Positions 1 to 64,000 of a stretch of DNA of 64,000 nt are shown here, piece after piece. Source of the DNA: Comamonas sp. Y33R10-2 (GTDB lineage: Bacteria; Pseudomonadota; Gammaproteobacteria; Burkholderiales; Burkholderiaceae_C). Every line of letters starts with the position of its first letter. Position 1 is the stretch's first letter. A program made the translations under genes and the position numbers. The DNA lies in NCBI RefSeq assembly GCF_019355935.1, contig NZ_CP079925.1:2480001-2544000 (forward strand). The letters run 5' to 3'. A model generated the notes under the pieces. It did no database searches and was not told where the DNA came from. It worked only from the letters and a program-made list of their open reading frames with translations.

Positions 1-1
1 C

Positions 2-676
2 ATGGCTGCGCTGATGAAGCAACGCATCATCCACGTGTTCACCCATGACTCCATCGGTCTGGGCGAAGACGGCCCTACCCACCAGTCCATCGAGCACGCA
101 GCCAGCCTGCGCCTGATCCCTGGTCTGGACGTGTGGCGCCCCGCTGACACCACCGAAACTGCCGTGGCTTGGACTGTGGCCCTGAGCCAGAAGAACAAGC
201 CCACAGCCCTGCTGCTGAGCCGCCAAAACCTGGCCTACGCACCCAAGAGCGAAGACGCACTGGACAACATCGCTTGCGGTGCCTACGTGCTGTCTGAGCC
301 CAAGGACATTGGCTTTAAGAAGAAGGCCCAGGCCGTCATCATCGCCACCGGCTCTGAAGTGCAACTGGCTTTGGCCGCGCAAAAGCTGCTGGCCGAACGC
401 AAGATCGCCGTGCGCGTGGTCTCCATGCCAAGCACGACAACGTTCGACAAGCAAGACGTGAAGTACAAGAAGTCTGTGCTGCCCGCCGGCCTGCCCCGCA
501 TCGCCGTCGAAATGGGCGTGACCGACTTCTGGTGGAAGTACGGCTGCGCTGCGGTGGTCGGTATCGACACCTACGGCGAATCCGCTCCTGCACCCGTGCT
601 GTTCGAGCACTTCGGCTTCACACCTAAGAACGTGGCTGATACCGTGCAGGTCGCTCTGCAAAACGCTGCCAAGTAA
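2..676 (+). CDS. tkt: Transketolase, C-terminal part (5' end outside window)
   Basis: Thiamine-diphosphate enzyme of the pentose phosphate and Calvin pathways that moves two-carbon ketol units between sugar phosphates. Only about 224 C-terminal residues are present; the frame is open to the window edge, so the apparent first Met is probably internal. The motif EDGPTHQSIEH near residues 23-33 is the transketolase signature of the pyrimidine-binding domain, and the rest matches the C-terminal transketolase fold. A strong hairpin plus T-run follows the stop. It lies directly upstream of gapA in the same direction, a glycolytic/pentose cluster common in Burkholderiales. Confidence 0.95.
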   Translation: MAALMKQRIIHVFTHDSIGLGEDGPTHQSIEHAASLRLIPGLDVWRPADTTETAVAWTVALSQKNKPTALLLSRQNLAYAPKSEDALDNIACGAYVLSEPKDIGFKKKAQAVIIATGSEVQLALAAQKLLAERKIAVRVVSMPSTTTFDKQDVKYKKSVLPAGLPRIAVEMGVTDFWWKYGCAAVVGIDTYGESAPAPVLFEHFGFTPKNVADTVQVALQNAAK

Positions 677-678
677 GC

Positions 679-704
679 AAAAAGAGGCCTCGTGCCTCTT
701 TTTT
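679..704 (+). terminator. Rho-independent terminator after tkt
   Basis: AAAAAGAGGC (679-688) pairs with GCCTCTTTTT (694-703) around a five-base loop, and the stem itself ends in a T-run. It begins three bases after the tkt stop codon and separates tkt from gap. Confidence 0.9.
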
Positions 705-712
705 CTGGCTGA

Positions 713-1822
<1,110 letters not shown>

Positions 1823-1851
1823 TCTTCACCGATTACAAGCCAAACATGCCT

Positions 1852-1884
1852 CTAGTCCTTATTCGATAAGGACTAGCAGCTATC
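1852..1884 (+). repeat. Interspersed repeat: palindrome plus GCAGCTATC
   Basis: A perfect inverted repeat CTAGTCCTTA (1852-1861)/TAAGGACTAG (1867-1876) with a five-base loop is followed by CAGCTATCAAAA. The GGACTAGCAGCTATC string recurs near 52438-52452 and in a variant form near 20573-20587, so this is one copy of a short intergenic repeat family in this genome. Confidence 0.6.
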
Positions 1885-1920
1885 AAAAAAGCCAGTATGG
1901 GACGCCATGCTGGCTTTTTT
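1885..1920 (+). terminator. Terminator after gap
   Basis: AAAAAAGCCAG-T-ATGG pairs with CCAT-G-CTGGCTTTTTT around GACG, giving a long stem with one mismatch and a T6 tail. Its presence argues against the 1897 start for the next gene, which would lie inside it. Confidence 0.9.
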
Positions 1921-2001
1921 GTGGCCTGCGCCCATGGCATTTTCAGGACGGTGCGCTACAGTCAGCGCCAGTCCATCGCGTGCTCGAAATTTCATCCCCC
2001 C

Positions 2002-3504
2002 ATGTTTCTTGCCATTCCTCTTGAGAACAAGCCCTCATGGCACTCCCCGCCGTGGATGACGGTGCTCATCATCGTTATCAACTGCATCATCTTCTGGGGT
2101 TGGCAGGCCCCGGAGGAAAAAGTGGTGCAAAGCGCTGGACAGCGCTACGCGCAGACGGCCCTGCCCGCCCTGGAGCTGCCAGCCTTTCTGAGCTATCTCC
2201 AGGAGCAAACCGCGCAGCCCAAGACCCGTTTCGAGCGCGAGACTGTGAAAGCCGCAGAGAGCTTGTACCAGCACAAGGCCTATGCCCAGCTCTATGCGCT
2301 GATGTGGCAGGAAAAGAAGTTCCGCCAGCGCCTGCTGGATGAGCAAGTCATCACGGCAAAAAATGCACGCTACGCACAGTGGCGTGAGGCGAGAAGCCTC
2401 TTTACCCCCACAGAACCCGGTATCGGTTTTACCGAGCGCTGGTCCATAAATTACGACAGCGGCGCCGGCTGGCAGCCGCTGCAAGCTTTTACGTCCATCT
2501 TTTTGCATGGCAGCGTCGGCCATCTGCTGGGCAATATGGTGTTTCTGTTCCTGTTCGGCTTCACGTTGGAGCTGGCGCTGGGCTCCTTCACCTACCTCGC
2601 TTTTTATGTGATCGGCGGTGCGGGGGCCTCGCTGTTTGCGCTGCTGTTTTATGCAGGCATGGGTGGTTATGGCCTGGGTGCATCGGGGGCGATCTCGGCG
2701 CTCATGGCCATGTATGCAGTGATGTACCGCATGCGGCGCATCCGCTTTTTCTACATGCTGCTGTTCTACTTCAACTACGCCACCTGGCCTGCACTGGTCA
2801 TGCTGCCCGTATGGATGGGGGTGGAATTGCTGCAACATCTGGTCGGAGGCAAACAGGTGGCCTATATGGCGCACTTTGGCGGGCTGCTGACCGGCGCTTT
2901 GCTGATGTGGATATACATGCGCCTGCAGACCGTGGAAGCCCCTATCAACCCCGCAGACCAAGCCTTAACAGACGCCAAGCCACTGGCCGATGCCGTAGCC
3001 CTCGCCCAGCGCTATACCGATGCCCTGGAGTTTGGTCGTGCAACCCCAGCCTGGCGTGATGCCGCACGGTTGGCACCCACGGACCCAGCCATTCTGAAAG
3101 CCTGGTTTGAGAGCTCACGCCACCACCCTGGCAGCGAAGACTTTCATGCCGCAGCGCGGCGCATTTTCAAACTCCCGGCATTGACCGAGGCCGAGCGTCA
3201 GCTGCAACTGAGCAGCTACCTGACCTACCGCCAGCGGGCCAAACCCGGCATGCGCATGAGCACGGACACCATGCATGGGCTGGTGCGCAGCTTTGTCCGG
3301 ATAGGCGCACTGCCAGAGGCCGAAAAGCTCTGCCAGACGCTGAGCAAGGAAGCGGACCACCCGCAATGGCAAAGCACGCTGCTACAACTGGTCAACGGCA
3401 TGAAGCAAAGCGGCCGTTTGCAGGAGACCAAAGCCTGGTTACCGGCCCTGCAGCAGGCAGCGCCACAGGAGCCCCTCACTCTGTGGCTGGCCCAGCAAGC
3501 CTGA
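2002..3504 (+). CDS. Rhomboid-family intramembrane serine protease with C-terminal helical-repeat region
   Basis: Predicted polytopic inner-membrane protease of about 500 residues. The rhomboid core shows HGSVGHLLGNM in the second core helix, GLGASGAIS with nucleophile Ser228, and MAHFGGL with partner His291; both members of the Ser-His dyad are present. An early membrane segment lies around residues 18-33, and roughly 130 charged residues separate it from the core. After residue about 310 the protein is soluble and rich in Ala/Leu helix pairs resembling tetratricopeptide repeats. Start 2002 is chosen because 1897 falls in the gap terminator. It ends 6 bases before a convergent membrane/helical-repeat gene. 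The substrate is unknown. Confidence 0.88.
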   Translation: MFLAIPLENKPSWHSPPWMTVLIIVINCIIFWGWQAPEEKVVQSAGQRYAQTALPALELPAFLSYLQEQTAQPKTRFERETVKAAESLYQHKAYAQLYALMWQEKKFRQRLLDEQVITAKNARYAQWREARSLFTPTEPGIGFTERWSINYDSGAGWQPLQAFTSIFLHGSVGHLLGNMVFLFLFGFTLELALGSFTYLAFYVIGGAGASLFALLFYAGMGGYGLGASGAISALMAMYAVMYRMRRIRFFYMLLFYFNYATWPALVMLPVWMGVELLQHLVGGKQVAYMAHFGGLLTGALLMWIYMRLQTVEAPINPADQALTDAKPLADAVALAQRYTDALEFGRATPAWRDAARLAPTDPAILKAWFESSRHHPGSEDFHAAARRIFKLPALTEAERQLQLSSYLTYRQRAKPGMRMSTDTMHGLVRSFVRIGALPEAEKLCQTLSKEADHPQWQSTLLQLVNGMKQSGRLQETKAWLPALQQAAPQEPLTLWLAQQA

Positions 3505-3510
3505 AGGCAC

Positions 3511-4833
3511 TCAATCAGGCTTGCTGCTGAGTTTTTCCAGTTCACCGCGCAGCACCCACTCCACTTCTTTGGTGCTGGCATGGTCGGGAAACAGCTGCTT
3601 CATGCGCATATAGACGTGAACGCCCTGCATGGGCTGGTCCAGCCCCTGCTTGTACGCACGCACAACCAACTCCAGCATGGACGGAATCAGCGCACTGCCT
3701 GCAAAGCGGTTTTCAAAGCCCTTGGCCAGCATCAGCACGTATTTGGGCTTGCCAGCACGCCAGGCCTGTTGGGCCAGGTCATAGCTGGCCTGGGCGGAGG
3801 CAAGCAAGAAATCCGGCTGGCGCTTGACGCAGCTAACCCAGGCTTCCAGTGCCTCACTGGTACGCTGCTGGGCCATCAGCATGGGGATGAAGCGCTGTCC
3901 CAAGTCCGCTAGCGAATCTGCCTGTTCAGTCAACTTAAGCACGCGGAAATAGCGGCGGTGATCGGGCAGGCTTTCGTAATCCCCCCGCTGCCATTCACGG
4001 GCCTGATGGACAGCCTCGTCCATCTTGTTGTCCTGTACCAGTCGCGCGACCACCGCATCACGGTGCTTGGCTTCAGCCTCCTTCGGGTCAATCTGAATGG
4101 AGGCCACGCCTTCCGGCGCTTGCACGGGGTCAATATCCAGCGCAGCATGGTGCTGGTACATGACATAGCCAATCATGGCTGCCATAACCCAGGTGAAGTA
4201 AATCATCACAAAGCTCATCAAAGGCAGCACCAGCGCAGGCTTGGCGATCTTGAGCAACGCCACCATGACCATGGGTGAGCCCTGCTGCAGCAGGAACAGG
4301 AAAAAGCACAGCAGCAGATAGGACTTGCCAATCCCGAAAATGGTGGCCAGCAGTTCAAACGGGTTGATGGCGGAACTGAGTCGGTTGGTATTGATCAGCA
4401 CCATCCAGGTGGCGGGAATGAGAAACGCCACCACCAGATTGGCAATAATGCCCAGCGTCATGCTGCGACTGGCCAGAAAACCCACGAACAGTCCAAAGAC
4501 AAACAGCACGCCGAAAAACTTCCAGGGCAGCCATTTCCATTCTTCCTCCATAAGGCTGGAGCGGAAATCAGCGCTATTGGTCAGTCCGCGCGACGCCAGT
4601 GCAGACACCTTGAAGGCATAGCGGCTGACGGCCAGCATCAAGCCCAAACCCACCGCACAAATTCCGATGACACCAAACATCAGGCCATAACTGCATACAG
4701 ACAGCAGTAAGGCGTAGAGCAGCGGCTCCATTTGTAGCGGAAACAGAAAAAAACTATTGAGCTTTTGCCAGAACGGCGGAATTTTCCACTCCGAAGCCAC
4801 CTCTGAATGGCGGTCTGTGCTGATTGAATTCAA
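3511..4833 (-). CDS. Membrane protein with C-terminal TPR-like region, function unknown
   Basis: Unrecognised 440-residue protein. The N-terminal half has about five or six hydrophobic segments (roughly residues 37-70, 103-150, 166-188 and 195-225), ending with a histidine pair in MYQHHAALDIDP. From about residue 240 the protein is soluble, charged and built of helix pairs (AEAKHRDAVVARL, SLADLGQRFIPMLMAQQ, SEALEAWVSCVKRQ) reminiscent of tetratricopeptide repeats. It is tail-to-tail with the rhomboid protease, which also combines membrane helices with a C-terminal helical-repeat region. A structural or scaffold role at the membrane is only an inference. Confidence 0.8.
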   Translation of the reverse strand: MNSISTDRHSEVASEWKIPPFWQKLNSFFLFPLQMEPLLYALLLSVCSYGLMFGVIGICAVGLGLMLAVSRYAFKVSALASRGLTNSADFRSSLMEEEWKWLPWKFFGVLFVFGLFVGFLASRSMTLGIIANLVVAFLIPATWMVLINTNRLSSAINPFELLATIFGIGKSYLLLCFFLFLLQQGSPMVMVALLKIAKPALVLPLMSFVMIYFTWVMAAMIGYVMYQHHAALDIDPVQAPEGVASIQIDPKEAEAKHRDAVVARLVQDNKMDEAVHQAREWQRGDYESLPDHRRYFRVLKLTEQADSLADLGQRFIPMLMAQQRTSEALEAWVSCVKRQPDFLLASAQASYDLAQQAWRAGKPKYVLMLAKGFENRFAGSALIPSMLELVVRAYKQGLDQPMQGVHVYMRMKQLFPDHASTKEVEWVLRGELEKLSSKPD

Positions 4834-5034
4834 GGCCCTGTCTCCCGGTATTTTTTGATGGATGCCTTACCGTGCAAAGTCAATTTGCATGGCTGTTTTG
4901 CTATTTTGAATGCGGATGGGCCATGTCCATGCATCAAAACCCGATAGATTCCATCCAATACCCATACCGGATGTTTTTCTAAGACAGCCCATACCGTCAC
5001 TTTCAAGTACGCTGCGCATCAGGAGATAACACCC

Positions 5035-5460
5035 ATGATTCACAGCGCTCACGCCCAAAGCGGCAGCATCCCTTACCGCGTCTCGTTGACCGATGCTCAA
5101 GGCCACACCTGGTATGCCGATGAGCCCGTCGCCCTCGGCGGCACAGACGCAGGCCCCAACCCCTTGCAATTGGCACTTTCCGCTCTGGGTGCCTGCACGG
5201 CCATCACGCTGCAGATGTATGCCGGGCGTAAACAGTGGCCGCTGACGCAGATCAACGTGAACCTGCAACTCAACCCCGAAGGCAAGCCTGCCGACGGTAA
5301 CCAAATTACCCGCAGCATCACGCTACACGGCAATTTGGACGACGAGCAGCGCCAGCGCCTGCTGCAAATTGCCACCTCATGCCCCGTGCACAAGTTGCTG
5401 GAAGGTAAGGTCTCCATCCCTACCGCGCTGACGGACGCCACACACGCTACAGGTGCATAA
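5035..5460 (+). CDS. OsmC/Ohr-family protein
   Basis: A 141-residue cytosolic protein of the OsmC superfamily, whose members reduce organic hydroperoxides with two reactive cysteines. Cys54 (LGACTAITL) and Cys116 ([10 protein letters not shown]) lie at the family positions, and [18 protein letters not shown] before Cys54 is typical. It belongs to the YhfA/OsmC-like branch rather than clearly to Ohr, so peroxide reduction is probable but not proven. The start is supported by AGGAG at 5021-5025. Confidence 0.9.
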
Positions 5461-5487
5461 AAAAAGCCCTGCAATCACTTGCAGGGC
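5458..5487 (-). terminator. Terminator for the small minus-strand gene at 5514
   Basis: GCCCTGCAA (5466-5474) and TTGCAGGGC (5479-5487) form a 9-bp stem. The T-run lies on the minus-strand side (AAAAAAA at 5459-5465 read as T7), so it mainly serves the leftward gene; it may also act weakly on the rightward OsmC transcript. Confidence 0.8.
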
Positions 5488-5513
5488 CTTGGCAACGAAT
5501 GGGCGAGCCGTGA

Positions 5514-5795
5514 TTACACGGTCACTTGCAGCGCGCCCACTTCCACATAGTGCTCAAACTCTCGTTTAGCGAGGTACACGATTTCAGGCTGTTGGTCCTC
5601 GGGATCTACCCAAGACAGTACATAGCTGGCAATCGCGGTATCGACTTTCATCTCAATACCTTGGGGGATCAGCTCAGTTGCGCCATCTCCCACCCGGTGC
5701 TCAACCTTGCCCGTCACACGCGCCGCAAAGTGGGCTGGATACTGCTGAGCTTCAATCGCAGAGATTTGATTGCCCGGGGTCTGTTGTTCGCTCAT
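5514..5795 (-). CDS. Small conserved-looking protein, function unknown
   Basis: A 93-residue soluble, acidic protein that I do not recognise. It has no cysteines, signal peptide or membrane segment. The start is supported by AGGAGG ahead of ATG (plus-strand positions about 5805-5810), and a strong terminator follows the stop, both signs of a real gene. The central stretch is predicted mixed alpha/beta. It is convergent with the OsmC-like gene and divergent from a pirin gene. Confidence 0.75.
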   Translation of the reverse strand: MSEQQTPGNQISAIEAQQYPAHFAARVTGKVEHRVGDGATELIPQGIEMKVDTAIASYVLSWVDPEDQQPEIVYLAKREFEHYVEVGALQVTV

Positions 5796-5881
5796 GGTCT
5801 ATTCCTCCTGCCGTTGATAGGTCACTGCGCGCAGATGGCGCCACATGAAGGCCACTGCTAGCGGCCTACGCCTTCAAAGTA

Positions 5882-5903
5882 ATCGACTCGAGCTGGAGTC
5901 GAT
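5882..5903. promoter_or_regulatory. Inverted repeat in the pirin upstream region
   Basis: ATCGACTC (5882-5889) and GAGTCGAT (5896-5903) form a perfect 8-bp inverted repeat with a 6-bp spacer, between two divergent genes. It could be an operator or a hairpin; no regulator can be assigned. Confidence 0.3.
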
Positions 5904-6029
5904 GTCAGCCGATGGGCTGAAGGTCCGCAGTGTGGTAACTGCGTAGAAGGCGTTGGTGCATTTTGCCGCCAGATTGCACTGCAATCGCGTTTGTATGAAA
6001 CTCGAAACCCTTTGCCGTCAGGATCTGTC

Positions 6030-6962
6030 ATGAGTGAATCAAAGAACTTACAACGCCTCCCCACCCGTATTGCCGATGTTGGCGGCATCCCCATCCACCG
6101 CGCCATTCCCCAAGCTGCTCTGCGCAAGGTGGGCGCATGGTGTTTTCTTGATCATGCAGGCCCAGCCACTCCTCCCCCACCGGGCATGCAAGTCGGCCCG
6201 CACCCCCATATCGGTTTGCAAACTTTTACATGGATGATTGAGGGTGAAGTGCTGCACCGCGATAGCTTGGGCACCGAAAAAATCATCCGCCACGGTCAGG
6301 TCAACCTGATGACGGCTGGCTACGGCATCGCTCACTCAGAGGAAAGCCAGACCTTGGGAGTCCATGCAGCCCAGTTGTGGATTGCCCTGCCTGACAGCCA
6401 CCGCAATATTCCTCCTCGCTTTCAACATTACCCCGACCTGCCCAAAACGCAGATTGGCGACTTTGCCGTGACGGTGCTGGCTGGCGAAGCGCTAGGCCTG
6501 ACCGCCCCCGCCGAAGTGCACACCCCATTGATGGGCGTCGATTTGCTGGCGTCTGACTCTGCCAGCCCCGCTCGCGCGGTGATGCCGCTGCGCGCTGATT
6601 TTGAACATGCGGTGATGAGCATGTCCGGCGAAGTGCGGGTCGAAGGCGAGCTCCTGCCTTCAGAAGATGTGATTTACCTGCCCGTCGGCACGACCGAGGT
6701 GAACTTGGAGTGCTCGCCCGGCAGCCGCCTCATCATCATCGGCGGCGAGCCTATGGATGAAGCCATCTTGCTGTGGTGGAACTTTGTGGCCCGCACGACC
6801 GAAGAAATGCAGCAAGCCCAAAAGCAGTGGGAGGCCGAAGCCGCCAGCACCGAAGACACAATCAACGGCCAGCCTCGCCGTTTTGGCAAGCCTGTGGCCT
6901 CTGTCCTGAGATCTTTGCACTCGCCCTCACTTGAAGGCGTGAGCCTGCGCGCTTCGAAGTAA
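6030..6962 (+). CDS. Pirin-family protein
   Basis: A bicupin of 310 residues. The pirin metal site is intact: His58 and His60 in GPHPHIGLQTF, His102 and Glu104 in GIAHSEE. Bacterial pirins are cytosolic iron proteins, some with quercetinase activity and others acting as redox-linked regulators of partner proteins; the sequence does not say which. Start 6030 gives the typical N-terminus and has CAGGA seven bases upstream; 5991 is an alternative. A perfect 14-bp terminator follows. It is the first of three pirin paralogues in this window. Confidence 0.9.
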   Translation: MSESKNLQRLPTRIADVGGIPIHRAIPQAALRKVGAWCFLDHAGPATPPPPGMQVGPHPHIGLQTFTWMIEGEVLHRDSLGTEKIIRHGQVNLMTAGYGIAHSEESQTLGVHAAQLWIALPDSHRNIPPRFQHYPDLPKTQIGDFAVTVLAGEALGLTAPAEVHTPLMGVDLLASDSASPARAVMPLRADFEHAVMSMSGEVRVEGELLPSEDVIYLPVGTTEVNLECSPGSRLIIIGGEPMDEAILLWWNFVARTTEEMQQAQKQWEAEAASTEDTINGQPRRFGKPVASVLRSLHSPSLEGVSLRASK

Positions 6963-7007
6963 AGCGGCACTAGCGGGCAACAAGCTCAGCCCAATCATTC
7001 GCCAAAC

Positions 7008-7041
7008 AAAAGGGCATGTTCTTAATGAACATGCCCTTTTC
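7008..7041. terminator. Strong bidirectional terminator
   Basis: AAAAGGGCATGTTC (7008-7021) pairs perfectly with GAACATGCCCTTTT (7027-7040) around TTAAT. It lies between the end of the pirin gene and the end of the convergent HPF-domain gene and has T-rich tails in both directions. Confidence 0.9.
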
Positions 7042-7043
7042 AA

Positions 7044-7092
7044 TTAGCTATTTTTTTGGTAGCTAAAAGTCCTTTAAATTAAAAGACTACAG
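7044..7092 (+). repeat. Copy of the AGCTA interspersed repeat
   Basis: TTAGCTA (7044-7050) and TAGCTAA (7060-7066) form a hairpin over a T-rich loop, followed by AAAAGTCCTTTAAATTAAAAGACTACAGCC-type sequence. It resembles the other TAGCTATC/GGACTA intergenic copies in the window. Confidence 0.45.
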
Positions 7093-7109
7093 CCAAAAAA
7101 CATTCAAAT

Positions 7110-7487
7110 TTATGCCAATTCTGTCTTTTCGTCGCTGAGGTCATCCACACCGCGCACGCTTTCACGCAGGTTCTTTTCCTTGACCTTGTGCAGATCTGCC
7201 TCCACCGCTCGCTTTAGCTTTTCAATGGCGGCGCTGAAAGCATCTTTCATCTTTTCAGCTTCAGCATTTACCGCAATGGGCGGGCGACCTGTGGCCCGGG
7301 TTTCAAGCACGCAGCGCTTGCCGGGGCCACCTGTGGCTTTAATAGCATCAACGCCCGTGAGGAAAACCTCCACACGCACCACATACTCTTTCAGGCGGGC
7401 CAGTTTGGTGTTGATTTCCTCTTGAACCCATTGAGCCAGAGACTCTCCACCTTGAATGGAATCGTCGGCATGAACCTGTACTTGCAT
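7110..7487 (-). CDS. HPF/RaiA-domain ribosome-associated protein (second copy)
   Basis: A 125-residue protein starting MQVQVHADD, with the beta-alpha-beta-beta-beta-alpha pattern of ribosome hibernation factors: VRVEVFLTGV, CVLETRATGRPPIAV, then a long Lys/Glu-rich helix (AEKMKDAFSAAIEKLKRAVEADL). The family binds the 30S decoding centre in stationary phase. Start 7487 is fixed by AGGAGGA (7493-7499 complement); the upstream extension is unconserved. It is distinct from the canonical hpf at 12949-13296 and may have a specialised role. Convergent with the pirin gene. Confidence 0.8.
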   Translation of the reverse strand: MQVQVHADDSIQGGESLAQWVQEEINTKLARLKEYVVRVEVFLTGVDAIKATGGPGKRCVLETRATGRPPIAVNAEAEKMKDAFSAAIEKLKRAVEADLHKVKEKNLRESVRGVDDLSDEKTELA

Positions 7488-7766
7488 GCAAATCCTCCTA
7501 GTCACCAAATGCCGCAACCATTGCGGCGAAATATGTTGGGGGCGCCCTAAAGGCAAGCAAAACTATCCTAACGCCAGAACCTTGTTCTGCCCATCAGGGC
7601 TTGTTACGCCAGCGACGGTCAGGGGCTTATTCATTGTGATCGCAGGCCAAGGCAAGATTGAAAGAGATAGCAACAAAGGCAGAGCCCATGAGCACTTGCC
7701 TTGCGCCAGAGCAAGAATTAAGGGGCTGCAGCTTGCAAAAAGTAAAGGTTTTTACAGGCCTGGTCG

Positions 7767-8210
7767 TCAGTTACTGCCAGCCTTTGACTGGGGATCCGTC
7801 ACAAAGCCGATACGCGACAGCCCTGCCGCATGGGCCCACCCCATCAGTTGCACCACGCGGCCATAAGGCACGCTGGTATCGGCGCGCAACTGCACCTCTG
7901 CTTGCGGATTGCTCTGCGCCAGTTGCTTCAACTGCTGCTGCACCGCAGCATCATCCACTGCGGCGCCTTGGATCCAGATTTCACCTTGTGGGCTGACTTC
8001 AATCATCATCGCGTCGCCCTTGCCCGCAGGAACCTGCTGCTGGGCTGCCTGCGCCTTGGGCAGTTGCACGCGCAAGCTGGCGGCCAGCATGGGGGCGGCC
8101 AGAATAAAGATCACCACCAACACCAGCATCACATCGACCAACGGCGTGACGTTGATAGCGCTGATGGGACTGTCCGCACCTTGGCGCGCACTCATACGAC
8201 CGAATGCCAT
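7767..8210 (-). CDS. exbD: ExbD/TolR-family biopolymer transport protein
   Basis: A 147-residue inner-membrane protein with one N-terminal transmembrane helix (VDVMLVLVVIFILAAPMLA, about residues 25-43) carrying the family proton-relay Asp at its start, and a periplasmic C-terminal domain. With ExbB it forms the proton-driven motor energising outer-membrane transport through TonB, or Tol-type envelope maintenance. It follows exbB with an 11-base gap, so the two are one operon. No tonB or receptor gene lies adjacent, so the partner is elsewhere. Confidence 0.9.
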   Translation of the reverse strand: MAFGRMSARQGADSPISAINVTPLVDVMLVLVVIFILAAPMLAASLRVQLPKAQAAQQQVPAGKGDAMMIEVSPQGEIWIQGAAVDDAAVQQQLKQLAQSNPQAEVQLRADTSVPYGRVVQLMGWAHAAGLSRIGFVTDPQSKAGSN

Positions 8211-8221
8211 GGCGCTACCCT

Positions 8222-8896
8222 TTACAAAGAACGTTGCGGAGCATCCGCCCCAAACTGGGCATGCAGATCATGAGCAAAGCCTTCAAGCAAGGCCTCTAAC
8301 TGACTCGCTGAGCGCCCCAGCAGGTTGTAGGCCAGCACAGCGGGCAAAGCCACAGCCAAGCCTGCTGCAGTCATCACCAGCGCCTCACCCACCGGGCCGG
8401 CTAGCTGGGCAATATCCACCTGGCCGCTGCCAGCCAAAGTCCCCAGCGCATGGTGAATGCCCCAGACCGTGCCCAGCAGCCCCACGAAAGGGGCCGTCGC
8501 ACCTATGGTTGCAAGCAAGGTCTGCCCCCATTGCAGTTGGCTCGCAGCGCTGCCCAGTCTGGCACGCAGACTGCGCATCAGCCGCTGACCTTGCGCAGCA
8601 CGCTGGGCCAAAGAGCCATCACGGCTTGAGTCTGCAACCTGCGCCACCGCATCAGCCATTGGCTGTACCAGCCCTTGGCTGTCAATTTTTTGGACTGCAG
8701 CTTGCGCCTGTGTCAGATCAGGCATTTGCCAGAATGCATCTACCGCTTTGGGCAGGTTGCGGCGCGCAGCCGCCATAAACCACAGCTTGTAGAGGATGAC
8801 CACCCAGCTGAGCACGGACATCAACAGCATCACCGCGACGGTGCCCCAAGTGACTGCATCGCCTTCGGCCAGCCATTGCCACATTCCTGTTGTCAT
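8222..8896 (-). CDS. exbB: ExbB/TolQ/MotA-family proton channel
   Basis: A 224-residue inner-membrane protein with three hydrophobic segments: about residues 17-38 (TVAVMLLMSVLSWVVILYKLW), 125-150 (TLLATIGATAPFVGLLGTVW) and 170-195 (GEALVMTAAGLAVALPAVLAY). The GATAPFVGLLGTVWGI and GEALVMTAAGLAVALPA motifs are family hallmarks. It pairs with the downstream exbD and forms the ExbB pentamer around ExbD. A dapB terminator (8915-8943) separates it from dapB. Confidence 0.92.
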   Translation of the reverse strand: MTTGMWQWLAEGDAVTWGTVAVMLLMSVLSWVVILYKLWFMAAARRNLPKAVDAFWQMPDLTQAQAAVQKIDSQGLVQPMADAVAQVADSSRDGSLAQRAAQGQRLMRSLRARLGSAASQLQWGQTLLATIGATAPFVGLLGTVWGIHHALGTLAGSGQVDIAQLAGPVGEALVMTAAGLAVALPAVLAYNLLGRSASQLEALLEGFAHDLHAQFGADAPQRSL

Positions 8897-8914
8897 CAGT
8901 CACCTCGCTCCCGA

Positions 8915-8943
8915 AAACAAAAAAGGGCCATCATGGCCCTTTG
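8915..8943 (-). terminator. Terminator after dapB
   Basis: Read leftward, AAAGGGCC and GGCCCTTT enclose ATGAT, followed by TTTTTTGTTTTC. It lies 13 bases beyond the dapB stop and 19 bases before the exbB start. Confidence 0.85.
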
Positions 8944-8955
8944 CAGTCCGCGCGA

Positions 8956-9789
8956 TTAGCGCAGTTTCAGCACATCGTACATATCGTACTGGCCGGACTT
9001 CTTATCGGCCAAATAGGCCACGGCGCGCAAGCTGCCATTAGCGTAGCCCGCGCGGCTGCTGGACTTGTGCGAGATTTCAATGCGCTCGCCAATGCCGGCA
9101 AACAGCACAGTATGGTCGCCCACAATATCGCCGCCGCGCACGGTGGCAAAGCCGATGCTGTCGGCCTTGCGCTCACCGGTGTGGCCATAGCGTTCGTACA
9201 CAGCACGGTCAGCCAGATTAGTGCCTTGGGCTTCAGCAATCACCTCACCCATCTTCAGCGCCGTGCCCGAGGGAGCATCGACCTTGTGCTTGTGGTGAGC
9301 TTCGACGATTTCGATGTCGTAGCCACCTTCCTTGAGCGCCTTGGCAGCCATTTCCAACAGCTTGAAGGTCACATTTACACCAGCACTCATATTGGCCGAC
9401 AAGACGATAGCGGTCTTCTTCGCAAACTCGGCAATTTGCAGCTTTTGCTCGTCAGAAAAACCGGTCGTGCCAATCACCACGCCCACGCCTAAATCAGCCG
9501 CCACAGCCAAATGCTCCATCGTGCCTTCAGGACGCGTGAAGTCGATCAAGCAATCCGCCTTCGCCAGCGCAGCGCGCACGTCGCTTTCGATCTTCAAGTC
9601 GCTGGGCTTGCCCAGAAAAGCGCAAGGATCATTGCCGATGGAGGGGCTCTCAGCGCGGTCCAGCGCAGCAGCCAGCACGCAGTCGCTACTGTTCAGAATG
9701 GCTTCAATCAGCATCTGGCCCATGCGGCCAGATGCGCCCGCCACGGCAACGCGCTGACGGGTGGAGATGTTGGAGGTGGCTGCAGTCAT
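8956..9789 (-). CDS. dapB: 4-hydroxy-tetrahydrodipicolinate reductase
   Basis: Second committed step of lysine and diaminopimelate biosynthesis, reducing the DapA product with NAD(P)H in the cytosol. The 277-residue protein has the Rossmann start [11 protein letters not shown] (residues 16-26) and the signature [20 protein letters not shown] containing the catalytic His and Lys. Length is normal. It is followed by exbB-exbD on the same strand but separated by a terminator. Confidence 0.97.
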
Positions 9790-9922
9790 GACGCTTTAAC
9801 TCTGTCAAATAAACAGACGGCAGGGTTTAAATCCATGCCGCCATAAAAAAGAGAGCATCCGCCGCTTGATCCAAGCGGGGATCAGTATGTTTTAGTACTT
9901 AAACGCTCAGGCGCTCAAGCGC

Positions 9923-10477
9923 TTAACGCGCATCCAGCGCAGGGTAGCTGGCAGCAGCAGCTGGCAAGTTAGCAGCCTGCTCCGCTTGCGTATTGTTGCG
10001 TGCTGGGAACTTGGCCAACTGCGACTCGGTCGCTTCCAGCGGAGGAATCTTGGGAGTGCCCTTCATGCCCTTGAGGCTGGCCACAAACTCAGCTTCGGAA
10101 GGCATCTCATCGCCTTCGGCGCGCGCAAAACTGTCGCCATTAAAGTAGACGGTGAGCTTTCGAGTCTGCGGCTCCACGCCCGGGCGCTTGATTGTGAATA
10201 CATATTCCCAGCGATCGCCGTGGAATACGCTGGTCATCAAAGGTGTGCCCAAGATGTCACGAATCTGCTGACGACTCATGCCGGGCTGCAGTGCCTGAAC
10301 CTGTTCTTTAGACACAAAGTTGCCCTGAACCACATCCATTTTGTACGGCGTGATGACATTGGCGACACGATGGGCAGCGCCATCAATACTGTTGCAACCG
10401 GCCAGTGCCGCTGCGATTGCCAGCGTCAGAGTCAGAGCTGCGCGGCTACGGGCTTGAAGATGCATGGGTAATGGCAT
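9923..10477 (-). CDS. bamE: Outer-membrane assembly lipoprotein BamE (SmpA/OmlA)
   Basis: Small lipoprotein of the BAM complex that inserts beta-barrels into the outer membrane. A signal peptide ends in the lipobox ALAGC with Cys28, followed by [14 protein letters not shown] and [18 protein letters not shown], the BamE core, and [13 protein letters not shown]. The 184-residue length includes a C-terminal extension rich in Ala/Gln after about residue 130. Start 10477 or the Met four codons later is possible. It is divergent from fur, a conserved proteobacterial arrangement. Confidence 0.95.
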
Positions 10478-10611
10478 ATGGATATGATCAGGTTCATTGT
10501 AGCGGTAGGTCCGGATGCACTTCAGGATTCCCTTTATCTACGTGTAAAGCTTCTCTACAAAAGCGTGCTTCCAGCCTTCTATGTGCCCGTAGTCCACCAA
10601 GAGAAAGACGC

Positions 10612-11037
10612 ATGAAAAATATTGATGAACTCAAAAGCACGGGCCTCAAAGCAACCCTGCCGCGCCTGAAAATTCTAGAAATCTTTCAGACGGGCGCACA
10701 GCGCCACATGACCGCAGAAGACGTGTTTCGCGTGCTGCTGGATGAGCGCTCGGACATTGGCTTGGCCACCGTCTACCGCGTGCTGACCCAGTTTGAGCAA
10801 GCTGGCATTTTGATCCGCAGCAATTTTGAAAGCGGCAAAGCCATCTACGAACTCGACGAAGGTCAACACCATGACCACTTCGTTTGCACCAGCTGCGGCA
10901 AGGTGGAAGAGTTCTACGACGCTGAAATCGAAAAGCGCCAGAACATGATCGCCCAAGAAAAGGGCTGGGTGATTCAGGATCACTCCATGGCCCTCTACGG
11001 CCAGTGCGCCGCATGCGCTACCCGCGCCAAAAAGTAA
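10612..11037 (+). CDS. fur: Ferric uptake regulator
   Basis: Iron-responsive repressor of 141 residues. The winged helix covers about residues 1-80 with recognition helix [16 protein letters not shown]; the regulatory metal site HHDHF (86-90) and structural zinc cysteines CTSC (92-95) and CAAC (132-135) are intact. The ORF extends upstream to 10405, but 10612 gives the family N-terminus [13 protein letters not shown] and has AGAGAAAG in front. The 134-bp bamE-fur gap must hold both promoters; I see no convincing Fur box in it. Confidence 0.97.
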
Positions 11038-11052
11038 CTTTCACACCTTCTT

Positions 11053-11088
11053 AAAAAGGGCAGGGCATGCAAATGCCTTGCCCTTTTT
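11053..11088 (+). terminator. Terminator after fur
   Basis: AAAAAGGGCA-GGGCAT pairs with ATGCC-TTGCCCTTTTT around GCAA, with a G-T pair in the stem and a T5 tail, 16 bases after the fur stop. Confidence 0.9.
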
Positions 11089-11311
11089 ACGTTTGGGACA
11101 CATCTCTTTGTTCTGTGACTTTGATGTAGCGCCAATATTCAGCTTGACTGCTTAACAAAGGCGCGGATCAAGTTCATGGAACGGCCTATTGGTTTCTCAG
11201 TGCTGGACTCGCTGATCAAGCTAGGGGCAGGTAATCGGTGAGCAAATTGAGGTCAACGAAATAGCACTATTTCAGGGGGCCAGCATCCCCTGCATCAAGG
11301 CTGCTGCAGGT

Positions 11312-12271
11312 CTAAAACGACTCGCCCTTTTCCATGGCCCGGCGGTGGCGCAGTACAAACTCTTGGTAGGTATCAATACCGCGCAACTGCAAGATAGCGT
11401 TGCGCACAGCGGCTTCCACCAGTACAGCGATATTTCGGCCAGCCACCACCTGAATCACCACCTTGCGCACGGGAACACCCAGCACATCCTGAATTAGAGG
11501 TTCAGCCGGCAGGCGCTCGTACTCGCGCTCCATGGTTTCTCTGCGCACCAAATGCACAATGAGCTTGAGGCGCATCTTGCGGCGCACCGCTGTTTCGCCA
11601 AAGATGGAGCGAATATCCAGCAAGCCAATCCCGCGTACCTCCAGCAGGTTCTGCAACAGTTCAGGGCACTTGCCTTCAATCGTGGTCTGGTTGATGCGGT
11701 ACAGGTCCACGGCATCATCCGCCACCAAACCGTTGCCCCGCGTGACCAGCTCCAGCCCCAGCTCACTCTTGCCAAGACCTGATTCGCCGGTAATCAACAC
11801 GCCCATGCCCAGAATGTCCATGAACACACCGTGCATGGTGATGCGGTCGGCAAAGTGCTTGGACAGGTAAGCGCGCAGCACGTCGATGACGAAGGCAGAT
11901 TGCTCCTTGGTCGAGAACAGCGGGATATGCGATCGCTCGCACATGGCCAGCAGTTCGTCCGGCGCTTCTTGGCCATCGGCTAGCACCAACACCGGCGGCT
12001 CCAGCGTCACGATGCGCGCAATACGGCGTAAGCAATCCTGAGAAGTCGCATTGGTCAGGTAAGCAATTTCACGCTCGCCCAGCACCTGCAGCCGATAAGG
12101 GTGGATGTAGTTGAGATACCCTACCAAGTCTGCGCCTGAGCGGGCCGAACGCACGGCCATCTCGTCAAAGCGGCGTTCAGAGGCACCAAGCCCCGCCACC
12201 CATTGCCAGCGCAGGCTGGAGTTGCGAAATGCCTCGAACAATACGTCCGCACTGATGGCGCTGGGTCTCAT
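11312..12271 (-). CDS. hprK: HPr kinase/phosphorylase
   Basis: Bifunctional enzyme that phosphorylates and dephosphorylates a serine of the PTS phosphocarrier HPr. The 319-residue protein has the Walker A loop GESGLGKS (162-169) and the family signature EVRGIGLLD (211-219), with the His in MHGVF (147) ahead of the P-loop. It is last in hpf-ptsN-hprK, with 35 bases after ptsN. In this order of bacteria the genes form a regulatory PTS controlling carbon/nitrogen responses rather than sugar uptake. The rapZ gene often found next is not present here. Confidence 0.96.
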
Positions 12272-12306
12272 GGCAAGGCCCTGTCAGTCAAAAGAAGGGG
12301 GAAGGC

Positions 12307-12780
12307 TTAGGCCTGAGAGACGACAGAAGACTGCCAGCTGTCGATCATGTCGTGCAGTTGCTGCGCATCCGTGGAAGACTTCAAGCGCTCGCGCAGCTGG
12401 CTGTCGCTGAGCAGCTCGGCAATCTCCGAGAGAATTTCTAGATGCTTTTGCGTCGCAGCTTCAGGCACCAGCAGAAAGATCAACAGGCCAACAGGCTGTT
12501 CATCAGGTGCATCAAAGCCAATGGGGTTAGCCAGTTGAAACACGGCAGCCATAGGGGCGGTGAGGCCCTTGATGCGACCGTGAGGAATGGCAACTCCGTG
12601 CCCAAGACCCGTGGAGCCCAGACGTTCGCGGGCGAACAGGCTATCAGTGATCAAGGCACGAGACAGACCATGCAAGCTCTCAAAGAGTAAACCCGCTTCT
12701 TCAAAAGCGCGTTTCTTGCTGGTGACATCAACGCTCACAAGCACTTGAGCGGGTGGGAGGATAGAAGCTAGGCGATTCAT
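12307..12780 (-). CDS. ptsN: PTS IIA-Ntr protein (nitrogen regulatory)
   Basis: Phosphoryl acceptor of the nitrogen-related PTS; it controls potassium transport and other targets by its phosphorylation state. The 157-residue domain carries the active-site His67 in LGHGVAIPHGRI. Start 12780 (MNRLASILPP) matches the family; the ORF's upstream 25 residues are not conserved. It lies between hpf and hprK on the same strand. Confidence 0.95.
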   Translation of the reverse strand: MNRLASILPPAQVLVSVDVTSKKRAFEEAGLLFESLHGLSRALITDSLFARERLGSTGLGHGVAIPHGRIKGLTAPMAAVFQLANPIGFDAPDEQPVGLLIFLLVPEAATQKHLEILSEIAELLSDSQLRERLKSSTDAQQLHDMIDSWQSSVVSQA

Positions 12781-12903
12781 GGTGTGATCAACAATTATGC
12801 ACCGCAGCGCTGAAAACCGTGGGGAAACCCTGATCACTATCAAAAACCGCCCCATAAAGAGGCGTAATTAACGTTGTAACAAGGCTACAGCCTTGCACCA
12901 AAT

Positions 12904-12928
12904 AGGCGCAAACGCTGAGTTTGCGCCT
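12904..12928 (-). terminator. Hairpin between hpf and ptsN (weak terminator or attenuator)
   Basis: AGGCGCAAAC (12904-12913) pairs perfectly with GTTTGCGCCT (12919-12928). The tail on the leftward transcript is only ATTTGG, so it may partly end hpf transcripts and lower ptsN-hprK expression. Confidence 0.55.
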
Positions 12929-12948
12929 CGCTTTCATCAAACTGACAA

Positions 12949-13296
12949 CTATGGCTGCACCACATCAATCGATTCCAAGCGTTTGGCAGTCGCTCGTGGA
13001 CCTTGCTGACGCGTCTTGTAGCGCAAGACAACGCGGTCAAGCTTATCCGCCAGAACATCCACTGCGGCATAAAGATCAGAGTGCTGAGTCTCGACAAACA
13101 AATCTTGCCCCTTCACTCGCACGGTGCAGCCGGCACGCTGTCTCTGGTCTTTTTCCTTTTGCTTACCCACAGAAAGAAGAACCTTGACATCAACCACTTG
13201 ATCGAAGTGCCGAAGAATGCGCTCAAGTTTGGCCATGACATAACTACGCAGCGAGGGAGTGACCTCTAGGTGATGGCCGCTAATCGTCAAATTCAT
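12949..13296 (-). CDS. hpf: Ribosome hibernation promoting factor
   Basis: A 115-residue short-type hibernation factor that stabilises inactive 100S ribosomes. [27 protein letters not shown] and the later [21 protein letters not shown] follow the family pattern. Start 13296 is chosen from the conserved MNLTISGHH start and AAGGAGTG ahead; the 55-residue upstream extension is unconserved. It heads the hpf-ptsN-hprK cluster. The rpoN gene that commonly precedes hpf in Proteobacteria is absent; purC lies divergently upstream instead. Confidence 0.95.
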
Positions 13297-13742
13297 AACA
13301 AAACACTCCTTAGCTCTCAGTGAAATCTCCGCGGTTTTACAGCCCTTGGTGGCTGTGCCGCAGCCTTGCAGTTCTGAATGCGCATTCGTCTTTGCGTGTG
13401 AATTCACTATGCTCTTAGCTGGTGCAAAGACCAAGAAAAAGTACAGATAGCGCAGTCGCACTTGGGGCCTTGTGCGTCAGTTTGATGACACTCTGTTTTG
13501 GCTACACAATAGATGGCTTTGCACCGCATACGAGGCAGCCCCCTTCATGCGCCAAAGCTTGTATCGCGGCAGACGAGCGCAGGCGAAGGCCATGAACCTC
13601 GAAATGCTTGCCTACGCCCGTAAAATCGCATTTTTTACGCAGCCGCTTATCGAGCCTGCGACGCTGGGTAGCCCTTGTGGCTCTCAGGCGCCTGCTGATC
13701 GACTTGCTCGCCTGAATTGCCTGACAGCCTTCAAACTCGACC
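13297..13742. other. 446-bp divergent intergenic region, hpf/purC
   Basis: No convincing gene. Two open frames here (plus 13472-13840 and minus 13502-13822) have unlikely composition and one runs into purC. The segment must hold the hpf and purC promoters, but I cannot assign boxes and see no sigma-54 motif in front of hpf. Confidence 0.5.
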
Positions 13743-14663
13743 ATGACCACCTTGCCTTCTGCCCTGCACACTTCCAACATCGCCTCGCTGCCTTTGCTCG
13801 CACGTGGCAAGGTCCGCGACAACTACGCCGTGGGCGATGACCGCATCCTGATGGTTGCGTCTGACCGTCTGTCTGCCTTTGACGTGATCATGGGCGAGCC
13901 CATCCCCGGCAAGGGCGTGCTGCTGACACAGATGGCCTTGTTTTGGTTCGACAAGCTCAGCCATATCTGCCCTAACCACCTGACGGGCGAAGCCCCTGAG
14001 TCCGTAGTCAAGCCTGAAGAAGTCAAGCAAGTCGAAGGCCGCTCCATGCTGGTCAAGCGCCTCAAGCCCATCATGATTGAGGCCGTGGTGCGCGGTTATT
14101 TGGCCGGCAGCGGCTGGCAAGAGTACAAGACCTCGCAAGCCGTGTGCGGCGTGAAGCTGCCCGCTGGCCTGACCAACGCAGCCAAGCTGCCAGAACCTAT
14201 CTATACCCCAGCCGCCAAGGCCGAGATGGGTGACCACGACGAAAACATTACTTACGAGCGCACCGTGGAAATGGTGGGCGAGCCGTTGGCAGTCCAAATT
14301 CGCGACACTGCTATTCGTCTGTACAAGGAAGCGTCTGAAATTGCGCTGACCAAGGGAATGATCATTGCTGACACCAAGTTCGAGTTCGGCCTGACCACAG
14401 ACGGCCAACTGGTTCTGATGGACGAAGTGCTGACCCCCGACAGCTCGCGCTACTGGCCTGTGGAAGGCTATGCCGAAGCACTGGCCGCTGGCGAAAACCC
14501 TCCCAGCTACGACAAGCAGTTTGTGCGCGATTGGCTGGAGCAAGCCAAGGTGAACGGCAAGCTGTGGGACAAGACAGCCCCGTCGCCCCGTCTGCCTAAG
14601 GAAGTGACCGACAAGACCGCCGCTAAGTACCGCGAAGCGCTGGAACGCTTGACTGCTGCCTAA
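13743..14663 (+). CDS. purC: Phosphoribosylaminoimidazole-succinocarboxamide synthase
   Basis: Purine biosynthesis step 7, joining aspartate to CAIR with ATP. At 306 residues it is of the longer SAICAR synthetase type. [32 protein letters not shown] near the N-terminus and [17 protein letters not shown] near residue 222 are the family signatures. No clear ribosome-binding site is visible before the ATG. A perfect terminator follows. The purB gene is about 38 kb away in this window. Confidence 0.97.
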
Positions 14664-14680
14664 GCAATCAAACGCTAAAC

Positions 14681-14722
14681 AAAGAATGGCCCCCGGATTT
14701 TTGTCCGGGGGCCATTCTTTTT
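14681..14722 (+). terminator. Strong terminator after purC
   Basis: A perfect 17-bp stem: 14681-14697 pairs with 14704-14720, core GGCCCCCGGA/TCCGGGGGCC, loop TTTTTG, T-rich tail. Confidence 0.95.
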
Positions 14723-14788
14723 TGATAGCTGCCAGTGCTTGCTGTATCTGTGCTAGAGGCCCAAAACACTCAAAATCAACAGCTATTC
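14723..14788 (+). repeat. Copy of the GATAGCT interspersed repeat
   Basis: TTGATAGCTGCCAGTGCTTGC ... GTGCTAGAGGCCCAAAACACTC ... ATCAACAGCTATT lies directly after the purC terminator. The TTGATAGCTG start and CAGCTAT end are inverted relative to one another, and similar TGATAGCT/AGCTATCA pieces recur between other genes in the window. Confidence 0.55.
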
Positions 14789-14862
14789 TGAAAGCCTGTC
14801 ACAGCGGCGTTGAGACTAGGCGCAGCCGTGCAGACAGTGGCAGCGCCGCTGTGGCGGGTGAA

Positions 14863-15348
14863 TCAATGGTGGTGGCCGTGGCCGCCGTGCACATGCTTGT
14901 GGGCAATTTCTTCTTCAGTAGCCGCACGCACTTCATTGACCACAGCGCTAAAGCGCAGAGCCAGACCTGCCAGAGGATGGTTGCCATCCAAATGCACCAC
15001 GGGGCCCTTGATCTTCACGACATTGAAAATTTGGGGCTCGCCCTGTTCATTGGCACCGCGCAGTTGGCCCCCCACCTTCACACCCGCAGGGAACTCGCCC
15101 TTGGGGATGGTACGCAGCAAGCTCTCGTCGCGGGCGCCAAAAGCGTCTTCCACGGGAAGATCCACAGTCACGGTATCGCCCTTTTGCTTGCCGTCCAAGG
15201 CAGCTTCGACCTTGGCAAAGATGTTGTCATAGCCGCCGTGCAAGAAGGCAACATCGCCCTTGTCCAGCAGCTTGACGGCCACGCCGCCCGCGAGCAGCTC
15301 GTGAATCTTGTAATTGATGGTGACAGCAGTGTCTTTAGTAATGTTCAT
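14863..15348 (-). CDS. slyD: FKBP-type peptidyl-prolyl isomerase SlyD
   Basis: A 161-residue cytosolic proline isomerase and metallochaperone. The FKBP domain is split by the insert-in-flap chaperone domain (about residues 66-125), as in SlyD. The C-terminus ends in a histidine-rich metal-binding tail, HKHVHGGHGHHH, which in SlyD proteins binds nickel and supports hydrogenase/urease maturation. Start 15348 (MNITKDTAV) is preferred over 15366, since six upstream residues are not conserved. Confidence 0.94.
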   Translation of the reverse strand: MNITKDTAVTINYKIHELLAGGVAVKLLDKGDVAFLHGGYDNIFAKVEAALDGKQKGDTVTVDLPVEDAFGARDESLLRTIPKGEFPAGVKVGGQLRGANEQGEPQIFNVVKIKGPVVHLDGNHPLAGLALRFSAVVNEVRAATEEEIAHKHVHGGHGHHH

Positions 15349-15471
15349 GGCTTGGCGTATGGTCAAAACAAAGCCGCCACGGCTCCCTAAGGTCGTGGCG
15401 GAAGTGAACGTGTTGACGTTCTAAACACACATTGTGGCAGCGTTTAAACAACCGCCACAGGGTGCGCGTTT

Positions 15472-16527
15472 TCAGGCAGCTGTCGCTACAGGCGGCAAAT
15501 CGTCCACGGTCGCACCGGGGTAGCGGGCAAAACGACGATTCTCAGCGCCATGCACCGGATCGTTGTCCTTCCAGGGCCAGCCGCCGAACTGGGTGCGGCG
15601 GTAGTCCTGAATGGCCTGCATGATCTCTTGCTGCGTGTTCATCACAAAGGGGCCGTACTGCGACACGGTCTCGCCAATGGGCTTGCCCTGCAGCAGCACC
15701 AACTCCACGGTCTCATCGCCGGTGTTGACCAGCTCCACATCGTTTTGCGCATCAATGTGCATGGCCAGGTGCTGCTTCACGGCTTCGCCGCCCACAGACA
15801 TGCTCTTGCCCATAAAGAAGTAGAGCATGCGATGGGTTTCAGAGCCTGTGGCCTTGGGCATGGTCCAGCGCGCGCCGGGCTCCAACTCCAAAGTCCAGAT
15901 AGCCACATCGCTACCCACCTGCGAAGCCCATGACTCTGGGGGCGGTGGCAGGGCTTTATCCGCACCTTGCACCGCACCCGCAATCACGGTTACCGCCGTC
16001 TTTTTCCCGGCTGCGTCGGTAAAGCTGACACGCGGAATCTGCTCGTTCCAGAACATGGTGAAGTGGGGCTCCACCATCTTGTTCCTGGCAGGCAGGTTCA
16101 GCCAGATCTGGAACAGCTCCAGCGGGTTGGGTTGGTCACTGTTGAGCAGCGGAAACATCTCTGAGTGCTGAATGCCTTTACCGGCGGTCAGCCACTGCAC
16201 ATCACCACCGCCAAAGCGGGCAGCCGCACCTAGCGAATCCGCATGGTCGATACGGCCCTTGCGCACCAGCGTCACAGTCTCAAAGCCGCGGTGCGGGTGG
16301 CCGGGAAAGCCCGGAACGCCATCACCGTGGTACATGGAAAAACCATCTTTGGCGCTGAAGTCGCTGCCCATCTCGCGGCCCTCAAACTCCACAGCCTGCA
16401 CGCCCATCTTGCCGTCGCTGGCAGGGTAGGTGTCATCGTGGTGAGCGCAGAACAGGAAAGGATCCAGACAAGGCCAGCGTGGGCCCAGTGGAGTGCTTTC
16501 GAGAATAGTTTTGCGAGTCGTGGTCAT
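15472..16527 (-). CDS. Pirin-family protein (second copy)
   Basis: A 351-residue bicupin. Metal ligands by family position are His77 and His79 (GHPHRGFETV), His121 and Glu123 (GIQHSEM). It is longer than the other two pirins in the window because of an N-terminal extension and a tail (residues 310-351) containing FGGWPWKDNDP. Function is unassigned beyond the family: a metal-dependent oxygenase or a redox-linked regulator. AGGAGA precedes the start on the minus strand. Confidence 0.9.
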   Translation of the reverse strand: MTTTRKTILESTPLGPRWPCLDPFLFCAHHDDTYPASDGKMGVQAVEFEGREMGSDFSAKDGFSMYHGDGVPGFPGHPHRGFETVTLVRKGRIDHADSLGAAARFGGGDVQWLTAGKGIQHSEMFPLLNSDQPNPLELFQIWLNLPARNKMVEPHFTMFWNEQIPRVSFTDAAGKKTAVTVIAGAVQGADKALPPPPESWASQVGSDVAIWTLELEPGARWTMPKATGSETHRMLYFFMGKSMSVGGEAVKQHLAMHIDAQNDVELVNTGDETVELVLLQGKPIGETVSQYGPFVMNTQQEIMQAIQDYRRTQFGGWPWKDNDPVHGAENRRFARYPGATVDDLPPVATAA

Positions 16528-16666
16528 GGAGTTCTCCTCTTGAGGGCCGCTGCCATCTGCAGAGCCTGAGTCTCAAAGATAAGGCCTAGCCACCTGATTG
16601 AAAGACATCACCGGCGGGACAATGTTTTCAGGTTTTGCAACAGCAACAATGCCCGCGCTGCAATGT

Positions 16667-17383
16667 TTAGTCACGAGGCGGCATGTTCAAGCCTTTTTGC
16701 ACGGCCGGTCGTGCCACAAAAGCCGCCAGCACGCGCTGCAGCTCGGGGAAGCTGCTCCAGCCCAGAAGCTCGGCTGCGTTGTAGCCCGTTTCCACCACCA
16801 TGTTGCGCACCCAGGGCCAGATGGCAATGTCCGCCAGCGTGATCTGCTCACCCATGATCCACTCGCGGCCCTGCATGCGCTGCTCCAGCACACCCAGCAG
16901 GCGCTTGGATTCGTTCACATAGCGGTCGCGAGGGCGCTTGTCCTCAAAGTCCTTGCCAGCGAACTTATGGAAGAAGCCCACCTGGCCAAACATGGGGCCA
17001 ACACCGCCCATCTGGAACATCAGCCACTGCAGGGTTTCATAGCGCGCAGCAGGGTCTGCAGGCAGCAGCGGGCTGCCGGTCTTTTCGGCCAGATAGATGA
17101 GGATGGCAGCCGACTCAAACAGCGCCAGCGGCTGACCGCCGGGGCCTTGCGGATCAATGATGGCGGGAATCTTGTTATTGGGGAAGCTGCCCACAAACTC
17201 GGGCGAGAGCTGGTCATTGGTCTGAAAGCTGACCAGATGGGCCTCGTAAGGCAGCTGCATTTCCTCCAGCGCGATCGACACTTTCACGCCGTTGGGCGTG
17301 GGCAACGAGTACAGCTGAATGCGCTCGGGATGCTGAGCTGGCCATTTGCGGGTGATGGAAAAGTCGGCGAGGTTGCGGGTCAT
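16667..17383 (-). CDS. Glutathione S-transferase, YfcG/YghU (nu-class) type
   Basis: A 238-residue cytosolic thioredoxin-fold protein. LYSLPTPNGVKVSIALEEM and FPNNKIPAIIDPQ (glutathione site) followed by LFESAAILIYLAEKTG match the YfcG/YghU group, which reduces disulfides using two glutathiones. The C-terminal domain has GEQITLADIAIWPWVRN. Start 17383 is chosen from AGGAGA just upstream; the longer frame adds 36 unconserved residues. Confidence 0.9.
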   Translation of the reverse strand: MTRNLADFSITRKWPAQHPERIQLYSLPTPNGVKVSIALEEMQLPYEAHLVSFQTNDQLSPEFVGSFPNNKIPAIIDPQGPGGQPLALFESAAILIYLAEKTGSPLLPADPAARYETLQWLMFQMGGVGPMFGQVGFFHKFAGKDFEDKRPRDRYVNESKRLLGVLEQRMQGREWIMGEQITLADIAIWPWVRNMVVETGYNAAELLGWSSFPELQRVLAAFVARPAVQKGLNMPPRD

Positions 17384-17515
17384 GCGGCGGTCTCCTGATA
17401 AATGCTTTGCCGCATCGTAACGGCAGGGCGCACTCAACGCAGCAGCTGCCAGAACTTCTGCATCGCGACACAGGTTTGGAGCCATTGCCAAGCCCCGCGC
17501 TAATCCACCCCATTA

Positions 17516-17556
17516 AAGACAAAGCCCGCAGGCAGGCCATGCGGGCTTATTTGTTC
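17516..17556. terminator. Terminator at the end of the DUF1439 lipoprotein gene
   Basis: AAGCCCGCA (17522-17530) pairs with TGCGGGCTT (17540-17548); T-rich sequence lies on both sides, so it can act in either direction. Confidence 0.7.
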
Positions 17557-17575
17557 ATGCGCTAGTTTTAAAGAC

Positions 17576-18151
17576 TCAGCGCTTGACGCCTTGTGGTGCT
17601 TTTTTCACCAGCGCCACCGTCAGGCCCTGCGCGGTGACGGTGATGGCGCCGGGTTCCATGCCCAGCGTATCCACCAGCGCCAAGTCTTGCTCTTGCAGCT
17701 GATAAAGCTCCACTTGCCCCAGCGCCTGCTCAGCCAAAGAAGAAATGTAAGTGCCCAGCATGTCGCTCAACGCGGGCGACAGGCCATCCATGCTCAGTTG
17801 ATTGACCTTGATTTGGTAAGCGCGCAGCGTGCGGTCTGCGGCCTCGTAGCGCAGAGCAAAGTTCACATCCAGCACGCCGCTAAAGCTCTGCTTGAGCACC
17901 TTGCCACTCAGCTCTACAGGAATCACAGCATTGAGCATATTGCTCTCAGGCCGCATGTTCAGCTGCGGCAGCTTCAGATCGAGATGCAGCAGACCCGCTA
18001 CCGGGTACTGCTTAGGGAAACGCTTGGCCAGCATTTCCTGCAGCTTTTGCTGACTCACACTTACGCTGCTGGGCACTGATTTTCCCGAGCAACCTGCAGC
18101 GACCATACTCAGGCCCATTGCTGCCATTAACCATGCGCGCCGATTCTTCAC
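17576..18151 (-). CDS. DUF1439 (YceB-like) lipoprotein
   Basis: Predicted lipoprotein of about 191 residues. With the GTG start at 18151 the product begins with a basic KNRRAW segment, a hydrophobic core and the lipobox MVAAGC, then mature SGKSVPSS. GGAG lies 10 bases before this GTG, whereas the 18208 ATG adds 19 residues with no clear site. The mature part has the DUF1439 pattern (SQQKLQEMLAKRFPKQYP, SGVLDVNFALRYEA) seen in E. coli YceB, a lipid-binding-like tubular fold. Its role is unknown. Confidence 0.82.
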   Translation of the reverse strand: MKNRRAWLMAAMGLSMVAAGCSGKSVPSSVSVSQQKLQEMLAKRFPKQYPVAGLLHLDLKLPQLNMRPESNMLNAVIPVELSGKVLKQSFSGVLDVNFALRYEAADRTLRAYQIKVNQLSMDGLSPALSDMLGTYISSLAEQALGQVELYQLQEQDLALVDTLGMEPGAITVTAQGLTVALVKKAPQGVKR

Positions 18152-18387
18152 GACTAACGAACTCCGTAAAACCTGATTCAAAATTGATTGAAGCGCCTGA
18201 AAAACCAAGACTTTACGCTATGGTTTTTGAATAAATCATTGTCGCTCTGCTTGATATTCCACAGAGTTTTAATGGGTGTTTAAAGCGCCCCATTAAGCGA
18301 CATCTGCAGGATGCAGGCAAACGCTTGTTATTCAACGCGCCAGCAGCGCGAAGGTTGACGCATGAGCCGCAAAACACTCCGTGCACA

Positions 18388-19056
18388 ATGATTGGCATGA
18401 CTGCTCACCCGACCCCCACCCATGAAGCCCTGACGGCAGCCGCCGCAGATACCGCTCTGCCCGACCTGGTTCTGACCCAGTGGTTTGGCAGCGCCAGGCC
18501 CAGCAACGCACAGGCTTTGGAACATAAAGCGCGCTGGTTCACCAAGTCCCCGGAGTTTGATAAAGAACTGCGCTCGCGCTTTGGCGTTGCGGTTGAAGCG
18601 GCTTTGGGCGGCGCCCTGCAGCATTGGTCTGCGCAAGGGCCTTGGCAGCATCTGGCACTGGTGGTTTTGCTCGATCAGTTCACGCGCAACATCTTTCGCA
18701 ACACGCCCAAAAGCTTTGCGGGCGACCCGCAGGCGCTGACGCTGGCCTTGCAAGCCATGGAGTCTGGTGCTGACCAGCAGTTGCCCGAGGTGATGCGCGT
18801 CTTCATGTACCTGCCGCTGGAGCATGCTGAAGACCCCGCCATGCAGCAGCGCTGTGTGGCGGTGTTTGATGCCATGCACCAAACTGCCACGGATGCTGAT
18901 TTGCGCGAGTATCTGGCCGGGTCGCTGGATTACGCCAAGCGCCATCAGGTGGTGATCGAGCAGTTCTGCCGCTTTCCGCACCGCAACGCGATTTTGGGCC
19001 GGACCAGCACGGCGCAAGAAGCTGCGTATCTGGCCCAGCCCGGCTCCGGCTTTTAA
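18388..19056 (+). CDS. DUF924-family protein
   Basis: Soluble all-helical protein of about 222 residues. LVLTQWFGSARPSN, KARWFTKSPEFDKELRSRF, VVLLDQFTRNIFRNTPKSFA and LPLEHAEDPAMQQRCV are typical of the DUF924 family, which folds like tetratricopeptide repeats. Biochemical function is unknown. Start is either 18388 or 18397; no strong ribosome-binding site separates them. It is convergent with the acyltransferase gene, 23 bases apart. Confidence 0.88.
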   Translation: MIGMTAHPTPTHEALTAAAADTALPDLVLTQWFGSARPSNAQALEHKARWFTKSPEFDKELRSRFGVAVEAALGGALQHWSAQGPWQHLALVVLLDQFTRNIFRNTPKSFAGDPQALTLALQAMESGADQQLPEVMRVFMYLPLEHAEDPAMQQRCVAVFDAMHQTATDADLREYLAGSLDYAKRHQVVIEQFCRFPHRNAILGRTSTAQEAAYLAQPGSGF

Positions 19057-19079
19057 CCCGCTTACGAGCCGCGCGTCGC

Positions 19080-20240
19080 CTAACGCAGCGCGGGCTCCTT
19101 ACGTGACGGGGATTGCGGCTGCGGCTTGCGCTCAGGCTTGCTGCCCACATCGCGGTAGCGCATGGCCCAGCGCTCCACCGTGTAAAACGAGAGGGCGGAT
19201 AGCGCCGTCGAAATCAGCAGGCCCAGCAGCACCGTAACCGGCCAAGAGTAATCCGCCCGCAAATAGCGCACCACCGGGTAATGCCACAGGTAGATGCCGT
19301 AAGACAACTGGCCCAGCTTGATGAACAGCGGCGCAGTTAGCATTTCATAGACCACACCCACCGGTTTTTGCACGCTCAAAAGCACCACCAGCGCCGCGCA
19401 TTCCACCACCGTAATGCCCCAAATCATGGCGTGTTGATCGTCCCACTTCAGCTCCATGATTAGCGGCACGGCCAGCACCAGCCACATGGTGTAGGCGCGC
19501 AGAGACTGCAAGCGCTCAATCCACTGCGGCCGCTCCAGCATCAAGGCGGCCAGCAGCGCACCGGCCAGCAAGCCCGAAGCACGGGTATCAAAGCGAAAGA
19601 AAATTTCGTAGAACTGCTGCTCCTGCGCCACCCAAAAGATGCGCCACAGCGTGCTCAGTACCCACAGCGCCAGCAGCGGCGCCCACACCCGACCCGGCGT
19701 AGCCTTGCGCAGCAGCAAGACCAAGAACGGTGGCCAGATTAGATAGAAATGCTCCTCCACCGACAGCGACCACATATGCAGCAGCGTGTCTGGGCTGTCA
19801 AAGAAAGCGATGCCGTAGTCAGCCAGGTAAAGGATGGAGACCAGTGCGTCTGAATAGATGTCCGTCAGATCCGGCCAGAGAAAGGGAGCGATCACGCAGT
19901 ACGCGCCCAAAAACAGCGCCATTGCCGGCATCAGTCTGAAAAACCGGCGACGGTAAAAGCGCCAGTAATCGAGCTTGCCATGCTGCTGATACTCCATCAG
20001 CAGCAGCGAGGTGATCAAAAAGCCGCTGAGCACAAAGAACAGATCGACACCGAAAAACGCACCATCAAACAACGGCGCATGGGCGTGCGAGAGCAGCACC
20101 AGCACAATGGCAATGCCTCTCAACCCATCAAGCGCAGGGTTGTAGCGCAGCTTCAAAGCTGACTCCACCAAAACCGGACACCTCTCCCTTCGCTCAGGCT
20201 TAGGCTGAGCTTGCGATTCACAAAACACCGCCGCGCTCAT
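19080..20240 (-). CDS. Acyltransferase-3 (OafA/YrhL-type) membrane protein
   Basis: A 386-residue inner-membrane protein with about ten hydrophobic helices. YNPALDGLRGIAIVLVLLSHAHAP carries the family N-terminal pattern with the catalytic-type His in LSHAH, and FGVDLFFVLSGFLITS and RRFFRLMPAM are diagnostic. The family O-acylates surface polysaccharides, peptidoglycan or lipids using acyl-CoA. There is no C-terminal SGNH domain and no polysaccharide gene nearby, so the acceptor is unknown. Confidence 0.92.
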   Translation of the reverse strand: MSAAVFCESQAQPKPERRERCPVLVESALKLRYNPALDGLRGIAIVLVLLSHAHAPLFDGAFFGVDLFFVLSGFLITSLLLMEYQQHGKLDYWRFYRRRFFRLMPAMALFLGAYCVIAPFLWPDLTDIYSDALVSILYLADYGIAFFDSPDTLLHMWSLSVEEHFYLIWPPFLVLLLRKATPGRVWAPLLALWVLSTLWRIFWVAQEQQFYEIFFRFDTRASGLLAGALLAALMLERPQWIERLQSLRAYTMWLVLAVPLIMELKWDDQHAMIWGITVVECAALVVLLSVQKPVGVVYEMLTAPLFIKLGQLSYGIYLWHYPVVRYLRADYSWPVTVLLGLLISTALSALSFYTVERWAMRYRDVGSKPERKPQPQSPSRKEPALR

Positions 20241-20645
20241 GCACAGCTGATGCAGTATTTAGAGTTTTCGCAAAGAGGCAGTAACAGCTCTTTGCAGCGA
20301 CTCGGGGTCGCAGAGCGTGCGCAGCACACTCCATACAGCGGGCTTGGGCAAGCCTCGGCACCCTTCGCTGCCCACGCAGTGAGGCAGCAAAATTCGCGCG
20401 AGCCCATAGCCAAATGACTCATTTTTGTTCACAAGTAAACAGTCGCGGGCGATTTGAACAGATTTTTTGGAATATCCCAAACCCAAAGCCCTCACTTACC
20501 GGCAAAGGCCCAGATATTCAAAGCAGTCTTAACAATTAAGTACAAAAACAATCTGTAGTCCAACATTTGCAAGGACTATCAGCTATCAAATTTGATAATG
20601 CAGTGGCACTTTTTATTCGTTCGTTATGCGGCAGTTATATGACTG
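20241..20645. other. 405-bp intergenic region
   Basis: Lies between the starts of the acyltransferase gene and the end of the DTW gene. No supported gene; open frames here are short and inconsistent. It contains one interspersed repeat copy (20570-20600) and is more A/T-rich toward 20500-20640. Confidence 0.5.
20570..20600 (+). repeat. Copy of the GGACTA-CAGCTATC repeat
   Basis: CAAGGACTATCAGCTATCAAA, with a perfect 14-bp palindrome TATCAAATTTGATA at 20584-20597 or close to it. The GGACTA/CAGCTATC order matches the copies after gap and after purB. Confidence 0.5.
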
Positions 20646-21479
20646 TTATGGATTGGCGGGCACAACGTCGAGTAAGCCCTGCAAACGCTGATGAGCCTCG
20701 CTGCCCGCATCGGCGCGTTGCTGGTGCTTGGCCTGCAAATAGCGCTCGGTAAACACGCCCAAATAACTCTCCAGTACCTGGCCGGCATGTACATCGGCGG
20801 TATCACCCACCAGTTCAAGGCACAGGGCGGCGACCTCACTGGTGCAGAAGTGATCGTCGCGCTTAGACCTACGCAATTGATAGCGCGATAGCAAGTCAGG
20901 GTGCAGGCTCAGCACCGGAAAGCCATCCAAATACGGGCTTTTGCGAAACATCTTGCGCGCCTCAGACCATGTCGCATCCAGCAAGATGAAGAGTGGCCGT
21001 TTGCCGGGTTCAAGCGCACGCGCATCTTCACCATCCAGCGCTTGCACCACACGCTGCGGCGACTGGGCGTATTCACCGGGGAAGACGACATAGGGCTGCC
21101 ACTGGGGGTCAGCCAGCAAGGCTTCGATCTGCGGATCGACCTCGGTGCGTGACCAGCCAAAGGCATAGGTTTCGCGCACCACGTCGGCAATTAGCCAGCC
21201 GGTGTTGCTCGGCTTGAGCGGCTCTGAGTCGTGCATCAGCACACAAAACGCGGCGCGGGTGTTCAGCTCAGGGCGCAGCGCGCACATGCAGTGCGAAGGG
21301 CGCAAACGGCAGCCCTCACAGCGCTCACCCTTGGGGCCGCCACGCGCCAAAAAAGGCCGCGTGCTGCGCGCCAGCCGCGCCGTGCGCAGGCGCGATACGG
21401 CGTGGGGTTGAACAGGCGATGGAGTTGAGACGAGGATGGAAGACACAGGACTATTGTCAAAAAATTTAGAACAACTCAC
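20646..21479 (-). CDS. DTW-domain protein, probable tRNA-uridine aminocarboxypropyltransferase
   Basis: A 277-residue member of the DTW family (E. coli TapT/YfiP), which transfers the aminocarboxypropyl group of SAM to uridine 47 of tRNA. Four cysteines near the N-terminus (C54, C57, C64, C66 in CEGCRLRPSHCMC) form the likely metal site, and LLDATWSEARKM (residues 167-178) holds the DTW motif. The MHDSEPLKPSNTGW segment is also family-typical. The first 45 or so residues look unconserved, so the true start may be later. A restriction-modification island begins just upstream. Confidence 0.88.
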   Translation of the reverse strand: MSCSKFFDNSPVSSILVSTPSPVQPHAVSRLRTARLARSTRPFLARGGPKGERCEGCRLRPSHCMCALRPELNTRAAFCVLMHDSEPLKPSNTGWLIADVVRETYAFGWSRTEVDPQIEALLADPQWQPYVVFPGEYAQSPQRVVQALDGEDARALEPGKRPLFILLDATWSEARKMFRKSPYLDGFPVLSLHPDLLSRYQLRRSKRDDHFCTSEVAALCLELVGDTADVHAGQVLESYLGVFTERYLQAKHQQRADAGSEAHQRLQGLLDVVPANP

Positions 21480-21601
21480 ATTCGATAAGTTGTTCCTGTC
21501 TTCTAAGAAGATAAGACTTCAATGACAGATGCGAGAGAGATGCACACAAAAATCAGCAAAGACTTGACTGGGTAAACAGCTCTTATGAAGTTTAAAGAGG
21601 T

Positions 21602-22573
21602 TCATGCATCCGCTGATGCAGTAGTTCTCGAGAGTTTTTTGAGAGCCCTAGCATTGATAGCTGCCACAATTTGATCACCGACAGCTTTAGCAACCGGTGG
21701 TGGAAAGGCATTTCCAACTTGTCGATAGGCGGCAGTTTTTTTACCAAAAATTTGCCAACTGTCGGGGAATCCTTGAATTCTTGCAGCCATCCGCACGGTC
21801 AATCGAGGCATTCCTTCAAACGCGATTGCGGGAGGTGCGTCAGCGAGACCACGCCCGTCCACGCCGATAGCTGCCCAAGCATGGCGCGCGCGAGTCGGAC
21901 CAAGATCCGGGCCTCCATGCTTTTTAGAGCCTCCGACAAGAGTGGGAGCAATCGCTTGTGCATCATCGCGCCACTGCTGAGCGCCCGTCCAGCCGTCAGC
22001 AGCCATGAGATCATAGAGTGCATCGCCAACAGTTAAAGGCTTGATGCGCCCCGGTTCCGGCCAACTGAAATATGGCGCTATTTCTCGTTTGAGGCCAACC
22101 AAAATTGAGCGTGGACGCAATTGCGGTACACCAAAATCGCTAGCTTGTAATAGACGCCACTCCGCGTGGTATCCGAGCTTATGAAGCGTATTAATTACAT
22201 TCGCACGATAGTCAGCAAACCTAGGATCAAGCAGTCCTCGCACGTTTTCTAGCATTACCGCTAGTGGCGACGCTTCTTCAACGAGACGCAGCGCTTCGGG
22301 GAACATATCTCGCTCATCATCTGCTCCTAATTGCTTGCCAGCATGCGAAAAAGGCGGGCATGGTACGCCGCCTGCAATTAATTCAATCCCCTTTAGGTGT
22401 GCTGACGTGTATTCACGAACATCGCCTTCAATGACCCGCCATTCCGGTCTATTCAATCGCAGCGTCGCGCAAGCAGGAGCCTCAAACTCAACAAGGTCCA
22501 TATGCCCAAATCCGGCTTGCTCAAGTCCCAATGCTTGGCCACCTCCACCTGCGCAAATTTCAATTGAATTCAT
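21602..22573 (-). CDS. C5-cytosine DNA methyltransferase of an NaeI-like system
   Basis: Protects DNA by methylating cytosine C5 within the recognition site. The 323-residue protein has the ordered motifs: I ICAGGGGQALGLEQAGF (residues 6-22), IV GGVPCPPFS with catalytic Cys72, VI ENVRGL (109-114), VIII QLRPR (151-155), IX and X RQVGNAFPPPVAKAVG near the C-terminus. The target-recognition region between VIII and IX is about 100 residues. Its start overlaps the stop of the upstream small ribbon-helix-helix gene by 4 nt, implying coupled translation. The divergent endonuclease gene makes this half of a type II system; the site is unproven but GCCGGC is the NaeI precedent. Confidence 0.93.
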   Translation of the reverse strand: MNSIEICAGGGGQALGLEQAGFGHMDLVEFEAPACATLRLNRPEWRVIEGDVREYTSAHLKGIELIAGGVPCPPFSHAGKQLGADDERDMFPEALRLVEEASPLAVMLENVRGLLDPRFADYRANVINTLHKLGYHAEWRLLQASDFGVPQLRPRSILVGLKREIAPYFSWPEPGRIKPLTVGDALYDLMAADGWTGAQQWRDDAQAIAPTLVGGSKKHGGPDLGPTRARHAWAAIGVDGRGLADAPPAIAFEGMPRLTVRMAARIQGFPDSWQIFGKKTAAYRQVGNAFPPPVAKAVGDQIVAAINARALKKLSRTTASADA

Positions 22574-22785
22574 TTTTTAGAGTTCTCGTTTTGAGTGTTG
22601 CGACTAACTTGACGCGTCATGGCTTCAATGATGACTTGAGTCAATGTCTTATCCGATTCGAGAGCCAAAGCCTTCCACTCTTTACGCAGTGAAACTGGCA
22701 CCAATAAATTGACTCTTACCAGTTCGTCTTCGACATTTTTTCGAGGAGTTGGAATTGGAGTGACTTGAAGTGATTTGGATTGCAT
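22570..22785 (-). CDS. Small ribbon-helix-helix-like protein, candidate controller
   Basis: A 71-residue basic protein. ELVRVNLLVPVSLRKEWKAL followed by ESDKTLTQVIIEAMTRQV fits a beta-strand and two helices of the Arc/CopG/ParG ribbon-helix-helix fold. It sits between the methyltransferase (4-nt overlap) and the divergent endonuclease, where many type II systems keep a controller protein, though classical C proteins are helix-turn-helix. An inverted repeat lies 7 bases upstream of its ATG. A regulator is inferred from position and fold; an antitoxin role is possible but no toxin is present. Confidence 0.72.
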   Translation of the reverse strand: MQSKSLQVTPIPTPRKNVEDELVRVNLLVPVSLRKEWKALALESDKTLTQVIIEAMTRQVSRNTQNENSKK

Positions 22786-22949
22786 ATATTAACTGTATAT
22801 AAAAACAGTATACCAGACTCAAAAAAGGCTCATATGAGTAGATGAGTATCTTTTGTCCTTGATGCGCAATTTGAAGCATCGGCAACATTGGGAAATATTT
22901 TGTGATGTAAGCCTCATGGCTTTGAGAGGAGGCCGGCTAGAGTTGATCT
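22786..22949. promoter_or_regulatory. Divergent control region of the R-M island with two candidate operators
   Basis: This 164-bp A/T-rich gap separates the leftward regulator-methyltransferase operon from the rightward endonuclease. ACTGT (22792-22796) and ACAGT (22805-22809) form an inverted repeat 7 bases before the regulator's start. CTCATATGAG (22829-22838) is a perfect 10-bp palindrome. Either could bind the ribbon-helix-helix protein; that assignment is inference. Confidence 0.45.
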
Positions 22950-23783
22950 ATGACTACCAAGCCTCAAATACATCCATCGGATTCAACGCTCGACAGCGTT
23001 GAAAAATTTTTACGAGCTATCCCCGATTTGGAACAAAAGCTTGTTGATGGGGTCGCTCGCGCCATTGACGAAGTGATTGACCCTGTACGCAGCGCTCGGT
23101 GGACAATCGCGGAATTGGATAAGCCAGAAAAAACTGTTTTTGGCATCCGAGTCGAAAACGTACTACGGATGGAGCTAGAACTCGAGCGTTCGCCAGTGCT
23201 CGATGTGAAGATTGCAGGAGAAAATGTTGACATCAAGTTCACGGTGCGCTCGAATTGGACTATCCCTCCTGAGGCCCATGACGAAATTTGTCTTGTTGCC
23301 CGTTTTAAAGAAATTAATCATGCCGTTTCCGTTGGACTCGTAAGAGTGCGGGAGAACGAACTGAATCCCGGTAAAAACCGGGATGCAAAATCTGGTCTAA
23401 ATCCAATTGGAATGAGCCGGGTCCGCTGGCTGGTCAAAGACCAAGTCGCTAAGAGCTCAATTATTGGTTTTATGGCAGGCCTCCCGCTTCAGCTTCGTCG
23501 CGACATAACGGACCCTCATGTTGGAGCGCAAACTAGACTCAACAGGCTATTTGTAGCGTTACTTAACCAGAAAATTCCTGAAACATTAGTAGAAGCAGTC
23601 TCTCAGCACCGCGACTGGACGAGACGTATGAGACCAGATGCATCAAATGCACGAGCTCCTGGAAAAAAGTTCGATGTACTTCGTGCATCCTCGTCTGAGG
23701 ATCGAAAACTCATAAAAACCGCCGGTTTACCTCCATTACCAAAAGGTTTTTGCATGAGTATTGATCCGATGAACTTTCCATGA
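22950..23783 (+). CDS. NaeI-family type II restriction endonuclease
   Basis: A 277-residue protein that resembles NaeI in its N-terminal endonuclease domain. WTIAELDKPEKTVFGIRVEN, then Asp85 in VLDVKIAG and VDIKF give E69, D85, D94 and K96, the same spacing as the NaeI active site E70, D86, D95, K97 as I recall it. NWTIPPEAHDEICLVARF follows as in that family. The C-terminal half (about 150-277) would be the second DNA-binding domain that makes NaeI an allosteric two-site enzyme; it is about 40 residues shorter than NaeI (317). Divergent from the cognate-looking methyltransferase operon. Codon use is more A/T-rich than neighbours, consistent with transfer. Confidence 0.85.
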   Translation: MTTKPQIHPSDSTLDSVEKFLRAIPDLEQKLVDGVARAIDEVIDPVRSARWTIAELDKPEKTVFGIRVENVLRMELELERSPVLDVKIAGENVDIKFTVRSNWTIPPEAHDEICLVARFKEINHAVSVGLVRVRENELNPGKNRDAKSGLNPIGMSRVRWLVKDQVAKSSIIGFMAGLPLQLRRDITDPHVGAQTRLNRLFVALLNQKIPETLVEAVSQHRDWTRRMRPDASNARAPGKKFDVLRASSSEDRKLIKTAGLPPLPKGFCMSIDPMNFP

Positions 23784-23843
23784 ACACGGGTAGCAGTGAA
23801 TGAGTTGGATCCAACTACTATTAACGAAGCCAAAGCTTTCGCT

Positions 23844-24455
23844 TTACCCACCCACGGCTTCAAGCTCAAACAGCGGCATATCGGCCTTGCGGCTCAGCCA
23901 CACGCCGCCGCCCAACTCTTTAAAGTGGGGCTGCAGACCACGGCGATACAGATCGGCGCGGTGGCGGTACAGGCGTGAGTCGGTCAAGACTTCATCAATG
24001 ATGTCGCGCTCGTAGTCTTCTTTGGCTACCGCTTCGATGTAGAGACCGCCGCACGACAGGCGCCCTAAATTGGTCAATGCCTTCTTCAAATCCGGCGGGC
24101 TTAAGTACGGCAGCACGCCTTGGCAAATCACCAAATCGAAGGGCTTGCCGTCTTGAGGCTGCCAATCCACGACCGAGCCCTGCTGCCAGCCATAGCGCTC
24201 GCACAGATAGGGGCTAAATTCCACGCCCTGATAGCTCACGCCAGGGAAATGCTGCTCCACCGTGTCGCGCCACAGACCAATGCCGCAGCCCACATCCAGC
24301 ACCCGCCGCACCGGCACGCGCAGATACGCAAGATACGAGCAGACAAACGCACCCAGCCGACGGGCGTGCTCGGGGTCGATCACGCTGGTCTTTTTATCGA
24401 AGTAAAAGCGCTGGTAATACGCCTCGTCAAACCACTCGTTGCTTGCAGATTGCAC
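23844..24455 (-). CDS. Class I SAM-dependent methyltransferase
   Basis: A 203-residue cytosolic protein. Motif I VRRVLDVGCGIGLWRDTV (about residues 48-65) binds SAM; YQGVEFSPYLCERYG and FDLVICQGVLPYLSPPDL are motifs II and IV. The N-terminus WFDEAYYQRFYFDKKTSV is typical of a conserved methyltransferase group, but the substrate is unknown. The restriction-modification island separates it from the DTW gene on the same strand. Confidence 0.88.
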   Translation of the reverse strand: MQSASNEWFDEAYYQRFYFDKKTSVIDPEHARRLGAFVCSYLAYLRVPVRRVLDVGCGIGLWRDTVEQHFPGVSYQGVEFSPYLCERYGWQQGSVVDWQPQDGKPFDLVICQGVLPYLSPPDLKKALTNLGRLSCGGLYIEAVAKEDYERDIIDEVLTDSRLYRHRADLYRRGLQPHFKELGGGVWLSRKADMPLFELEAVGG

Positions 24456-24470
24456 GCAGCCTCCTTCTGA

Positions 24471-24498
24471 TCAAAACAAACGGCGCCCAAAGGCGCCG
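24471..24498 (-). terminator. Hairpin terminator downstream of the zinc-ribbon gene
   Basis: Read leftward, CGGCGCC-TTTG-GGCGCCG is followed by TTTGTTTTGA. It lies between the zinc-ribbon gene and the methyltransferase start and would end transcripts coming from the former. Confidence 0.65.
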
Positions 24499-24529
24499 CA
24501 CAGTTTGGCTATTTTGGCGCCGCAGACTT

Positions 24530-24632
24530 GGCAATTGGCGCACTCCAACTCAGAGACGCCAAGCAAGAGCCGCCTCGCAGCGATGGCGTCGTCCCCCTAG
24601 GGGGAAGGCGCAAAGCGCCTCAGGGGGGATTA
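24530..24632 (-). repeat. Probable intergenic repeat element
   Basis: Contains CCCCCTAGGGGG (palindrome near 24593-24604) and GGCGCAAAGCGCC (hairpin near 24606-24618) after an ACGCCAAGCAAGAGCCGCC stretch. The arrangement resembles a repetitive extragenic element; the string GCCAAGCAAGAGC recurs at about 32891-32903 inside another gene. Genome-wide copy number cannot be judged from this window. Confidence 0.4.
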
Positions 24633-24872
24633 AATTCGCCCGATCACAGACCAGCCCTTGCGCTGATCTTGCTTGTCGTTTTCGTAATCCCACACGGTGC
24701 CGCAACGCTCGCAGACATAACGCGTCACTGTGGACGAGTTAGAGCCACGCTCTTCTTTGCGGTTGCCGCGCTGCATCAACTCGGCATGGCCGGGGGCTTT
24801 GCGCCAGTTGCGCTGAATGCCGGCGCAGCTATCGCACAGATGGTCTTCGGCAGGATTGGTGGTGTTAGTCAT
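24630..24872 (-). CDS. Small zinc-ribbon protein, function unknown
   Basis: An 80-residue protein with two cysteine pairs, CDSC (residues 13-16) and CERC (54-57), the second followed by GTVWDYENDKQ, a rubredoxin/zinc-ribbon-like knuckle. It is highly charged between them. Start 24872 gives MTNTTNPAEDH; the upstream frame adds 56 residues of unlikely composition. Possibly a nucleic-acid-binding or adaptor protein. Confidence 0.7.
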   Translation of the reverse strand: MTNTTNPAEDHLCDSCAGIQRNWRKAPGHAELMQRGNRKEERGSNSSTVTRYVCERCGTVWDYENDKQDQRKGWSVIGRI

Positions 24873-25068
24873 GAAAAAAGCTACTGGAATGTGGAGCAAG
24901 GCCCGGACACATGCCCGCGCTGCAAAGCAGCCATTGTGCCGCTTGCCCCGGTTTTTCACCGGCGCTAAAGCAGCATCACCGCACCCTGCTGGGCCTTTCA
25001 ATGGCGCGCACTCACCGTTGGCTGCGCTGTGAAGCACCAACAGCGCACCGCTGGTTTCCTCAGCAGGG

Positions 25069-25443
25069 TTACGCAGCAGGCTTGCGGTGCATCAGGCAAA
25101 TTTTGTTGCCATCAGGGTCACGTACATAAGCCAGATACATGCTGTCGCTGCGCCAGCCCGGTGCGTCTTCAATCGATTGGCCGCCGGCCGCCACACCTGC
25201 TGCATGGGCGGTATTGACCTGCTCGATGGACTGGGCCAGAAACCCCGTGGTCGCGCCATTTCCCGCAGTCGCGGGTTCACCATTAATCGGCGTGCTGATG
25301 GCAAAAACACCGGTGGGGCTGCGGTAGAAAAAACGGTTTTTATTAGCAACGCCGGGCGCAATGCCCAGCGGGCCCAGCAGCGCGTCGTAAAAGCGCTTGC
25401 CAACTTCCAGATCATTCACGCCCAGCATGATGTGACTAAACAT
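25069..25443 (-). CDS. VOC (glyoxalase/dioxygenase fold) family protein
   Basis: A 124-residue single-domain vicinal-oxygen-chelate protein. MFSHIMLGVNDLEVGKRFYDALLGPLG and YLAYVRDPDGNKICLMHR are the two beta-alpha-beta-beta-beta module signatures. His4 and the Asp/Glu positions could bind a metal, but the catalytic set of glyoxalase I is not clearly complete. Substrate unknown; a detoxification role is an inference. AAGGAG precedes the start on the minus strand. Confidence 0.88.
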   Translation of the reverse strand: MFSHIMLGVNDLEVGKRFYDALLGPLGIAPGVANKNRFFYRSPTGVFAISTPINGEPATAGNGATTGFLAQSIEQVNTAHAAGVAAGGQSIEDAPGWRSDSMYLAYVRDPDGNKICLMHRKPAA

Positions 25444-25783
25444 TGTTATCTCCTTGGTAAGCCCTTTTGGGGGCGATCTTGGTCATTAAGAGTGGTCGCA
25501 AAGAGTGCCATCGTAGCGAGCTTTATGCAGGCAGGTTGTCTTGTTCGCGCAAGACTGAAACAGGGCTCAGGTCCTTTTAAAACAAGCAGCAATAGCTATC
25601 AAAAGAGAAGCTTTAAAAAGCTTTGCGCCAATGCGCCGCAGCAGGCATCATGCTTGCTTGTTTTAGACTGAAGCGATTGGCTTACACGCAAACAGGCTCA
25701 CGACTGTCAGAGCGGCGCGCTACACATGCGGCAACCGGCATGCTGCGAGCATCTCTCCGCTTCCTTACGCAAAGTGCTACACC
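25444..25783. other. 340-bp divergent intergenic region
   Basis: Separates the VOC gene from the rightward 282-residue unknown. It holds one interspersed repeat copy (25580-25606) and no supported gene; an open frame at 25623-25877 overlaps the next gene and has no ribosome-binding site. Confidence 0.5.
25580..25606 (+). repeat. Copy of the TAGCTATCAAAA repeat
   Basis: AAACAAGCAGCAATAGCTATCAAAAGA preceded by CAGGTCCTTTT. The GGTCCTTTTAAAACAAGCAGCAATAGCTATC order resembles other copies with a GGAC/GTCC box and AGCTATC box. Confidence 0.45.
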
Positions 25784-26632
25784 ATGGTTCCAACCGAGCT
25801 CGATCCCGTCATGTTCATCGTCTCAGGCAACGAGACCACTGTCGATCTTGAGCAGACCCCGTTCTTGTGCAACGTGAGTGGACTGCCTCACTATTACGCT
25901 CAGCCGCCAGCCGGCCTCAAGCTGCTTGAAGCCGCAGCGCTTGACCCCGAGATTGAGCTTGGCAACGCTTACAAGGTTCGCCCAGACCCCACGACGTCGC
26001 CCGACCCCCAATATGGCGACCGAACCCGGCTCGTGTTTCAAGGCACCCAAGTCGAATACACCGCCCTGCGCGCCAGTCGCGAAGTGGCTGCGGCCTTTGG
26101 CATGACGCTGGTGAAGCCCGGCCAAGGTGTCCGCATCTCCAGCCCGCACCCTGTACTCAAGCAAATTGACTATGAATACGGCATGTTTGCCGGCCACCGC
26201 TCTCCTTACGAGGGCACTGGTTTTCGGATGCTAGGCAAGGTCTGCACCGATTTGGAGTATCACAACTTCCCCCATGTCTTCGCCTCTGTAGACGCGCATT
26301 TACCGCGCGTTATTACCGTCGCCAAGTACTGGCCGCATCAGAAGAAAATTTGCCTTGCAGACCTTTGGCTTGCGCGCGGCCACGCCTTGTACCTGCCGCC
26401 ACAGCCTGAGCCGCCACCCTTGAGCCAATCGGATGAAACCTGCCTGGCGTTGCACGGCGACCGCAATGTGGCTCTCGCTTGCTGGCATGACTCAGGACTC
26501 AAGCAAGCCAGTGTCAAGACCAAAACCTTGCTGCAAACCGAAGGCGGCCACTTCCACTGGCTATGGAACGAGCTGCCAACGGTTCACCCCCAGCTCCCTC
26601 TGTCCTCACTCACAAAGGCTCCCCATGCTTGA
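25784..26632 (+). CDS. Unrecognised protein upstream of and overlapping a sensor kinase
   Basis: A 282-residue soluble protein that I do not recognise. No signal peptide or membrane helix is visible. Features are an early acidic part, YHNFPHVFASVDAHLPRVITVAKYWPHQ in the middle and a Pro-rich link (LPPQPEPPPLSQ) near residues 204-215. Its stop overlaps the start of the following histidine kinase by 8 nt, so the two are translated together and may function together, for example as a sensory or effector partner. Confidence 0.7.
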   Translation: MVPTELDPVMFIVSGNETTVDLEQTPFLCNVSGLPHYYAQPPAGLKLLEAAALDPEIELGNAYKVRPDPTTSPDPQYGDRTRLVFQGTQVEYTALRASREVAAAFGMTLVKPGQGVRISSPHPVLKQIDYEYGMFAGHRSPYEGTGFRMLGKVCTDLEYHNFPHVFASVDAHLPRVITVAKYWPHQKKICLADLWLARGHALYLPPQPEPPPLSQSDETCLALHGDRNVALACWHDSGLKQASVKTKTLLQTEGGHFHWLWNELPTVHPQLPLSSLTKAPHA

Positions 26633-27689
26633 TACCCCTGTGCGCCAGCGCACCCTTGAGCCCGAGACAGACAACGGTCTGTATCAAACACTGCTGGAAT
26701 CAACCTTGGCGATCCCCTTCAAGATCGACTGGGAGAGCAAAAAATATACCTATATCGGCCCGCAGATCGAAGACCTGCTGGGCTGGACGCCCGAGAGCTG
26801 GGACACCGTCAACGACTGGGCTGCCCGCATCCACCCCGACGAGCGTGATCAAACCGTCTCGCGCTGCGTAGAGCTGTGTTTGGCCGGCGTAGACCACGAA
26901 GCCGAATACCGCGCCCTGACTCCCGACAACCGTTTTGTCTGGGTCAAAGAAGTCGTGCATGTGCTGTGCGACCAACAAGGCCAGCCCACGGCCTTAATCG
27001 GCTTCACCTTTGACATTCGCGATCAGAAAAAAGCCGAGCATCTGCGCGCCGAGCTTGAAGCTGAAAAGCTCGCCAATGCCCGGCTGCAAGAGCGGCTGCG
27101 CCTCACCCATGATCTGCATGACGGCCTCGGCTCTGCGCTGGTCCACATGATCGCCTCGGTGGAGCAAGGCAGCGATACCCTGACTCAGCCGCAAGTGCTG
27201 TCCATGCTCAAGCTGATTCGCAATGACCTGCGCCAGAGCATTGACAACAACTCATCGGCCCAAGTGCGCGTGCCCGCCTCCCCTCAAGAATGGCTGGCCC
27301 CCTTGCGCCGTCGCTTTAACGACCTGTTCGACGCGCTGGAGATCGGCTGCCAATGGCAATTTCCGCAAAGCTGGCAAACCCCGCCCAACGCACTGCAATA
27401 CTTGGCGCTGACACGACTCATCGAAGAGGCGCTGACCAACGTCATCAAACACAGCAAGGCAGTCCAAGTGCGCCTGTCTCTGACCCAACCCGAGGCAAAC
27501 TCTTTGCTGCTTCACATTGAAGACAATGGCGTGGGCTTTGATGTGCAGGCCGTAGACGCTTCCGGCCTGGGCATAGGTATGCGCTCCATGGCCGTGCGCG
27601 TGGCGCGCGTGGGTGGTTTGTTGGAGATTGATTCGTCGCCGGGGCGAACCGCTTTGACGGCCAAGCTGGTGCTGGCAGCTGGGGATTAA
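26625..27689 (+). CDS. PAS-domain sensor histidine kinase, NarL/DesK type
   Basis: A 354-residue cytosolic kinase. A PAS_3-like domain spans about residues 25-135 (YTYIGPQIEDLLGWTPESW, VWVKEVVHVL), followed by a short coiled coil and the HisKA_3 box THDLHDGLGSALVHMI with phosphoacceptor His165. The HATPase domain has LIEEALTNVIKHSKA (N box) and IEDNGVGFD (G1). No membrane segment is present, so it senses an internal signal. No response regulator is adjacent; an orphan NarL-type regulator lies at 36236. The in-frame ORF starts at 26433, but 26625 (MLDTPVRQR) is the sensible start. Confidence 0.9.
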   Translation: MLDTPVRQRTLEPETDNGLYQTLLESTLAIPFKIDWESKKYTYIGPQIEDLLGWTPESWDTVNDWAARIHPDERDQTVSRCVELCLAGVDHEAEYRALTPDNRFVWVKEVVHVLCDQQGQPTALIGFTFDIRDQKKAEHLRAELEAEKLANARLQERLRLTHDLHDGLGSALVHMIASVEQGSDTLTQPQVLSMLKLIRNDLRQSIDNNSSAQVRVPASPQEWLAPLRRRFNDLFDALEIGCQWQFPQSWQTPPNALQYLALTRLIEEALTNVIKHSKAVQVRLSLTQPEANSLLLHIEDNGVGFDVQAVDASGLGIGMRSMAVRVARVGGLLEIDSSPGRTALTAKLVLAAGD

Positions 27690-27719
27690 TGCTTGTTCAA
27701 CGCTTCAGTCATTGATTTT

Positions 27720-27750
27720 ATTGGACTGATAGCTATCATTTTTGATGATT
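27720..27750 (+). repeat. Copy of the GATAGCTATC repeat
   Basis: GGACTGATAGCTATCATTTTTGATGA. GATAGCTATC (27728-27737) is a perfect palindrome and the GGACT box precedes it as in other copies. Confidence 0.45.
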
Positions 27751-27852
27751 GCGTAGACGTTGTCATCGTTGACAAGAAAGGCGCGCCCTCTGTGGCAATC
27801 CTTCAAGCGTGCCGCGAGTAAAGACGCTCGCAACCCCAATCAAGCATCCGCA

Positions 27853-27889
27853 AAAAAGCCCGCAAGCTGCAAGAGCCTGCGGGCTTTTA
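27853..27889. terminator. Bidirectional terminator between kinase and isochorismatase genes
   Basis: AAAAAGCCCGCA (27853-27864) pairs with TGCGGGCTTTTAT (27878-27890). The leftward tail is TTTTTTG, so it certainly serves the minus-strand hydrolase gene that ends at 27906. Confidence 0.85.
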
Positions 27890-27905
27890 TTGCAACCAAC
27901 CCAGC

Positions 27906-28535
27906 TTACTTACCAGCTGTGAGCATGGTGTAGCTGTTGATCAGATTGCGGTAGTCGGGGATGTGGTTGCTAAACAAAGCACCCAGACCTTCGATGTCAT
28001 TGCGCCAATCGCGGTGCAACTCGCACGCTGCGCCAAACCATGTCATCAGTTGGGCGCCGGCTTGTTCCATACGGCTCCAAGCGGCCTTTTGCGTCATTTC
28101 ATTGAAGGTGCCGGATGCGTCGGTAATCACGAACACATCGTAGCCTTCAGCCAGTGCGGACAGCACGGGGAAGGACACACAAACTTCAGTCACCACGCCA
28201 GCAACAATCAATTGCTTCTTGCCGGTGGCCTTCACCGCCTTGACGAAGTCTTCGTTGTCCCAAGCGTTGATCTGGCCGGGGCGGGCGATGTAGGGAGCGG
28301 TGGGGTGCTTTTCCTTCAGCTCAGGCACCAGAGGACCGTTGGGGCCGGTTTCAAAGCTGGTAGTCAAAATGGTGGGCAGCTTGAAGTACTCAGCCATGTC
28401 CGACAGGGCCAACACGTTGTTCTTGAACTTGTCCGGATCGATGTCGCGCACCAAAGACAGCAGGCCAGTTTGGTGGTCCACCAGCAGGACGGCGGCATCA
28501 TTCTTGTCAAGGCGAACGTAAGGCTTGTTGCTCAT
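27906..28535 (-). CDS. Isochorismatase-family cysteine hydrolase (YcaC-like)
   Basis: A 209-residue cytosolic hydrolase. Asp20 (VLLVDHQTGL), a central Lys/Trp region and Cys119 (VTEVCVSF) supply the family Asp-Lys-Cys triad pattern. The family hydrolyses N-carbamoyl compounds, nicotinamide or vinyl ethers; YcaC-like members have no known natural substrate. AGGAGATC precedes the ATG on the minus strand. It lies 92 bases downstream of the third pirin gene and probably shares its transcript. Confidence 0.88.
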   Translation of the reverse strand: MSNKPYVRLDKNDAAVLLVDHQTGLLSLVRDIDPDKFKNNVLALSDMAEYFKLPTILTTSFETGPNGPLVPELKEKHPTAPYIARPGQINAWDNEDFVKAVKATGKKQLIVAGVVTEVCVSFPVLSALAEGYDVFVITDASGTFNEMTQKAAWSRMEQAGAQLMTWFGAACELHRDWRNDIEGLGALFSNHIPDYRNLINSYTMLTAGK

Positions 28536-28627
28536 GGAGATCTCCTAAATGGGGAAGAGTAAAAAAACAAAAAGGGCCGCGGCCTGTCAAAAAATAACAG
28601 GCTACCCAGCAGGCCTGCACTGGGCTA

Positions 28628-29551
28628 TTAATGATTGGTGGCAGCGCTGGTGCGCTCGGCAGCTGGAATGCGACCGAAACGGCCATTGCGGAAGTCATCC
28701 ATCGCTTGGGCGATTTCATCGTCACTGTTCATCACAAACGGGCCATAGCCAACCACAGGCTCGTCAATCGGCTCGCCCGACAACCACAGCAGCATGACGT
28801 CGTTGTTCGCTTCAAACTGCACGGTATCGCCAGCGCGATCGAGGTGCACCAGTTGGCCGGCGCGCGCCACTTCCTTGCCGTTGATGAGCACCGTGCCGCG
28901 CTGCACCACCAGTGCCAGCGTGTGGCCGGGCTGGGCCTTAAATTCCGCCTTGGCGCCAGCGTTCAGGCGCACATCCCATACATTGATGGGCGTAAATGTC
29001 ATCGCAGGGCCATGGGCAAGAGCTTTATCAACAGCATTGATAGCAGCGTAATCACCGGCAATCACACGCAGCGAGCCTGCGCCATCGGGCAGCTCGACCT
29101 TCGGAATATCTGCATTCAGCAGGGTCTGGTAGCCGGGGGCAGACATCTTGTCTTTGGCGGGCAAGTTGACCCAAAGCTGCACCATCTCCATAGGGCCGCC
29201 AGTCTTGGCAAAGGCTTCGGAGTGAAATTCTTCGTGCAGGATGCCAGCGCCAGCCGTCATCCACTGCACATCGCCGGGGCCGATGGTGCCGCCCGCGCCT
29301 GTGGAGTCGCGATGAGCCACTTCACCGTCATAGACAATGGTCACGGTTTCAAAACCGCGATGGGGATGGGTGCCCACACCACGACGCTCGGTGGTGGGAG
29401 AGAAGCTCTCAGGAGCCGCGTGGTCGAGCAGCAAAAAAGGGCTCAGAGCACGGCCATGGTCGCTATAGCTGAACAGGGAGCTGACATGAAAGCCGTTGCC
29501 TACCCAGTGAGGACGAGGAGCCTCATACACACCCAAAATTTTCTTCAGCAC
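28628..29551 (-). CDS. Pirin-family protein (third copy)
   Basis: A 307-residue bicupin starting at a GTG. This start gives the family N-terminus (LKKILGVYEAPRPHWVG) and has AAGGA seven bases upstream; the ATG at 29605 adds 18 unrelated residues. Metal ligands are His62 and His64 (THPHRGFETV), His106 and Glu108 (GILHEEF). The C-terminal SGEPIDEPVVGYGPFVMNSDDEI is typical. Upstream of an isochorismatase-family hydrolase on the same strand. Quercetinase-type activity or regulation is possible. Confidence 0.9.
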   Translation of the reverse strand: MLKKILGVYEAPRPHWVGNGFHVSSLFSYSDHGRALSPFLLLDHAAPESFSPTTERRGVGTHPHRGFETVTIVYDGEVAHRDSTGAGGTIGPGDVQWMTAGAGILHEEFHSEAFAKTGGPMEMVQLWVNLPAKDKMSAPGYQTLLNADIPKVELPDGAGSLRVIAGDYAAINAVDKALAHGPAMTFTPINVWDVRLNAGAKAEFKAQPGHTLALVVQRGTVLINGKEVARAGQLVHLDRAGDTVQFEANNDVMLLWLSGEPIDEPVVGYGPFVMNSDDEIAQAMDDFRNGRFGRIPAAERTSAATNH

Positions 29552-29901
29552 GGCAATTTCCTTAAAGCGAGAGAGCGCAGCGCACATCGGCGCAAACCAT
29601 GTCAAACGCTTTGAAAGACCGAAAGCAACGAGACTTCAGCGGTCTATTGAACATGCTTAAAAGTATAAATTCGGAACAAACACGCGAAAAGTCAACAATA
29701 TTCACACTCAGAGTTCTACCTGTAGAACAGTGACTTGATGAACGTCAAGATATTGAAGGGTGAAGCGGCCTCCAATGCTCAGCGAAGGCTTCACACCCAA
29801 GGAGGCAAAGGCATTGCCTGCAGACAACACCGCCTTAAAAATAGCAAAAATAGGCTGTACTGCTTAAGCAATAAGCAGTAGCTGCTATTAATTTTGATGA
29901 A
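29552..29901. other. 350-bp intergenic region upstream of the third pirin
   Basis: Holds no gene. GTTCTAC (29713-29719) and GTAGAAC (29722-29728) form a compact palindrome that could be an operator for the leftward pirin-hydrolase operon, and CTTGA/TCAAG pair nearby (29734-29748). A repeat copy lies at 29862-29898. Confidence 0.45.
29862..29898 (+). repeat. Degenerate copy of the AGCTATTAA repeat
   Basis: TTAAGCAATAAGCAGTAGCTGCTATTAATTTTGATGA, just after the end of the glutathione peroxidase gene on the opposite strand. It shares GCAGTAGCTGCTATTA and TTTTGATGA with other copies but is diverged. Confidence 0.35.
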
Positions 29902-30387
29902 TCAGGCCAGTGCAGCCTTAATATCAGCCGCCAATTTTTCTGGCTTGTCTTGTGGGGCGTAGCGGCGAATCACTTGTCCCTCTTTGCCCACTAAGAACTT
30001 GGTGAAGTTCCATTTAATGGATTGGGTGCCCAAGACGCCGGGAGCTTGATCCTTGAGCCATTGGTAGAGCGGATGCGCGCCATCGCCATTGACATCAATC
30101 TTGTGCATGAGAGGAAAGCTGACGCCGAAGTTCAGCTCGCAAAAGCTGGCGATTTCATCGTCCGAGCCTTTTTCCTGCGCGCCAAACTGGTTGCAGGGAA
30201 AGCCCAGCACCACCAAACCTTGCTTTTCATATTGCTCATGCAAGGCCTGCAAGCCCTTGTACTGGGGCGTGAAGCCGCAGGCGCTGGCCGTATTCACAAT
30301 CAGCAGCACTTTGCCCCGGTACTGGGACAGCGGGACGCTGCGGCCCTGAATATCGGTTGCTTCAAAGTCATAAATACTGTTGGCCAT
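29902..30387 (-). CDS. Glutathione peroxidase (thiol type)
   Basis: A 161-residue cytosolic peroxidase of the GPx/BtuE group. The peroxidatic Cys37 (NTASACGFTPQY), GFPCNQFGAQE with Gln67, and KWNFTKFLV with Trp126 and Asn127 make up the catalytic set; cysteine replaces selenocysteine. These enzymes usually use thioredoxin or glutathione to reduce lipid and hydrogen peroxides. A single gene, divergent from the penicillin-binding protein. Confidence 0.95.
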   Translation of the reverse strand: MANSIYDFEATDIQGRSVPLSQYRGKVLLIVNTASACGFTPQYKGLQALHEQYEKQGLVVLGFPCNQFGAQEKGSDDEIASFCELNFGVSFPLMHKIDVNGDGAHPLYQWLKDQAPGVLGTQSIKWNFTKFLVGKEGQVIRRYAPQDKPEKLAADIKAALA

Positions 30388-30620
30388 ACGATCCTCGCGC
30401 TGAAGTAAAGAGGTGTAGAGATGTGTGAAGAGACAAGCTTAAGACAGCTTGTCATTTATCTCACAGCCAGAAACTACCCTAAGCATGCAGCCACCGCCGA
30501 CAATACCGGGGCTGCGACCATAGAAACACCGATCATCGCAAGCAGAGCGCCTGTTTATTGGGCATTCTTCGCAGTCTTGCCTTCTTGCTGCCCTTGGCGG
30601 GCCTGCCTTGTACCGTGCGT

Positions 30621-33188
30621 GTGTCATTGAACGAATTAAAAGAAAAATGCTTAGCCCAAGCGAAGCTGCTGTGGGCACGTACTCAGGCCTCGGCTCTGGG
30701 GCAGCGCATCGCAGCCCTGCCTTGGTGGCGGCGTTGGCCCACGCGGCGTGAATGGCTGTGGTTTGCAGCAGCGCTGCCGGCGCTGTTTATCGTCTATGTG
30801 CTACTGCTGATTCCGCTCACGCCCAGCATCAGCGACATTCGCAAAGCCAAGCTCGATCAACCCACGCAAATTTTGAGCGCGGACGGCAAGCTGATTGGTG
30901 AATTCAAGCGCAGCAACCGCCAGTGGGTGCCGCTCGCGCAAATCTCCCCCGCCGTCATCAAAGCGCTGGTCGCCACCGAAGATCACCGCTTTTATGACCA
31001 CCATGGCATGGACTTCACGCGCACCGTGGGCTCGGTCATTCACACCCTCAATGGCAATCCGCAAGGCGGCTCCACCATCACGCAGCAGCTGGCCCGCAAC
31101 CTGTACCCCACAGAAATTGGCCGCGCACGCAATGTGAACCGTAAGCTCAAGGAGGCGATTACGGCGTTCAAGATTGAGGCGCTCTACAGCAAGCAAGAGA
31201 TTCTCGAAACCTATCTGAACACCGTGCCTTTTCTCTACAACGCCTTTGGCATTGAGATGGCGGCGCGCACTTATTTCGATAAATCAGCGGCCAAGCTAAC
31301 GGTGCTGGAAAGCGCCACGCTAGTGGGCATGCTCAAGGGCAATGCCTACTACAACCCCGTCATCAACCCCGACCGCGCCCTTGCCCGGCGCAACACGGTG
31401 CTCAGCCAAATGGTCAAGCGCGGCGAGTTGAAGGACGACGAGTTCGAGCGCCTGAAAAAACGCCCCATGCGTCTGGACTTTGAGCGCCAGGAAGAGCCCA
31501 CGGGCATGGCGCCGCACTTTTCGCAGCAACTGCGCAAATGGCTTATCGCATGGGCGGACAAGAACGACTACAACATCTACACCGATGGTTTGGTGGTGCG
31601 CACCACGCTCGACTCGCGCCTGCAAAACTGGGCGCAGCAGGCGGTGAGCCGCCAAATGAATACGCTGCAAGGCATTGCCAACACCAACTGGAGCCGCCGT
31701 GACGGCTGGAATGCCGACAGCGCACTGGTCCAGCAGTTGGTGCGCGAGAGCAATGAGTTCCGCAAGCTCACCCGCACGGGCAAAGCCGACGCGATCAACG
31801 AAGAAGAAGCCATCAAGAAGCTGCTGTCCGACAAGGCCTTCATGAAGAAGCTGCGCGAGGACAAGACCCGCGTTCAGGCCGGCTTTTTGGCCATGGACCC
31901 GCGCACATCCGCCGTGCTGGCCTGGGTCGGCAGCCGCGACTATGCGCAAGATGCGTTTGACCATGTGGCGCAGGCCCGCCGCCAGCCCGGCTCCACCTTC
32001 AAGCCCTTTGTGTATGGCGCAGCGCTGCAACAAGGCGCCAAGCCCGACGATACGCGCAAGGATGAAGCGATTGAAATTCAGCTACCGGGCGGCGAGGTCT
32101 GGAGCCCCAGCGACGCCACAGAGCCCACGGGCGTAGCGATGAAGCTCAGCGATGCACTGGCTTATTCCAAAAACACCATCACTGCCAAGCTGGGCCAAGA
32201 AGTGGGGATGGACCGCGTCATCAAACTGGCTCGCGCCTTGGGCGTGCGCCAAAGCCCGCTAGAGGCTGTGCCCTCGCTGGCTTTGGGCTCAAGCCCGGTC
32301 ACGCTGCTGGAGATGGTCAACGCCTACGGCAGCATTGCCAATTCAGGCCGATTCATTCCCCCGCAGCTGGTGACTCGTATTGAGAACGCGGATGGAGAGT
32401 TGCTGGCTGAGTTCACCCCGCCCAAGCCCGATGTGGTTTGGGATGAAGAGGAAAACTACGGCCTGATCGAGATGATGCGCGCCGTGATCGACAAGGGCAC
32501 AGGCCGCGCTATTCGCAAGCAATACGGTATTCGCGCGGATGTAGCGGGCAAAACCGGCACCACGCAGGGCAATGCCGATGGCTGGTTCCTGCTCATGCAC
32601 CCCCAAATCGTGACCGGCGCGTGGGCGGGCTTTAACGACTCGCGCATCACCCTCAAAAGCGACCAGTGGGGCCAAGGCTCGCGCAGCGCCCTGCCCATGG
32701 TGGGCGACTTCATGTCCCGCGCACTACGCAGCCCCATGCTGAACGCCAAGGCCCACTTTACGCAGCCCAACACCACGCACTGGTGGAGCAGCTTGGTAGA
32801 AGGCCTGCGCGACAAGGTCAATCAATGGGGCAGCAGCGACGAAAAGGACAGTGACAAGCCTGAACAGGTTGCGCCAGCCGCCACAACGCCGCCAAGCAAG
32901 AGCGGCGATGCCGACGTGGTGGAAAGCACGCCCTCGTCACCACCGGACAGCGGGGTACAAGCTGCGCCGGGCACCGCATCACCATCCGACTTGGAGAGCA
33001 GCCCCGGCTTAGCTCCTAACGATGCAGCAACCAGCCCTGCCAAAACACCGATACAAGCACCAAATCAAACGCCAACGCCTTCGAGTTGGAGCGATATAGG
33101 CACGAGCCTGCCGCCCGCTGCTCCTCTTAATGTGCCTCTGAGTACGCCACCCAATGCTCCGCTGAACGCAGCGCCTGAAGCCAAGTAA
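30621..33188 (+). CDS. Class A penicillin-binding protein (PBP1A-like)
   Basis: Bifunctional peptidoglycan synthase. An N-terminal cytoplasmic segment leads to one membrane helix (WLWFAAALPALFIVYVLLLIPL). The GT51 glycosyltransferase has EDHRFYDHHG with catalytic Glu120 and GGSTITQQLARNL; the transpeptidase has STFK (458-461), YSKNT and KTGT (644-647). From about residue 750 the tail is Pro/Ser/Ala-rich and probably disordered. The frame opens at a TTG (30558); GTG at 30621 (giving SLNELKEK next) is preferred, though no strong ribosome-binding site is visible. Length is about 855 residues. Confidence 0.92.
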   Translation: MSLNELKEKCLAQAKLLWARTQASALGQRIAALPWWRRWPTRREWLWFAAALPALFIVYVLLLIPLTPSISDIRKAKLDQPTQILSADGKLIGEFKRSNRQWVPLAQISPAVIKALVATEDHRFYDHHGMDFTRTVGSVIHTLNGNPQGGSTITQQLARNLYPTEIGRARNVNRKLKEAITAFKIEALYSKQEILETYLNTVPFLYNAFGIEMAARTYFDKSAAKLTVLESATLVGMLKGNAYYNPVINPDRALARRNTVLSQMVKRGELKDDEFERLKKRPMRLDFERQEEPTGMAPHFSQQLRKWLIAWADKNDYNIYTDGLVVRTTLDSRLQNWAQQAVSRQMNTLQGIANTNWSRRDGWNADSALVQQLVRESNEFRKLTRTGKADAINEEEAIKKLLSDKAFMKKLREDKTRVQAGFLAMDPRTSAVLAWVGSRDYAQDAFDHVAQARRQPGSTFKPFVYGAALQQGAKPDDTRKDEAIEIQLPGGEVWSPSDATEPTGVAMKLSDALAYSKNTITAKLGQEVGMDRVIKLARALGVRQSPLEAVPSLALGSSPVTLLEMVNAYGSIANSGRFIPPQLVTRIENADGELLAEFTPPKPDVVWDEEENYGLIEMMRAVIDKGTGRAIRKQYGIRADVAGKTGTTQGNADGWFLLMHPQIVTGAWAGFNDSRITLKSDQWGQGSRSALPMVGDFMSRALRSPMLNAKAHFTQPNTTHWWSSLVEGLRDKVNQWGSSDEKDSDKPEQVAPAATTPPSKSGDADVVESTPSSPPDSGVQAAPGTASPSDLESSPGLAPNDAATSPAKTPIQAPNQTPTPSSWSDIGTSLPPAAPLNVPLSTPPNAPLNAAPEAK

Positions 33189-33251
33189 GCATCCTCTTTC
33201 AGCCACATACGCTACTGGGCTGTCGAATAGCTGGTCCAATTGAGGCCTAAC

Positions 33252-33300
33252 ATCCGCCGGGCTACCTCTCACCAGGAGGCCTCTTGGCGGATTTGTTTTT
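33252..33300 (+). terminator. Probable terminator after the penicillin-binding protein gene
   Basis: ATCCGCC (33252-33258) pairs with GGCGGAT (33286-33292) around a loop containing CCTC/GAGG, followed by TTTGTTTTT. Confidence 0.6.
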
Positions 33301-33364
33301 GCGCATTCATCGCTCAACATGACACTCACATGTTGATAGCGCAATGTCAAGACCCGGAGCCGAC

Positions 33365-34855
33365 ATGACCGCCAATACGCCAACTATCGTCACCTTTGCC
33401 ATCTATTTGCTGAGCATGATGCTCATCGGCTGGGCTGGCTACAAAGCCACATCCAGCCTGTCTGACTATATTTTGGGCGGGCGCAGTCTGGGCCCCGTGG
33501 TCACAGCCCTGTCAGCTGGCGCATCGGATATGAGCGGCTGGCTGCTCATGGGCCTGCCCGGCGCGGTGTTTACCCAAGGGCTGTCTGCCTCTTGGATTGC
33601 CATTGGTCTGTGCATTGGCGCGTGGCTGAACTGGCGCTTTGTAGCGGCGCGCCTGCGCGTCTATACCGAGAAGGTGGGCAATGCACTGACTCTGCCCGAC
33701 TACTTTACCAACCGCTTTGAAGACAAAAGCAGCCTGCTGCGCATCGTCACCGCGCTGGTGATTTTGGTGTTCTTCACCATTTACTGCGCCTCTGGCGTGG
33801 TGGCCGGTGCCCGTCTGTTTGAGTCCATGTTCGGCATGGATTACCACACCGCTTTGTGGGTAGGCGCCATCGCCACCATGGCGTATGTGTTCATCGGCGG
33901 CTTTTTGGCCGTGAGCTGGACCGACACCATTCAAGCAGCACTGATGATTACCGCCCTGATTTTGGCCCCGCTGATGGTGATTTACGCCGATGGTGGCGTG
34001 GGAGCCAGCACCGCCATCATCGAAAGCGCCCGCAGCGGGGCCTTCGACATGTTCAAGGGCCATGGCGCCATTGCCATCATCTCGCTGTTGGCATGGGGCT
34101 TGGGCTACTTCGGCCAGCCACATATCCTGGTTCGCTTTATGGCGGCAGAATCGGTCAAAACCATTCCTAGCGCCCGCCGCATTGGCATGGCGTGGATGAT
34201 GCTGTGCTTGGGCGGCGCTGTGGCCGTGGGCTTCTTCGGCATCGCCTTCTTTGCCAGCCGCCCTGATTTGGCCGCTGGCGTGAACGCCAACAGCGAAAAC
34301 GTCTTCCTAGAAGTCGCCAAACTGCTGTTCAACCCTTGGATTGCCGGCGTGCTGCTGGCCGCCGTGCTGGCTGCCGTGATGAGCACCCTGTCATGCCAGT
34401 TGCTGGTGTGCTCCAGCGCACTGACGCAGGATATCTACAAGACCTTCCTGAACAAGAACGCCAGCCAAAAGCAACTGGTCTGGTTTGGCCGCGCCATGGT
34501 GTTTGCCATTGCTGTGATCGCCATCATCATTGCCCAAAACCCCAACGCCAAGGTGCTGAGCATGGTCAGCAACGCCTGGGCCGGCTTTGGCGCGGCCTTT
34601 GGCCCGCTGGTGCTGATCTCGCTGCTGTGGGGCCGTATGACACGCAACGGTGCACTGGCCGGCATGATTGTGGGCGCCGTCACCGTGCTGGTCTGGCAGC
34701 ATTTCCAGTGGTTCAAACTCTATGAGATCGTTCCAGGCTTTGTACTGTCTGCTATCGCAATCGTAGTGTTCAGCCTTTTGGACAAAGCACCATCGGCCAC
34801 CATTACGACAACCCACAAAGATGTGGACGCCGAAATTGCCGCCCACGGCGAATAA
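33365..34855 (+). CDS. putP: Sodium/proline symporter
   Basis: A 496-residue inner-membrane transporter of the sodium:solute symporter family with about 13 helices. SDYILGGRSLGPVVTALSAGASDMSGWLLMGLPG contains the PutP sodium and proline binding residues, and WSFGAAFGPLVLISLLWGR-like GFGAAFGPLVLISLLWGRM is typical of helix 11. It imports proline with sodium for osmoprotection or as a carbon/nitrogen source. Start 33365 has GGAG at 33356-33359. No putA is nearby. Confidence 0.93.
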   Translation: MTANTPTIVTFAIYLLSMMLIGWAGYKATSSLSDYILGGRSLGPVVTALSAGASDMSGWLLMGLPGAVFTQGLSASWIAIGLCIGAWLNWRFVAARLRVYTEKVGNALTLPDYFTNRFEDKSSLLRIVTALVILVFFTIYCASGVVAGARLFESMFGMDYHTALWVGAIATMAYVFIGGFLAVSWTDTIQAALMITALILAPLMVIYADGGVGASTAIIESARSGAFDMFKGHGAIAIISLLAWGLGYFGQPHILVRFMAAESVKTIPSARRIGMAWMMLCLGGAVAVGFFGIAFFASRPDLAAGVNANSENVFLEVAKLLFNPWIAGVLLAAVLAAVMSTLSCQLLVCSSALTQDIYKTFLNKNASQKQLVWFGRAMVFAIAVIAIIIAQNPNAKVLSMVSNAWAGFGAAFGPLVLISLLWGRMTRNGALAGMIVGAVTVLVWQHFQWFKLYEIVPGFVLSAIAIVVFSLLDKAPSATITTTHKDVDAEIAAHGE

Positions 34856-34870
34856 AACCTTCACCCACCC

Positions 34871-34908
34871 AAGCCCTGCACGCCCTATGCCTGCAGGGCT
34901 TGGTTTTA
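34871..34908 (+). terminator. Terminator after putP
   Basis: AAGCCCTGCA (34871-34880) pairs with TGCAGGGCTT (34892-34901), then GGTTTTAA. Confidence 0.8.
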
Positions 34909-35056
34909 AGCCGCTGTGAAAAACCCATTCACCGACTATTCACAACCCGCATCGCGCTGCACAAAAAACAGGCACACCTTGCAATTTTGATGCCTATCCG
35001 TCACACTTACGGGTCGAAATTTCAGGCCTTATCTGAGATTCGGAAAGGTTTAGTGA

Positions 35057-35476
35057 ATGCTCAAGGCCGCTGCAGCCAAGGTGTACCAAACGGGTTTAGC
35101 GTTGATGCTGGGTGCCGCTTTTGCGCTTACCTCGCCAGCGGCGTTGGCGTTCAAAGCGCCTGAGGCCCAACTCACCGTCCCCGGTTTTGAAGCGATTGCG
35201 CTGGATGACTTGCCGCGCGATGGCCGCACCACCTATGGCCGCATCCTGAAGGGTGGCCCCTTCAGCAGCGACAAAGATGGCTCAGTCTTCGGCAACCGCG
35301 AACGCATACTGCCCCGCCAGTCACGAGGCTATTACCGCGAATACACGGTACGCACCCCTGTAGCCAGAAACCGCGGTGCGCGGCGTATTGTTTGCGGGGG
35401 ACGAGAGCCGCAACTGCCCGATGCCTGTTTTTACACCGGCGACCACTACAACAGTTTTCAGCAGATCGTCCCATGA
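35057..35476 (+). CDS. Secreted barnase-like (N1/T1 superfamily) guanyl-specific ribonuclease
   Basis: A 139-residue exported RNase. The signal peptide has a hydrophobic core (LALMLGAAFALTSPAALA) ending in ALA at residue 31. The catalytic acid-base pair of barnase-type enzymes is visible: Glu82 in FGNRE and His130 in TGDHYNSF, with Arg94 in YYREYTV as the phosphate-binding arginine. Cys113 and Cys124 could form a disulfide, as expected for an exported protein. A barstar gene lies 142 bases downstream, so this is an RNase with its inhibitor. Whether it digests environmental RNA or acts on competitors is not shown. Confidence 0.9.
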   Translation: MLKAAAAKVYQTGLALMLGAAFALTSPAALAFKAPEAQLTVPGFEAIALDDLPRDGRTTYGRILKGGPFSSDKDGSVFGNRERILPRQSRGYYREYTVRTPVARNRGARRIVCGGREPQLPDACFYTGDHYNSFQQIVP

Positions 35477-35618
35477 ACTTTGAAGACGGCCTGCGAGCCT
35501 TTTATCCACCGGCTTTAGCCCTTTTGAAGTCCGCAGCCAAGGTTTGCGCAGATCGCCTACAGATCTGCCCGCTGTGCTGCTGTCAACAGTTTTGATGTTT
35601 TTAGAAAGAATCACGGAG

Positions 35619-36044
35619 ATGGACACGCCACTTCGTAAGCCGTCGGATACACCCCTGCGCAATGTTCGCACAAACATTGTGCAGTCCATCCGCGCCTATC
35701 GCACCACTGACTTACAAGCCGCCGCAGAGACTTTAGGAGCGCATTTTCTCTATGCCAACTTGGCACACGCGCAGACCAAGGCGGATATTTTTGAGTTGCT
35801 GGCCACCCAATTTTTCCTGCCAGCGCACTTTGGCAAGAATTGGGATGCGCTGTATGACTGCATGACCGATCCCATACACAAATCCGGTCCACAGCCCGGC
35901 TTTGTCGTCGTGCTTGACCAAATCCCCACCACGGCCAAGTTCGACAAAGAAGTGCGCGAGCAATTGCTCGATGTGTTCCGTGACACGGCAGAGTTCTGGG
36001 GCGAGCGAAAAATTAATTTCCGCTGCTTTTACTCATTCCTGTAA
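35619..36044 (+). CDS. Barstar-family ribonuclease inhibitor
   Basis: A cytosolic inhibitor of about 141 residues that would protect the producer from the upstream RNase. The barstar core is clear: LYANLAHAQTKADIFELLATQFFLPAHFGKNWDALYDCM, where the Asp/Trp-Asp region contacts the RNase active site, and VVVLDQIPTTAKFDKEVREQLLDVFRD. An N-terminal extension of about 30 residues precedes it. The start is uncertain: the ATG at 35619 has GGAG directly adjoining, and 35595 is an in-frame alternative. Confidence 0.9.
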   Translation: MDTPLRKPSDTPLRNVRTNIVQSIRAYRTTDLQAAAETLGAHFLYANLAHAQTKADIFELLATQFFLPAHFGKNWDALYDCMTDPIHKSGPQPGFVVVLDQIPTTAKFDKEVREQLLDVFRDTAEFWGERKINFRCFYSFL

Positions 36045-36071
36045 ACCCGTCCTCGGTCTACCAATGAAGAA

Positions 36072-36099
36072 TGCCCGCTCTCATTGCGGGCGTTTTTGT
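36072..36099 (+). terminator. Terminator after barstar
   Basis: GCCCGC (36073-36078) pairs with GCGGGC (36086-36091), followed by GTTTTTGTTT. Confidence 0.85.
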
Positions 36100-36235
36100 T
36101 TCAGCCGCGCGGTTAGCGCCCGTAAAGACTTTTTTGTCACCCTGAAACGTTTTTGAAATTACCAGTTTTCAGTGATTCCCAGTGCACCGGAATTCGGTAA
36201 CAGTTGGATACGTAAATATAAAGATTGATTTCTTC

Positions 36236-36928
36236 ATGCCCGGCCGCTTCCCCATCCCCGTTGAATCCACTCTCCCCAGTCCCTTGATCGTGGTGGAAGA
36301 CGAACCGTTGATTCGCAATCGTCTAGAAAGCATTTTGCGCAGCTTGGGCTATGAAGATGACGCTCTCATTTTTACGGCCAGTCTGGCGCAGGCTCGTGCC
36401 CAGGTGGAAGAGAACCCGGTTGCCATGGCACTCGTCGACTTAGGCCTGCCAGATGGCAACGGCATTGACCTGATTCGCCAATTGCGGGCATCCGACCCCG
36501 GCATGGGCATTCTGGTCATCTCGGCTTGGAGTACTGAGGACGCCATTCTCTCGGCCCTGCGCGCTGGAGCCAATGGTTACGTACTTAAAGAGCGCGACGA
36601 CTTGGAGGTCATGCTCTCCATTCGCAGCGTGCTGCGCGGTGGCGCGCCGATTGATCCGTTTATTGCACGGCGCATCATCACCGAGTTGCAAGCCCCCACC
36701 TCTGCCGAGGCGCAAAAAGACGTGCCCCCTGAAGCAGTGCTGAGTACCCGGGAAATTCAAATTCTCAAGCTGGTGGCCGACGGCATGACTAACCGAGAAA
36801 TTGCCGAATCACTTTTTCTCTCGCGCTATACGGTGGAGTGTCATGTGAAGAACATCTACCGCAAGCTGGCCGTGCCATCACGCACCAAGGCTGTCAGCGA
36901 AGCAAGAGCACGCGGTTTGCTGCACTAA
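36236..36928 (+). CDS. NarL/LuxR-type response regulator (orphan)
   Basis: A 230-residue two-domain regulator. The receiver has acidic EDE (21-23), phosphoacceptor Asp68 (ALVDLGLPDG), Ser96 (VISAW) and Lys118 (YVLKERDD). The LuxR helix-turn-helix (about residues 165-222) has LSTREIQILKLVADGMTNREIAESLFLSRYTVECHVKNIYRKL. No kinase is adjacent; the nearest is the orphan HisKA_3 kinase at 26625, of the class that normally partners NarL-type regulators. Start 36236 is preferred to the GTG at 36182. Confidence 0.92.
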   Translation: MPGRFPIPVESTLPSPLIVVEDEPLIRNRLESILRSLGYEDDALIFTASLAQARAQVEENPVAMALVDLGLPDGNGIDLIRQLRASDPGMGILVISAWSTEDAILSALRAGANGYVLKERDDLEVMLSIRSVLRGGAPIDPFIARRIITELQAPTSAEAQKDVPPEAVLSTREIQILKLVADGMTNREIAESLFLSRYTVECHVKNIYRKLAVPSRTKAVSEARARGLLH

Positions 36929-37000
36929 AGCACCTATCTCTCAGAGAATGTGCTCCTCTGCCTCTGTTCGCTAGTAGGCCATCAAGTGCACGTCCTTCAA

Positions 37001-38131
37001 TTACGAAGCTGCTTTAGGATCGACCTGCGCGATGATGCCGCCGCCCAAGCAGACATCACCGTCATACAGCACCGCCGATTGACCGGGAGTCACCGCCCAT
37101 TGCGCTTCTGGAAAGTCCAGACGGAAGCCATCAGCCGTCGCCTGAGAAATCAGCGCTGGCGAATCAGGCTGGCGGTAACGGGTCTTGGAGCCGTATTGCA
37201 CACCCTCAGCCGGTGCATGGCCTGCCACCCAACTAATTTGGTCAGCCACCAAAGCATGGGACAGCAGCAGCGGATGGTCGTGCCCCTGCACCACACGCAA
37301 AATGTTCTTGTCCATATCCTTGCGAGCGACGAACCACGGCGCATGGTCGCCCGCGCCGCGCTCAGCGCCCTTTTCCTTCACACCGCCAATTCCCAGACCC
37401 GAGCGCTGACCCAGCGTATAGAACGACAGGCCCACATGCTTACCCAGCTTGCGGTTGCGGTCGTCAAGAATCGGACCGGGCTCTTTGCTGATGTAGCGGT
37501 TCAGGAAGTCACGAAATGGGCGCTCACCGATAAAGCAGATACCGGTGGAATCCTTCTTCTTGGCATTGGGCAGGCCAATCTCTTCAGCAATGCGGCGCAC
37601 CTCGGTCTTTTCCAGCTCGCCCACAGGGAACATGGCTTTTGACAGCTGCGCCTGATTCAGGCGGTGCAGAAAGTAGCTCTGGTCCTTGCTGTTATCCAGC
37701 CCTTTGAGCAGCTCAAACAACTGCGTATAGGGGTTCTGGCGCACGCGCGCATAGTGGCCGGTGGCAATCTTCTCTGCGCCCAGTCGCAGGGCGTGGTCTA
37801 GGAAGGCTTTGAACTTGATCTCAGCATTGCACAGCACGTCGGGGTTGGGCGTGCGGCCTGCCTGGTATTCGCGCAGGAACTCGGCGAACACGCGGTCCTT
37901 GTAGTCAGCGGCGAAATTGACATGCTCAATCTCGATGCCGATCACATCGGCCACGGCAGCGGCATCCACAAAGTCGATGTTGGACGAGCAGTACTCGCTG
38001 TCGTCGTCATCTTCCCAGTTCTTCATGAAGATGCCGACCACCTCATGGCCCTGCTTTTTCAAAAGATAGGCAGTCACGGCGGAATCCACACCACCCGACA
38101 AACCAACCACAACACGCTGCTTATTGCTCAT
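37001..38131 (-). CDS. mnmA: tRNA-specific 2-thiouridylase MnmA
   Basis: Thiolates uridine 34 of tRNA for Lys, Glu and Gln in the cytosol, with sulfur relayed from IscS. The 376-residue enzyme has the PP-loop LSGGVDS (11-17) and the two catalytic cysteines Cys101 (DVLCNAE) and Cys199 ([10 protein letters not shown]). Length and motifs are normal. Divergent from a LysR gene, 53 bases apart. Confidence 0.97.
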
Positions 38132-38184
38132 AGGTATGCGATTATCCCAGCGACCGCCAACTGCTGCGAGTGTGAGGATTTGCC

Positions 38185-39120
38185 ATGGAATTGCGCCAGT
38201 TGCGCTACTTTGTACGGATTGTTGAACTCGGCTCTATGAGCCGCGCAGCGCTGGATTTGGACTTGGTGCAGTCAGCACTCAGCCAGCAAATCAGCCGCTT
38301 GGAGTCTGAACTCTGCACCCGGCTGCTGCAGCGCACACCGCGCGGAGTCACCCCCACCGAGGCCGGGCTGGCCTTTTTTCATGAAGCCCAGCTTACGCTG
38401 CGCCATGCCGCACAGGCTATTCACGCCGCTCAGAAGGCAAGGCTGTCGGGCGCTGTCAGCATGGGACTGTCGCCAACCATCGCCAATGTGCTGGGCCTGC
38501 CGCTGATGCGCGCCATGCGCGAGCGCTACCCCGATGTGCGCCTACACATGGTGTCCGCACTTTCAGGTCATTTAACGAGTCTACTCAATGCCAGACAACT
38601 GGATCTAGCTATTCTTTTTGATACGCAATCCGCCCGCCGCTGGAGCGTGATGCAGCTGCTAGAAGAACGACTCTTTCTCATCCAATCTCGCCAGCAACCA
38701 GTGGCGCCGCAAATCGAGCACGAAGTGCCCATCAGCCTGCAGCAGTTGCAGCAAGTGCCGCTCATCCTGCCGTCAGGCAGCCACGGCCTGCGCAGCTCCA
38801 TCATGGCCTCGTTCACCAGCGCGGGTTTTCAGTCGCAGATGGCCATGGAAATCGACTCGCTCACCCTACTGATGGAAGCCGTAGACGCTGGCATGGGTGC
38901 CACCGTCCAGCCTTGGTCAGCTGTCGGCATGTACCGCGACGCCGCCGAGCACTTTCAGTGGTCGCAAATCGCCGACGATTCCGTACGCCGCAAAGCCGCG
39001 TTATGTAGCCTGTCGGACGACGAACTATCCCCAGCAGCTCTGGCCGCCCGCGTGGTGCTAATGGACTGCGCGCGACAGTTGGTGACTTCGGGTGATTGGG
39101 TAGGCGCTACGCTGCTGTAA
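38185..39120 (+). CDS. LysR-family transcriptional regulator
   Basis: A 311-residue regulator. The N-terminal winged helix (residues 1-60) has [40 protein letters not shown], and the rest is the substrate-binding co-inducer domain. The recognition region resembles the Nac/Cbl side of the family, but the regulon cannot be told. It is divergent from mnmA, and LysR proteins often control such a neighbour, though a housekeeping tRNA gene is an unlikely target. Confidence 0.92.
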
Positions 39121-39397
39121 TGCTGCGCGGCAAGGGTCAGTCCATCGCGTACTTATCGGAGTTGAGCAAGCCGTCTACTTTTGATGCAAAAGTCGGCATG
39201 TATCCTGCTTGCAAATGCACTGTTGATAAATTCAATCAGAAGTCGCCATCCCATGTATTTCGTGCCATAAGATGCGACATGCGGTAGAGAATCACAGTCG
39301 TTACGATTGGTGACTTTGCGTCCAATCGCACGTACAGTGTGAACAATACAGTTAGTAGAGCCAAGTTGAACTTGGCGTTTCCTCAGGAGCTTCGTGC

Positions 39398-40114
39398 ATG
39401 CCAACCTTGGTCATCTCAATCGATGGTGCTGTTATCAAAGAAGCGAAGCTCACCAAGGAGCGTACGACTCTAGGCCGTCGTCCTTACAACGACATCGTGA
39501 TCGAAAATCTGGCCGTCAGCGGCGAGCATGCGGTGATCGTTCTCTCTGGCGGCAAAGTCAGCATCGAAGACCTGCGCAGCACCAATGGCACCTACGTGAA
39601 CGGTCGCGCTATTCAGAAGCAACAATTGCTCAATGGCGACTTACTGGACATCGGCCGCTACAAAATTCGCTTTCTAGATAGCACCGCTGAGGGTGCAGAC
39701 ACACCGGCCGTAGCTGCCATTAATAAGGTGCTGGCTCATATTTCTGAAGAAGCCGACAGTGACTACGCCAAACTGGCCACGCCTTCAGGATTTGGCGAGA
39801 TTTCCAGCTTTGCCTCCACCATTCAGGGCTCCCTTTCTGCGCTCCCAGAACGCCATGCCGTCATTCGCATGCTCAGCGGTAGCCTGCAAGGCAAGGAAGT
39901 TCCACTGTTTAAGGTAGTTACCACCTTGGGCAAGCCAGGTGTAGCCATCGCCTCCATCACCCAAAAGCCACACGGCTTTGTGCTGACTCAGCTTGAAGGT
40001 GCGAGTGAAGACCTGAAACTCAATGGCCAGGTGGTCGGCCCGCTGTCTGTACCGCTGCTCAATGGCGATACGGTGGACTTAGCAGGCAGCTCCATGCGCT
40101 TTGTAGTGGAATAA
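39398..40114 (+). CDS. FHA-domain protein
   Basis: A 238-residue cytosolic protein. The first FHA domain (about residues 15-90) has TTLGRRPYNDIVIENLAVSGEHAVI and STNGTYVNGR, the phosphothreonine-binding residues. A second, diverged FHA-like domain occupies about residues 150-238 (VTTLGKPGVAIASITQKPHGFVL, LNGDTVDLAGSSMRFV). FHA proteins assemble signalling or secretion complexes by binding phosphothreonine. It sits before pilA but has its own upstream region; no Ser/Thr kinase is in the window. Confidence 0.9.
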   Translation: MPTLVISIDGAVIKEAKLTKERTTLGRRPYNDIVIENLAVSGEHAVIVLSGGKVSIEDLRSTNGTYVNGRAIQKQQLLNGDLLDIGRYKIRFLDSTAEGADTPAVAAINKVLAHISEEADSDYAKLATPSGFGEISSFASTIQGSLSALPERHAVIRMLSGSLQGKEVPLFKVVTTLGKPGVAIASITQKPHGFVLTQLEGASEDLKLNGQVVGPLSVPLLNGDTVDLAGSSMRFVVE

Positions 40115-40120
40115 GAATCT

Positions 40121-40210
40121 CTGACATTTGAGCTGACAAATTTGTCATCTTTTCTGACAGATGCGCCAAAAATGTTCTCCCACTGTCAGCAGATGTAGCA
40201 AAACATGTCA
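40121..40210 (+). promoter_or_regulatory. Array of TGTCA/TGACA sites upstream of pilA (candidate PilR enhancer)
   Basis: Six pentamers lie within 90 bases: TGACA at 40122, 40134 and 40155, TGTCA at 40143, 40184 and 40206. Two form the perfect 14-bp palindrome TGACAAATTTGTCA (40134-40147). They begin right after the FHA gene stop and end about 30 bases before the sigma-54 promoter. TGTC repeats are the known recognition element of the NtrC-class activator PilR in Pseudomonas pilA promoters, so this is the likely activator site. Confidence 0.65.
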
Positions 40211-40240
40211 TCTTTGCAAGCCTGCCGTTAGCTCAAAAGT

Positions 40241-40257
40241 TGGCACGTTGATTGCTA
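40241..40257 (+). promoter_or_regulatory. Sigma-54 promoter of pilA
   Basis: TGGCACG-TTGAT-TGCTA matches the sigma-54 consensus: the -24 GG (40242-40243) and the -12 GC (40254-40255) are separated by exactly 10 bases. Transcription would begin about 12 bases downstream of the GC, leaving a leader of roughly 25 bases to the pilA ATG. Confidence 0.85.
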
Positions 40258-40291
40258 ATATAGAAATACTTAACCAACCTAGGAGTCTTTT

Positions 40292-40774
40292 ATGAAGCGT
40301 TCTATCCAAAAGGGTTTTACCCTGATCGAACTGATGATCGTTGTGGCGATTATCGGTATTCTGGCTGCCGTGGCTCTGCCTGCTTATCAGGATTACACAG
40401 TGCGGGCAAAGCTGTCAGAAGCAATTCTGGCTGGCTCCACTTGCCGTACTGCTGTGACTGAGGTATATCAAACTTCTTCTTCATTGCCTGCAGCCAATGC
40501 ATGGGGTTGTGAAGTTGGTAGTGCAACTGGTACTGGAGCAACAAAGTATGTGCAATCTGTGACAACTAGTGCAGCTGGCGTTATCACTATTTTGGCTACT
40601 AATGATGCTTCGTTGAAAGCCGCTGCTGGCAAGTCGATCGTGATGACCCCACTGCTGGCAAGCGGTACTGCTGTGGCGGCAGTGGGCGATCCCATTGCTT
40701 CTTGGAAATGTGGTCCTTTGGCTGCTGATGCAACTACCCTGACGAAATATTTGCCAGCATCTTGCCGCGGATAA
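40292..40774 (+). CDS. pilA: Type IV pilin major subunit
   Basis: A 160-residue prepilin. The leader MKRSIQKG is cut before Phe9 by the prepilin peptidase; [29 protein letters not shown] with Glu13 (Glu5 of the mature form) is the conserved assembly helix. Cysteines at 51 and 73 and a C-terminal pair around SWKCGPL...ASCRG would form disulfide loops. The Ser/Thr/Ala-rich stretch between about residues 60 and 100 offers O-glycosylation sites. It is under a sigma-54 promoter and is followed by a terminator and a ligase-like gene. Confidence 0.96.
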
Positions 40775-40806
40775 TTTTTATGGCTCTCTAAGTAGGGCTA
40801 TATAAA

Positions 40807-40840
40807 GAAAAAAAGAGCGTCTATGACGCTCTTTTTTTTT
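40807..40840 (+). terminator. Terminator between pilA and the ligase gene
   Basis: AAAAGAGCGTC (40811-40821) pairs perfectly with GACGCTCTTTT (40825-40835) and is followed by five more T. It would give abundant pilA mRNA and weak read-through into the next gene. Confidence 0.9.
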
Positions 40841-40849
40841 GAGAATGCT

Positions 40850-42517
40850 ATGAGAAAAAATTTAAATATATACGCATTTTATGCGTTGCTCGCGATTTCT
40901 TGGCTTGTTTCAAATCACTATTTCCCATGGTTGGCATTCCATTCAGATTGGGTTGCCTGCGCAGCAGTAGTAATTTCTTTTGTAATTTTATTAAATAGAG
41001 GCCAAGTTGAAGTCCCTTTTATTTCAATAATTTTTCTTGCTGTTTCAATTATTCCTATTTTTCAATATTATTTTGGATTAATTTATTTTAAAGGAGATGC
41101 CATAGTAGTTTTTTTATATATTTTTTTAGCAGCTTTGGCTGCATGTATAGGTTTTAATTTTTTGGGAGGAAAGGATGAAGTATATAAATATTTTGCAGTT
41201 TTCGTACTGATCGCGGGATTGATATCTATGTGGGTGGCCCTAGGACAGTGGCTCTCCGTCGATTCTTTGGGACTATTTTCAGTTCATGTGCCATTTAATG
41301 GACGTGTATATGCAAATTTTGCACAGCCAAATCAATTTGCTACTTTTATAATGTTGAATTTTTGTGGAATATTTTATCTTTACTATAAACGCGATATAGG
41401 AACATCTATAACAGTAGTATTGTTGATTTTTTTTGCATGGGGGTTAGCACTTGCGCAATCTAGGGCTGGTTTTTTAGAATTGATAGTTTTTTTTATATTA
41501 GGTCTTGTTTTTTACAACAATAATAAAAGGCTTATATATTTTTTTATTGCATCGCTAATTATATTTCTTGCAATATGGTATATTTTTCTACCAATTACAA
41601 GTGATTTTCTTGAATTTTCCGAGTTAAGAAAAGATAAAGCATCAATAGGCACTCGCTATATTCACTGGCAAACAGCGATCAGTGCTATTTTTATGGCGCC
41701 GTGGTTTGGTTATGGATGGAATCAAGTTTCAGTTGCATTGGCAAAAACTGTAACCAATTACCCTTCAACACACGAATTTATTGAACACACTCATAATTTA
41801 ATTCTTGATGTCATAATATGGAATGGAATACCGATTTCGTTATTATTATTTGCCATTATTATAAAATGGCTTTGTAAATTTGTTTTTTTTAAAACAGATA
41901 TATTTGATAAGTTTGTGGTTCTATTTCTTAGTTGCTTTCTCGTGCATTCAATGCTGGAATTTCCACTTGAGTATGCCTATTTTTTAATGCCATTTAGCTT
42001 TCTTCTTGGATCAATAGAGAAAAAAAAGAGTGATGCAAAATATTTTAAGATCAACAACGTATTTGTCAGAAAGTTAATTGCTCCGAGCATTTTATTAAGC
42101 TGTTTAATATGGGTTGGTTACGACTATTTAAATGTTGAAAGCAATGTGCAAAATCTTCGACTTGAAGATCGTGGTTTGGTTATTGATGCGAATGACAAAA
42201 ATGTGAATAATATCAAATTATTTGACCAACAGAAAAACTACATATTATTTGCAAGAACGACAGCCAAAGAGAATATGTCTGAAGAACAATTGGAATGGAT
42301 GAGGAAAATTTCTGAAAGATATGGACATGCACCAGCTTTATTTCGCTATGCACTTGCTGCGGGGCTAAATAATAGACCGCAAGATGCAACTAATTCCTTA
42401 ATTAGAATATGCAAAACATCTAGCTCTTTTAATTGCAGCGATTCAGAAAATAATTGGAATAATTTAAGGTTGAAGTATGACCATTTACCTAATTACCCTT
42501 CTATAGCAAAAAACTAA
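40850..42517 (+). CDS. PglL/O-antigen-ligase-family membrane oligosaccharyltransferase-like protein
   Basis: A 555-residue protein with about a dozen membrane helices and a soluble C-terminal part from about residue 420. FAQPNQFATF (157-166), QSRAGFLEL (203-211), GYGWNQVS and IEHTHNLILDVIIWNGIP (311-328) are the Wzy_C/PglL motifs; the His and Asn region is catalytic in ligases. Such enzymes transfer lipid-linked glycans to protein or lipid A; next to pilA a pilin O-oligosaccharyltransferase is likely. It is strikingly A/T-rich next to a G/C-rich pilA, which points to transfer. Start 40850 is preferred to 40823, which lies in the terminator. Confidence 0.85.
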   Translation: MRKNLNIYAFYALLAISWLVSNHYFPWLAFHSDWVACAAVVISFVILLNRGQVEVPFISIIFLAVSIIPIFQYYFGLIYFKGDAIVVFLYIFLAALAACIGFNFLGGKDEVYKYFAVFVLIAGLISMWVALGQWLSVDSLGLFSVHVPFNGRVYANFAQPNQFATFIMLNFCGIFYLYYKRDIGTSITVVLLIFFAWGLALAQSRAGFLELIVFFILGLVFYNNNKRLIYFFIASLIIFLAIWYIFLPITSDFLEFSELRKDKASIGTRYIHWQTAISAIFMAPWFGYGWNQVSVALAKTVTNYPSTHEFIEHTHNLILDVIIWNGIPISLLLFAIIIKWLCKFVFFKTDIFDKFVVLFLSCFLVHSMLEFPLEYAYFLMPFSFLLGSIEKKKSDAKYFKINNVFVRKLIAPSILLSCLIWVGYDYLNVESNVQNLRLEDRGLVIDANDKNVNNIKLFDQQKNYILFARTTAKENMSEEQLEWMRKISERYGHAPALFRYALAAGLNNRPQDATNSLIRICKTSSSFNCSDSENNWNNLRLKYDHLPNYPSIAKN

Positions 42518-42574
42518 AAAGAATGGTTTAGGGCACCTTAACCTTGAAAATTTCAACTATCAGTCGCGACCTCC

Positions 42575-43000
42575 AATAACGTGAGTGATTCCGCAGTGGT
42601 ACCTAATTTGCTTATGCAGTTGCCTGAGAATGAAGTGCTAGAGATTTCTAAGGGGCGATGGCGCTTATGACACACAGCCAGCCTATGACGCTGTGATGCG
42701 CTGAGGAGCTACCCCAATTATTCAGCCTCGTGAAAATGCCCAAATACACAAAGGAACTGCCCTAACCGTCTGCATGCTGCAATCGCTGCATGCAGACGGT
42801 TAGGGCAAAATATTTGGAAACGCTGGAGTGGCTAACTCCGGCGAAGTTTGGTGGAAACCAAAATAAACTGCATCAAGCGATTGGGTGAACGCGTGATGTA
42901 CTGTACCTTTGAGGGCCAAGTCAATGAACTGCATATTCGGGCGGCCATATTGAATCGATTCACTGAACTGGGCCATCCTCAGACGGTAGGTGTGGCATAG
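42575..43000 (+). pseudogene. Decayed IS5-family transposase fragment
   Basis: No open frame, but the translation in two frames gives IS5/IS903-type pieces: NNVSDSAVVPNLLMQLPENE, then after a 1-base shift GDGAYDTQPAYDAV with the catalytic-type Asp, a stop, GATPIIQPRENAQ, and at the end SLVETK, CIKRLGERVMYCTFEGQV and LNRFTELGHPQTVGVA before TAG. At least one frameshift, two stops and a replaced segment show it is dead. The N-terminal third is missing. GGATTTGTGCAACAGCTCC at 43036-43054 looks like the right end of the element. Confidence 0.8.
42758..42807. repeat. Perfect 20-10-20 inverted repeat inside the dead transposase
   Basis: TGCCCTAACCGTCTGCATGC (42758-42777) and its exact complement (42788-42807) flank a 10-base loop. 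It replaces about 25 codons of the transposase. An IS-end junction, a nested mini-element or a recombination scar are possible origins. Confidence 0.8.
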
Positions 43001-43160
43001 CCACGGCTAGGGTTTGGGATAACTCGCCTCAAACTGGATTTGTGCAACAGCTCCAGAATTAATCTGACAACCCGCCCAGTCGAAACTGGGAGCAGCTGTC
43101 AGATCAGATCGGAGCTTCTACACTTTATGCAGACAATCCCTTACAGTTGCTCTCGCAAGA

Positions 43161-43185
43161 AAAGCTTGTTTTCGTTACAAGCTTT
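43161..43185 (-). terminator. Terminator after moaC
   Basis: AAAGCTTGT (43161-43169) and ACAAGCTTT (43177-43185) form a perfect 9-bp stem; the leftward tail is TTTTCTTGC. Confidence 0.75.
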
Positions 43186-43212
43186 ATCTAATAGGGCTTA
43201 CACAATCCCCTT

Positions 43213-43686
43213 TTAAGCCGTCCAACTGCTCGACCTGCCTCCCTTTTTCTCCAGCACCCGCACCCCCTCCATCACCATCCCCTTATCCACAGCCTTGCAC
43301 ATATCGTAAATAGTCAATAAACCGACTTGCACGGCAGTCAAGGCTTCCATTTCCACACCGGTCTGGCCTTTTAATTCGACGGTGGCAGTGCAGAGTACGG
43401 AGTTGGATTCGGGCAGCAGTTCAAACTCCACAGCCACGCGGGTCAGGGCCAGAGGGTGGCACAAGGGAATAAGGTCGCTGGTCTTTTTGGCGGCCATGAT
43501 GGCGGCGATGCGGGCGACGCCAAGTACGTCGCCTTTTTTAGCGGTACCGGCCTGCACAATGGCCAGCGTTTCGGGCTTCATGGTGATGCGGCCTTCTGCG
43601 ACTGCGATGCGGTGGGTGGTTGGCTTGTCGCCAACGTCCACCATATGGGCTTGGCCTTGGGCGTCGAAGTGGGTGAGAGAGGACAT
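43213..43686 (-). CDS. moaC: Cyclic pyranopterin monophosphate synthase, MoaC
   Basis: Second step of molybdenum cofactor synthesis; converts the MoaA product to cPMP. The 157-residue protein has the family core [49 protein letters not shown] with the conserved active-site residues. Normal length. An isolated gene here with an IS remnant downstream; no other moa gene is near. Confidence 0.96.
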
Positions 43687-43878
43687 GGTCTGTGCTTTCC
43701 TTCAGCCTCGCCTGTGTGCAGACTCGGCTGATTAGTAGAGGGCTGGAGAGGGCCGCTGGCAGCTTTACCTGTGTGTAACAGGCTGAAATGCCGCCGCTGA
43801 CATCAATCAGGGCATCATAGTGGGGTGTTGAACTGCTAGCAGCTCAGGGGGCTGAATGCTGGCCATGCCGTGATTGCC

Positions 43879-44754
43879 ATGCCATTTTTGATGCAAAAAC
43901 TGCCTAAAGTCCATACGCTAAAAGCACTGACAGCTTCTTTTTTAATAGCAGCCCAGTTCTTATCTCCATTGATGTCTTCTGCGCATGCGGTGGGTTTGCC
44001 GACCTTGGGCGATGGCGCATCTTCGCTGACTACCGGCGATGAGCGCCGGCTGGGTGACTCTATTGCCAAGCAGCTTTACCGGGACCCGGACTATCTGGAT
44101 GACCCGGTACTGCAGGAGTATGTCGAAGCGATGTGGCTGCATTTGCAAGATGCAGCGCGCAAAAATGGTGAGCTGTCGCCTGAACTGCAAGAGCGCTTTG
44201 CCTGGACGCTGGTTCTGGGCAAAGACCGCCAGGTCAATGCGTTTGCCTTGCCCGGTGGGTACATGGGTGTGTATTTGGGACTGATTAGCGTCGTCAGCAG
44301 TGGCGATGAGCTGGCATCGGTGATCGCCCATGAAACCAGTCACATCACCCAGCGGCACATTGCTCGCATGATGGCGCAGCAGGGCAAGCAGACACCGTTA
44401 ATGCTCGCGTCCATGCTTCTGGGCGCTTTGGCAGCGACGCGCAGCCCTGATGCGGCGATGGCCATCATGATGGGTGGGCCGGCCGCCATGATGCAAAACC
44501 AGCTCAATTTCTCGCGCGCTATGGAAAGTGAGGCTGACCGCATGGGCTACAGCCTCATGGCTCCCGCTGGCTTTGCGCCTCAAGGTTTTGTGAGCATGTT
44601 TGGCAAGCTGCAGCAGGCGAGCCGTTTGAATGACAACGGCAGCTGGCCTTATTTGCGCAGCCACCCGCTGACCACACAGCGTATTGCGGATATGGATGCA
44701 CGCATTCCCCCGGCAAACGTGCTGCCGATCCGAAACCGACACTGGAGCATGTGA
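43879..44754 (+). CDS. M48 metalloprotease (BepA-like), N-terminal part of a frameshifted gene
   Basis: Periplasmic zinc metalloprotease domain. A signal peptide (ending SSAHA, residues 33-37) is followed by LGDSIAKQLYRDPDYLDDPVLQEYV and the zinc site HETSH (151-155) with the third ligand in ESEADRMGY. BepA-type proteases maintain outer-membrane proteins and carry a C-terminal TPR domain. Here the frame ends at 44754, 15 codons after leaving the family sequence; the TPR half continues from 44751 in another frame. Adding one C to the CCCCC run at 44707-44711 joins them. Start may also be the GTG at 43870. Confidence 0.88.
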   Translation: MPFLMQKLPKVHTLKALTASFLIAAQFLSPLMSSAHAVGLPTLGDGASSLTTGDERRLGDSIAKQLYRDPDYLDDPVLQEYVEAMWLHLQDAARKNGELSPELQERFAWTLVLGKDRQVNAFALPGGYMGVYLGLISVVSSGDELASVIAHETSHITQRHIARMMAQQGKQTPLMLASMLLGALAATRSPDAAMAIMMGGPAAMMQNQLNFSRAMESEADRMGYSLMAPAGFAPQGFVSMFGKLQQASRLNDNGSWPYLRSHPLTTQRIADMDARIPPANVLPIRNRHWSM

Positions 44755-45521
44755 TGATGGCTGCTCGCGCTCGGGTGATTTCAAACCCAGCGGCAGAGGT
44801 TCGTCGTGAATGGGCAATGTTGCCGCGTTCTAGCAGCTTCTCTGCCCTTGCGCAGACCGAGCAAGTTGCGCAGTTGTATGCAGCCACGCTCAGCGCCATG
44901 TATCTGAGCGATTGGGCTATTGCACGCGAGATGGTGCAGCGTTTGCTCTCTGCGACAGCGAGTAATGCCCAGGCGAATATCCAAGCCAAATGGTTGAATG
45001 CTGAGATGGAACTCAAGGCAGGCAATGCGCAAGCTGCGTTGGCAGCCTTGCCATTGCAGTCCAGCAATCCACCACAAGCGGCGCCCAAGACGGTAGCCAG
45101 TGGCAATGCAGCGGGGCCGAGTTTGGCAACCATCAATGTAGTGGAGCAAGTTGCCCCGCGCAGGCCCGAGCTGCTGCTGAAGACCGATATTCAGCTCGAG
45201 CTCAATCAGGCGGGCACGATGAGCAGCCCACTACAGTCATGGGTGACAGACCACCCGCGTGACGCTGGTGCATGGCAGGCGCTGGCCCTTGTATGGCGTA
45301 GTCAGGGGCAGGAGTTGCGGGCGCTGCGCGCTGAGGCGGAGGCGCAGGTGGCCCGCTATGACTATGCAGCAGCGGTAGACCGTTTTAAGGCAGCTCAAGA
45401 CTTGTCCCGCAAGGCGGGGGCCAAGGCGGATTACTTCGAGGCCTCCATCATCGACACGCGCTTGCGTGCCGTGAATGAGTTACTCAGAGAACAGTTGAGC
45501 GACAAGTCGATCAATAAGTAG
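44751..45521 (+). CDS. BepA-like protein, C-terminal TPR part in a shifted frame
   Basis: A 256-residue continuation with tetratricopeptide helices (EQVAQLYAATLSAMYLSDWAIAREMVQRL, ANIQAKWLNAEMELKAGNAQAALAALP) as in the C-terminal half of BepA/YfgC proteins. It starts at GTG within a GTGA overlap with the protease stop, so it could be translated by coupling, but it has no signal peptide and would stay in the cytosol. The codons just upstream in this frame read as family-like sequence (PTLEHV), evidence that the two parts were one gene. Confidence 0.85.
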   Translation: MMMAARARVISNPAAEVRREWAMLPRSSSFSALAQTEQVAQLYAATLSAMYLSDWAIAREMVQRLLSATASNAQANIQAKWLNAEMELKAGNAQAALAALPLQSSNPPQAAPKTVASGNAAGPSLATINVVEQVAPRRPELLLKTDIQLELNQAGTMSSPLQSWVTDHPRDAGAWQALALVWRSQGQELRALRAEAEAQVARYDYAAAVDRFKAAQDLSRKAGAKADYFEASIIDTRLRAVNELLREQLSDKSINK

Positions 45522-45830
45522 GCCGAGCACTGAGTAAATCAGCGCGCCCAGCATGGCCGCCCAGAAGCTGGCGACGTGAAAGCCGCCCAGCAGTCCCGAT
45601 GCCATCCAGAACATCAACCCATTGACCACCAGAAGGAACAGGCCCACGGTGATGATGGTCACAGGCAGGGTCAGGATGACCAAAACGGGGCGAACAATGG
45701 TGTTGAGTAGGCCGATCACCAAGGCGGCAATCATGGCCGAGCCAAAGCTCTGCACCTGCACACCGCTATAGATGTAAGTAACCGCCAGCAACGCTGCGGC
45801 ACAAAGAAGCCATTTGACGATGATTTTCAT
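45480..45830 (-). CDS. Phage-holin-like (superfamily IV) small membrane protein
   Basis: A 116-residue inner-membrane protein with four hydrophobic helices, matching the mycobacterial-type four-helix holin family widely found as a chromosomal housekeeping gene. FGSAMIAALVIGLLNTIVRPVLVILTLPVTIITVGLFLLVVN is typical. No phage genes are near. Start 45830 (MKIIVKWLL) is chosen from the family N-terminus. Its 3' end overlaps the convergent TPR frame by 42 bases. Confidence 0.85.
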   Translation of the reverse strand: MKIIVKWLLCAAALLAVTYIYSGVQVQSFGSAMIAALVIGLLNTIVRPVLVILTLPVTIITVGLFLLVVNGLMFWMASGLLGGFHVASFWAAMLGALIYSVLGLLIDRLVAQLFSE

Positions 45831-45886
45831 GCTGTCCAGCATAGCAGCAGGTCGCTTGCCTGGCCCAAGCATGTTTAAAAGAGCAT

Positions 45887-45909
45887 GAAAAAAGCCTTGC
45901 GAGGCTTTT
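45887..45909 (-). terminator. Terminator after the 156-residue unknown gene
   Basis: AAAAGCCT (45890-45897) and AGGCTTTT (45902-45909) form the stem; the leftward tail is TTTTTTCATG. Confidence 0.8.
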
Positions 45910-45944
45910 GCCGCACAAGGCTTATTACAGGGCGAGTTCAGCTC

Positions 45945-46415
45945 TTAAATTGAGAGTGAATCGTCAATCACAAAGCCCATCATGGCGGCAATACCAGCCA
46001 TGGTGCCTGGCAAGTTCCAGCGACTTCCCTTGGTCGTTGCTTGGCCTTGTTTGGCAGGAACTGCCTGCGCGACCTCTTGCTTGGGGCGGCGTGCATCAAT
46101 AATTTGGGCGGCGCCATATTCTTGTTGCAACTCGGCGACCAACTCGGTCAGGGGGCCCTTGGCAAGAACTGGCGTGACTTTGCCGCCGTTTGCCGTCATC
46201 ACAGGCATCACGGCTGTAAACAGCTTGTCTGCCCATTTACCGCGCCAATTTTCGCGGGCGCGGTGGCTCACCCACTTGCTCACTCGATGAGTCATGCGCG
46301 GAGCGCAGGCAACGAGCAACCAGTGAGAAGAAGCCGCTTGGCTAGATCCCGCAAGTGCTTCGAGCATTGGCTGGGCGTATGTGGCGTCATCCACGTAAAC
46401 AATGATGGGGTTCAA
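45945..46415 (-). CDS. Unrecognised soluble protein
   Basis: A 156-residue basic protein that I do not recognise. The N-terminal MNPIIVYVDDATYAQPMLEAL and LVAELQQEYGAAQIIDARRPKQ suggest an alpha/beta Rossmann-like fold, somewhat like universal stress proteins. A Gln/Lys-rich linker (about residues 112-130) leads to a hydrophobic segment (TMAGIAAMMGFVIDD) at the end that could touch the membrane. It has its own terminator. Function unknown. Confidence 0.75.
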   Translation of the reverse strand: MNPIIVYVDDATYAQPMLEALAGSSQAASSHWLLVACAPRMTHRVSKWVSHRARENWRGKWADKLFTAVMPVMTANGGKVTPVLAKGPLTELVAELQQEYGAAQIIDARRPKQEVAQAVPAKQGQATTKGSRWNLPGTMAGIAAMMGFVIDDSLSI

Positions 46416-46449
46416 AGTGCGTCCTAACTGGAACGAAGGTTGAAGGGTG

Positions 46450-46529
46450 CGGCATACCGGAATGCGATATGCCGACTTGAATGCAATGTGATTCGTGAAG
46501 TTGCGGACAGTTCCGCAAACTTCACGAAT
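46450..46529. other. Two adjacent hairpins between terC and its neighbour
   Basis: CGGCATA/TATGCCG (about 46450-46474) and a long stem ATTCGTGAAG-TTGCGGA (46491-46507) with TCCGCAAACTTCACGAAT (46512-46529, one bulged base). The second is a strong hairpin with T-rich sequence on the plus side. They lie 19 bases beyond the end of terC on the opposite strand. Confidence 0.55.
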
Positions 46530-46547
46530 TTTCAGGCAGATGCTGAA

Positions 46548-47306
46548 TTAGTGAGCAGCAGGCGCAGCGGGGCGGCGGCTGACGATGTACTTGCCCAGTG
46601 CCAGCACCAGCAGTGCGCCACCGATGTGAGCGGACCAGTACAGGGTTCTGGAGATATCAGCCAAGCCTTGCGCGTCGGTTGTGCCCAGCTTAGGCATCCA
46701 CAGCCACTTTTCGGTGTTGACGAAAACGGGGTCGGTTACGAACATGCCACCAGCGATCCAGCCCAGCAGCATGCCGCCAGCCACGATGATCATGGGGAAA
46801 CGTTCCATCAGCGTGATAACCAGCTGCGAGCCCCAAACGATGATTGGCACCGAGATCAGCAGACCCAGAACAATCAGCAGCATTTGGTGTTCGCCAGAGC
46901 TTTGTGCGGCGCCGGCAATGGCGATCACGTTGTCCACAGACATCACCAAGTCAGCAATGATGATGGTCTTGATGGCGGCAAACAGCTTGTCGCTGCCTTG
47001 GATGTTGTCGTGACCTTCGTCATCAGGAGCAAGCAGCTTGACGCCAATCCAGATCAGCAAGATGGCACCAACGACCTTGAGGAATGGCAGTGCCAGCAGC
47101 ACCATTGCGAAGGCAATCAGGATGATTCGCAGCACGATGGCGCCAGCGGTACCATAGATGATGCCCTTGCGACGTTGCTCAGCGGGCAGCTTGCGGCAAG
47201 CCAGCGCGATCACGACGGCGTTATCGCCACCTAGCAAGATGTCGATGATGATGATCTGCCCCAACGCAATCCAAAAGGGCGTGTGGGTTAGAAAGTCGAA
47301 GTCCAT
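46548..47306 (-). CDS. TerC-family membrane protein
   Basis: A 252-residue inner-membrane protein with about seven helices. IIIIDILLGGDNAVVIALACRKLP and ADLVMSVDNVIAIAGAAQ carry the paired Asp-Asn motifs (GDNA, VDNV) that define the family. Members (YjbE/Alx/TerC) export manganese or serve metal insertion into exported proteins, and confer tellurite resistance in plasmid operons. No ter operon is nearby, so metal homeostasis is the better guess. The start has GAGGAAAAC upstream. Confidence 0.9.
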   Translation of the reverse strand: MDFDFLTHTPFWIALGQIIIIDILLGGDNAVVIALACRKLPAEQRRKGIIYGTAGAIVLRIILIAFAMVLLALPFLKVVGAILLIWIGVKLLAPDDEGHDNIQGSDKLFAAIKTIIIADLVMSVDNVIAIAGAAQSSGEHQMLLIVLGLLISVPIIVWGSQLVITLMERFPMIIVAGGMLLGWIAGGMFVTDPVFVNTEKWLWMPKLGTTDAQGLADISRTLYWSAHIGGALLVLALGKYIVSRRPAAPAAH

Positions 47307-47778
47307 GTGTTGTTTTCCTCGTTATCCAATGTTGCCGAGCTAGTGTGGCGCAAACGCTTCACTAGCTACCGCTGTCAATTGACCTTTGCGACGTCAGTCA
47401 AAAGCTATCCGGGCGAGGAAAAACCAGGCTCGGGGAATCGCTTTGATCGACCATCGTAGGCCTATCAAAGGTCTTGCTCAAATGCAGCATGGCTGCAATC
47501 CGAATGGCCGGAAGCGTGAAGCTTCGTATTGACGACCAGTCCGCTGCCAGCATATCGCGATTCTGGCCGAGCTACTCCCCTTCGAAGGCAGGGATTTCAA
47601 CACAGTGCGCCGTTGAAGGCAAGTCACAAAACCCAGCTTTGCCACAGGTTTTATAAAGCCAAAGGCTTTTGAAGTCATTGCTGCAGGCTGACTTCTTGCT
47701 ATTGGAACAAGAGCAACCTTGTCAGCGCAAACGATCAGGCAGCGGCTTATGATTCCTGCGTTCAAGCCTTACTCTTCC
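47307..47778. promoter_or_regulatory. 472-bp divergent region with leader hairpins upstream of terC
   Basis: AGCTAGTG (47338-47345) and CACTAGCT (47360-47367) form an 8-bp stem that contains GCG/CGC inside, 32 bases ahead of terC on the minus strand; CTTTGAT and ATCAAAG pair across about 47442-47471. They could form a structured leader. I do not see the yybP-ykoY manganese riboswitch consensus that often precedes such genes. No protein gene is supported. Confidence 0.4.
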
Positions 47779-48222
47779 ATGACTGCCATCCACATCACCG
47801 ACATTGAAGCTGCCATCAACTACTGGAGAGGTCGCACCCCATCACCCGATGGTGTGCTGCTGGCACCCGAAGTGCGTGCGCTGGCTGACGTCTATGCGCT
47901 GATGATTTATGCGCGTGAGCATGAGGTGGCGGTAGAAGGCTTCCCGACCTATGCCATGGCGGCTTGGTTGGTTTGGTTTGACACCATGCCCGATACGCCT
48001 TGCATTGCCATTTGTTCTACCAGCCAAGGCGATGAAAAATGCAAGGGCTGTGGGCGCAGCTTTGAAGAAGTGCAACTGTGGCCGGCGATGGAGCCTGCCC
48101 AAAAGCGGGTGGTGTGGCGACGAATCACCTTGGAGGCTGATTCATGGCGCTTTAACCGCTATGCCGAGCGCGCCCGTGAGACACAAGGCGGAGCGGTGTT
48201 TTCCGCTCCAACCCGCCGCTGA
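47779..48222 (+). CDS. DUF3717 and DUF1289 two-domain protein
   Basis: A 147-residue cytosolic protein. The N-terminal part (ITDIEAAINYWRGRTPSPDG, LAPEVRALADVYALMIY) is DUF3717-like; the second half has cysteines in CIAICSTSQGDEKCKGCGRSFEEVQLW, the DUF1289 cysteine cluster. The latter probably binds a metal or iron-sulfur centre. Start 47779 (MTAIHITD) is chosen from the domain start. Function unknown. Confidence 0.85.
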   Translation: MTAIHITDIEAAINYWRGRTPSPDGVLLAPEVRALADVYALMIYAREHEVAVEGFPTYAMAAWLVWFDTMPDTPCIAICSTSQGDEKCKGCGRSFEEVQLWPAMEPAQKRVVWRRITLEADSWRFNRYAERARETQGGAVFSAPTRR

Positions 48223-48293
48223 CAGCGGTAGCGGCGGCAAGAATACGGGGTTGGCGGTAGCCCTGCAAAGAGCCACCAACCCATTTCCTTGAT

Positions 48294-51200
48294 TTAGTTG
48301 ATGGACCACATCCGCACGTTGCTTGCGTTGCGGATTTCCAGCTTGCCCGAGCTAGTCAGCACCAGCTTGCTGCCGACCTGATTTTTGGCCGCCTTGTCGT
48401 CAGGCCACTTCTTGAGCACTTTCTCGCGCAGGTCATAAGCGATCAGGCGACCGGCGTGGCGGTCAAAGGCAATGCGCCCTCCCGGGTGATCGGTAAAACC
48501 GCTTTCCCAGACCTTTGATTTACCCGTCACACCACCGCTGCCTCCGGCGCGCTTGAGTGCGTACAGCACAAGGTTGCCGTTATCTTCGCGGATGAGTTGG
48601 TGCGTTTTAGTCACGACCTGATTGAGCTGATCCCAGTCAAGACCGCCCGCATTCCATGAGACCTCATTAGGCATCAAGTACGCGGAGCGCTGCTCGACGG
48701 GCAGGCACTGCTCAGAGCCTGAGCCGCCCGGCGTCGCCGGGAAGCTGTACAGCGTCGTGGCAATGAGTGGAATGCGGTGCTCCAAGGTAAAGATTTTGAT
48801 TTCTGGCAGCAAGGTGATCTTGACTTGCTTTTTGCCCAGCTTTACGTCGATGCCAGGCTTGAGCTTGGCTGCGGCGGCCAGTTTCAGATCCATGCCAAAG
48901 GCCAGTGATTTGCCGGTGATGCCGCATGTTGGCGGCAGTTGCTTGATGGTGTCCTGCGGAAAGTTGCTCGCTTGCATGCCGCCGATCTGCCCCACCAGCG
49001 CCAGAGGCAGGGACGCTCCGGCACTGCCTTCCAGCAGACTTTCGGCCACGCCGCGTGGGCCAGCGGTGACGGCCAGCTGCACGCCGGGCGAGAACTCACC
49101 GTTGGCCACAACGCCCATGCTCAACTTCGAATAAGTCTTGACCTTGAAATTGCCGCTGGCGCGTTGCGGGATCTTGATGCCGTAGCACAGCGTGACTTTC
49201 AGCACCTTCTTGCAGCGTGCACCGATGTCGACGTCCATGTCATAGAACATGCGCACCTGTTTAGCCATCTTGACTTGCAGCCCGATGGCCCCTTCGGTCG
49301 TGGCAGTGATGCCAGCCTTAAGCTTGACTGGAAACACAACACCCGCAGGGCTGGCACGGTTGAGCAGCAATTCAATGCCCAGCAGTGTCTTCGTGTCGCT
49401 GACAGACTTTACGCGCTTGAGCTCAGCGGGGGCCGAGGTCTTGCCCGCAGGCATCTGGGCTGCAGCCTGATCCACGCCAGTGCTCGGCGCAGTGCCGCCC
49501 GCGCCACTGGCCATGGCGCTCATGCTGTCGGCACTCTGGTTAGCAGGGAAGCTCAGAGGGTTCCACTGCGTGGTGCCTTTGTCATCCTTCACACCCACCG
49601 CTCCGAAGGCCTGACCGCTGTAACCCACGCCTGCCAGAGCTTCGGCCCCGACCGTCAGATCAATCACGCCACGGCCATTGGCCGAGAAGTCCACTGCAGC
49701 GAAGGGAAAGACTGGCAGCGGCATCCAGCGCAGCGACATGCTGCCGTAGGGCGTAACAGCGAGGTTGCCTTCAAGCTTGAACTTGCCAACCAAGATGCCC
49801 TGCTGGAACTTGATCTCCAGCAGACTGACATTGCAGCCCAGCTTCTGGTCAGGCAGCAAATCGAGCAGCATGGTGCACTTGGCCGGGCTCGCAGAGTTGG
49901 CAGCACTTGCAGCCAGTGTTCTGGCCTTTCTGCTGGCGCTGACGCTCAGCAAGGTGCAGTCTGGTGCGAGGGGGTTCGCCGCGCAGGCGCTTGCGACGCT
50001 GCGCACGGCAGCTTGGCCGCTGCTGAGCTGAACGCCGGATTCACTGCGAAGCAGTTGAAAGCCGCCGTTGCCGCCGTCAACCAGGTAATAACCATGACCG
50101 GCCGGAATCGCGCGGCCATGGCCTGGAATCCACACTGCCAGATCGCGCGCGGCATTGAGCTGGCTGCTCGGGCTGCTTAGGCTGCGGCTTTGCAATTTCT
50201 GCGCCTGCTGTTGCAGTTGCTGCAACTGCGGATCTTCTTGCCCGTCGAGGGTGATCTTCACCTGAGCGACTTCGTCAAATACGGCAACTTCGCCTGAGTC
50301 GAAGGCCGAAACTGCGCTGTATACCTCGCCGGGATCCACATCCTCGAGTCTGAAGCGCCAGTTGTTGGCCACGTTGGCGGGCAGGATCTCTGTGATGCGC
50401 TGCAAGGGATGTTCAGCACTGGAGCGGGCCAGCACGGTGTCCACGCTGGCCTGGGTCAATGCTTGCACCAGCGCCGGATCGCTGACCTGGCTGAACTCCA
50501 CCACATCGCCGGTGTACTGCGCCACGTAGCTGGCACCTTGGCTGTCCAGCTCGATGAGGCTAGGTACATCGTCCAGCAGCGTGTTTTCGGTCAGGCCGAA
50601 CTGGGCCGACACATGAGCGTCCTCGTTTGCGACGATGCGGCAGCCACCGTCAGTCAGCGCTTCAGGGCAACCTGCCCAGCGCACGAACTTCCAGCCTTCG
50701 TCAGGCGTTGCATACAAAGTCAGCGTCGCAGCCGGGGCGCTGCGGTCGTAGCGATAGATCATGCGCGGATTGCTGTCATTGAGTCTGACTTGGGGCAACT
50801 CTGCAACAGTGATGATGCCGCCAGTGTCCACGTCAATATGCAGACTGCCTAAGGTCGCACTGCTTCGGCTGGGCGGGGTGACGCTTTCATGCGGGTCAAA
50901 AGCCTCCAGCAAGGCTGCATCCAACTGCTCAGGGGCTTGGGCATAGGTCTGCTCCAGCGTCAAGCCGCTGGACAAAGGGCTGCGCATGGCGCTGAGGTAA
51001 TCAAACGTGATGCGCTGCAGATGGGGCGGCAACTGGGGGTTAAAGGCCAACACATCGTCAAAGTTGACCAGGCCGTCGCCGGTCAGGTCCGAGCGGATGA
51101 ACTCCGTGGCCATGGCATCCTGATAGTAGCGAATGCGCTCATGAGTCTGCAGCTCGACATAGTCATCGGTGCGCCGGCTGATGTAATCACTCAAAGGGTT

Positions 51201-51626
51201 GAGGATGACTCCAGACTGCTGCAATTGCCTGCCTGTTAGCAGCAAATGACCGTAATTCGTGGCAGGAGTGCCCTGCGAAGTGTCGATGGAAGTGCCTTCT
51301 TGCTGGGCGGCCAACCGGGCTTCTTCATTGACTCTGCCAACGCGCACGGTCAGCAACTGGTCGGCCAAGTCACCCGGGAGCTGGAGGGTAGCGACTGCAC
51401 CAGTAATCGGTGCTTCAGGAAGGTCACGATCCGGGAAATCCACCGCCTGCACGGTCAGCAGGTTCAGCTGTGATGCGCCTGGTAACTGTGTCATTACAGT
51501 GCCTGCGGCCGGTCTGCTATCGGTGCCGGGGCTCCAGGCATCTGCGCTATCCCCGCCGCCGCAAGCCTGCAGCAACAGGCCGATCAATGGCGCAAGCCAG
51601 TATTTTTGAAACGAAAACGCCATCAT
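48294..51626 (-). CDS. Large lipoprotein with calcium-loop and InlB-type repeat, function unknown
   Basis: A 1110-residue exported lipoprotein. The signal peptide ends with lipobox LLLQAC (Cys22) followed by GGGDSAD, a flexible linker. DLTGDGLVNFDD (180-191) is a dockerin/EF-hand type calcium loop; EGWKFVRWAGCPEALTDGGC and VSAQFGL (about 310-350) resemble the bacterial InlB B-repeat. Residues 590-900 alternate beta-rich stretches with Gly/Ala and Lys clusters. No enzyme motif was recognised. It stands alone with no secretion genes adjacent. Gene is A/T-neutral and not obviously foreign. Confidence 0.88.
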   Translation of the reverse strand: MMAFSFQKYWLAPLIGLLLQACGGGDSADAWSPGTDSRPAAGTVMTQLPGASQLNLLTVQAVDFPDRDLPEAPITGAVATLQLPGDLADQLLTVRVGRVNEEARLAAQQEGTSIDTSQGTPATNYGHLLLTGRQLQQSGVILNPLSDYISRRTDDYVELQTHERIRYYQDAMATEFIRSDLTGDGLVNFDDVLAFNPQLPPHLQRITFDYLSAMRSPLSSGLTLEQTYAQAPEQLDAALLEAFDPHESVTPPSRSSATLGSLHIDVDTGGIITVAELPQVRLNDSNPRMIYRYDRSAPAATLTLYATPDEGWKFVRWAGCPEALTDGGCRIVANEDAHVSAQFGLTENTLLDDVPSLIELDSQGASYVAQYTGDVVEFSQVSDPALVQALTQASVDTVLARSSAEHPLQRITEILPANVANNWRFRLEDVDPGEVYSAVSAFDSGEVAVFDEVAQVKITLDGQEDPQLQQLQQQAQKLQSRSLSSPSSQLNAARDLAVWIPGHGRAIPAGHGYYLVDGGNGGFQLLRSESGVQLSSGQAAVRSVASACAANPLAPDCTLLSVSASRKARTLAASAANSASPAKCTMLLDLLPDQKLGCNVSLLEIKFQQGILVGKFKLEGNLAVTPYGSMSLRWMPLPVFPFAAVDFSANGRGVIDLTVGAEALAGVGYSGQAFGAVGVKDDKGTTQWNPLSFPANQSADSMSAMASGAGGTAPSTGVDQAAAQMPAGKTSAPAELKRVKSVSDTKTLLGIELLLNRASPAGVVFPVKLKAGITATTEGAIGLQVKMAKQVRMFYDMDVDIGARCKKVLKVTLCYGIKIPQRASGNFKVKTYSKLSMGVVANGEFSPGVQLAVTAGPRGVAESLLEGSAGASLPLALVGQIGGMQASNFPQDTIKQLPPTCGITGKSLAFGMDLKLAAAAKLKPGIDVKLGKKQVKITLLPEIKIFTLEHRIPLIATTLYSFPATPGGSGSEQCLPVEQRSAYLMPNEVSWNAGGLDWDQLNQVVTKTHQLIREDNGNLVLYALKRAGGSGGVTGKSKVWESGFTDHPGGRIAFDRHAGRLIAYDLREKVLKKWPDDKAAKNQVGSKLVLTSSGKLEIRNASNVRMWSIN

Positions 51627-51753
51627 CCCTATCCCTCGCGATACCTTGCCAGAGCGGGTCGTATCAACGACCCGCAGTTACAGCTGGAAACTGTAACCAG
51701 AGACGAAGGACTGGGGAATCACTGAAATTGGTTAATTTCAGTGCTAATTGGCG

Positions 51754-52314
51754 TTATTTCCAGCGCGTAGGCTCGACGAACACCGTGCCCAGATTGCTCG
51801 ACAGCGTTAGCTGGCCTTCCTGAATCGTGGCTTGCAGCTGCATGCTGCGCTCGGCCAGAGAGCCCAGTTGCTGGGCGATTTCGGAGTCGATGTAGTGAAT
51901 CTCGAGCTTGCTCTGGCGGGCCAGTTTGCCTTCCAAGCCTTTCCACCAAATGTGAGCGGCGTGGTTAAACGGATAGACCAGCATGTGGTCAGACTTGTTG
52001 CAGGCCTTGGTGATGGGCTTTTCGTCGGGCTGGCCGACTTCGATCCACAGGCGTTTTTGGCCGGTGTAGTCGGTGATGTGCACATCCGGATCGTCCGGGT
52101 CAGACAGGCCAATGCCAAAGCCCAGCGTGCCGTCGCCGTTGCACAGGTCTTGCAGCTTCCAAGCGTTGAGCGCCAGAGCGACCAGACGGACCATCATGCG
52201 GTCGTCGGTCTCGCTGGGGTGGCGGGCCAGCGTCATGTTGTGGTCTGCGTAGTAGCCGTGGTCAATGTCGGCAATCGACAGATTGACTTTGAAAATGGTG
52301 GACTTGATGGCCAT
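51754..52314 (-). CDS. yaeQ: YaeQ-family protein
   Basis: A 186-residue cytosolic protein of the YaeQ family (PD-(D/E)XK-like fold). MAIKSTIFKVNLSIADIDHGYYADHNMTLARHPSETDDRMMVRLVALAL and RLWIEVGQPDEKPITKACNKSD are the family motifs, the latter containing the would-be catalytic Glu and Lys. Its activity is not established; it was linked to haemolysin suppression in enterics. Ends about 127 bases before the large lipoprotein start and could share transcription with it. Confidence 0.95.
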   Translation of the reverse strand: MAIKSTIFKVNLSIADIDHGYYADHNMTLARHPSETDDRMMVRLVALALNAWKLQDLCNGDGTLGFGIGLSDPDDPDVHITDYTGQKRLWIEVGQPDEKPITKACNKSDHMLVYPFNHAAHIWWKGLEGKLARQSKLEIHYIDSEIAQQLGSLAERSMQLQATIQEGQLTLSSNLGTVFVEPTRWK

Positions 52315-52360
52315 GGCGGGGTTCCGTTGTCGTTCTGCCCGCAGGCAGCCCTTTTAAAAC

Positions 52361-53857
<1,497 letters not shown>

Positions 53858-54069
53858 TCAAATCACTCACACGCTCAACTGGGTTGCTCACCTGCTATGG
53901 CTGAGTGTTGCTAAAGCGGGGAACACAGCCAAGCAACGACGTATCAAGGCTTGTGTTGGCGCCTCTCAATAGAGGTTGGCAGCATGACAACTGCGCGTGG
54001 GCAGCGCATAGAATCAATCTCATCGCCCGGCCCAGTGGCCGAAATCTTATGTGCCATGGAACAGCTGTT

Positions 54070-54687
54070 ATGAAACTAATAGGCTCCACCACCAGCCCCT
54101 ATGTGCGCAAAGTTCGCGTGGTGCTGGCTGAAAAGAAGCTGGACTATCAATTTATTGAAGAGAACCCGTGGGAGGCGGATCTCTCACCCGGTACCGGCAA
54201 CCCTCTGGGCAAAGTGCCGCGCTTGGTGATGGAGGGCACGGAGGCGATGTTCGACTCCCGCGTCATCGTCGAATATCTGGACACACTCTCGCCCGTGGGC
54301 AAACTCATCCCCGGCACAGGCCGTGAGCGTGCCGAAGTCAAAACTTGGGAAGCGCTGGCTGATGGTTTGTTGGATGCAGCCATTTCTGTGCGCTTAGAAG
54401 CGACTTGGAGCGGTCGAACACAAGAGCAGCGCAGCCAAGCATGGATGGATCGCCAAATGGGCAAGGTCAATGCCGCGCTGAAGGTGATGTCGCATGGCTT
54501 GGCAGAAAAGCCGTTTTGCTGCGGCGGCATTCACCTGACGCTGGCCGATGTCAGCGTCTGCTGTGCTCTGGCCTGGCTGGATTTCCGCTTTCCCGAGCTG
54601 GACTGGCGTGCCGATCATCCGAATCTGAACACTTTGCTGACCAAGCTGGCAGCGCGCCCCAGCTTTGTGAATACGGTGCCGCATTAA
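54070..54687 (+). CDS. Glutathione S-transferase family protein
   Basis: A 205-residue cytosolic protein with a thioredoxin-like N-terminal domain (MKLIGSTTSPYVRKVRVVLAEKKLDY, LGKVPRLVMEG, FDSRVIVEYLDTL) and an all-helical C-terminal domain (THLTLADVSVCCALAWLDFRFPEL-type). Start 54070 follows the family N-terminus; the frame upstream to 53905 is unconserved. The typical Ser/Tyr near Thr7-Ser8-Pro9 is present. A strong terminator follows. Substrate unknown. Confidence 0.93.
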   Translation: MKLIGSTTSPYVRKVRVVLAEKKLDYQFIEENPWEADLSPGTGNPLGKVPRLVMEGTEAMFDSRVIVEYLDTLSPVGKLIPGTGRERAEVKTWEALADGLLDAAISVRLEATWSGRTQEQRSQAWMDRQMGKVNAALKVMSHGLAEKPFCCGGIHLTLADVSVCCALAWLDFRFPELDWRADHPNLNTLLTKLAARPSFVNTVPH

Positions 54688-54706
54688 GCGTTGAGCCCAA
54701 GCAAAG

Positions 54707-54737
54707 AAAAAGGCCACTTGTCAGCGGCCTTTTTGCT
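54707..54737 (+). terminator. Terminator after the glutathione transferase gene
   Basis: AAAAAGGCC (54707-54715) pairs with GGCCTTTTT (54726-54734) around a 10-base loop. Confidence 0.85.
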
Positions 54738-54744
54738 GCGGAAT

Positions 54745-54839
54745 AAAAAAGTTGCGAAGCATCCCGAAACGAATTAAGAGAGGGAGGGAGGAGAAGCGCT
54801 CCGGGGGTTTTCAATGGGCGGACCCAAGGGCTTCGCAAC
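54745..54839 (-). ncRNA. Candidate small RNA or glnE 3' element with C/U-rich loop and terminator
   Basis: On the leftward strand GTTGCGAAGC (complement of 54830-54839) pairs with GCTTCGCAAC (complement of 54751-54760), directly followed by TTTTTTATTC, a proper termination tail. The 69-base loop includes CTTCTCCTCCCTCCCTCT, a run able to pair with Shine-Dalgarno sequences, and a small GGAG/CTCC stem. It lies about 190 bases downstream of the glnE stop, so it may be a 3' UTR-derived RNA or an independent one. Confidence 0.45.
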
Positions 54840-55027
54840 TGGAAATGGGTGAATGCAGACCTCGTAAGTTCATCGCACCTGTCTATCAGATGGGACACTG
54901 TTGCAGAAGTTCCAGATCTGATGAGCATTGTTTATGTAACAGTTTGGTGGCGACTGTAGGTTTTTCTTGATGAAATCTGCCAGCGGGCAGAAAACAGCAT
55001 TCACGCACTTCCAGATGCTTTGTTTTT

Positions 55028-57838
55028 CTACATAACTTGCGCCTTCGCAGAGCTGTGAAAGACGAAATTCCAAAGCTTGAGCACCGCTTCGCGCTGGACC
55101 TTGACCTGCTCAGGCTCCAATTGGCCAGATTGCTCATCGAGCCTCGCCACATGCTGCAGGCGGCGCAGCTCGCGATAGGCTTTGGCAGCTTCATAACCCA
55201 CGCCTTTGGGCAGCAGACCCGCGTCTTCCGCGCGTTGCAGCAGGGCGATGTTGCCAACGTTGGCAATCAACTCAGGGTGAGCGCCAGACTGGGACAGCAC
55301 CAAGTACTGCACAGCAAACTCTGCATCGACCATGCCGCCGGGGCTGTGCTTAACGTCAAACAGGCCGCCGCGCACCGTGTGGGCGCTGCGCACGCGTTCG
55401 CGCATGGTTTCAATTTCGCTGCGCAGGGCCGCTGCATCACGTGGCGCAGTGATGACCGCCTGACGCACATCGTCAAAGCGCTGGTGCAGGTGCAGATCGG
55501 TAACGGACTCGCCTGCGGAAGAGGGAAAATCTCGGCTGCCCAGCACAAAGCGGGCGCGGGTCATGGCCTGATGCTCCCAAGTCCACGCCGTATTGCTGCC
55601 GCGCTGCTGCTGGTAGTTGGCATAGGACTCGAAGCTGCTGACCAGCAGGCCCGAGTTGCCGTTGGGGCGCAAGGCCGTGTCAATCTCAAATAGGTCGCCC
55701 TCGCCTGTTTTCACAGTCAGCCAGTTGATGAGCTTGCGCACATAGGCGGCATAGACCTCGGCGGCGCGGTCATCGTCATCGTCGAACACAAAGACGATGT
55801 CCAGATCGCTGCCGTAGCCTAGTTCTTTGCCGCCCAGTTTGCCGTAGCCGACGATGCCAAAACGTGGCGTATCGCGGTGGCGGTTTTTGAGGCGTGCCCA
55901 GCACCACTGAGCGGTGATGCGCAGCACGCTGTCAGCCAAGGCGCTCATGTCGTCAGCGACTTGCTCTACGGTAATGCGGCCTTCAATATCGCGCGCCAAG
56001 GTGCGAAAGACTTCGGCATGGTGGGCGCGGCGCAGCAAGTTGAGCAGGGTTTCGTCATCGTCTTCGCCTGTGGAGTGCAGCGCGGCAAGGCGCATGCCCA
56101 GCTCACGCTCAAAGTCGGCTGCAACAAAGCGCTCTTTCAAAATGGCATCGCTGGCCAGCTCATCAATGACGCCGGGGTGCTGCTGGAGGTATCGCGCAGG
56201 CCAGCGTGCCGCCCCCAAAAGGTGTAGCAACCTGTCGTGGACTGCCGGGCGTTCCAGCAATAAAGCGAGGTAGCTTTCGCGGCGCAGCAAAGGCTCCAGC
56301 CATTGCAAAAAGCGCTTGCCGGCTTCTACGCTGGCTTGGCCGCTTTCCACCCACTGCGCTGTGCGCTCTACCAGTCTGAACAGACGTGCCCGGGCTTCGT
56401 CGCGCAGGCCGTTGATGCGGGTGTTGTTGCGCCAGTCGGTAACTTGTCCGGCCAGCGCCGGTGGCAAAAGCTCAATCAGCTCCTCAAGGTCTCGGGGCGT
56501 AGTGCCGCTGGCAGCTGTTTTGGACGTATTGCAGTTACCCGTGTTGCACTGCTGGGCGTCACCGCCGAGCAAGGTGTCGAACTCTTGGGCAACCAGCTCG
56601 CGGTACTCGTCTAGTTGGTGCAAAAATCGAGATACATCGGCAAAGCCCAAAGTGCTGGCAATCCAGCCTAGATCGTCGTCGCGGGTGGGCAGCACATGGG
56701 TTTGCTGATCATCCAAGTACTGAATGCGGTGCTCTACTTGGCGCAAAAAAGTGTAGGCACGGCTTAAAGCATCGGCAATATCAGCGCTCATCAAGTTGGC
56801 GCGCACCAAGCGCTGCAAGGCTTCTAGCGTGGGGCGGCAGCGTAGCTCGGGGAACTGGCCTCCGCGCACAACTTGCAGCAGTTGCACGATGAATTCAATC
56901 TCACGGATGCCGCCGCGTGACAGCTTGACGTCGTTGGCGCGCTCAGGGTGGCCAGCACTGCGTTTGGTCGCGTGGTCACGAATTTGGCGGTGCAAAATGC
57001 GCAGCGAATCAAACACTGCGTAGTCCAGATAGCGGCGAAAGACAAAGGGCAAAACCACGTTGCGCAGAGCCTGCACATTGGGCGTTTTGGTGTCGCAAAG
57101 CGGTGCAACAACGCGGCTTTTGAGCCAAGCAAAGCGCTCCCATTCGCGGCCATGAATTTGCAGGTATTCCTCTAGCGAGGCCAGCGAAACAGCGGGCGCG
57201 CCCGAGTTGCCGTTGGGCCTCAGGGCTAGGTCGACACGGAAGACAAAGCCATGCTCGGTGGTATCACCCACCAAGGCGTAGATGCCTTTGACGGCGCGGC
57301 CAAAATACTCGTGGTTGGAGATCACGCCCCGGCCATCGATCTGGCCTGCGGTTTCGCCGTCATGCTCGTAGACATAGATCAGGTCGATGTCGCTGGAGAC
57401 ATTGAGCTCGCGAGCGCCCAGCTTGCCCATGCCGATGATCCAGAACTGCACGGGCTGACCTGCAGGACCTTGCGGTGCGCCATAGCGGGTATCTAAATCA
57501 GCGCGCACCTGTGTGCATGCACGGTCTAAAGCGATCTCAGCGAGCTCAGTGACTGCACGCGTCACTATAGAAAGAGGAGCGCTTTGCTCGCAATCCAAAG
57601 CGATGATGCGATCCATCACCAACTGGCGCAGCACGCGCAGGGCGGCGGAAAGATCGAGCCCGCGCGACTGCAGTGTGGTCAGCGCTTGCTCCATCAGTGC
57701 TCGGTCGGGGGCTCCTGGCGGTAAGGCATCAAACCAGTTTTCGTAACGGCGGTGCAAGCGCTGGACAAAGCGCGAGTACTGGGCCGGAGAAGAAACATTG
57801 AGGGCGTTATCTGCCATGGTTTGCTCTGAGGACTGCAT
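55028..57838 (-). CDS. glnE: Bifunctional glutamine synthetase adenylyltransferase/deadenylase
   Basis: Adenylylates and deadenylylates glutamine synthetase in response to PII, tuning ammonia assimilation. About 936 residues with two nucleotidyltransferase domains: N-terminal deadenylase with SSDIDLIYVYEHDGE and C-terminal adenylylase with GSDLDIVFVFDDD, each with the paired Asp motif, and a linking R domain. Start is uncertain: 57838 (MQSSEQTMADN) or 57817 are both credible; 57877 adds residues of no recognisable value. Divergent from yhdP. Confidence 0.95.
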   Translation of the reverse strand: MQSSEQTMADNALNVSSPAQYSRFVQRLHRRYENWFDALPPGAPDRALMEQALTTLQSRGLDLSAALRVLRQLVMDRIIALDCEQSAPLSIVTRAVTELAEIALDRACTQVRADLDTRYGAPQGPAGQPVQFWIIGMGKLGARELNVSSDIDLIYVYEHDGETAGQIDGRGVISNHEYFGRAVKGIYALVGDTTEHGFVFRVDLALRPNGNSGAPAVSLASLEEYLQIHGREWERFAWLKSRVVAPLCDTKTPNVQALRNVVLPFVFRRYLDYAVFDSLRILHRQIRDHATKRSAGHPERANDVKLSRGGIREIEFIVQLLQVVRGGQFPELRCRPTLEALQRLVRANLMSADIADALSRAYTFLRQVEHRIQYLDDQQTHVLPTRDDDLGWIASTLGFADVSRFLHQLDEYRELVAQEFDTLLGGDAQQCNTGNCNTSKTAASGTTPRDLEELIELLPPALAGQVTDWRNNTRINGLRDEARARLFRLVERTAQWVESGQASVEAGKRFLQWLEPLLRRESYLALLLERPAVHDRLLHLLGAARWPARYLQQHPGVIDELASDAILKERFVAADFERELGMRLAALHSTGEDDDETLLNLLRRAHHAEVFRTLARDIEGRITVEQVADDMSALADSVLRITAQWCWARLKNRHRDTPRFGIVGYGKLGGKELGYGSDLDIVFVFDDDDDRAAEVYAAYVRKLINWLTVKTGEGDLFEIDTALRPNGNSGLLVSSFESYANYQQQRGSNTAWTWEHQAMTRARFVLGSRDFPSSAGESVTDLHLHQRFDDVRQAVITAPRDAAALRSEIETMRERVRSAHTVRGGLFDVKHSPGGMVDAEFAVQYLVLSQSGAHPELIANVGNIALLQRAEDAGLLPKGVGYEAAKAYRELRRLQHVARLDEQSGQLEPEQVKVQREAVLKLWNFVFHSSAKAQVM

Positions 57839-57948
57839 GCGGACCGTAAAAATGGGGTCAGGCTGGGAGGTAATCAACTAGGCAACATGTGGTTACCGTC
57901 ACGCGCGCAAGAGCGCCGGTCATAATTCCTGCCATTCCTAAGCCACCG

Positions 57949-60900
57949 ATGATCGAACCGAAACCACTCCCACCTCGCCAAATCCATAGGCTGGCCAGCA
58001 TGGCACGGTGGGCTTTAGGGCTGGTCCTGAGCCTATGGCTCCTACTAGCCGCCGTGTGGGGAGGGCTTCATTTCTGGATTGTGCCGCGAATCGGCGAGTG
58101 GCGTCCCGAGCTTGAATCCCTGGCCTCTCGCACGCTTGGAATACCGGTTTCTATCGGCTCTTTGTCCGCTTATCGCTCTGGCTTGATTCCCTCTTTTGAG
58201 CTGCATGATGTGGCGCTGCGTGATCCTGTGGGTGATAGTGAGGCCTTGCATTTGCGCAAGGTGGTCGTGGCAGTAACAGCCCACTCACTAATGACCCTTG
58301 GCGTTGAGCAGATTTATGTGGATAGCCCGGATCTCACGGTGCGCCGGGCTGCGGATGGGCAGATTTTTGTGGCGGGCATTGCCATTGCCTCAGGCCCCAG
58401 CAAGGGCACGAACTCTGACTGGATTTTTTCCCAACCTGAAATTGCGATTCGCCACGGCAAGCTGCAGTGGATCGATGAAATGCGCGATGCGCCGCCATTA
58501 CAACTGCAGGATGTGGACTTGGTGCTGCGCAACAAAGGCTGGAGCCATTCGCTGCGCCTTGATGCAACGCCGCCTGAGGCTTGGGGCCAGCGCTTTACCG
58601 CCATGGGCAACTTTAAAGAGCCGCTGCTGTCGGTGCATGAAGGTCGACTCGAGCGCTGGAGCGGTCAGGCTTATCTGGACTTTCCGCAGGTCGATTTGTC
58701 GCAGCTGAGCCAGTATTTAGAGGCGCAAGACTGGAAGCTGCAACAGGGCAAAGGCTCGGTGCGCGCATGGGTCGATTTAAGCCATGGCCAGCCTGTGGGC
58801 GCGGTGGCCGATGTTGCGGTGCAGCAGCTGCAACTGCAGTGGAAAGACAAGCCCGAGCCTCTTGCGCTGCAGGCTTTGCAAGGGCGGCTGCGCGCTAAAG
58901 ATCAGAACGGCTATGAGTTTTCAGTTCAGGGCCTGAAGTTCACGGCAGATGATGGTTTGCACTGGCCCAAGGGCGACTTCAGCCTGCGCTATACGCCTGC
59001 CGGGGCGCCAGAGCAAGGCATTTTGGGTGAGCATGGCGATGTCAAAGCCGATGGCATTGACTTGGCCATTGCTGCGCAAATGTTGCAGCGCTTGCCGCTG
59101 CCAGAAGGGCTGCAAGCTCAGATTAAGGCACTAGAGCCAGCAGGGCAGCTGAGTGATCTCAAACTCTCATGGCGCGGTGCTTTACAGCAGCCATCTCAGT
59201 ACAAGGCTTCTGCTCGCTTCGAACAACTGGCTTTGCACTCTCAGCAGTCGCCACAAGGGCCTGATCATTTAGGCGCTCCCGGCTTCAAGGGGCTGAGCGG
59301 CAAATTCACGCTCGACCAAGACCAAGGCGAGGCCACCTTGGCTAAAGCGCCAGACTCTGGCCAAGCCATGATGAGTTTTCCCGGTGTGTTTGAAGACCCC
59401 GATGTGCCATTTAACCAGCTTGAAAGCACGGTGCGCTGGGAGGTCAAGCGCAATAGCAAGCCCAATGGCAAGGAAAACGACAAGGCTCAAGGCCCGTCGA
59501 TCAAGGTGCAAGTGCTCAAGCTGCGTTTTGCCAATGAGGATGCTGCAGGCCAGGCACAGGCAACTTGGCAGACCGGCGCTGGCACCAAGGAGCAGCCGCG
59601 TTTTCCGGGCTTGCTGGATTTGAAGGGGGAGCTGAGCCGCGGCAAGGGCGAGCGTGTCTATCGCTATTTGCCCAAAGAGCTGGGCAGCGATGCGCTGCGC
59701 TATGTGCGTGAGGCAGTGGCTTCGGGGCAGACCAACGCGGTGACTTTCCGCGTAAAGGGTGAGCTCGAGCAGTTCCCGTTTGACAAAGCGCCCGAAGGCG
59801 ACTTCCACATCAACGCCCAAGTGCATGATGTGAATTACCACTTCGTGCCCGACTACCTACTAAACCCCGGTGAGAAACCGTGGCCGCCGCTCACCAAGCT
59901 CTCGGGCGAGCTGGTGTTTGATCGCAACTCCATGCAGGTGCGCAAGGCCAAAGGCTTTTTGGGTCATACCCCTGTCGTGGTGGACGAGGCACAGGCCGGT
60001 GTGGCCGATTGGCACAAGACCGAAGTCGAGGTCAATGCCAAGGCCCATGGGGCGCTGGCCGATATGCTCAATGTGGTGCAAGCCTCGGCGCTATCTCCAC
60101 TCACTGCTCATGTTTTAGATAGCAGCCGCGCCACAGGTAATGCCAAGCTCAACCTGAAACTGCATTTGCCCATCATGCATTTGGAGCGCAGCATGGTGCG
60201 CGGCGATGTCACGCTGGCGGGCAATTCACTGCAATTGATGCCCGATGTACCGCTGCTGACGCAGGCGCGTGGCAATGTGATGTTTTCAGAGACCGGTTTT
60301 CAGCTCCAAGGCGTGCAGGCCAAGGCTTTGGGCGGTGATGTGCGCATTGATGGCGGCATGAAACCTGTAGCTGACGCCAATACGCCTGCAGTGCAGATGC
60401 GCGTGGAAGGCGTGGCCACAGCGCAGGGCCTGCGCGATGCCAAGGAAATGAGCGAGCTATCGGCTTTAGCCCAGCACCTGCAGGGCCAAGCGCGGTATGG
60501 AGTGCAAATCAAAGTGCTACACAGCGAGCCTGAGATCAGCGTGCAGTCTGATTTGCAGGGTATGGCCGTGCAACTGCCTGCGCCCTTGGGTAAATCGGCT
60601 GAAAGTGCCCTGCCCTTGCGTGTGAGCCGCACCGTGGCGCCAGTGGCCAAGCCGCTGACCGATCAGCTCAGCGTGCAGTGGGGCAACTCTGCAGCGGCCT
60701 TGCTAGAGCGCGATATCAGTGGCGAGCAGCGCCGCATCACGCGAGGCAGCTTGGAAGTGCAGGAGTCTGGCAAAGCGGAGGTACGGCTGCCACCCTCTGG
60801 CATACGCGCCAATGTGCAGCTGCCGGTACTTGATTTGGATGCGTGGGGCCACTTGCTGCCTGAGGATAAGGAGCCTGCAGTGGGCGCAGCAGCGAATACG

Positions 60901-62103
60901 ACTGAAGAGGTTTGGCGCCAGTTTTTGCCGCAGCAGCTGACGCTCAAGGCGCAAGAGGTCAAGCACCATGGCCGGTCGCTGCACGATGTATCGCTGCAGC
61001 TCAGTCAGGTCAACAAGGTCTGGATCAATCAGATTCAGGCGCGTGAGTTGGCGGGTCGCGTGGAGTACCGCGAGCCGTCCGCGCAGGAGCCGGGTGGCAC
61101 GATCATCGCCAAGCTCTCGCGCATGACGATTCCTGATGGCCCTGATGAAGAGCCAGATGCGCCAGTCACGCAGCAAAGTGTCGTGCGTGAATTGCCTTCT
61201 TTACAGATCAGCGTAGAGGATTTTCAGCTGGGCAAGCGCTCGCTGGGCAGTCTGGATGTGGTGGCGCGCAACCACTTAATCGCTGCAGCGCCGGGCTTGC
61301 GTGAGTGGCAGCTGTCCCGCTTTAACATCACCACGCCAGAGGCTGTGCTCACGGCACAAGGCTCGTGGAGCATGCGCAGCAGCGATAAAAAGCACCCCGG
61401 TCAGACGCAGATGCAGTTTCAGCTCAATCTGCGCGATGTAGGCAAGCTGCTCAATCGCTTTGACATGCCGGGCGTGGTGGCCAACGGACAGGGTGATTTG
61501 AAGGGCGATGTGAGCTGGACGGGATCACCCGTGACGCCACTATTCAAGACCATGTCTGGCGCTTTGCACCTAGAGGTACAAAAGGGACAGTTTTTGAAGG
61601 CAGAACCGGGGCTGGCCAAGCTGCTGGGGGTGCTGAGCCTGCAAGCCCTGCCTAGGCGCTTGACGCTGGATTTTCGCGATGTGTTTCGCGATGGTTTCTC
61701 GTTTGACTTTATGCGTGGCGACGTCACCATTCAGCGCGGCATTGCCAAGACCAATAATATGCAAATGAAGGGCGTGAACGCTGCGGTGTTGATGGAAGGC
61801 TCAGCCGATATCGACAAGGAAACGCAGGACTTGCATGTGGTGGTCGTGCCAGAGATCAATGCCTTGTCTGCATCGCTAGTCGCCACCGCAATCAACCCTG
61901 TCGTGGGGCTGAGCAGCTTTTTGGCGCAGATGATTTTGCGTGGGCCGTTGATTGCTGCGGCCACCAAGGAGTTTCACGTTCACGGCAGCTGGGAAGACCC
62001 GCAGGTCACAGAGCTGCCGCGCCGCAGCGGCGCCAAGCCCGGCGCGGCCTCTGAGCCTGCTGGCGGTGAAGCCATCAAAAAACCCGCCCCCGCTAACCCC
62101 TAG
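57949..62103 (+). CDS. yhdP: YhdP-family AsmA-like envelope protein
   Basis: A 1384-residue inner-membrane protein with one N-terminal helix (MARWALGLVLSLWLLLAAVW) and a very long periplasmic repeat region. RTLGIPVSIGSLSAYRSGLIPSFELHDVAL at the start and LSRMTIPDGPDEEPDAPV-type sequence and NPVVGLSSFLAQMILRGPLIAAATKEFHVHGSWEDPQV at the end match YhdP/AsmA_2. The family forms a hydrophobic beta-taco channel that moves phospholipid to the outer membrane. Start 57949 (MIEPKPLPP) is preferred to the GTG at 57889. Eight bases before the nitrilase gene, so an operon. Confidence 0.94.
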   Translation: MIEPKPLPPRQIHRLASMARWALGLVLSLWLLLAAVWGGLHFWIVPRIGEWRPELESLASRTLGIPVSIGSLSAYRSGLIPSFELHDVALRDPVGDSEALHLRKVVVAVTAHSLMTLGVEQIYVDSPDLTVRRAADGQIFVAGIAIASGPSKGTNSDWIFSQPEIAIRHGKLQWIDEMRDAPPLQLQDVDLVLRNKGWSHSLRLDATPPEAWGQRFTAMGNFKEPLLSVHEGRLERWSGQAYLDFPQVDLSQLSQYLEAQDWKLQQGKGSVRAWVDLSHGQPVGAVADVAVQQLQLQWKDKPEPLALQALQGRLRAKDQNGYEFSVQGLKFTADDGLHWPKGDFSLRYTPAGAPEQGILGEHGDVKADGIDLAIAAQMLQRLPLPEGLQAQIKALEPAGQLSDLKLSWRGALQQPSQYKASARFEQLALHSQQSPQGPDHLGAPGFKGLSGKFTLDQDQGEATLAKAPDSGQAMMSFPGVFEDPDVPFNQLESTVRWEVKRNSKPNGKENDKAQGPSIKVQVLKLRFANEDAAGQAQATWQTGAGTKEQPRFPGLLDLKGELSRGKGERVYRYLPKELGSDALRYVREAVASGQTNAVTFRVKGELEQFPFDKAPEGDFHINAQVHDVNYHFVPDYLLNPGEKPWPPLTKLSGELVFDRNSMQVRKAKGFLGHTPVVVDEAQAGVADWHKTEVEVNAKAHGALADMLNVVQASALSPLTAHVLDSSRATGNAKLNLKLHLPIMHLERSMVRGDVTLAGNSLQLMPDVPLLTQARGNVMFSETGFQLQGVQAKALGGDVRIDGGMKPVADANTPAVQMRVEGVATAQGLRDAKEMSELSALAQHLQGQARYGVQIKVLHSEPEISVQSDLQGMAVQLPAPLGKSAESALPLRVSRTVAPVAKPLTDQLSVQWGNSAAALLERDISGEQRRITRGSLEVQESGKAEVRLPPSGIRANVQLPVLDLDAWGHLLPEDKEPAVGAAANTTEEVWRQFLPQQLTLKAQEVKHHGRSLHDVSLQLSQVNKVWINQIQARELAGRVEYREPSAQEPGGTIIAKLSRMTIPDGPDEEPDAPVTQQSVVRELPSLQISVEDFQLGKRSLGSLDVVARNHLIAAAPGLREWQLSRFNITTPEAVLTAQGSWSMRSSDKKHPGQTQMQFQLNLRDVGKLLNRFDMPGVVANGQGDLKGDVSWTGSPVTPLFKTMSGALHLEVQKGQFLKAEPGLAKLLGVLSLQALPRRLTLDFRDVFRDGFSFDFMRGDVTIQRGIAKTNNMQMKGVNAAVLMEGSADIDKETQDLHVVVVPEINALSASLVATAINPVVGLSSFLAQMILRGPLIAAATKEFHVHGSWEDPQVTELPRRSGAKPGAASEPAGGEAIKKPAPANP

Positions 62104-62111
62104 GAAACACC

Positions 62112-62927
62112 ATGAAGATTGCCGCCTTGCAAATGGTTTCTGGCTTGAATGTGCCTGCCAACTTGGCGCAAGCCCGTAGCCTGATGCAGCAGGCCGCAGG
62201 GCTGGGTGCTGAGTTGGTGGTTTTGCCCGAATATTTTTGCGCCATGGGCGCCAAAGACACCGACAAACTGGCCTACCGCGAAGCGTTTGGCGCGGGGCCC
62301 ATTCAAGACTTTATGGCGCAGGCAGCCAAAGAGCTGCAGTTATGGGTGGTGGCCGGCACTTTGCCGCTGCAGGCGGATGACGATCAGCATGTGCTCAACA
62401 CCAGCTTGGTTTATGCGCCCAGCGGCGAGTGCGTAGCGCGCTACGACAAGATTCATCTGTTCCAGTTTGATAACGGCCGCGAGCATTACACAGAGGCGGC
62501 TGCGGTGCAGGCTGGAACGCAGCCTGTGGTCTGCGATATACAGGCCAAAAATGGCGAAACTTGGCGTCTGGGCTTGAGTGTTTGCTATGACCTTCGCTTT
62601 CCCGAGCTGTACCGGGCGCTAAGCGCACAAGGCGCTGATTTATTGCTGGTGCCCAGTGCCTTTACCTACACCACAGGCCAAGCGCACTGGGAGGTGCTGC
62701 TGCGCGCCCGAGCGATTGAAAATTTGGCCTATGTGCTGGCGCCGGGCCAAGGCGGTGTGCATGAAAACGGCCGCCGCACTTGGGGCCACAGCCTGCTCAT
62801 TGACCCCTGGGGCGAGGTGCAGGTACTGCAGGCCAGTGGCTCTGGCGTGGTGCTCGGTGAGATCCGTCGCGATCGCTTGCAGCAATTGAGGCAACAATTA
62901 CCGGCTTTGACCCATCGCGTGCTGTGA
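62112..62927 (+). CDS. Carbon-nitrogen hydrolase (NIT1-like, probable deaminated-glutathione amidase)
   Basis: A 271-residue cytosolic amidase of the nitrilase superfamily. The catalytic triad is visible: Glu40 (VVLPEYFC), Lys113 (YDKIHLFQ), Cys158 (LSVCYDLRFPE). Nit1/YbeM members repair deaminated glutathione; this is the likely role by family. It overlaps the following sensor kinase by GTGA (62924-62927) and follows yhdP closely, so yhdP-nit-kinase look like one operon. Confidence 0.94.
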   Translation: MKIAALQMVSGLNVPANLAQARSLMQQAAGLGAELVVLPEYFCAMGAKDTDKLAYREAFGAGPIQDFMAQAAKELQLWVVAGTLPLQADDDQHVLNTSLVYAPSGECVARYDKIHLFQFDNGREHYTEAAAVQAGTQPVVCDIQAKNGETWRLGLSVCYDLRFPELYRALSAQGADLLLVPSAFTYTTGQAHWEVLLRARAIENLAYVLAPGQGGVHENGRRTWGHSLLIDPWGEVQVLQASGSGVVLGEIRRDRLQQLRQQLPALTHRVL

Positions 62928-64000
62928 CCGAATCATTGACCCCCAAAGGCGAACTGCCCGAAGACCACCCCACACACTGGCCGTGGCGGCGCTGGCGCAT
63001 GGCCTGGAAGCGTTGGTCACTATGGACTTTGCTAGTGGCGCTAGTGGTCAGCATGCTCGTCACCATGGTGTGGTTGGCTGGCCGCTACGAAGCATCCCAG
63101 GTACAAGAAAAGCTCGAACGCGACACGGCCAATGCGGTGGGCGACGTGCGCACAGCGCTGGGCCGCAATTTGCAGGACTTGCTGGCGCTCAATGTCTACA
63201 GCGATAACCATGAAGCGTGGCATGCGCATGCGGCGGAACTGCTGCAAATGCGTCGGGACTTGATGCGCATTGAATGGCGCAACAAGAACATGCGCATGAT
63301 TGCCCATGCCGAAACACCTTATCGAACCTTGCTGCTAGACGATGAAACGCAGGCGATGGATTTGCATTCCAGCGAATCGCTGTTGTGCTCACAGGCTCGG
63401 CGTTTTAACGGGCCTTTTTACTCGCCAAGCCGGTTTCAGTTGTTGGGCGAAGGGCTGGGTACGGAGACCATGCAAGTCTGCATGCCGTTGACGGAAAACG
63501 GCCATTTCATCGGCTATGTGCTGGGCACATATAGCTTGCAGGGCATTTTGATGGCGCAGGTCGCCAAAGCGCTGCCGCGAACGCAGGAGGTGTCATTTAC
63601 CGAGCCTGATGGCACTCGCTTGGCGATGGTGGGGGCGGCATGGCGTGGCTCGCGCATGTTTACGGCCCAGCAACTGCTGGACTTGCCCGGCAACACGCTG
63701 GTGCTGCGCATGGACAGCTGGCATCACGCACCTAGCGTGTTCCCCAATGTGATGACGGCGCTGGTCACGGCCATGTCGATTGCACTGGTGTCCGTGGTGG
63801 TGGTGCTCGTGCGCGACAACCGCCGCCGCTTGCGCGCTGAGCGTGATCTGGGTGACGCACTGGCGTTTCGCAAAGCGATGGAGGATTCGCTGGTCACTGG
63901 CATGCGAGCGCGCGATTTACAGGGGCGCATCACCTATGTGAACCCGGCGTTTTGCAACATGGTGGGCTTTTCGGCCACAGAGCTGTTGGGGCTGGATGTG
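62924..64000 (+). CDS. Membrane PAS-domain sensor kinase, N-terminal part (runs off window)
   Basis: The frame is open for 359 codons from a GTG at 62924 to the window edge. A membrane helix (about residues 33-56: LWTLLVALVVSMLVTMVWLAG), a periplasmic sensory region of about 230 residues, a second helix (about 285-305: MTALVTAMSIALVSVVVVLV) and then a PAS domain (MEDSLVTGMRARDLQGRITYVNPAFCNMVGFSATELLG). This is the layout of DctB/DctS-type histidine kinases; the catalytic part is outside. GTGA overlap with the amidase indicates co-translation. Confidence 0.85.
   Translation, partial: MTESLTPKGELPEDHPTHWPWRRWRMAWKRWSLWTLLVALVVSMLVTMVWLAGRYEASQVQEKLERDTANAVGDVRTALGRNLQDLLALNVYSDNHEAWHAHAAELLQMRRDLMRIEWRNKNMRMIAHAETPYRTLLLDDETQAMDLHSSESLLCSQARRFNGPFYSPSRFQLLGEGLGTETMQVCMPLTENGHFIGYVLGTYSLQGILMAQVAKALPRTQEVSFTEPDGTRLAMVGAAWRGSRMFTAQQLLDLPGNTLVLRMDSWHHAPSVFPNVMTALVTAMSIALVSVVVVLVRDNRRRLRAERDLGDALAFRKAMEDSLVTGMRARDLQGRITYVNPAFCNMVGFSATELLGLDV

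Follow-up and report, generated by a model that had tools for sequence, protein, structure and literature searches.

A probably acquired NaeI-type restriction-modification island with a predicted ribbon-helix-helix-like control gene, and the recurrence of such genes beside methyltransferases on plasmids and viral contigs

We found a NaeI-type restriction-modification (R-M) island with a ribbon-helix-helix (RHH)-like control gene in a 64,000-nucleotide stretch of the Comamonas sp. Y33R10-2 genome (henceforth the window), which is part of a broader pattern of RHH genes coupled to methyltransferase genes; it is this recurrence that is new. From comparative analysis of the sequences, we judge it probable that the island is an acquired type II R-M cassette, whose RHH-like protein is predicted to bind the intergenic DNA, repress its own operon and likely restrain the endonuclease. 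With slightly less assurance, we favor the view that RHH proteins form, beside the HTH C proteins, a modular class of R-M regulators that was drawn repeatedly from the pools of plasmid partition or antitoxin proteins. Its members would be coupled to the methyltransferase by a 4-nt overlap, act from a palindrome in the promoter and be interchangeable between NaeI, NgoMIV, NotI, SacI and XamI systems, and the window would represent a ParG-like instance that has its own operator.

How an R-M system spares its new host is a standing question and, to our knowledge, the avoidance of new-host killing has been worked out in detail mainly for the HTH C proteins. Should there be a second, unrelated class of regulator with a recognizable operator, it would provide a control circuit that can be tested in several restriction families, a signature by which overlooked genes of ~70 codons could be found in genomes, and a connection from R-M cassettes to antitoxins and plasmid partition regulators.

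Organization and acquisition of the cassette

The open reading frames of the window bear out the original prediction of a methyltransferase gene that shares 4 nt with a small gene and of an endonuclease gene that diverges from both. The C5-cytosine DNA methyltransferase gene (M; 323 aa; 21602..22573, minus strand) lies immediately downstream of the gene for the RHH-like small protein (71 aa; 22570..22785, minus strand), the stop codon of which overlaps the M start: the small gene closes with ...AAATGA, in which 4 nt are common to its final codon and the M ATG. The endonuclease gene (R; 277 aa; 22950..23783, plus strand) is divergent from this RHH-M operon. The adjacency of the R and M genes and the conservation of their motifs mark the cassette as a type II R-M system. 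Both promoters are presumed to lie in the 164-bp intergenic region between the operon and R (22786..22949), and are no more than presumed there because a sigma-70 consensus scan of 21400-23900 gave no promoter site. A terminator-like hairpin is found within the first R codons (22982-23003; 9-bp stem, dG -11.2 kcal/mol, z -3.4, followed by a T run) and might act as an attenuator of R; the region has 4 terminator-like sites against 2.8 in shuffled sequence, which is barely above expectation.

The cassette occupies an inserted island (21408..23847), delimited by flank homology and by its GC content of 47.6%, the remainder of the window having 56.8%. Its neighbors, as originally proposed, are a gene with a DTW domain (PF03942, E 1.4e-58) and one for a class I methyltransferase, and the two are adjacent in 27 of the 29 genus-mate loci fetched around the DTW gene. 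Comparison of the locus in related genomes likewise agrees with its earlier description as an island. In L013, the genus-mate whose DTW gene is most similar, the flanking pair is 76 bp apart without the cassette, and the homology of the flanks to this genome ends at 21407 and picks up again at 23848. The R gene is present in one of 53 genus genomes, namely the window's own, and absent from all 52 others searched. The R-M cassette is likely, then, to be an acquired island. Measured from match ends, 12 genus-mates have 18-158 bp between the DTW and methyltransferase genes and another 15 have ~1.0-1.4 kb; because the gap varies in this way (L013-L041), the same spot may take up other inserts.

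A NaeI-family endonuclease

In a profile search, R matches the NaeI family (PF09126) with 123.7 bits against a Pfam cut-off of 25, in agreement with the original family assignment, and it recovers NaeI in the PDB (1ev7/1iaw) with E 1.4e-19. The active site that had been proposed on the basis of NaeI spacing, E69, D85, D94 and K96, is invariant across 29 aligned sequences and aligns with the catalytic residues of NaeI with an offset of one residue, and the predicted structure of R fits both NaeI domains (Endo and Topo). Sequence and modeled structure together support R as a NaeI-family endonuclease, for which cleavage of DNA is predicted. The type IIE enzyme NaeI itself is 28% identical to R and longer, as had been recognized (317 aa versus 277 aa), and R, unlike NaeI, is accompanied by an RHH-like gene. 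Leu43 of NaeI is a residue with a known role, the change of which to Lys gives a topoisomerase-like NaeI variant; such a variant was rejected as a description of R, which has a valine at this position. NaeI is treated in PMC4081073. A search of a phage collection with R gave no match. One protein of 478 aa (P0029) features a NaeI-like domain joined to an HhH-GPD glycosylase domain; it looks like the outcome of a frameshift between adjacent genes and suggests that base-repair genes may accompany these C5 systems.

The methyltransferase and its putative target site

M matches PF00145 along its full length (E 3.5e-67), as befits the C5-methyltransferase first proposed, and shares 63-77% identity with M genes whose partners are NaeI-like, NgoMIV-like or HNH-type proteins. 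NaeI recognizes GCCGGC, and this site had been put forward for the cassette on the NaeI precedent only. The candidate site has slightly more behind it now: the M family is shared with NgoMIV-like enzymes, and the variable region of M is 62-75% identical to that of 15 relatives, about the same as the remainder of the protein. NgoMIV also recognizes GCCGGC, according to PMC3832669. Since one M family serves both NaeI-like and NgoMIV-like enzymes, GCCGGC is the best guess, and we infer by analogy that M and R act at this site. There are 1702 GCCGGC sites in the 3.84-Mb genome versus 1229 for the reversed control pattern, and 30 in the window versus ~40 expected; genome-wide avoidance was set aside as uninformative, there being no strong avoidance.

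A companion of ~180-200 aa is often encoded downstream of this M family (L056, L057, L059, L063, L065, L070, L043). The two that were scanned (L070, L057) are HNH proteins and the others look alike by eye; such HNH-type companions may represent an additional, third kind of endonuclease acting at this site. Vsr or Vsr-like genes are seen near several relatives (L052, L071 and L083 by annotation or Pfam; L007 and L010 by eye), and none was noted in the ORF list of the window cassette.

The RHH-like small protein

C proteins, which control R-M systems such as Esp1396I and PvuII, are HTH proteins. The window resembles these systems in having a small regulator gene in a short R-M cassette, but differs in that its small protein has no HTH match and is instead similar to Arc/ParG-like RHH proteins. 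The original prediction of a small RHH protein in place of a C protein is in this respect upheld, as far as sequence goes: the 71-aa protein matches no Pfam family and no HTH family in Pfam or NCBIfam, it matches the 'Arc-like repressor' profile of PHROGs (E 0.0023), and its best plasmid match is annotated as a putative partition protein. This relative (38.7% identity, E 6e-4) lies on a Polaromonas plasmid, where its gene overlaps the 3′ end of parA, and it carries the name 'putative partitioning protein ParB'. A match in Nostoc (E 0.03) is also placed after a parA-family gene. These two are the matches examined in context out of three weak plasmid matches.

Four relatives of the window protein score 16.5-19.4 bits against ParG (PF09274; cut-off 21.4), the family of TP228 ParG (1p94), and relatives also match RHH_5 and RHH_10, all below the cut-offs. 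The family of the Polaromonas protein likewise reaches ParG at sub-threshold scores, and the window protein itself has no PF09274 match. When compared with 11 relatives, it retains R24, N26, V29-P30, S32, R34 and W37-K38. A single-sequence fold gave helices only, with no ribbon strand, and is uninformative (pLDDT 75.6, pTM 0.45). Homologue searches recovered only the protein itself in the protein database and none in the viral contigs or in 298 other family genomes, and a second place in its own genome is weak (E 0.54). We conclude that the protein is likely RHH-like and most like ParG, an assignment weaker than those of the other genes.

The parA neighborhood of both opened plasmid matches, and the ParB name of one, would fit an alternative that we consider rather unlikely, by which the small protein is a passenger RHH of the plasmid-partition or antitoxin type that came in with the island, was translationally coupled to M by chance and regulates nothing, with M and R controlled otherwise, as in relatives lacking RHH. 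Against this, and unlike the case of ParG, the ORF list of the window shows no parA-like ORF beside the small gene. The distribution of RHH genes considered below bears on the same alternative.

RHH-M operons among relatives of R and M

Searches with R yielded 18 loci besides the window, 15 of them with an M of this family, and searches with M in two samples of 398 other genomes each yielded 22 loci, three of which are shared with the R-based set. One of the 34 loci of the combined set (L069) is cut at M, leaving 33 assessable. An RHH-like gene is found just upstream of M in four of these: in L058, L060 and L071 it overlaps M by 4 nt in cassettes that Pfam (L058, L071) or inspection by eye (L060) assigns to the NgoMIV type, and in L043, which is of the NaeI type, it lies ~20 nt before M. 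The L043 case rests on matches to RHH_5 and the PHROGs Arc-like profile (~1e-4, below the Pfam cut-off), because the model that detected it already contained L043. An extra RHH match before M in L057 (E 0.1-0.2) was not RHH-like on reading and is not counted.

No RHH gene upstream of M was detected in the other 29 of the 33 assessable relatives, and the closest M relative (77%; L055, the same as L051) has divergent M and R genes with no RHH match; both observations favor a passenger. The original prediction had held RHH control to be unusual for the NaeI family. This stands insofar as its carriers are a minority, L043 being the sole one among the 15 NaeI-type loci found through R; it does not stand for the NaeI-like viral loci found through the operator (L095-L097; see below) or for RHH-M operons combined with other endonucleases.

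RHH-M cassettes on plasmids and viral contigs

The RHH protein of the plasmid locus L079, used as a query, matched 64 plasmid records, of which 60 were listed. Among the matches listed, at least 34 plasmid records have an RHH protein at least 56% identical to that of L079, and a methyltransferase gene is next downstream in 32 of these 34; the other two comprise one with a NotI-family R (M absent from the gene table) and one interrupted by IS26. Because many are near-identical, the 34 records are not 34 independent events. The M family of the window is held by 16 plasmid records, seven of them among the 34 with RHH. In the regions read, the endonucleases beside plasmid RHH-M pairs are of the NgoMIV, NotI, SacI and XamI families. 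The RHH and M genes overlap by 4 nt in L079, L080 and L084 and by 8 nt in L081, and are separated by a 113-nt gap in L083. The plasmid gene tables of L079, L082 and L085 omit the RHH gene.

The plasmid RHH-M-R operons (L079, L080, L081, L084) share with the window an RHH gene just upstream of M, but they differ in that their RHH belongs to another family, R is co-directional with M and a palindromic operator absent from the window is present. Weaker plasmid relatives of this RHH family are named YacA or VbhA-family antitoxins. Alignment of the window RHH-like family with the plasmid family by hhalign gives a probability of 48% (E 1.8e-4). The ParG-like protein of the window and the YacA/Arc-like proteins of plasmids and viruses are related distantly at best, so that such cassettes probably acquired RHH control more than once.

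In all 11 loci of the plasmid RHH family that were examined, with proteins as little as 53% identical to that of L079 and M/R pairings of four kinds, the palindrome TGGATACAC-N4-GTGTATCCA lies upstream of the RHH gene and ends 16-19 bp from its start. The four central bases of the palindrome vary, and its arms are invariant apart from a one-base variant in L085 (TGGATGCAC). Three further loci (L088-L090) have the palindrome 16-17 bp before the RHH start.

A scan of a viral contig collection with the palindrome DNA alone (18 bases fixed) returned four contigs, each of which has an RHH-M pair, with the RHH gene starting 13-17 bp on from the palindrome and overlapping M by 4 nt. With 16 bases fixed, the real palindrome returned eight contigs, comprising the same four with RHH-M and four unrelated ones, versus three contigs for a scrambled 16-base palindrome, none with RHH or M. 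Three of the four (L095, L096, L097) have a divergent NaeI-like R, 34-38% identical to the window R, and the palindrome lies between the R and RHH starts. These viral cassettes have the gene order, orientation and 4-nt overlap of the window but, unlike it, an RHH of the plasmid family and the palindromic operator. In the fourth (L094), RHH-M is followed by an NgoMIV-like R and a Vsr-like gene, as judged by eye. The four contigs share one M family (66-68% identical to the window M) and may represent few independent events. The recurrence of the RHH-M overlap with unrelated endonucleases, and the conserved operator of this other RHH family, argue against a passenger and for RHH proteins as regulators of these cassettes.

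Candidate operators in the window

The window lacks the plasmid and viral palindrome, and its intergenic region contains two candidate operators of its own. The first (22829..22849, minus strand) consists of 8-bp-phased ACTCAT-N2-ACTCAT boxes (at 22834-22847, minus strand), recognized by a motif match to L086, the locus of the closest RHH relative. The motif occurs once upstream of parA in L086 and not at all in 543,010 background bases. The phased ACTC pair in the window has P 0.005 by composition-matched Markov resampling, and a stricter, composition-matched comparison, in which a weight matrix from L086 alone was applied to the window intergenic DNA, gives P 0.065; the motif was picked after inspection of both regions. 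The boxes recall the box-and-spacer centromere described for ParG in PMC7308502, and are a suggestive lead to the window operator. The second candidate is an imperfect palindrome just upstream of the RHH start (22787..22812), an AT-rich inverted repeat with 71% complementarity over 17-nt arms, which may be a chance occurrence.

A model of control and its alternatives

In the circuit that we propose, the RHH protein would bind near its own promoter and repress RHH-M. In a newly entered naive cell the operon would be free of repressor, and M would be produced immediately. The RHH protein would accumulate together with M and hold M at a low, steady level, and the shared intergenic region would serve to keep R low until the host DNA is methylated.

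Two further alternatives are each very improbable in our estimate. The 71-aa protein could be an antitoxin-style binder of the R or M protein, with or without DNA binding, making the cassette an addiction module. This would accord with the distant relationship of the plasmid RHH family to YacA and to proteins named VbhA-family antitoxins and with the likening of R-M systems to toxin-antitoxin systems in PMC3874152. However, the feature conserved outside the genes is a palindrome in the DNA immediately ahead of the RHH gene, for which reason we favor DNA binding. Control by methylation of a promoter GCCGGC, reportedly the mode of CfrBI, would leave the RHH protein a secondary role and draws on the one GCCGGC of the island (22932-22937), which occupies positions -18 to -13 from the R start, but was rejected because the site is not enriched upstream of M (9 versus 9.4 expected within 300 bp in 40 loci including the window) or of R (2 versus 3.9 expected in 20 loci including the window).

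The preferred reading, in which the RHH protein represses its own operon and restrains R, has a parallel in Omega and PaaR (PMC3874152), where an RHH repressor gene also stands ahead of a protective gene in one operon; these, unlike the window cassette with its R-M genes, regulate toxin-antitoxin genes. In the open-access literature searched, we found no account of R-M control by an RHH protein. Among the related reports, a copG-like gene before taqIIIRM on a plasmid is interpreted as a copy-number repressor (PMC5587805), RHH domains occur in 4% of uncharacterized predicted defense clusters of E. coli (PMC13092281), DndE has two RHH domains within a modification machine (PMC10853773), the RHH protein concerned is ParG (PMC3346939), and an NgoMIV-like plasmid system is described with two genes (PMC3832669). 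The taqIII and DefensePredictor reports are the nearest hints of RHH proteins in R-M control.

Beyond the C5 cassettes, relatives of the plasmid RHH protein precede a type I R gene (L091), a helicase-like gene (L099), another large gene (L100), a type I M-like gene (L102) and a Fic-like gene (L101); the partners in the last four loci were identified by eye. Such pairings hint that RHH proteins may also control other defense or toxin operons.
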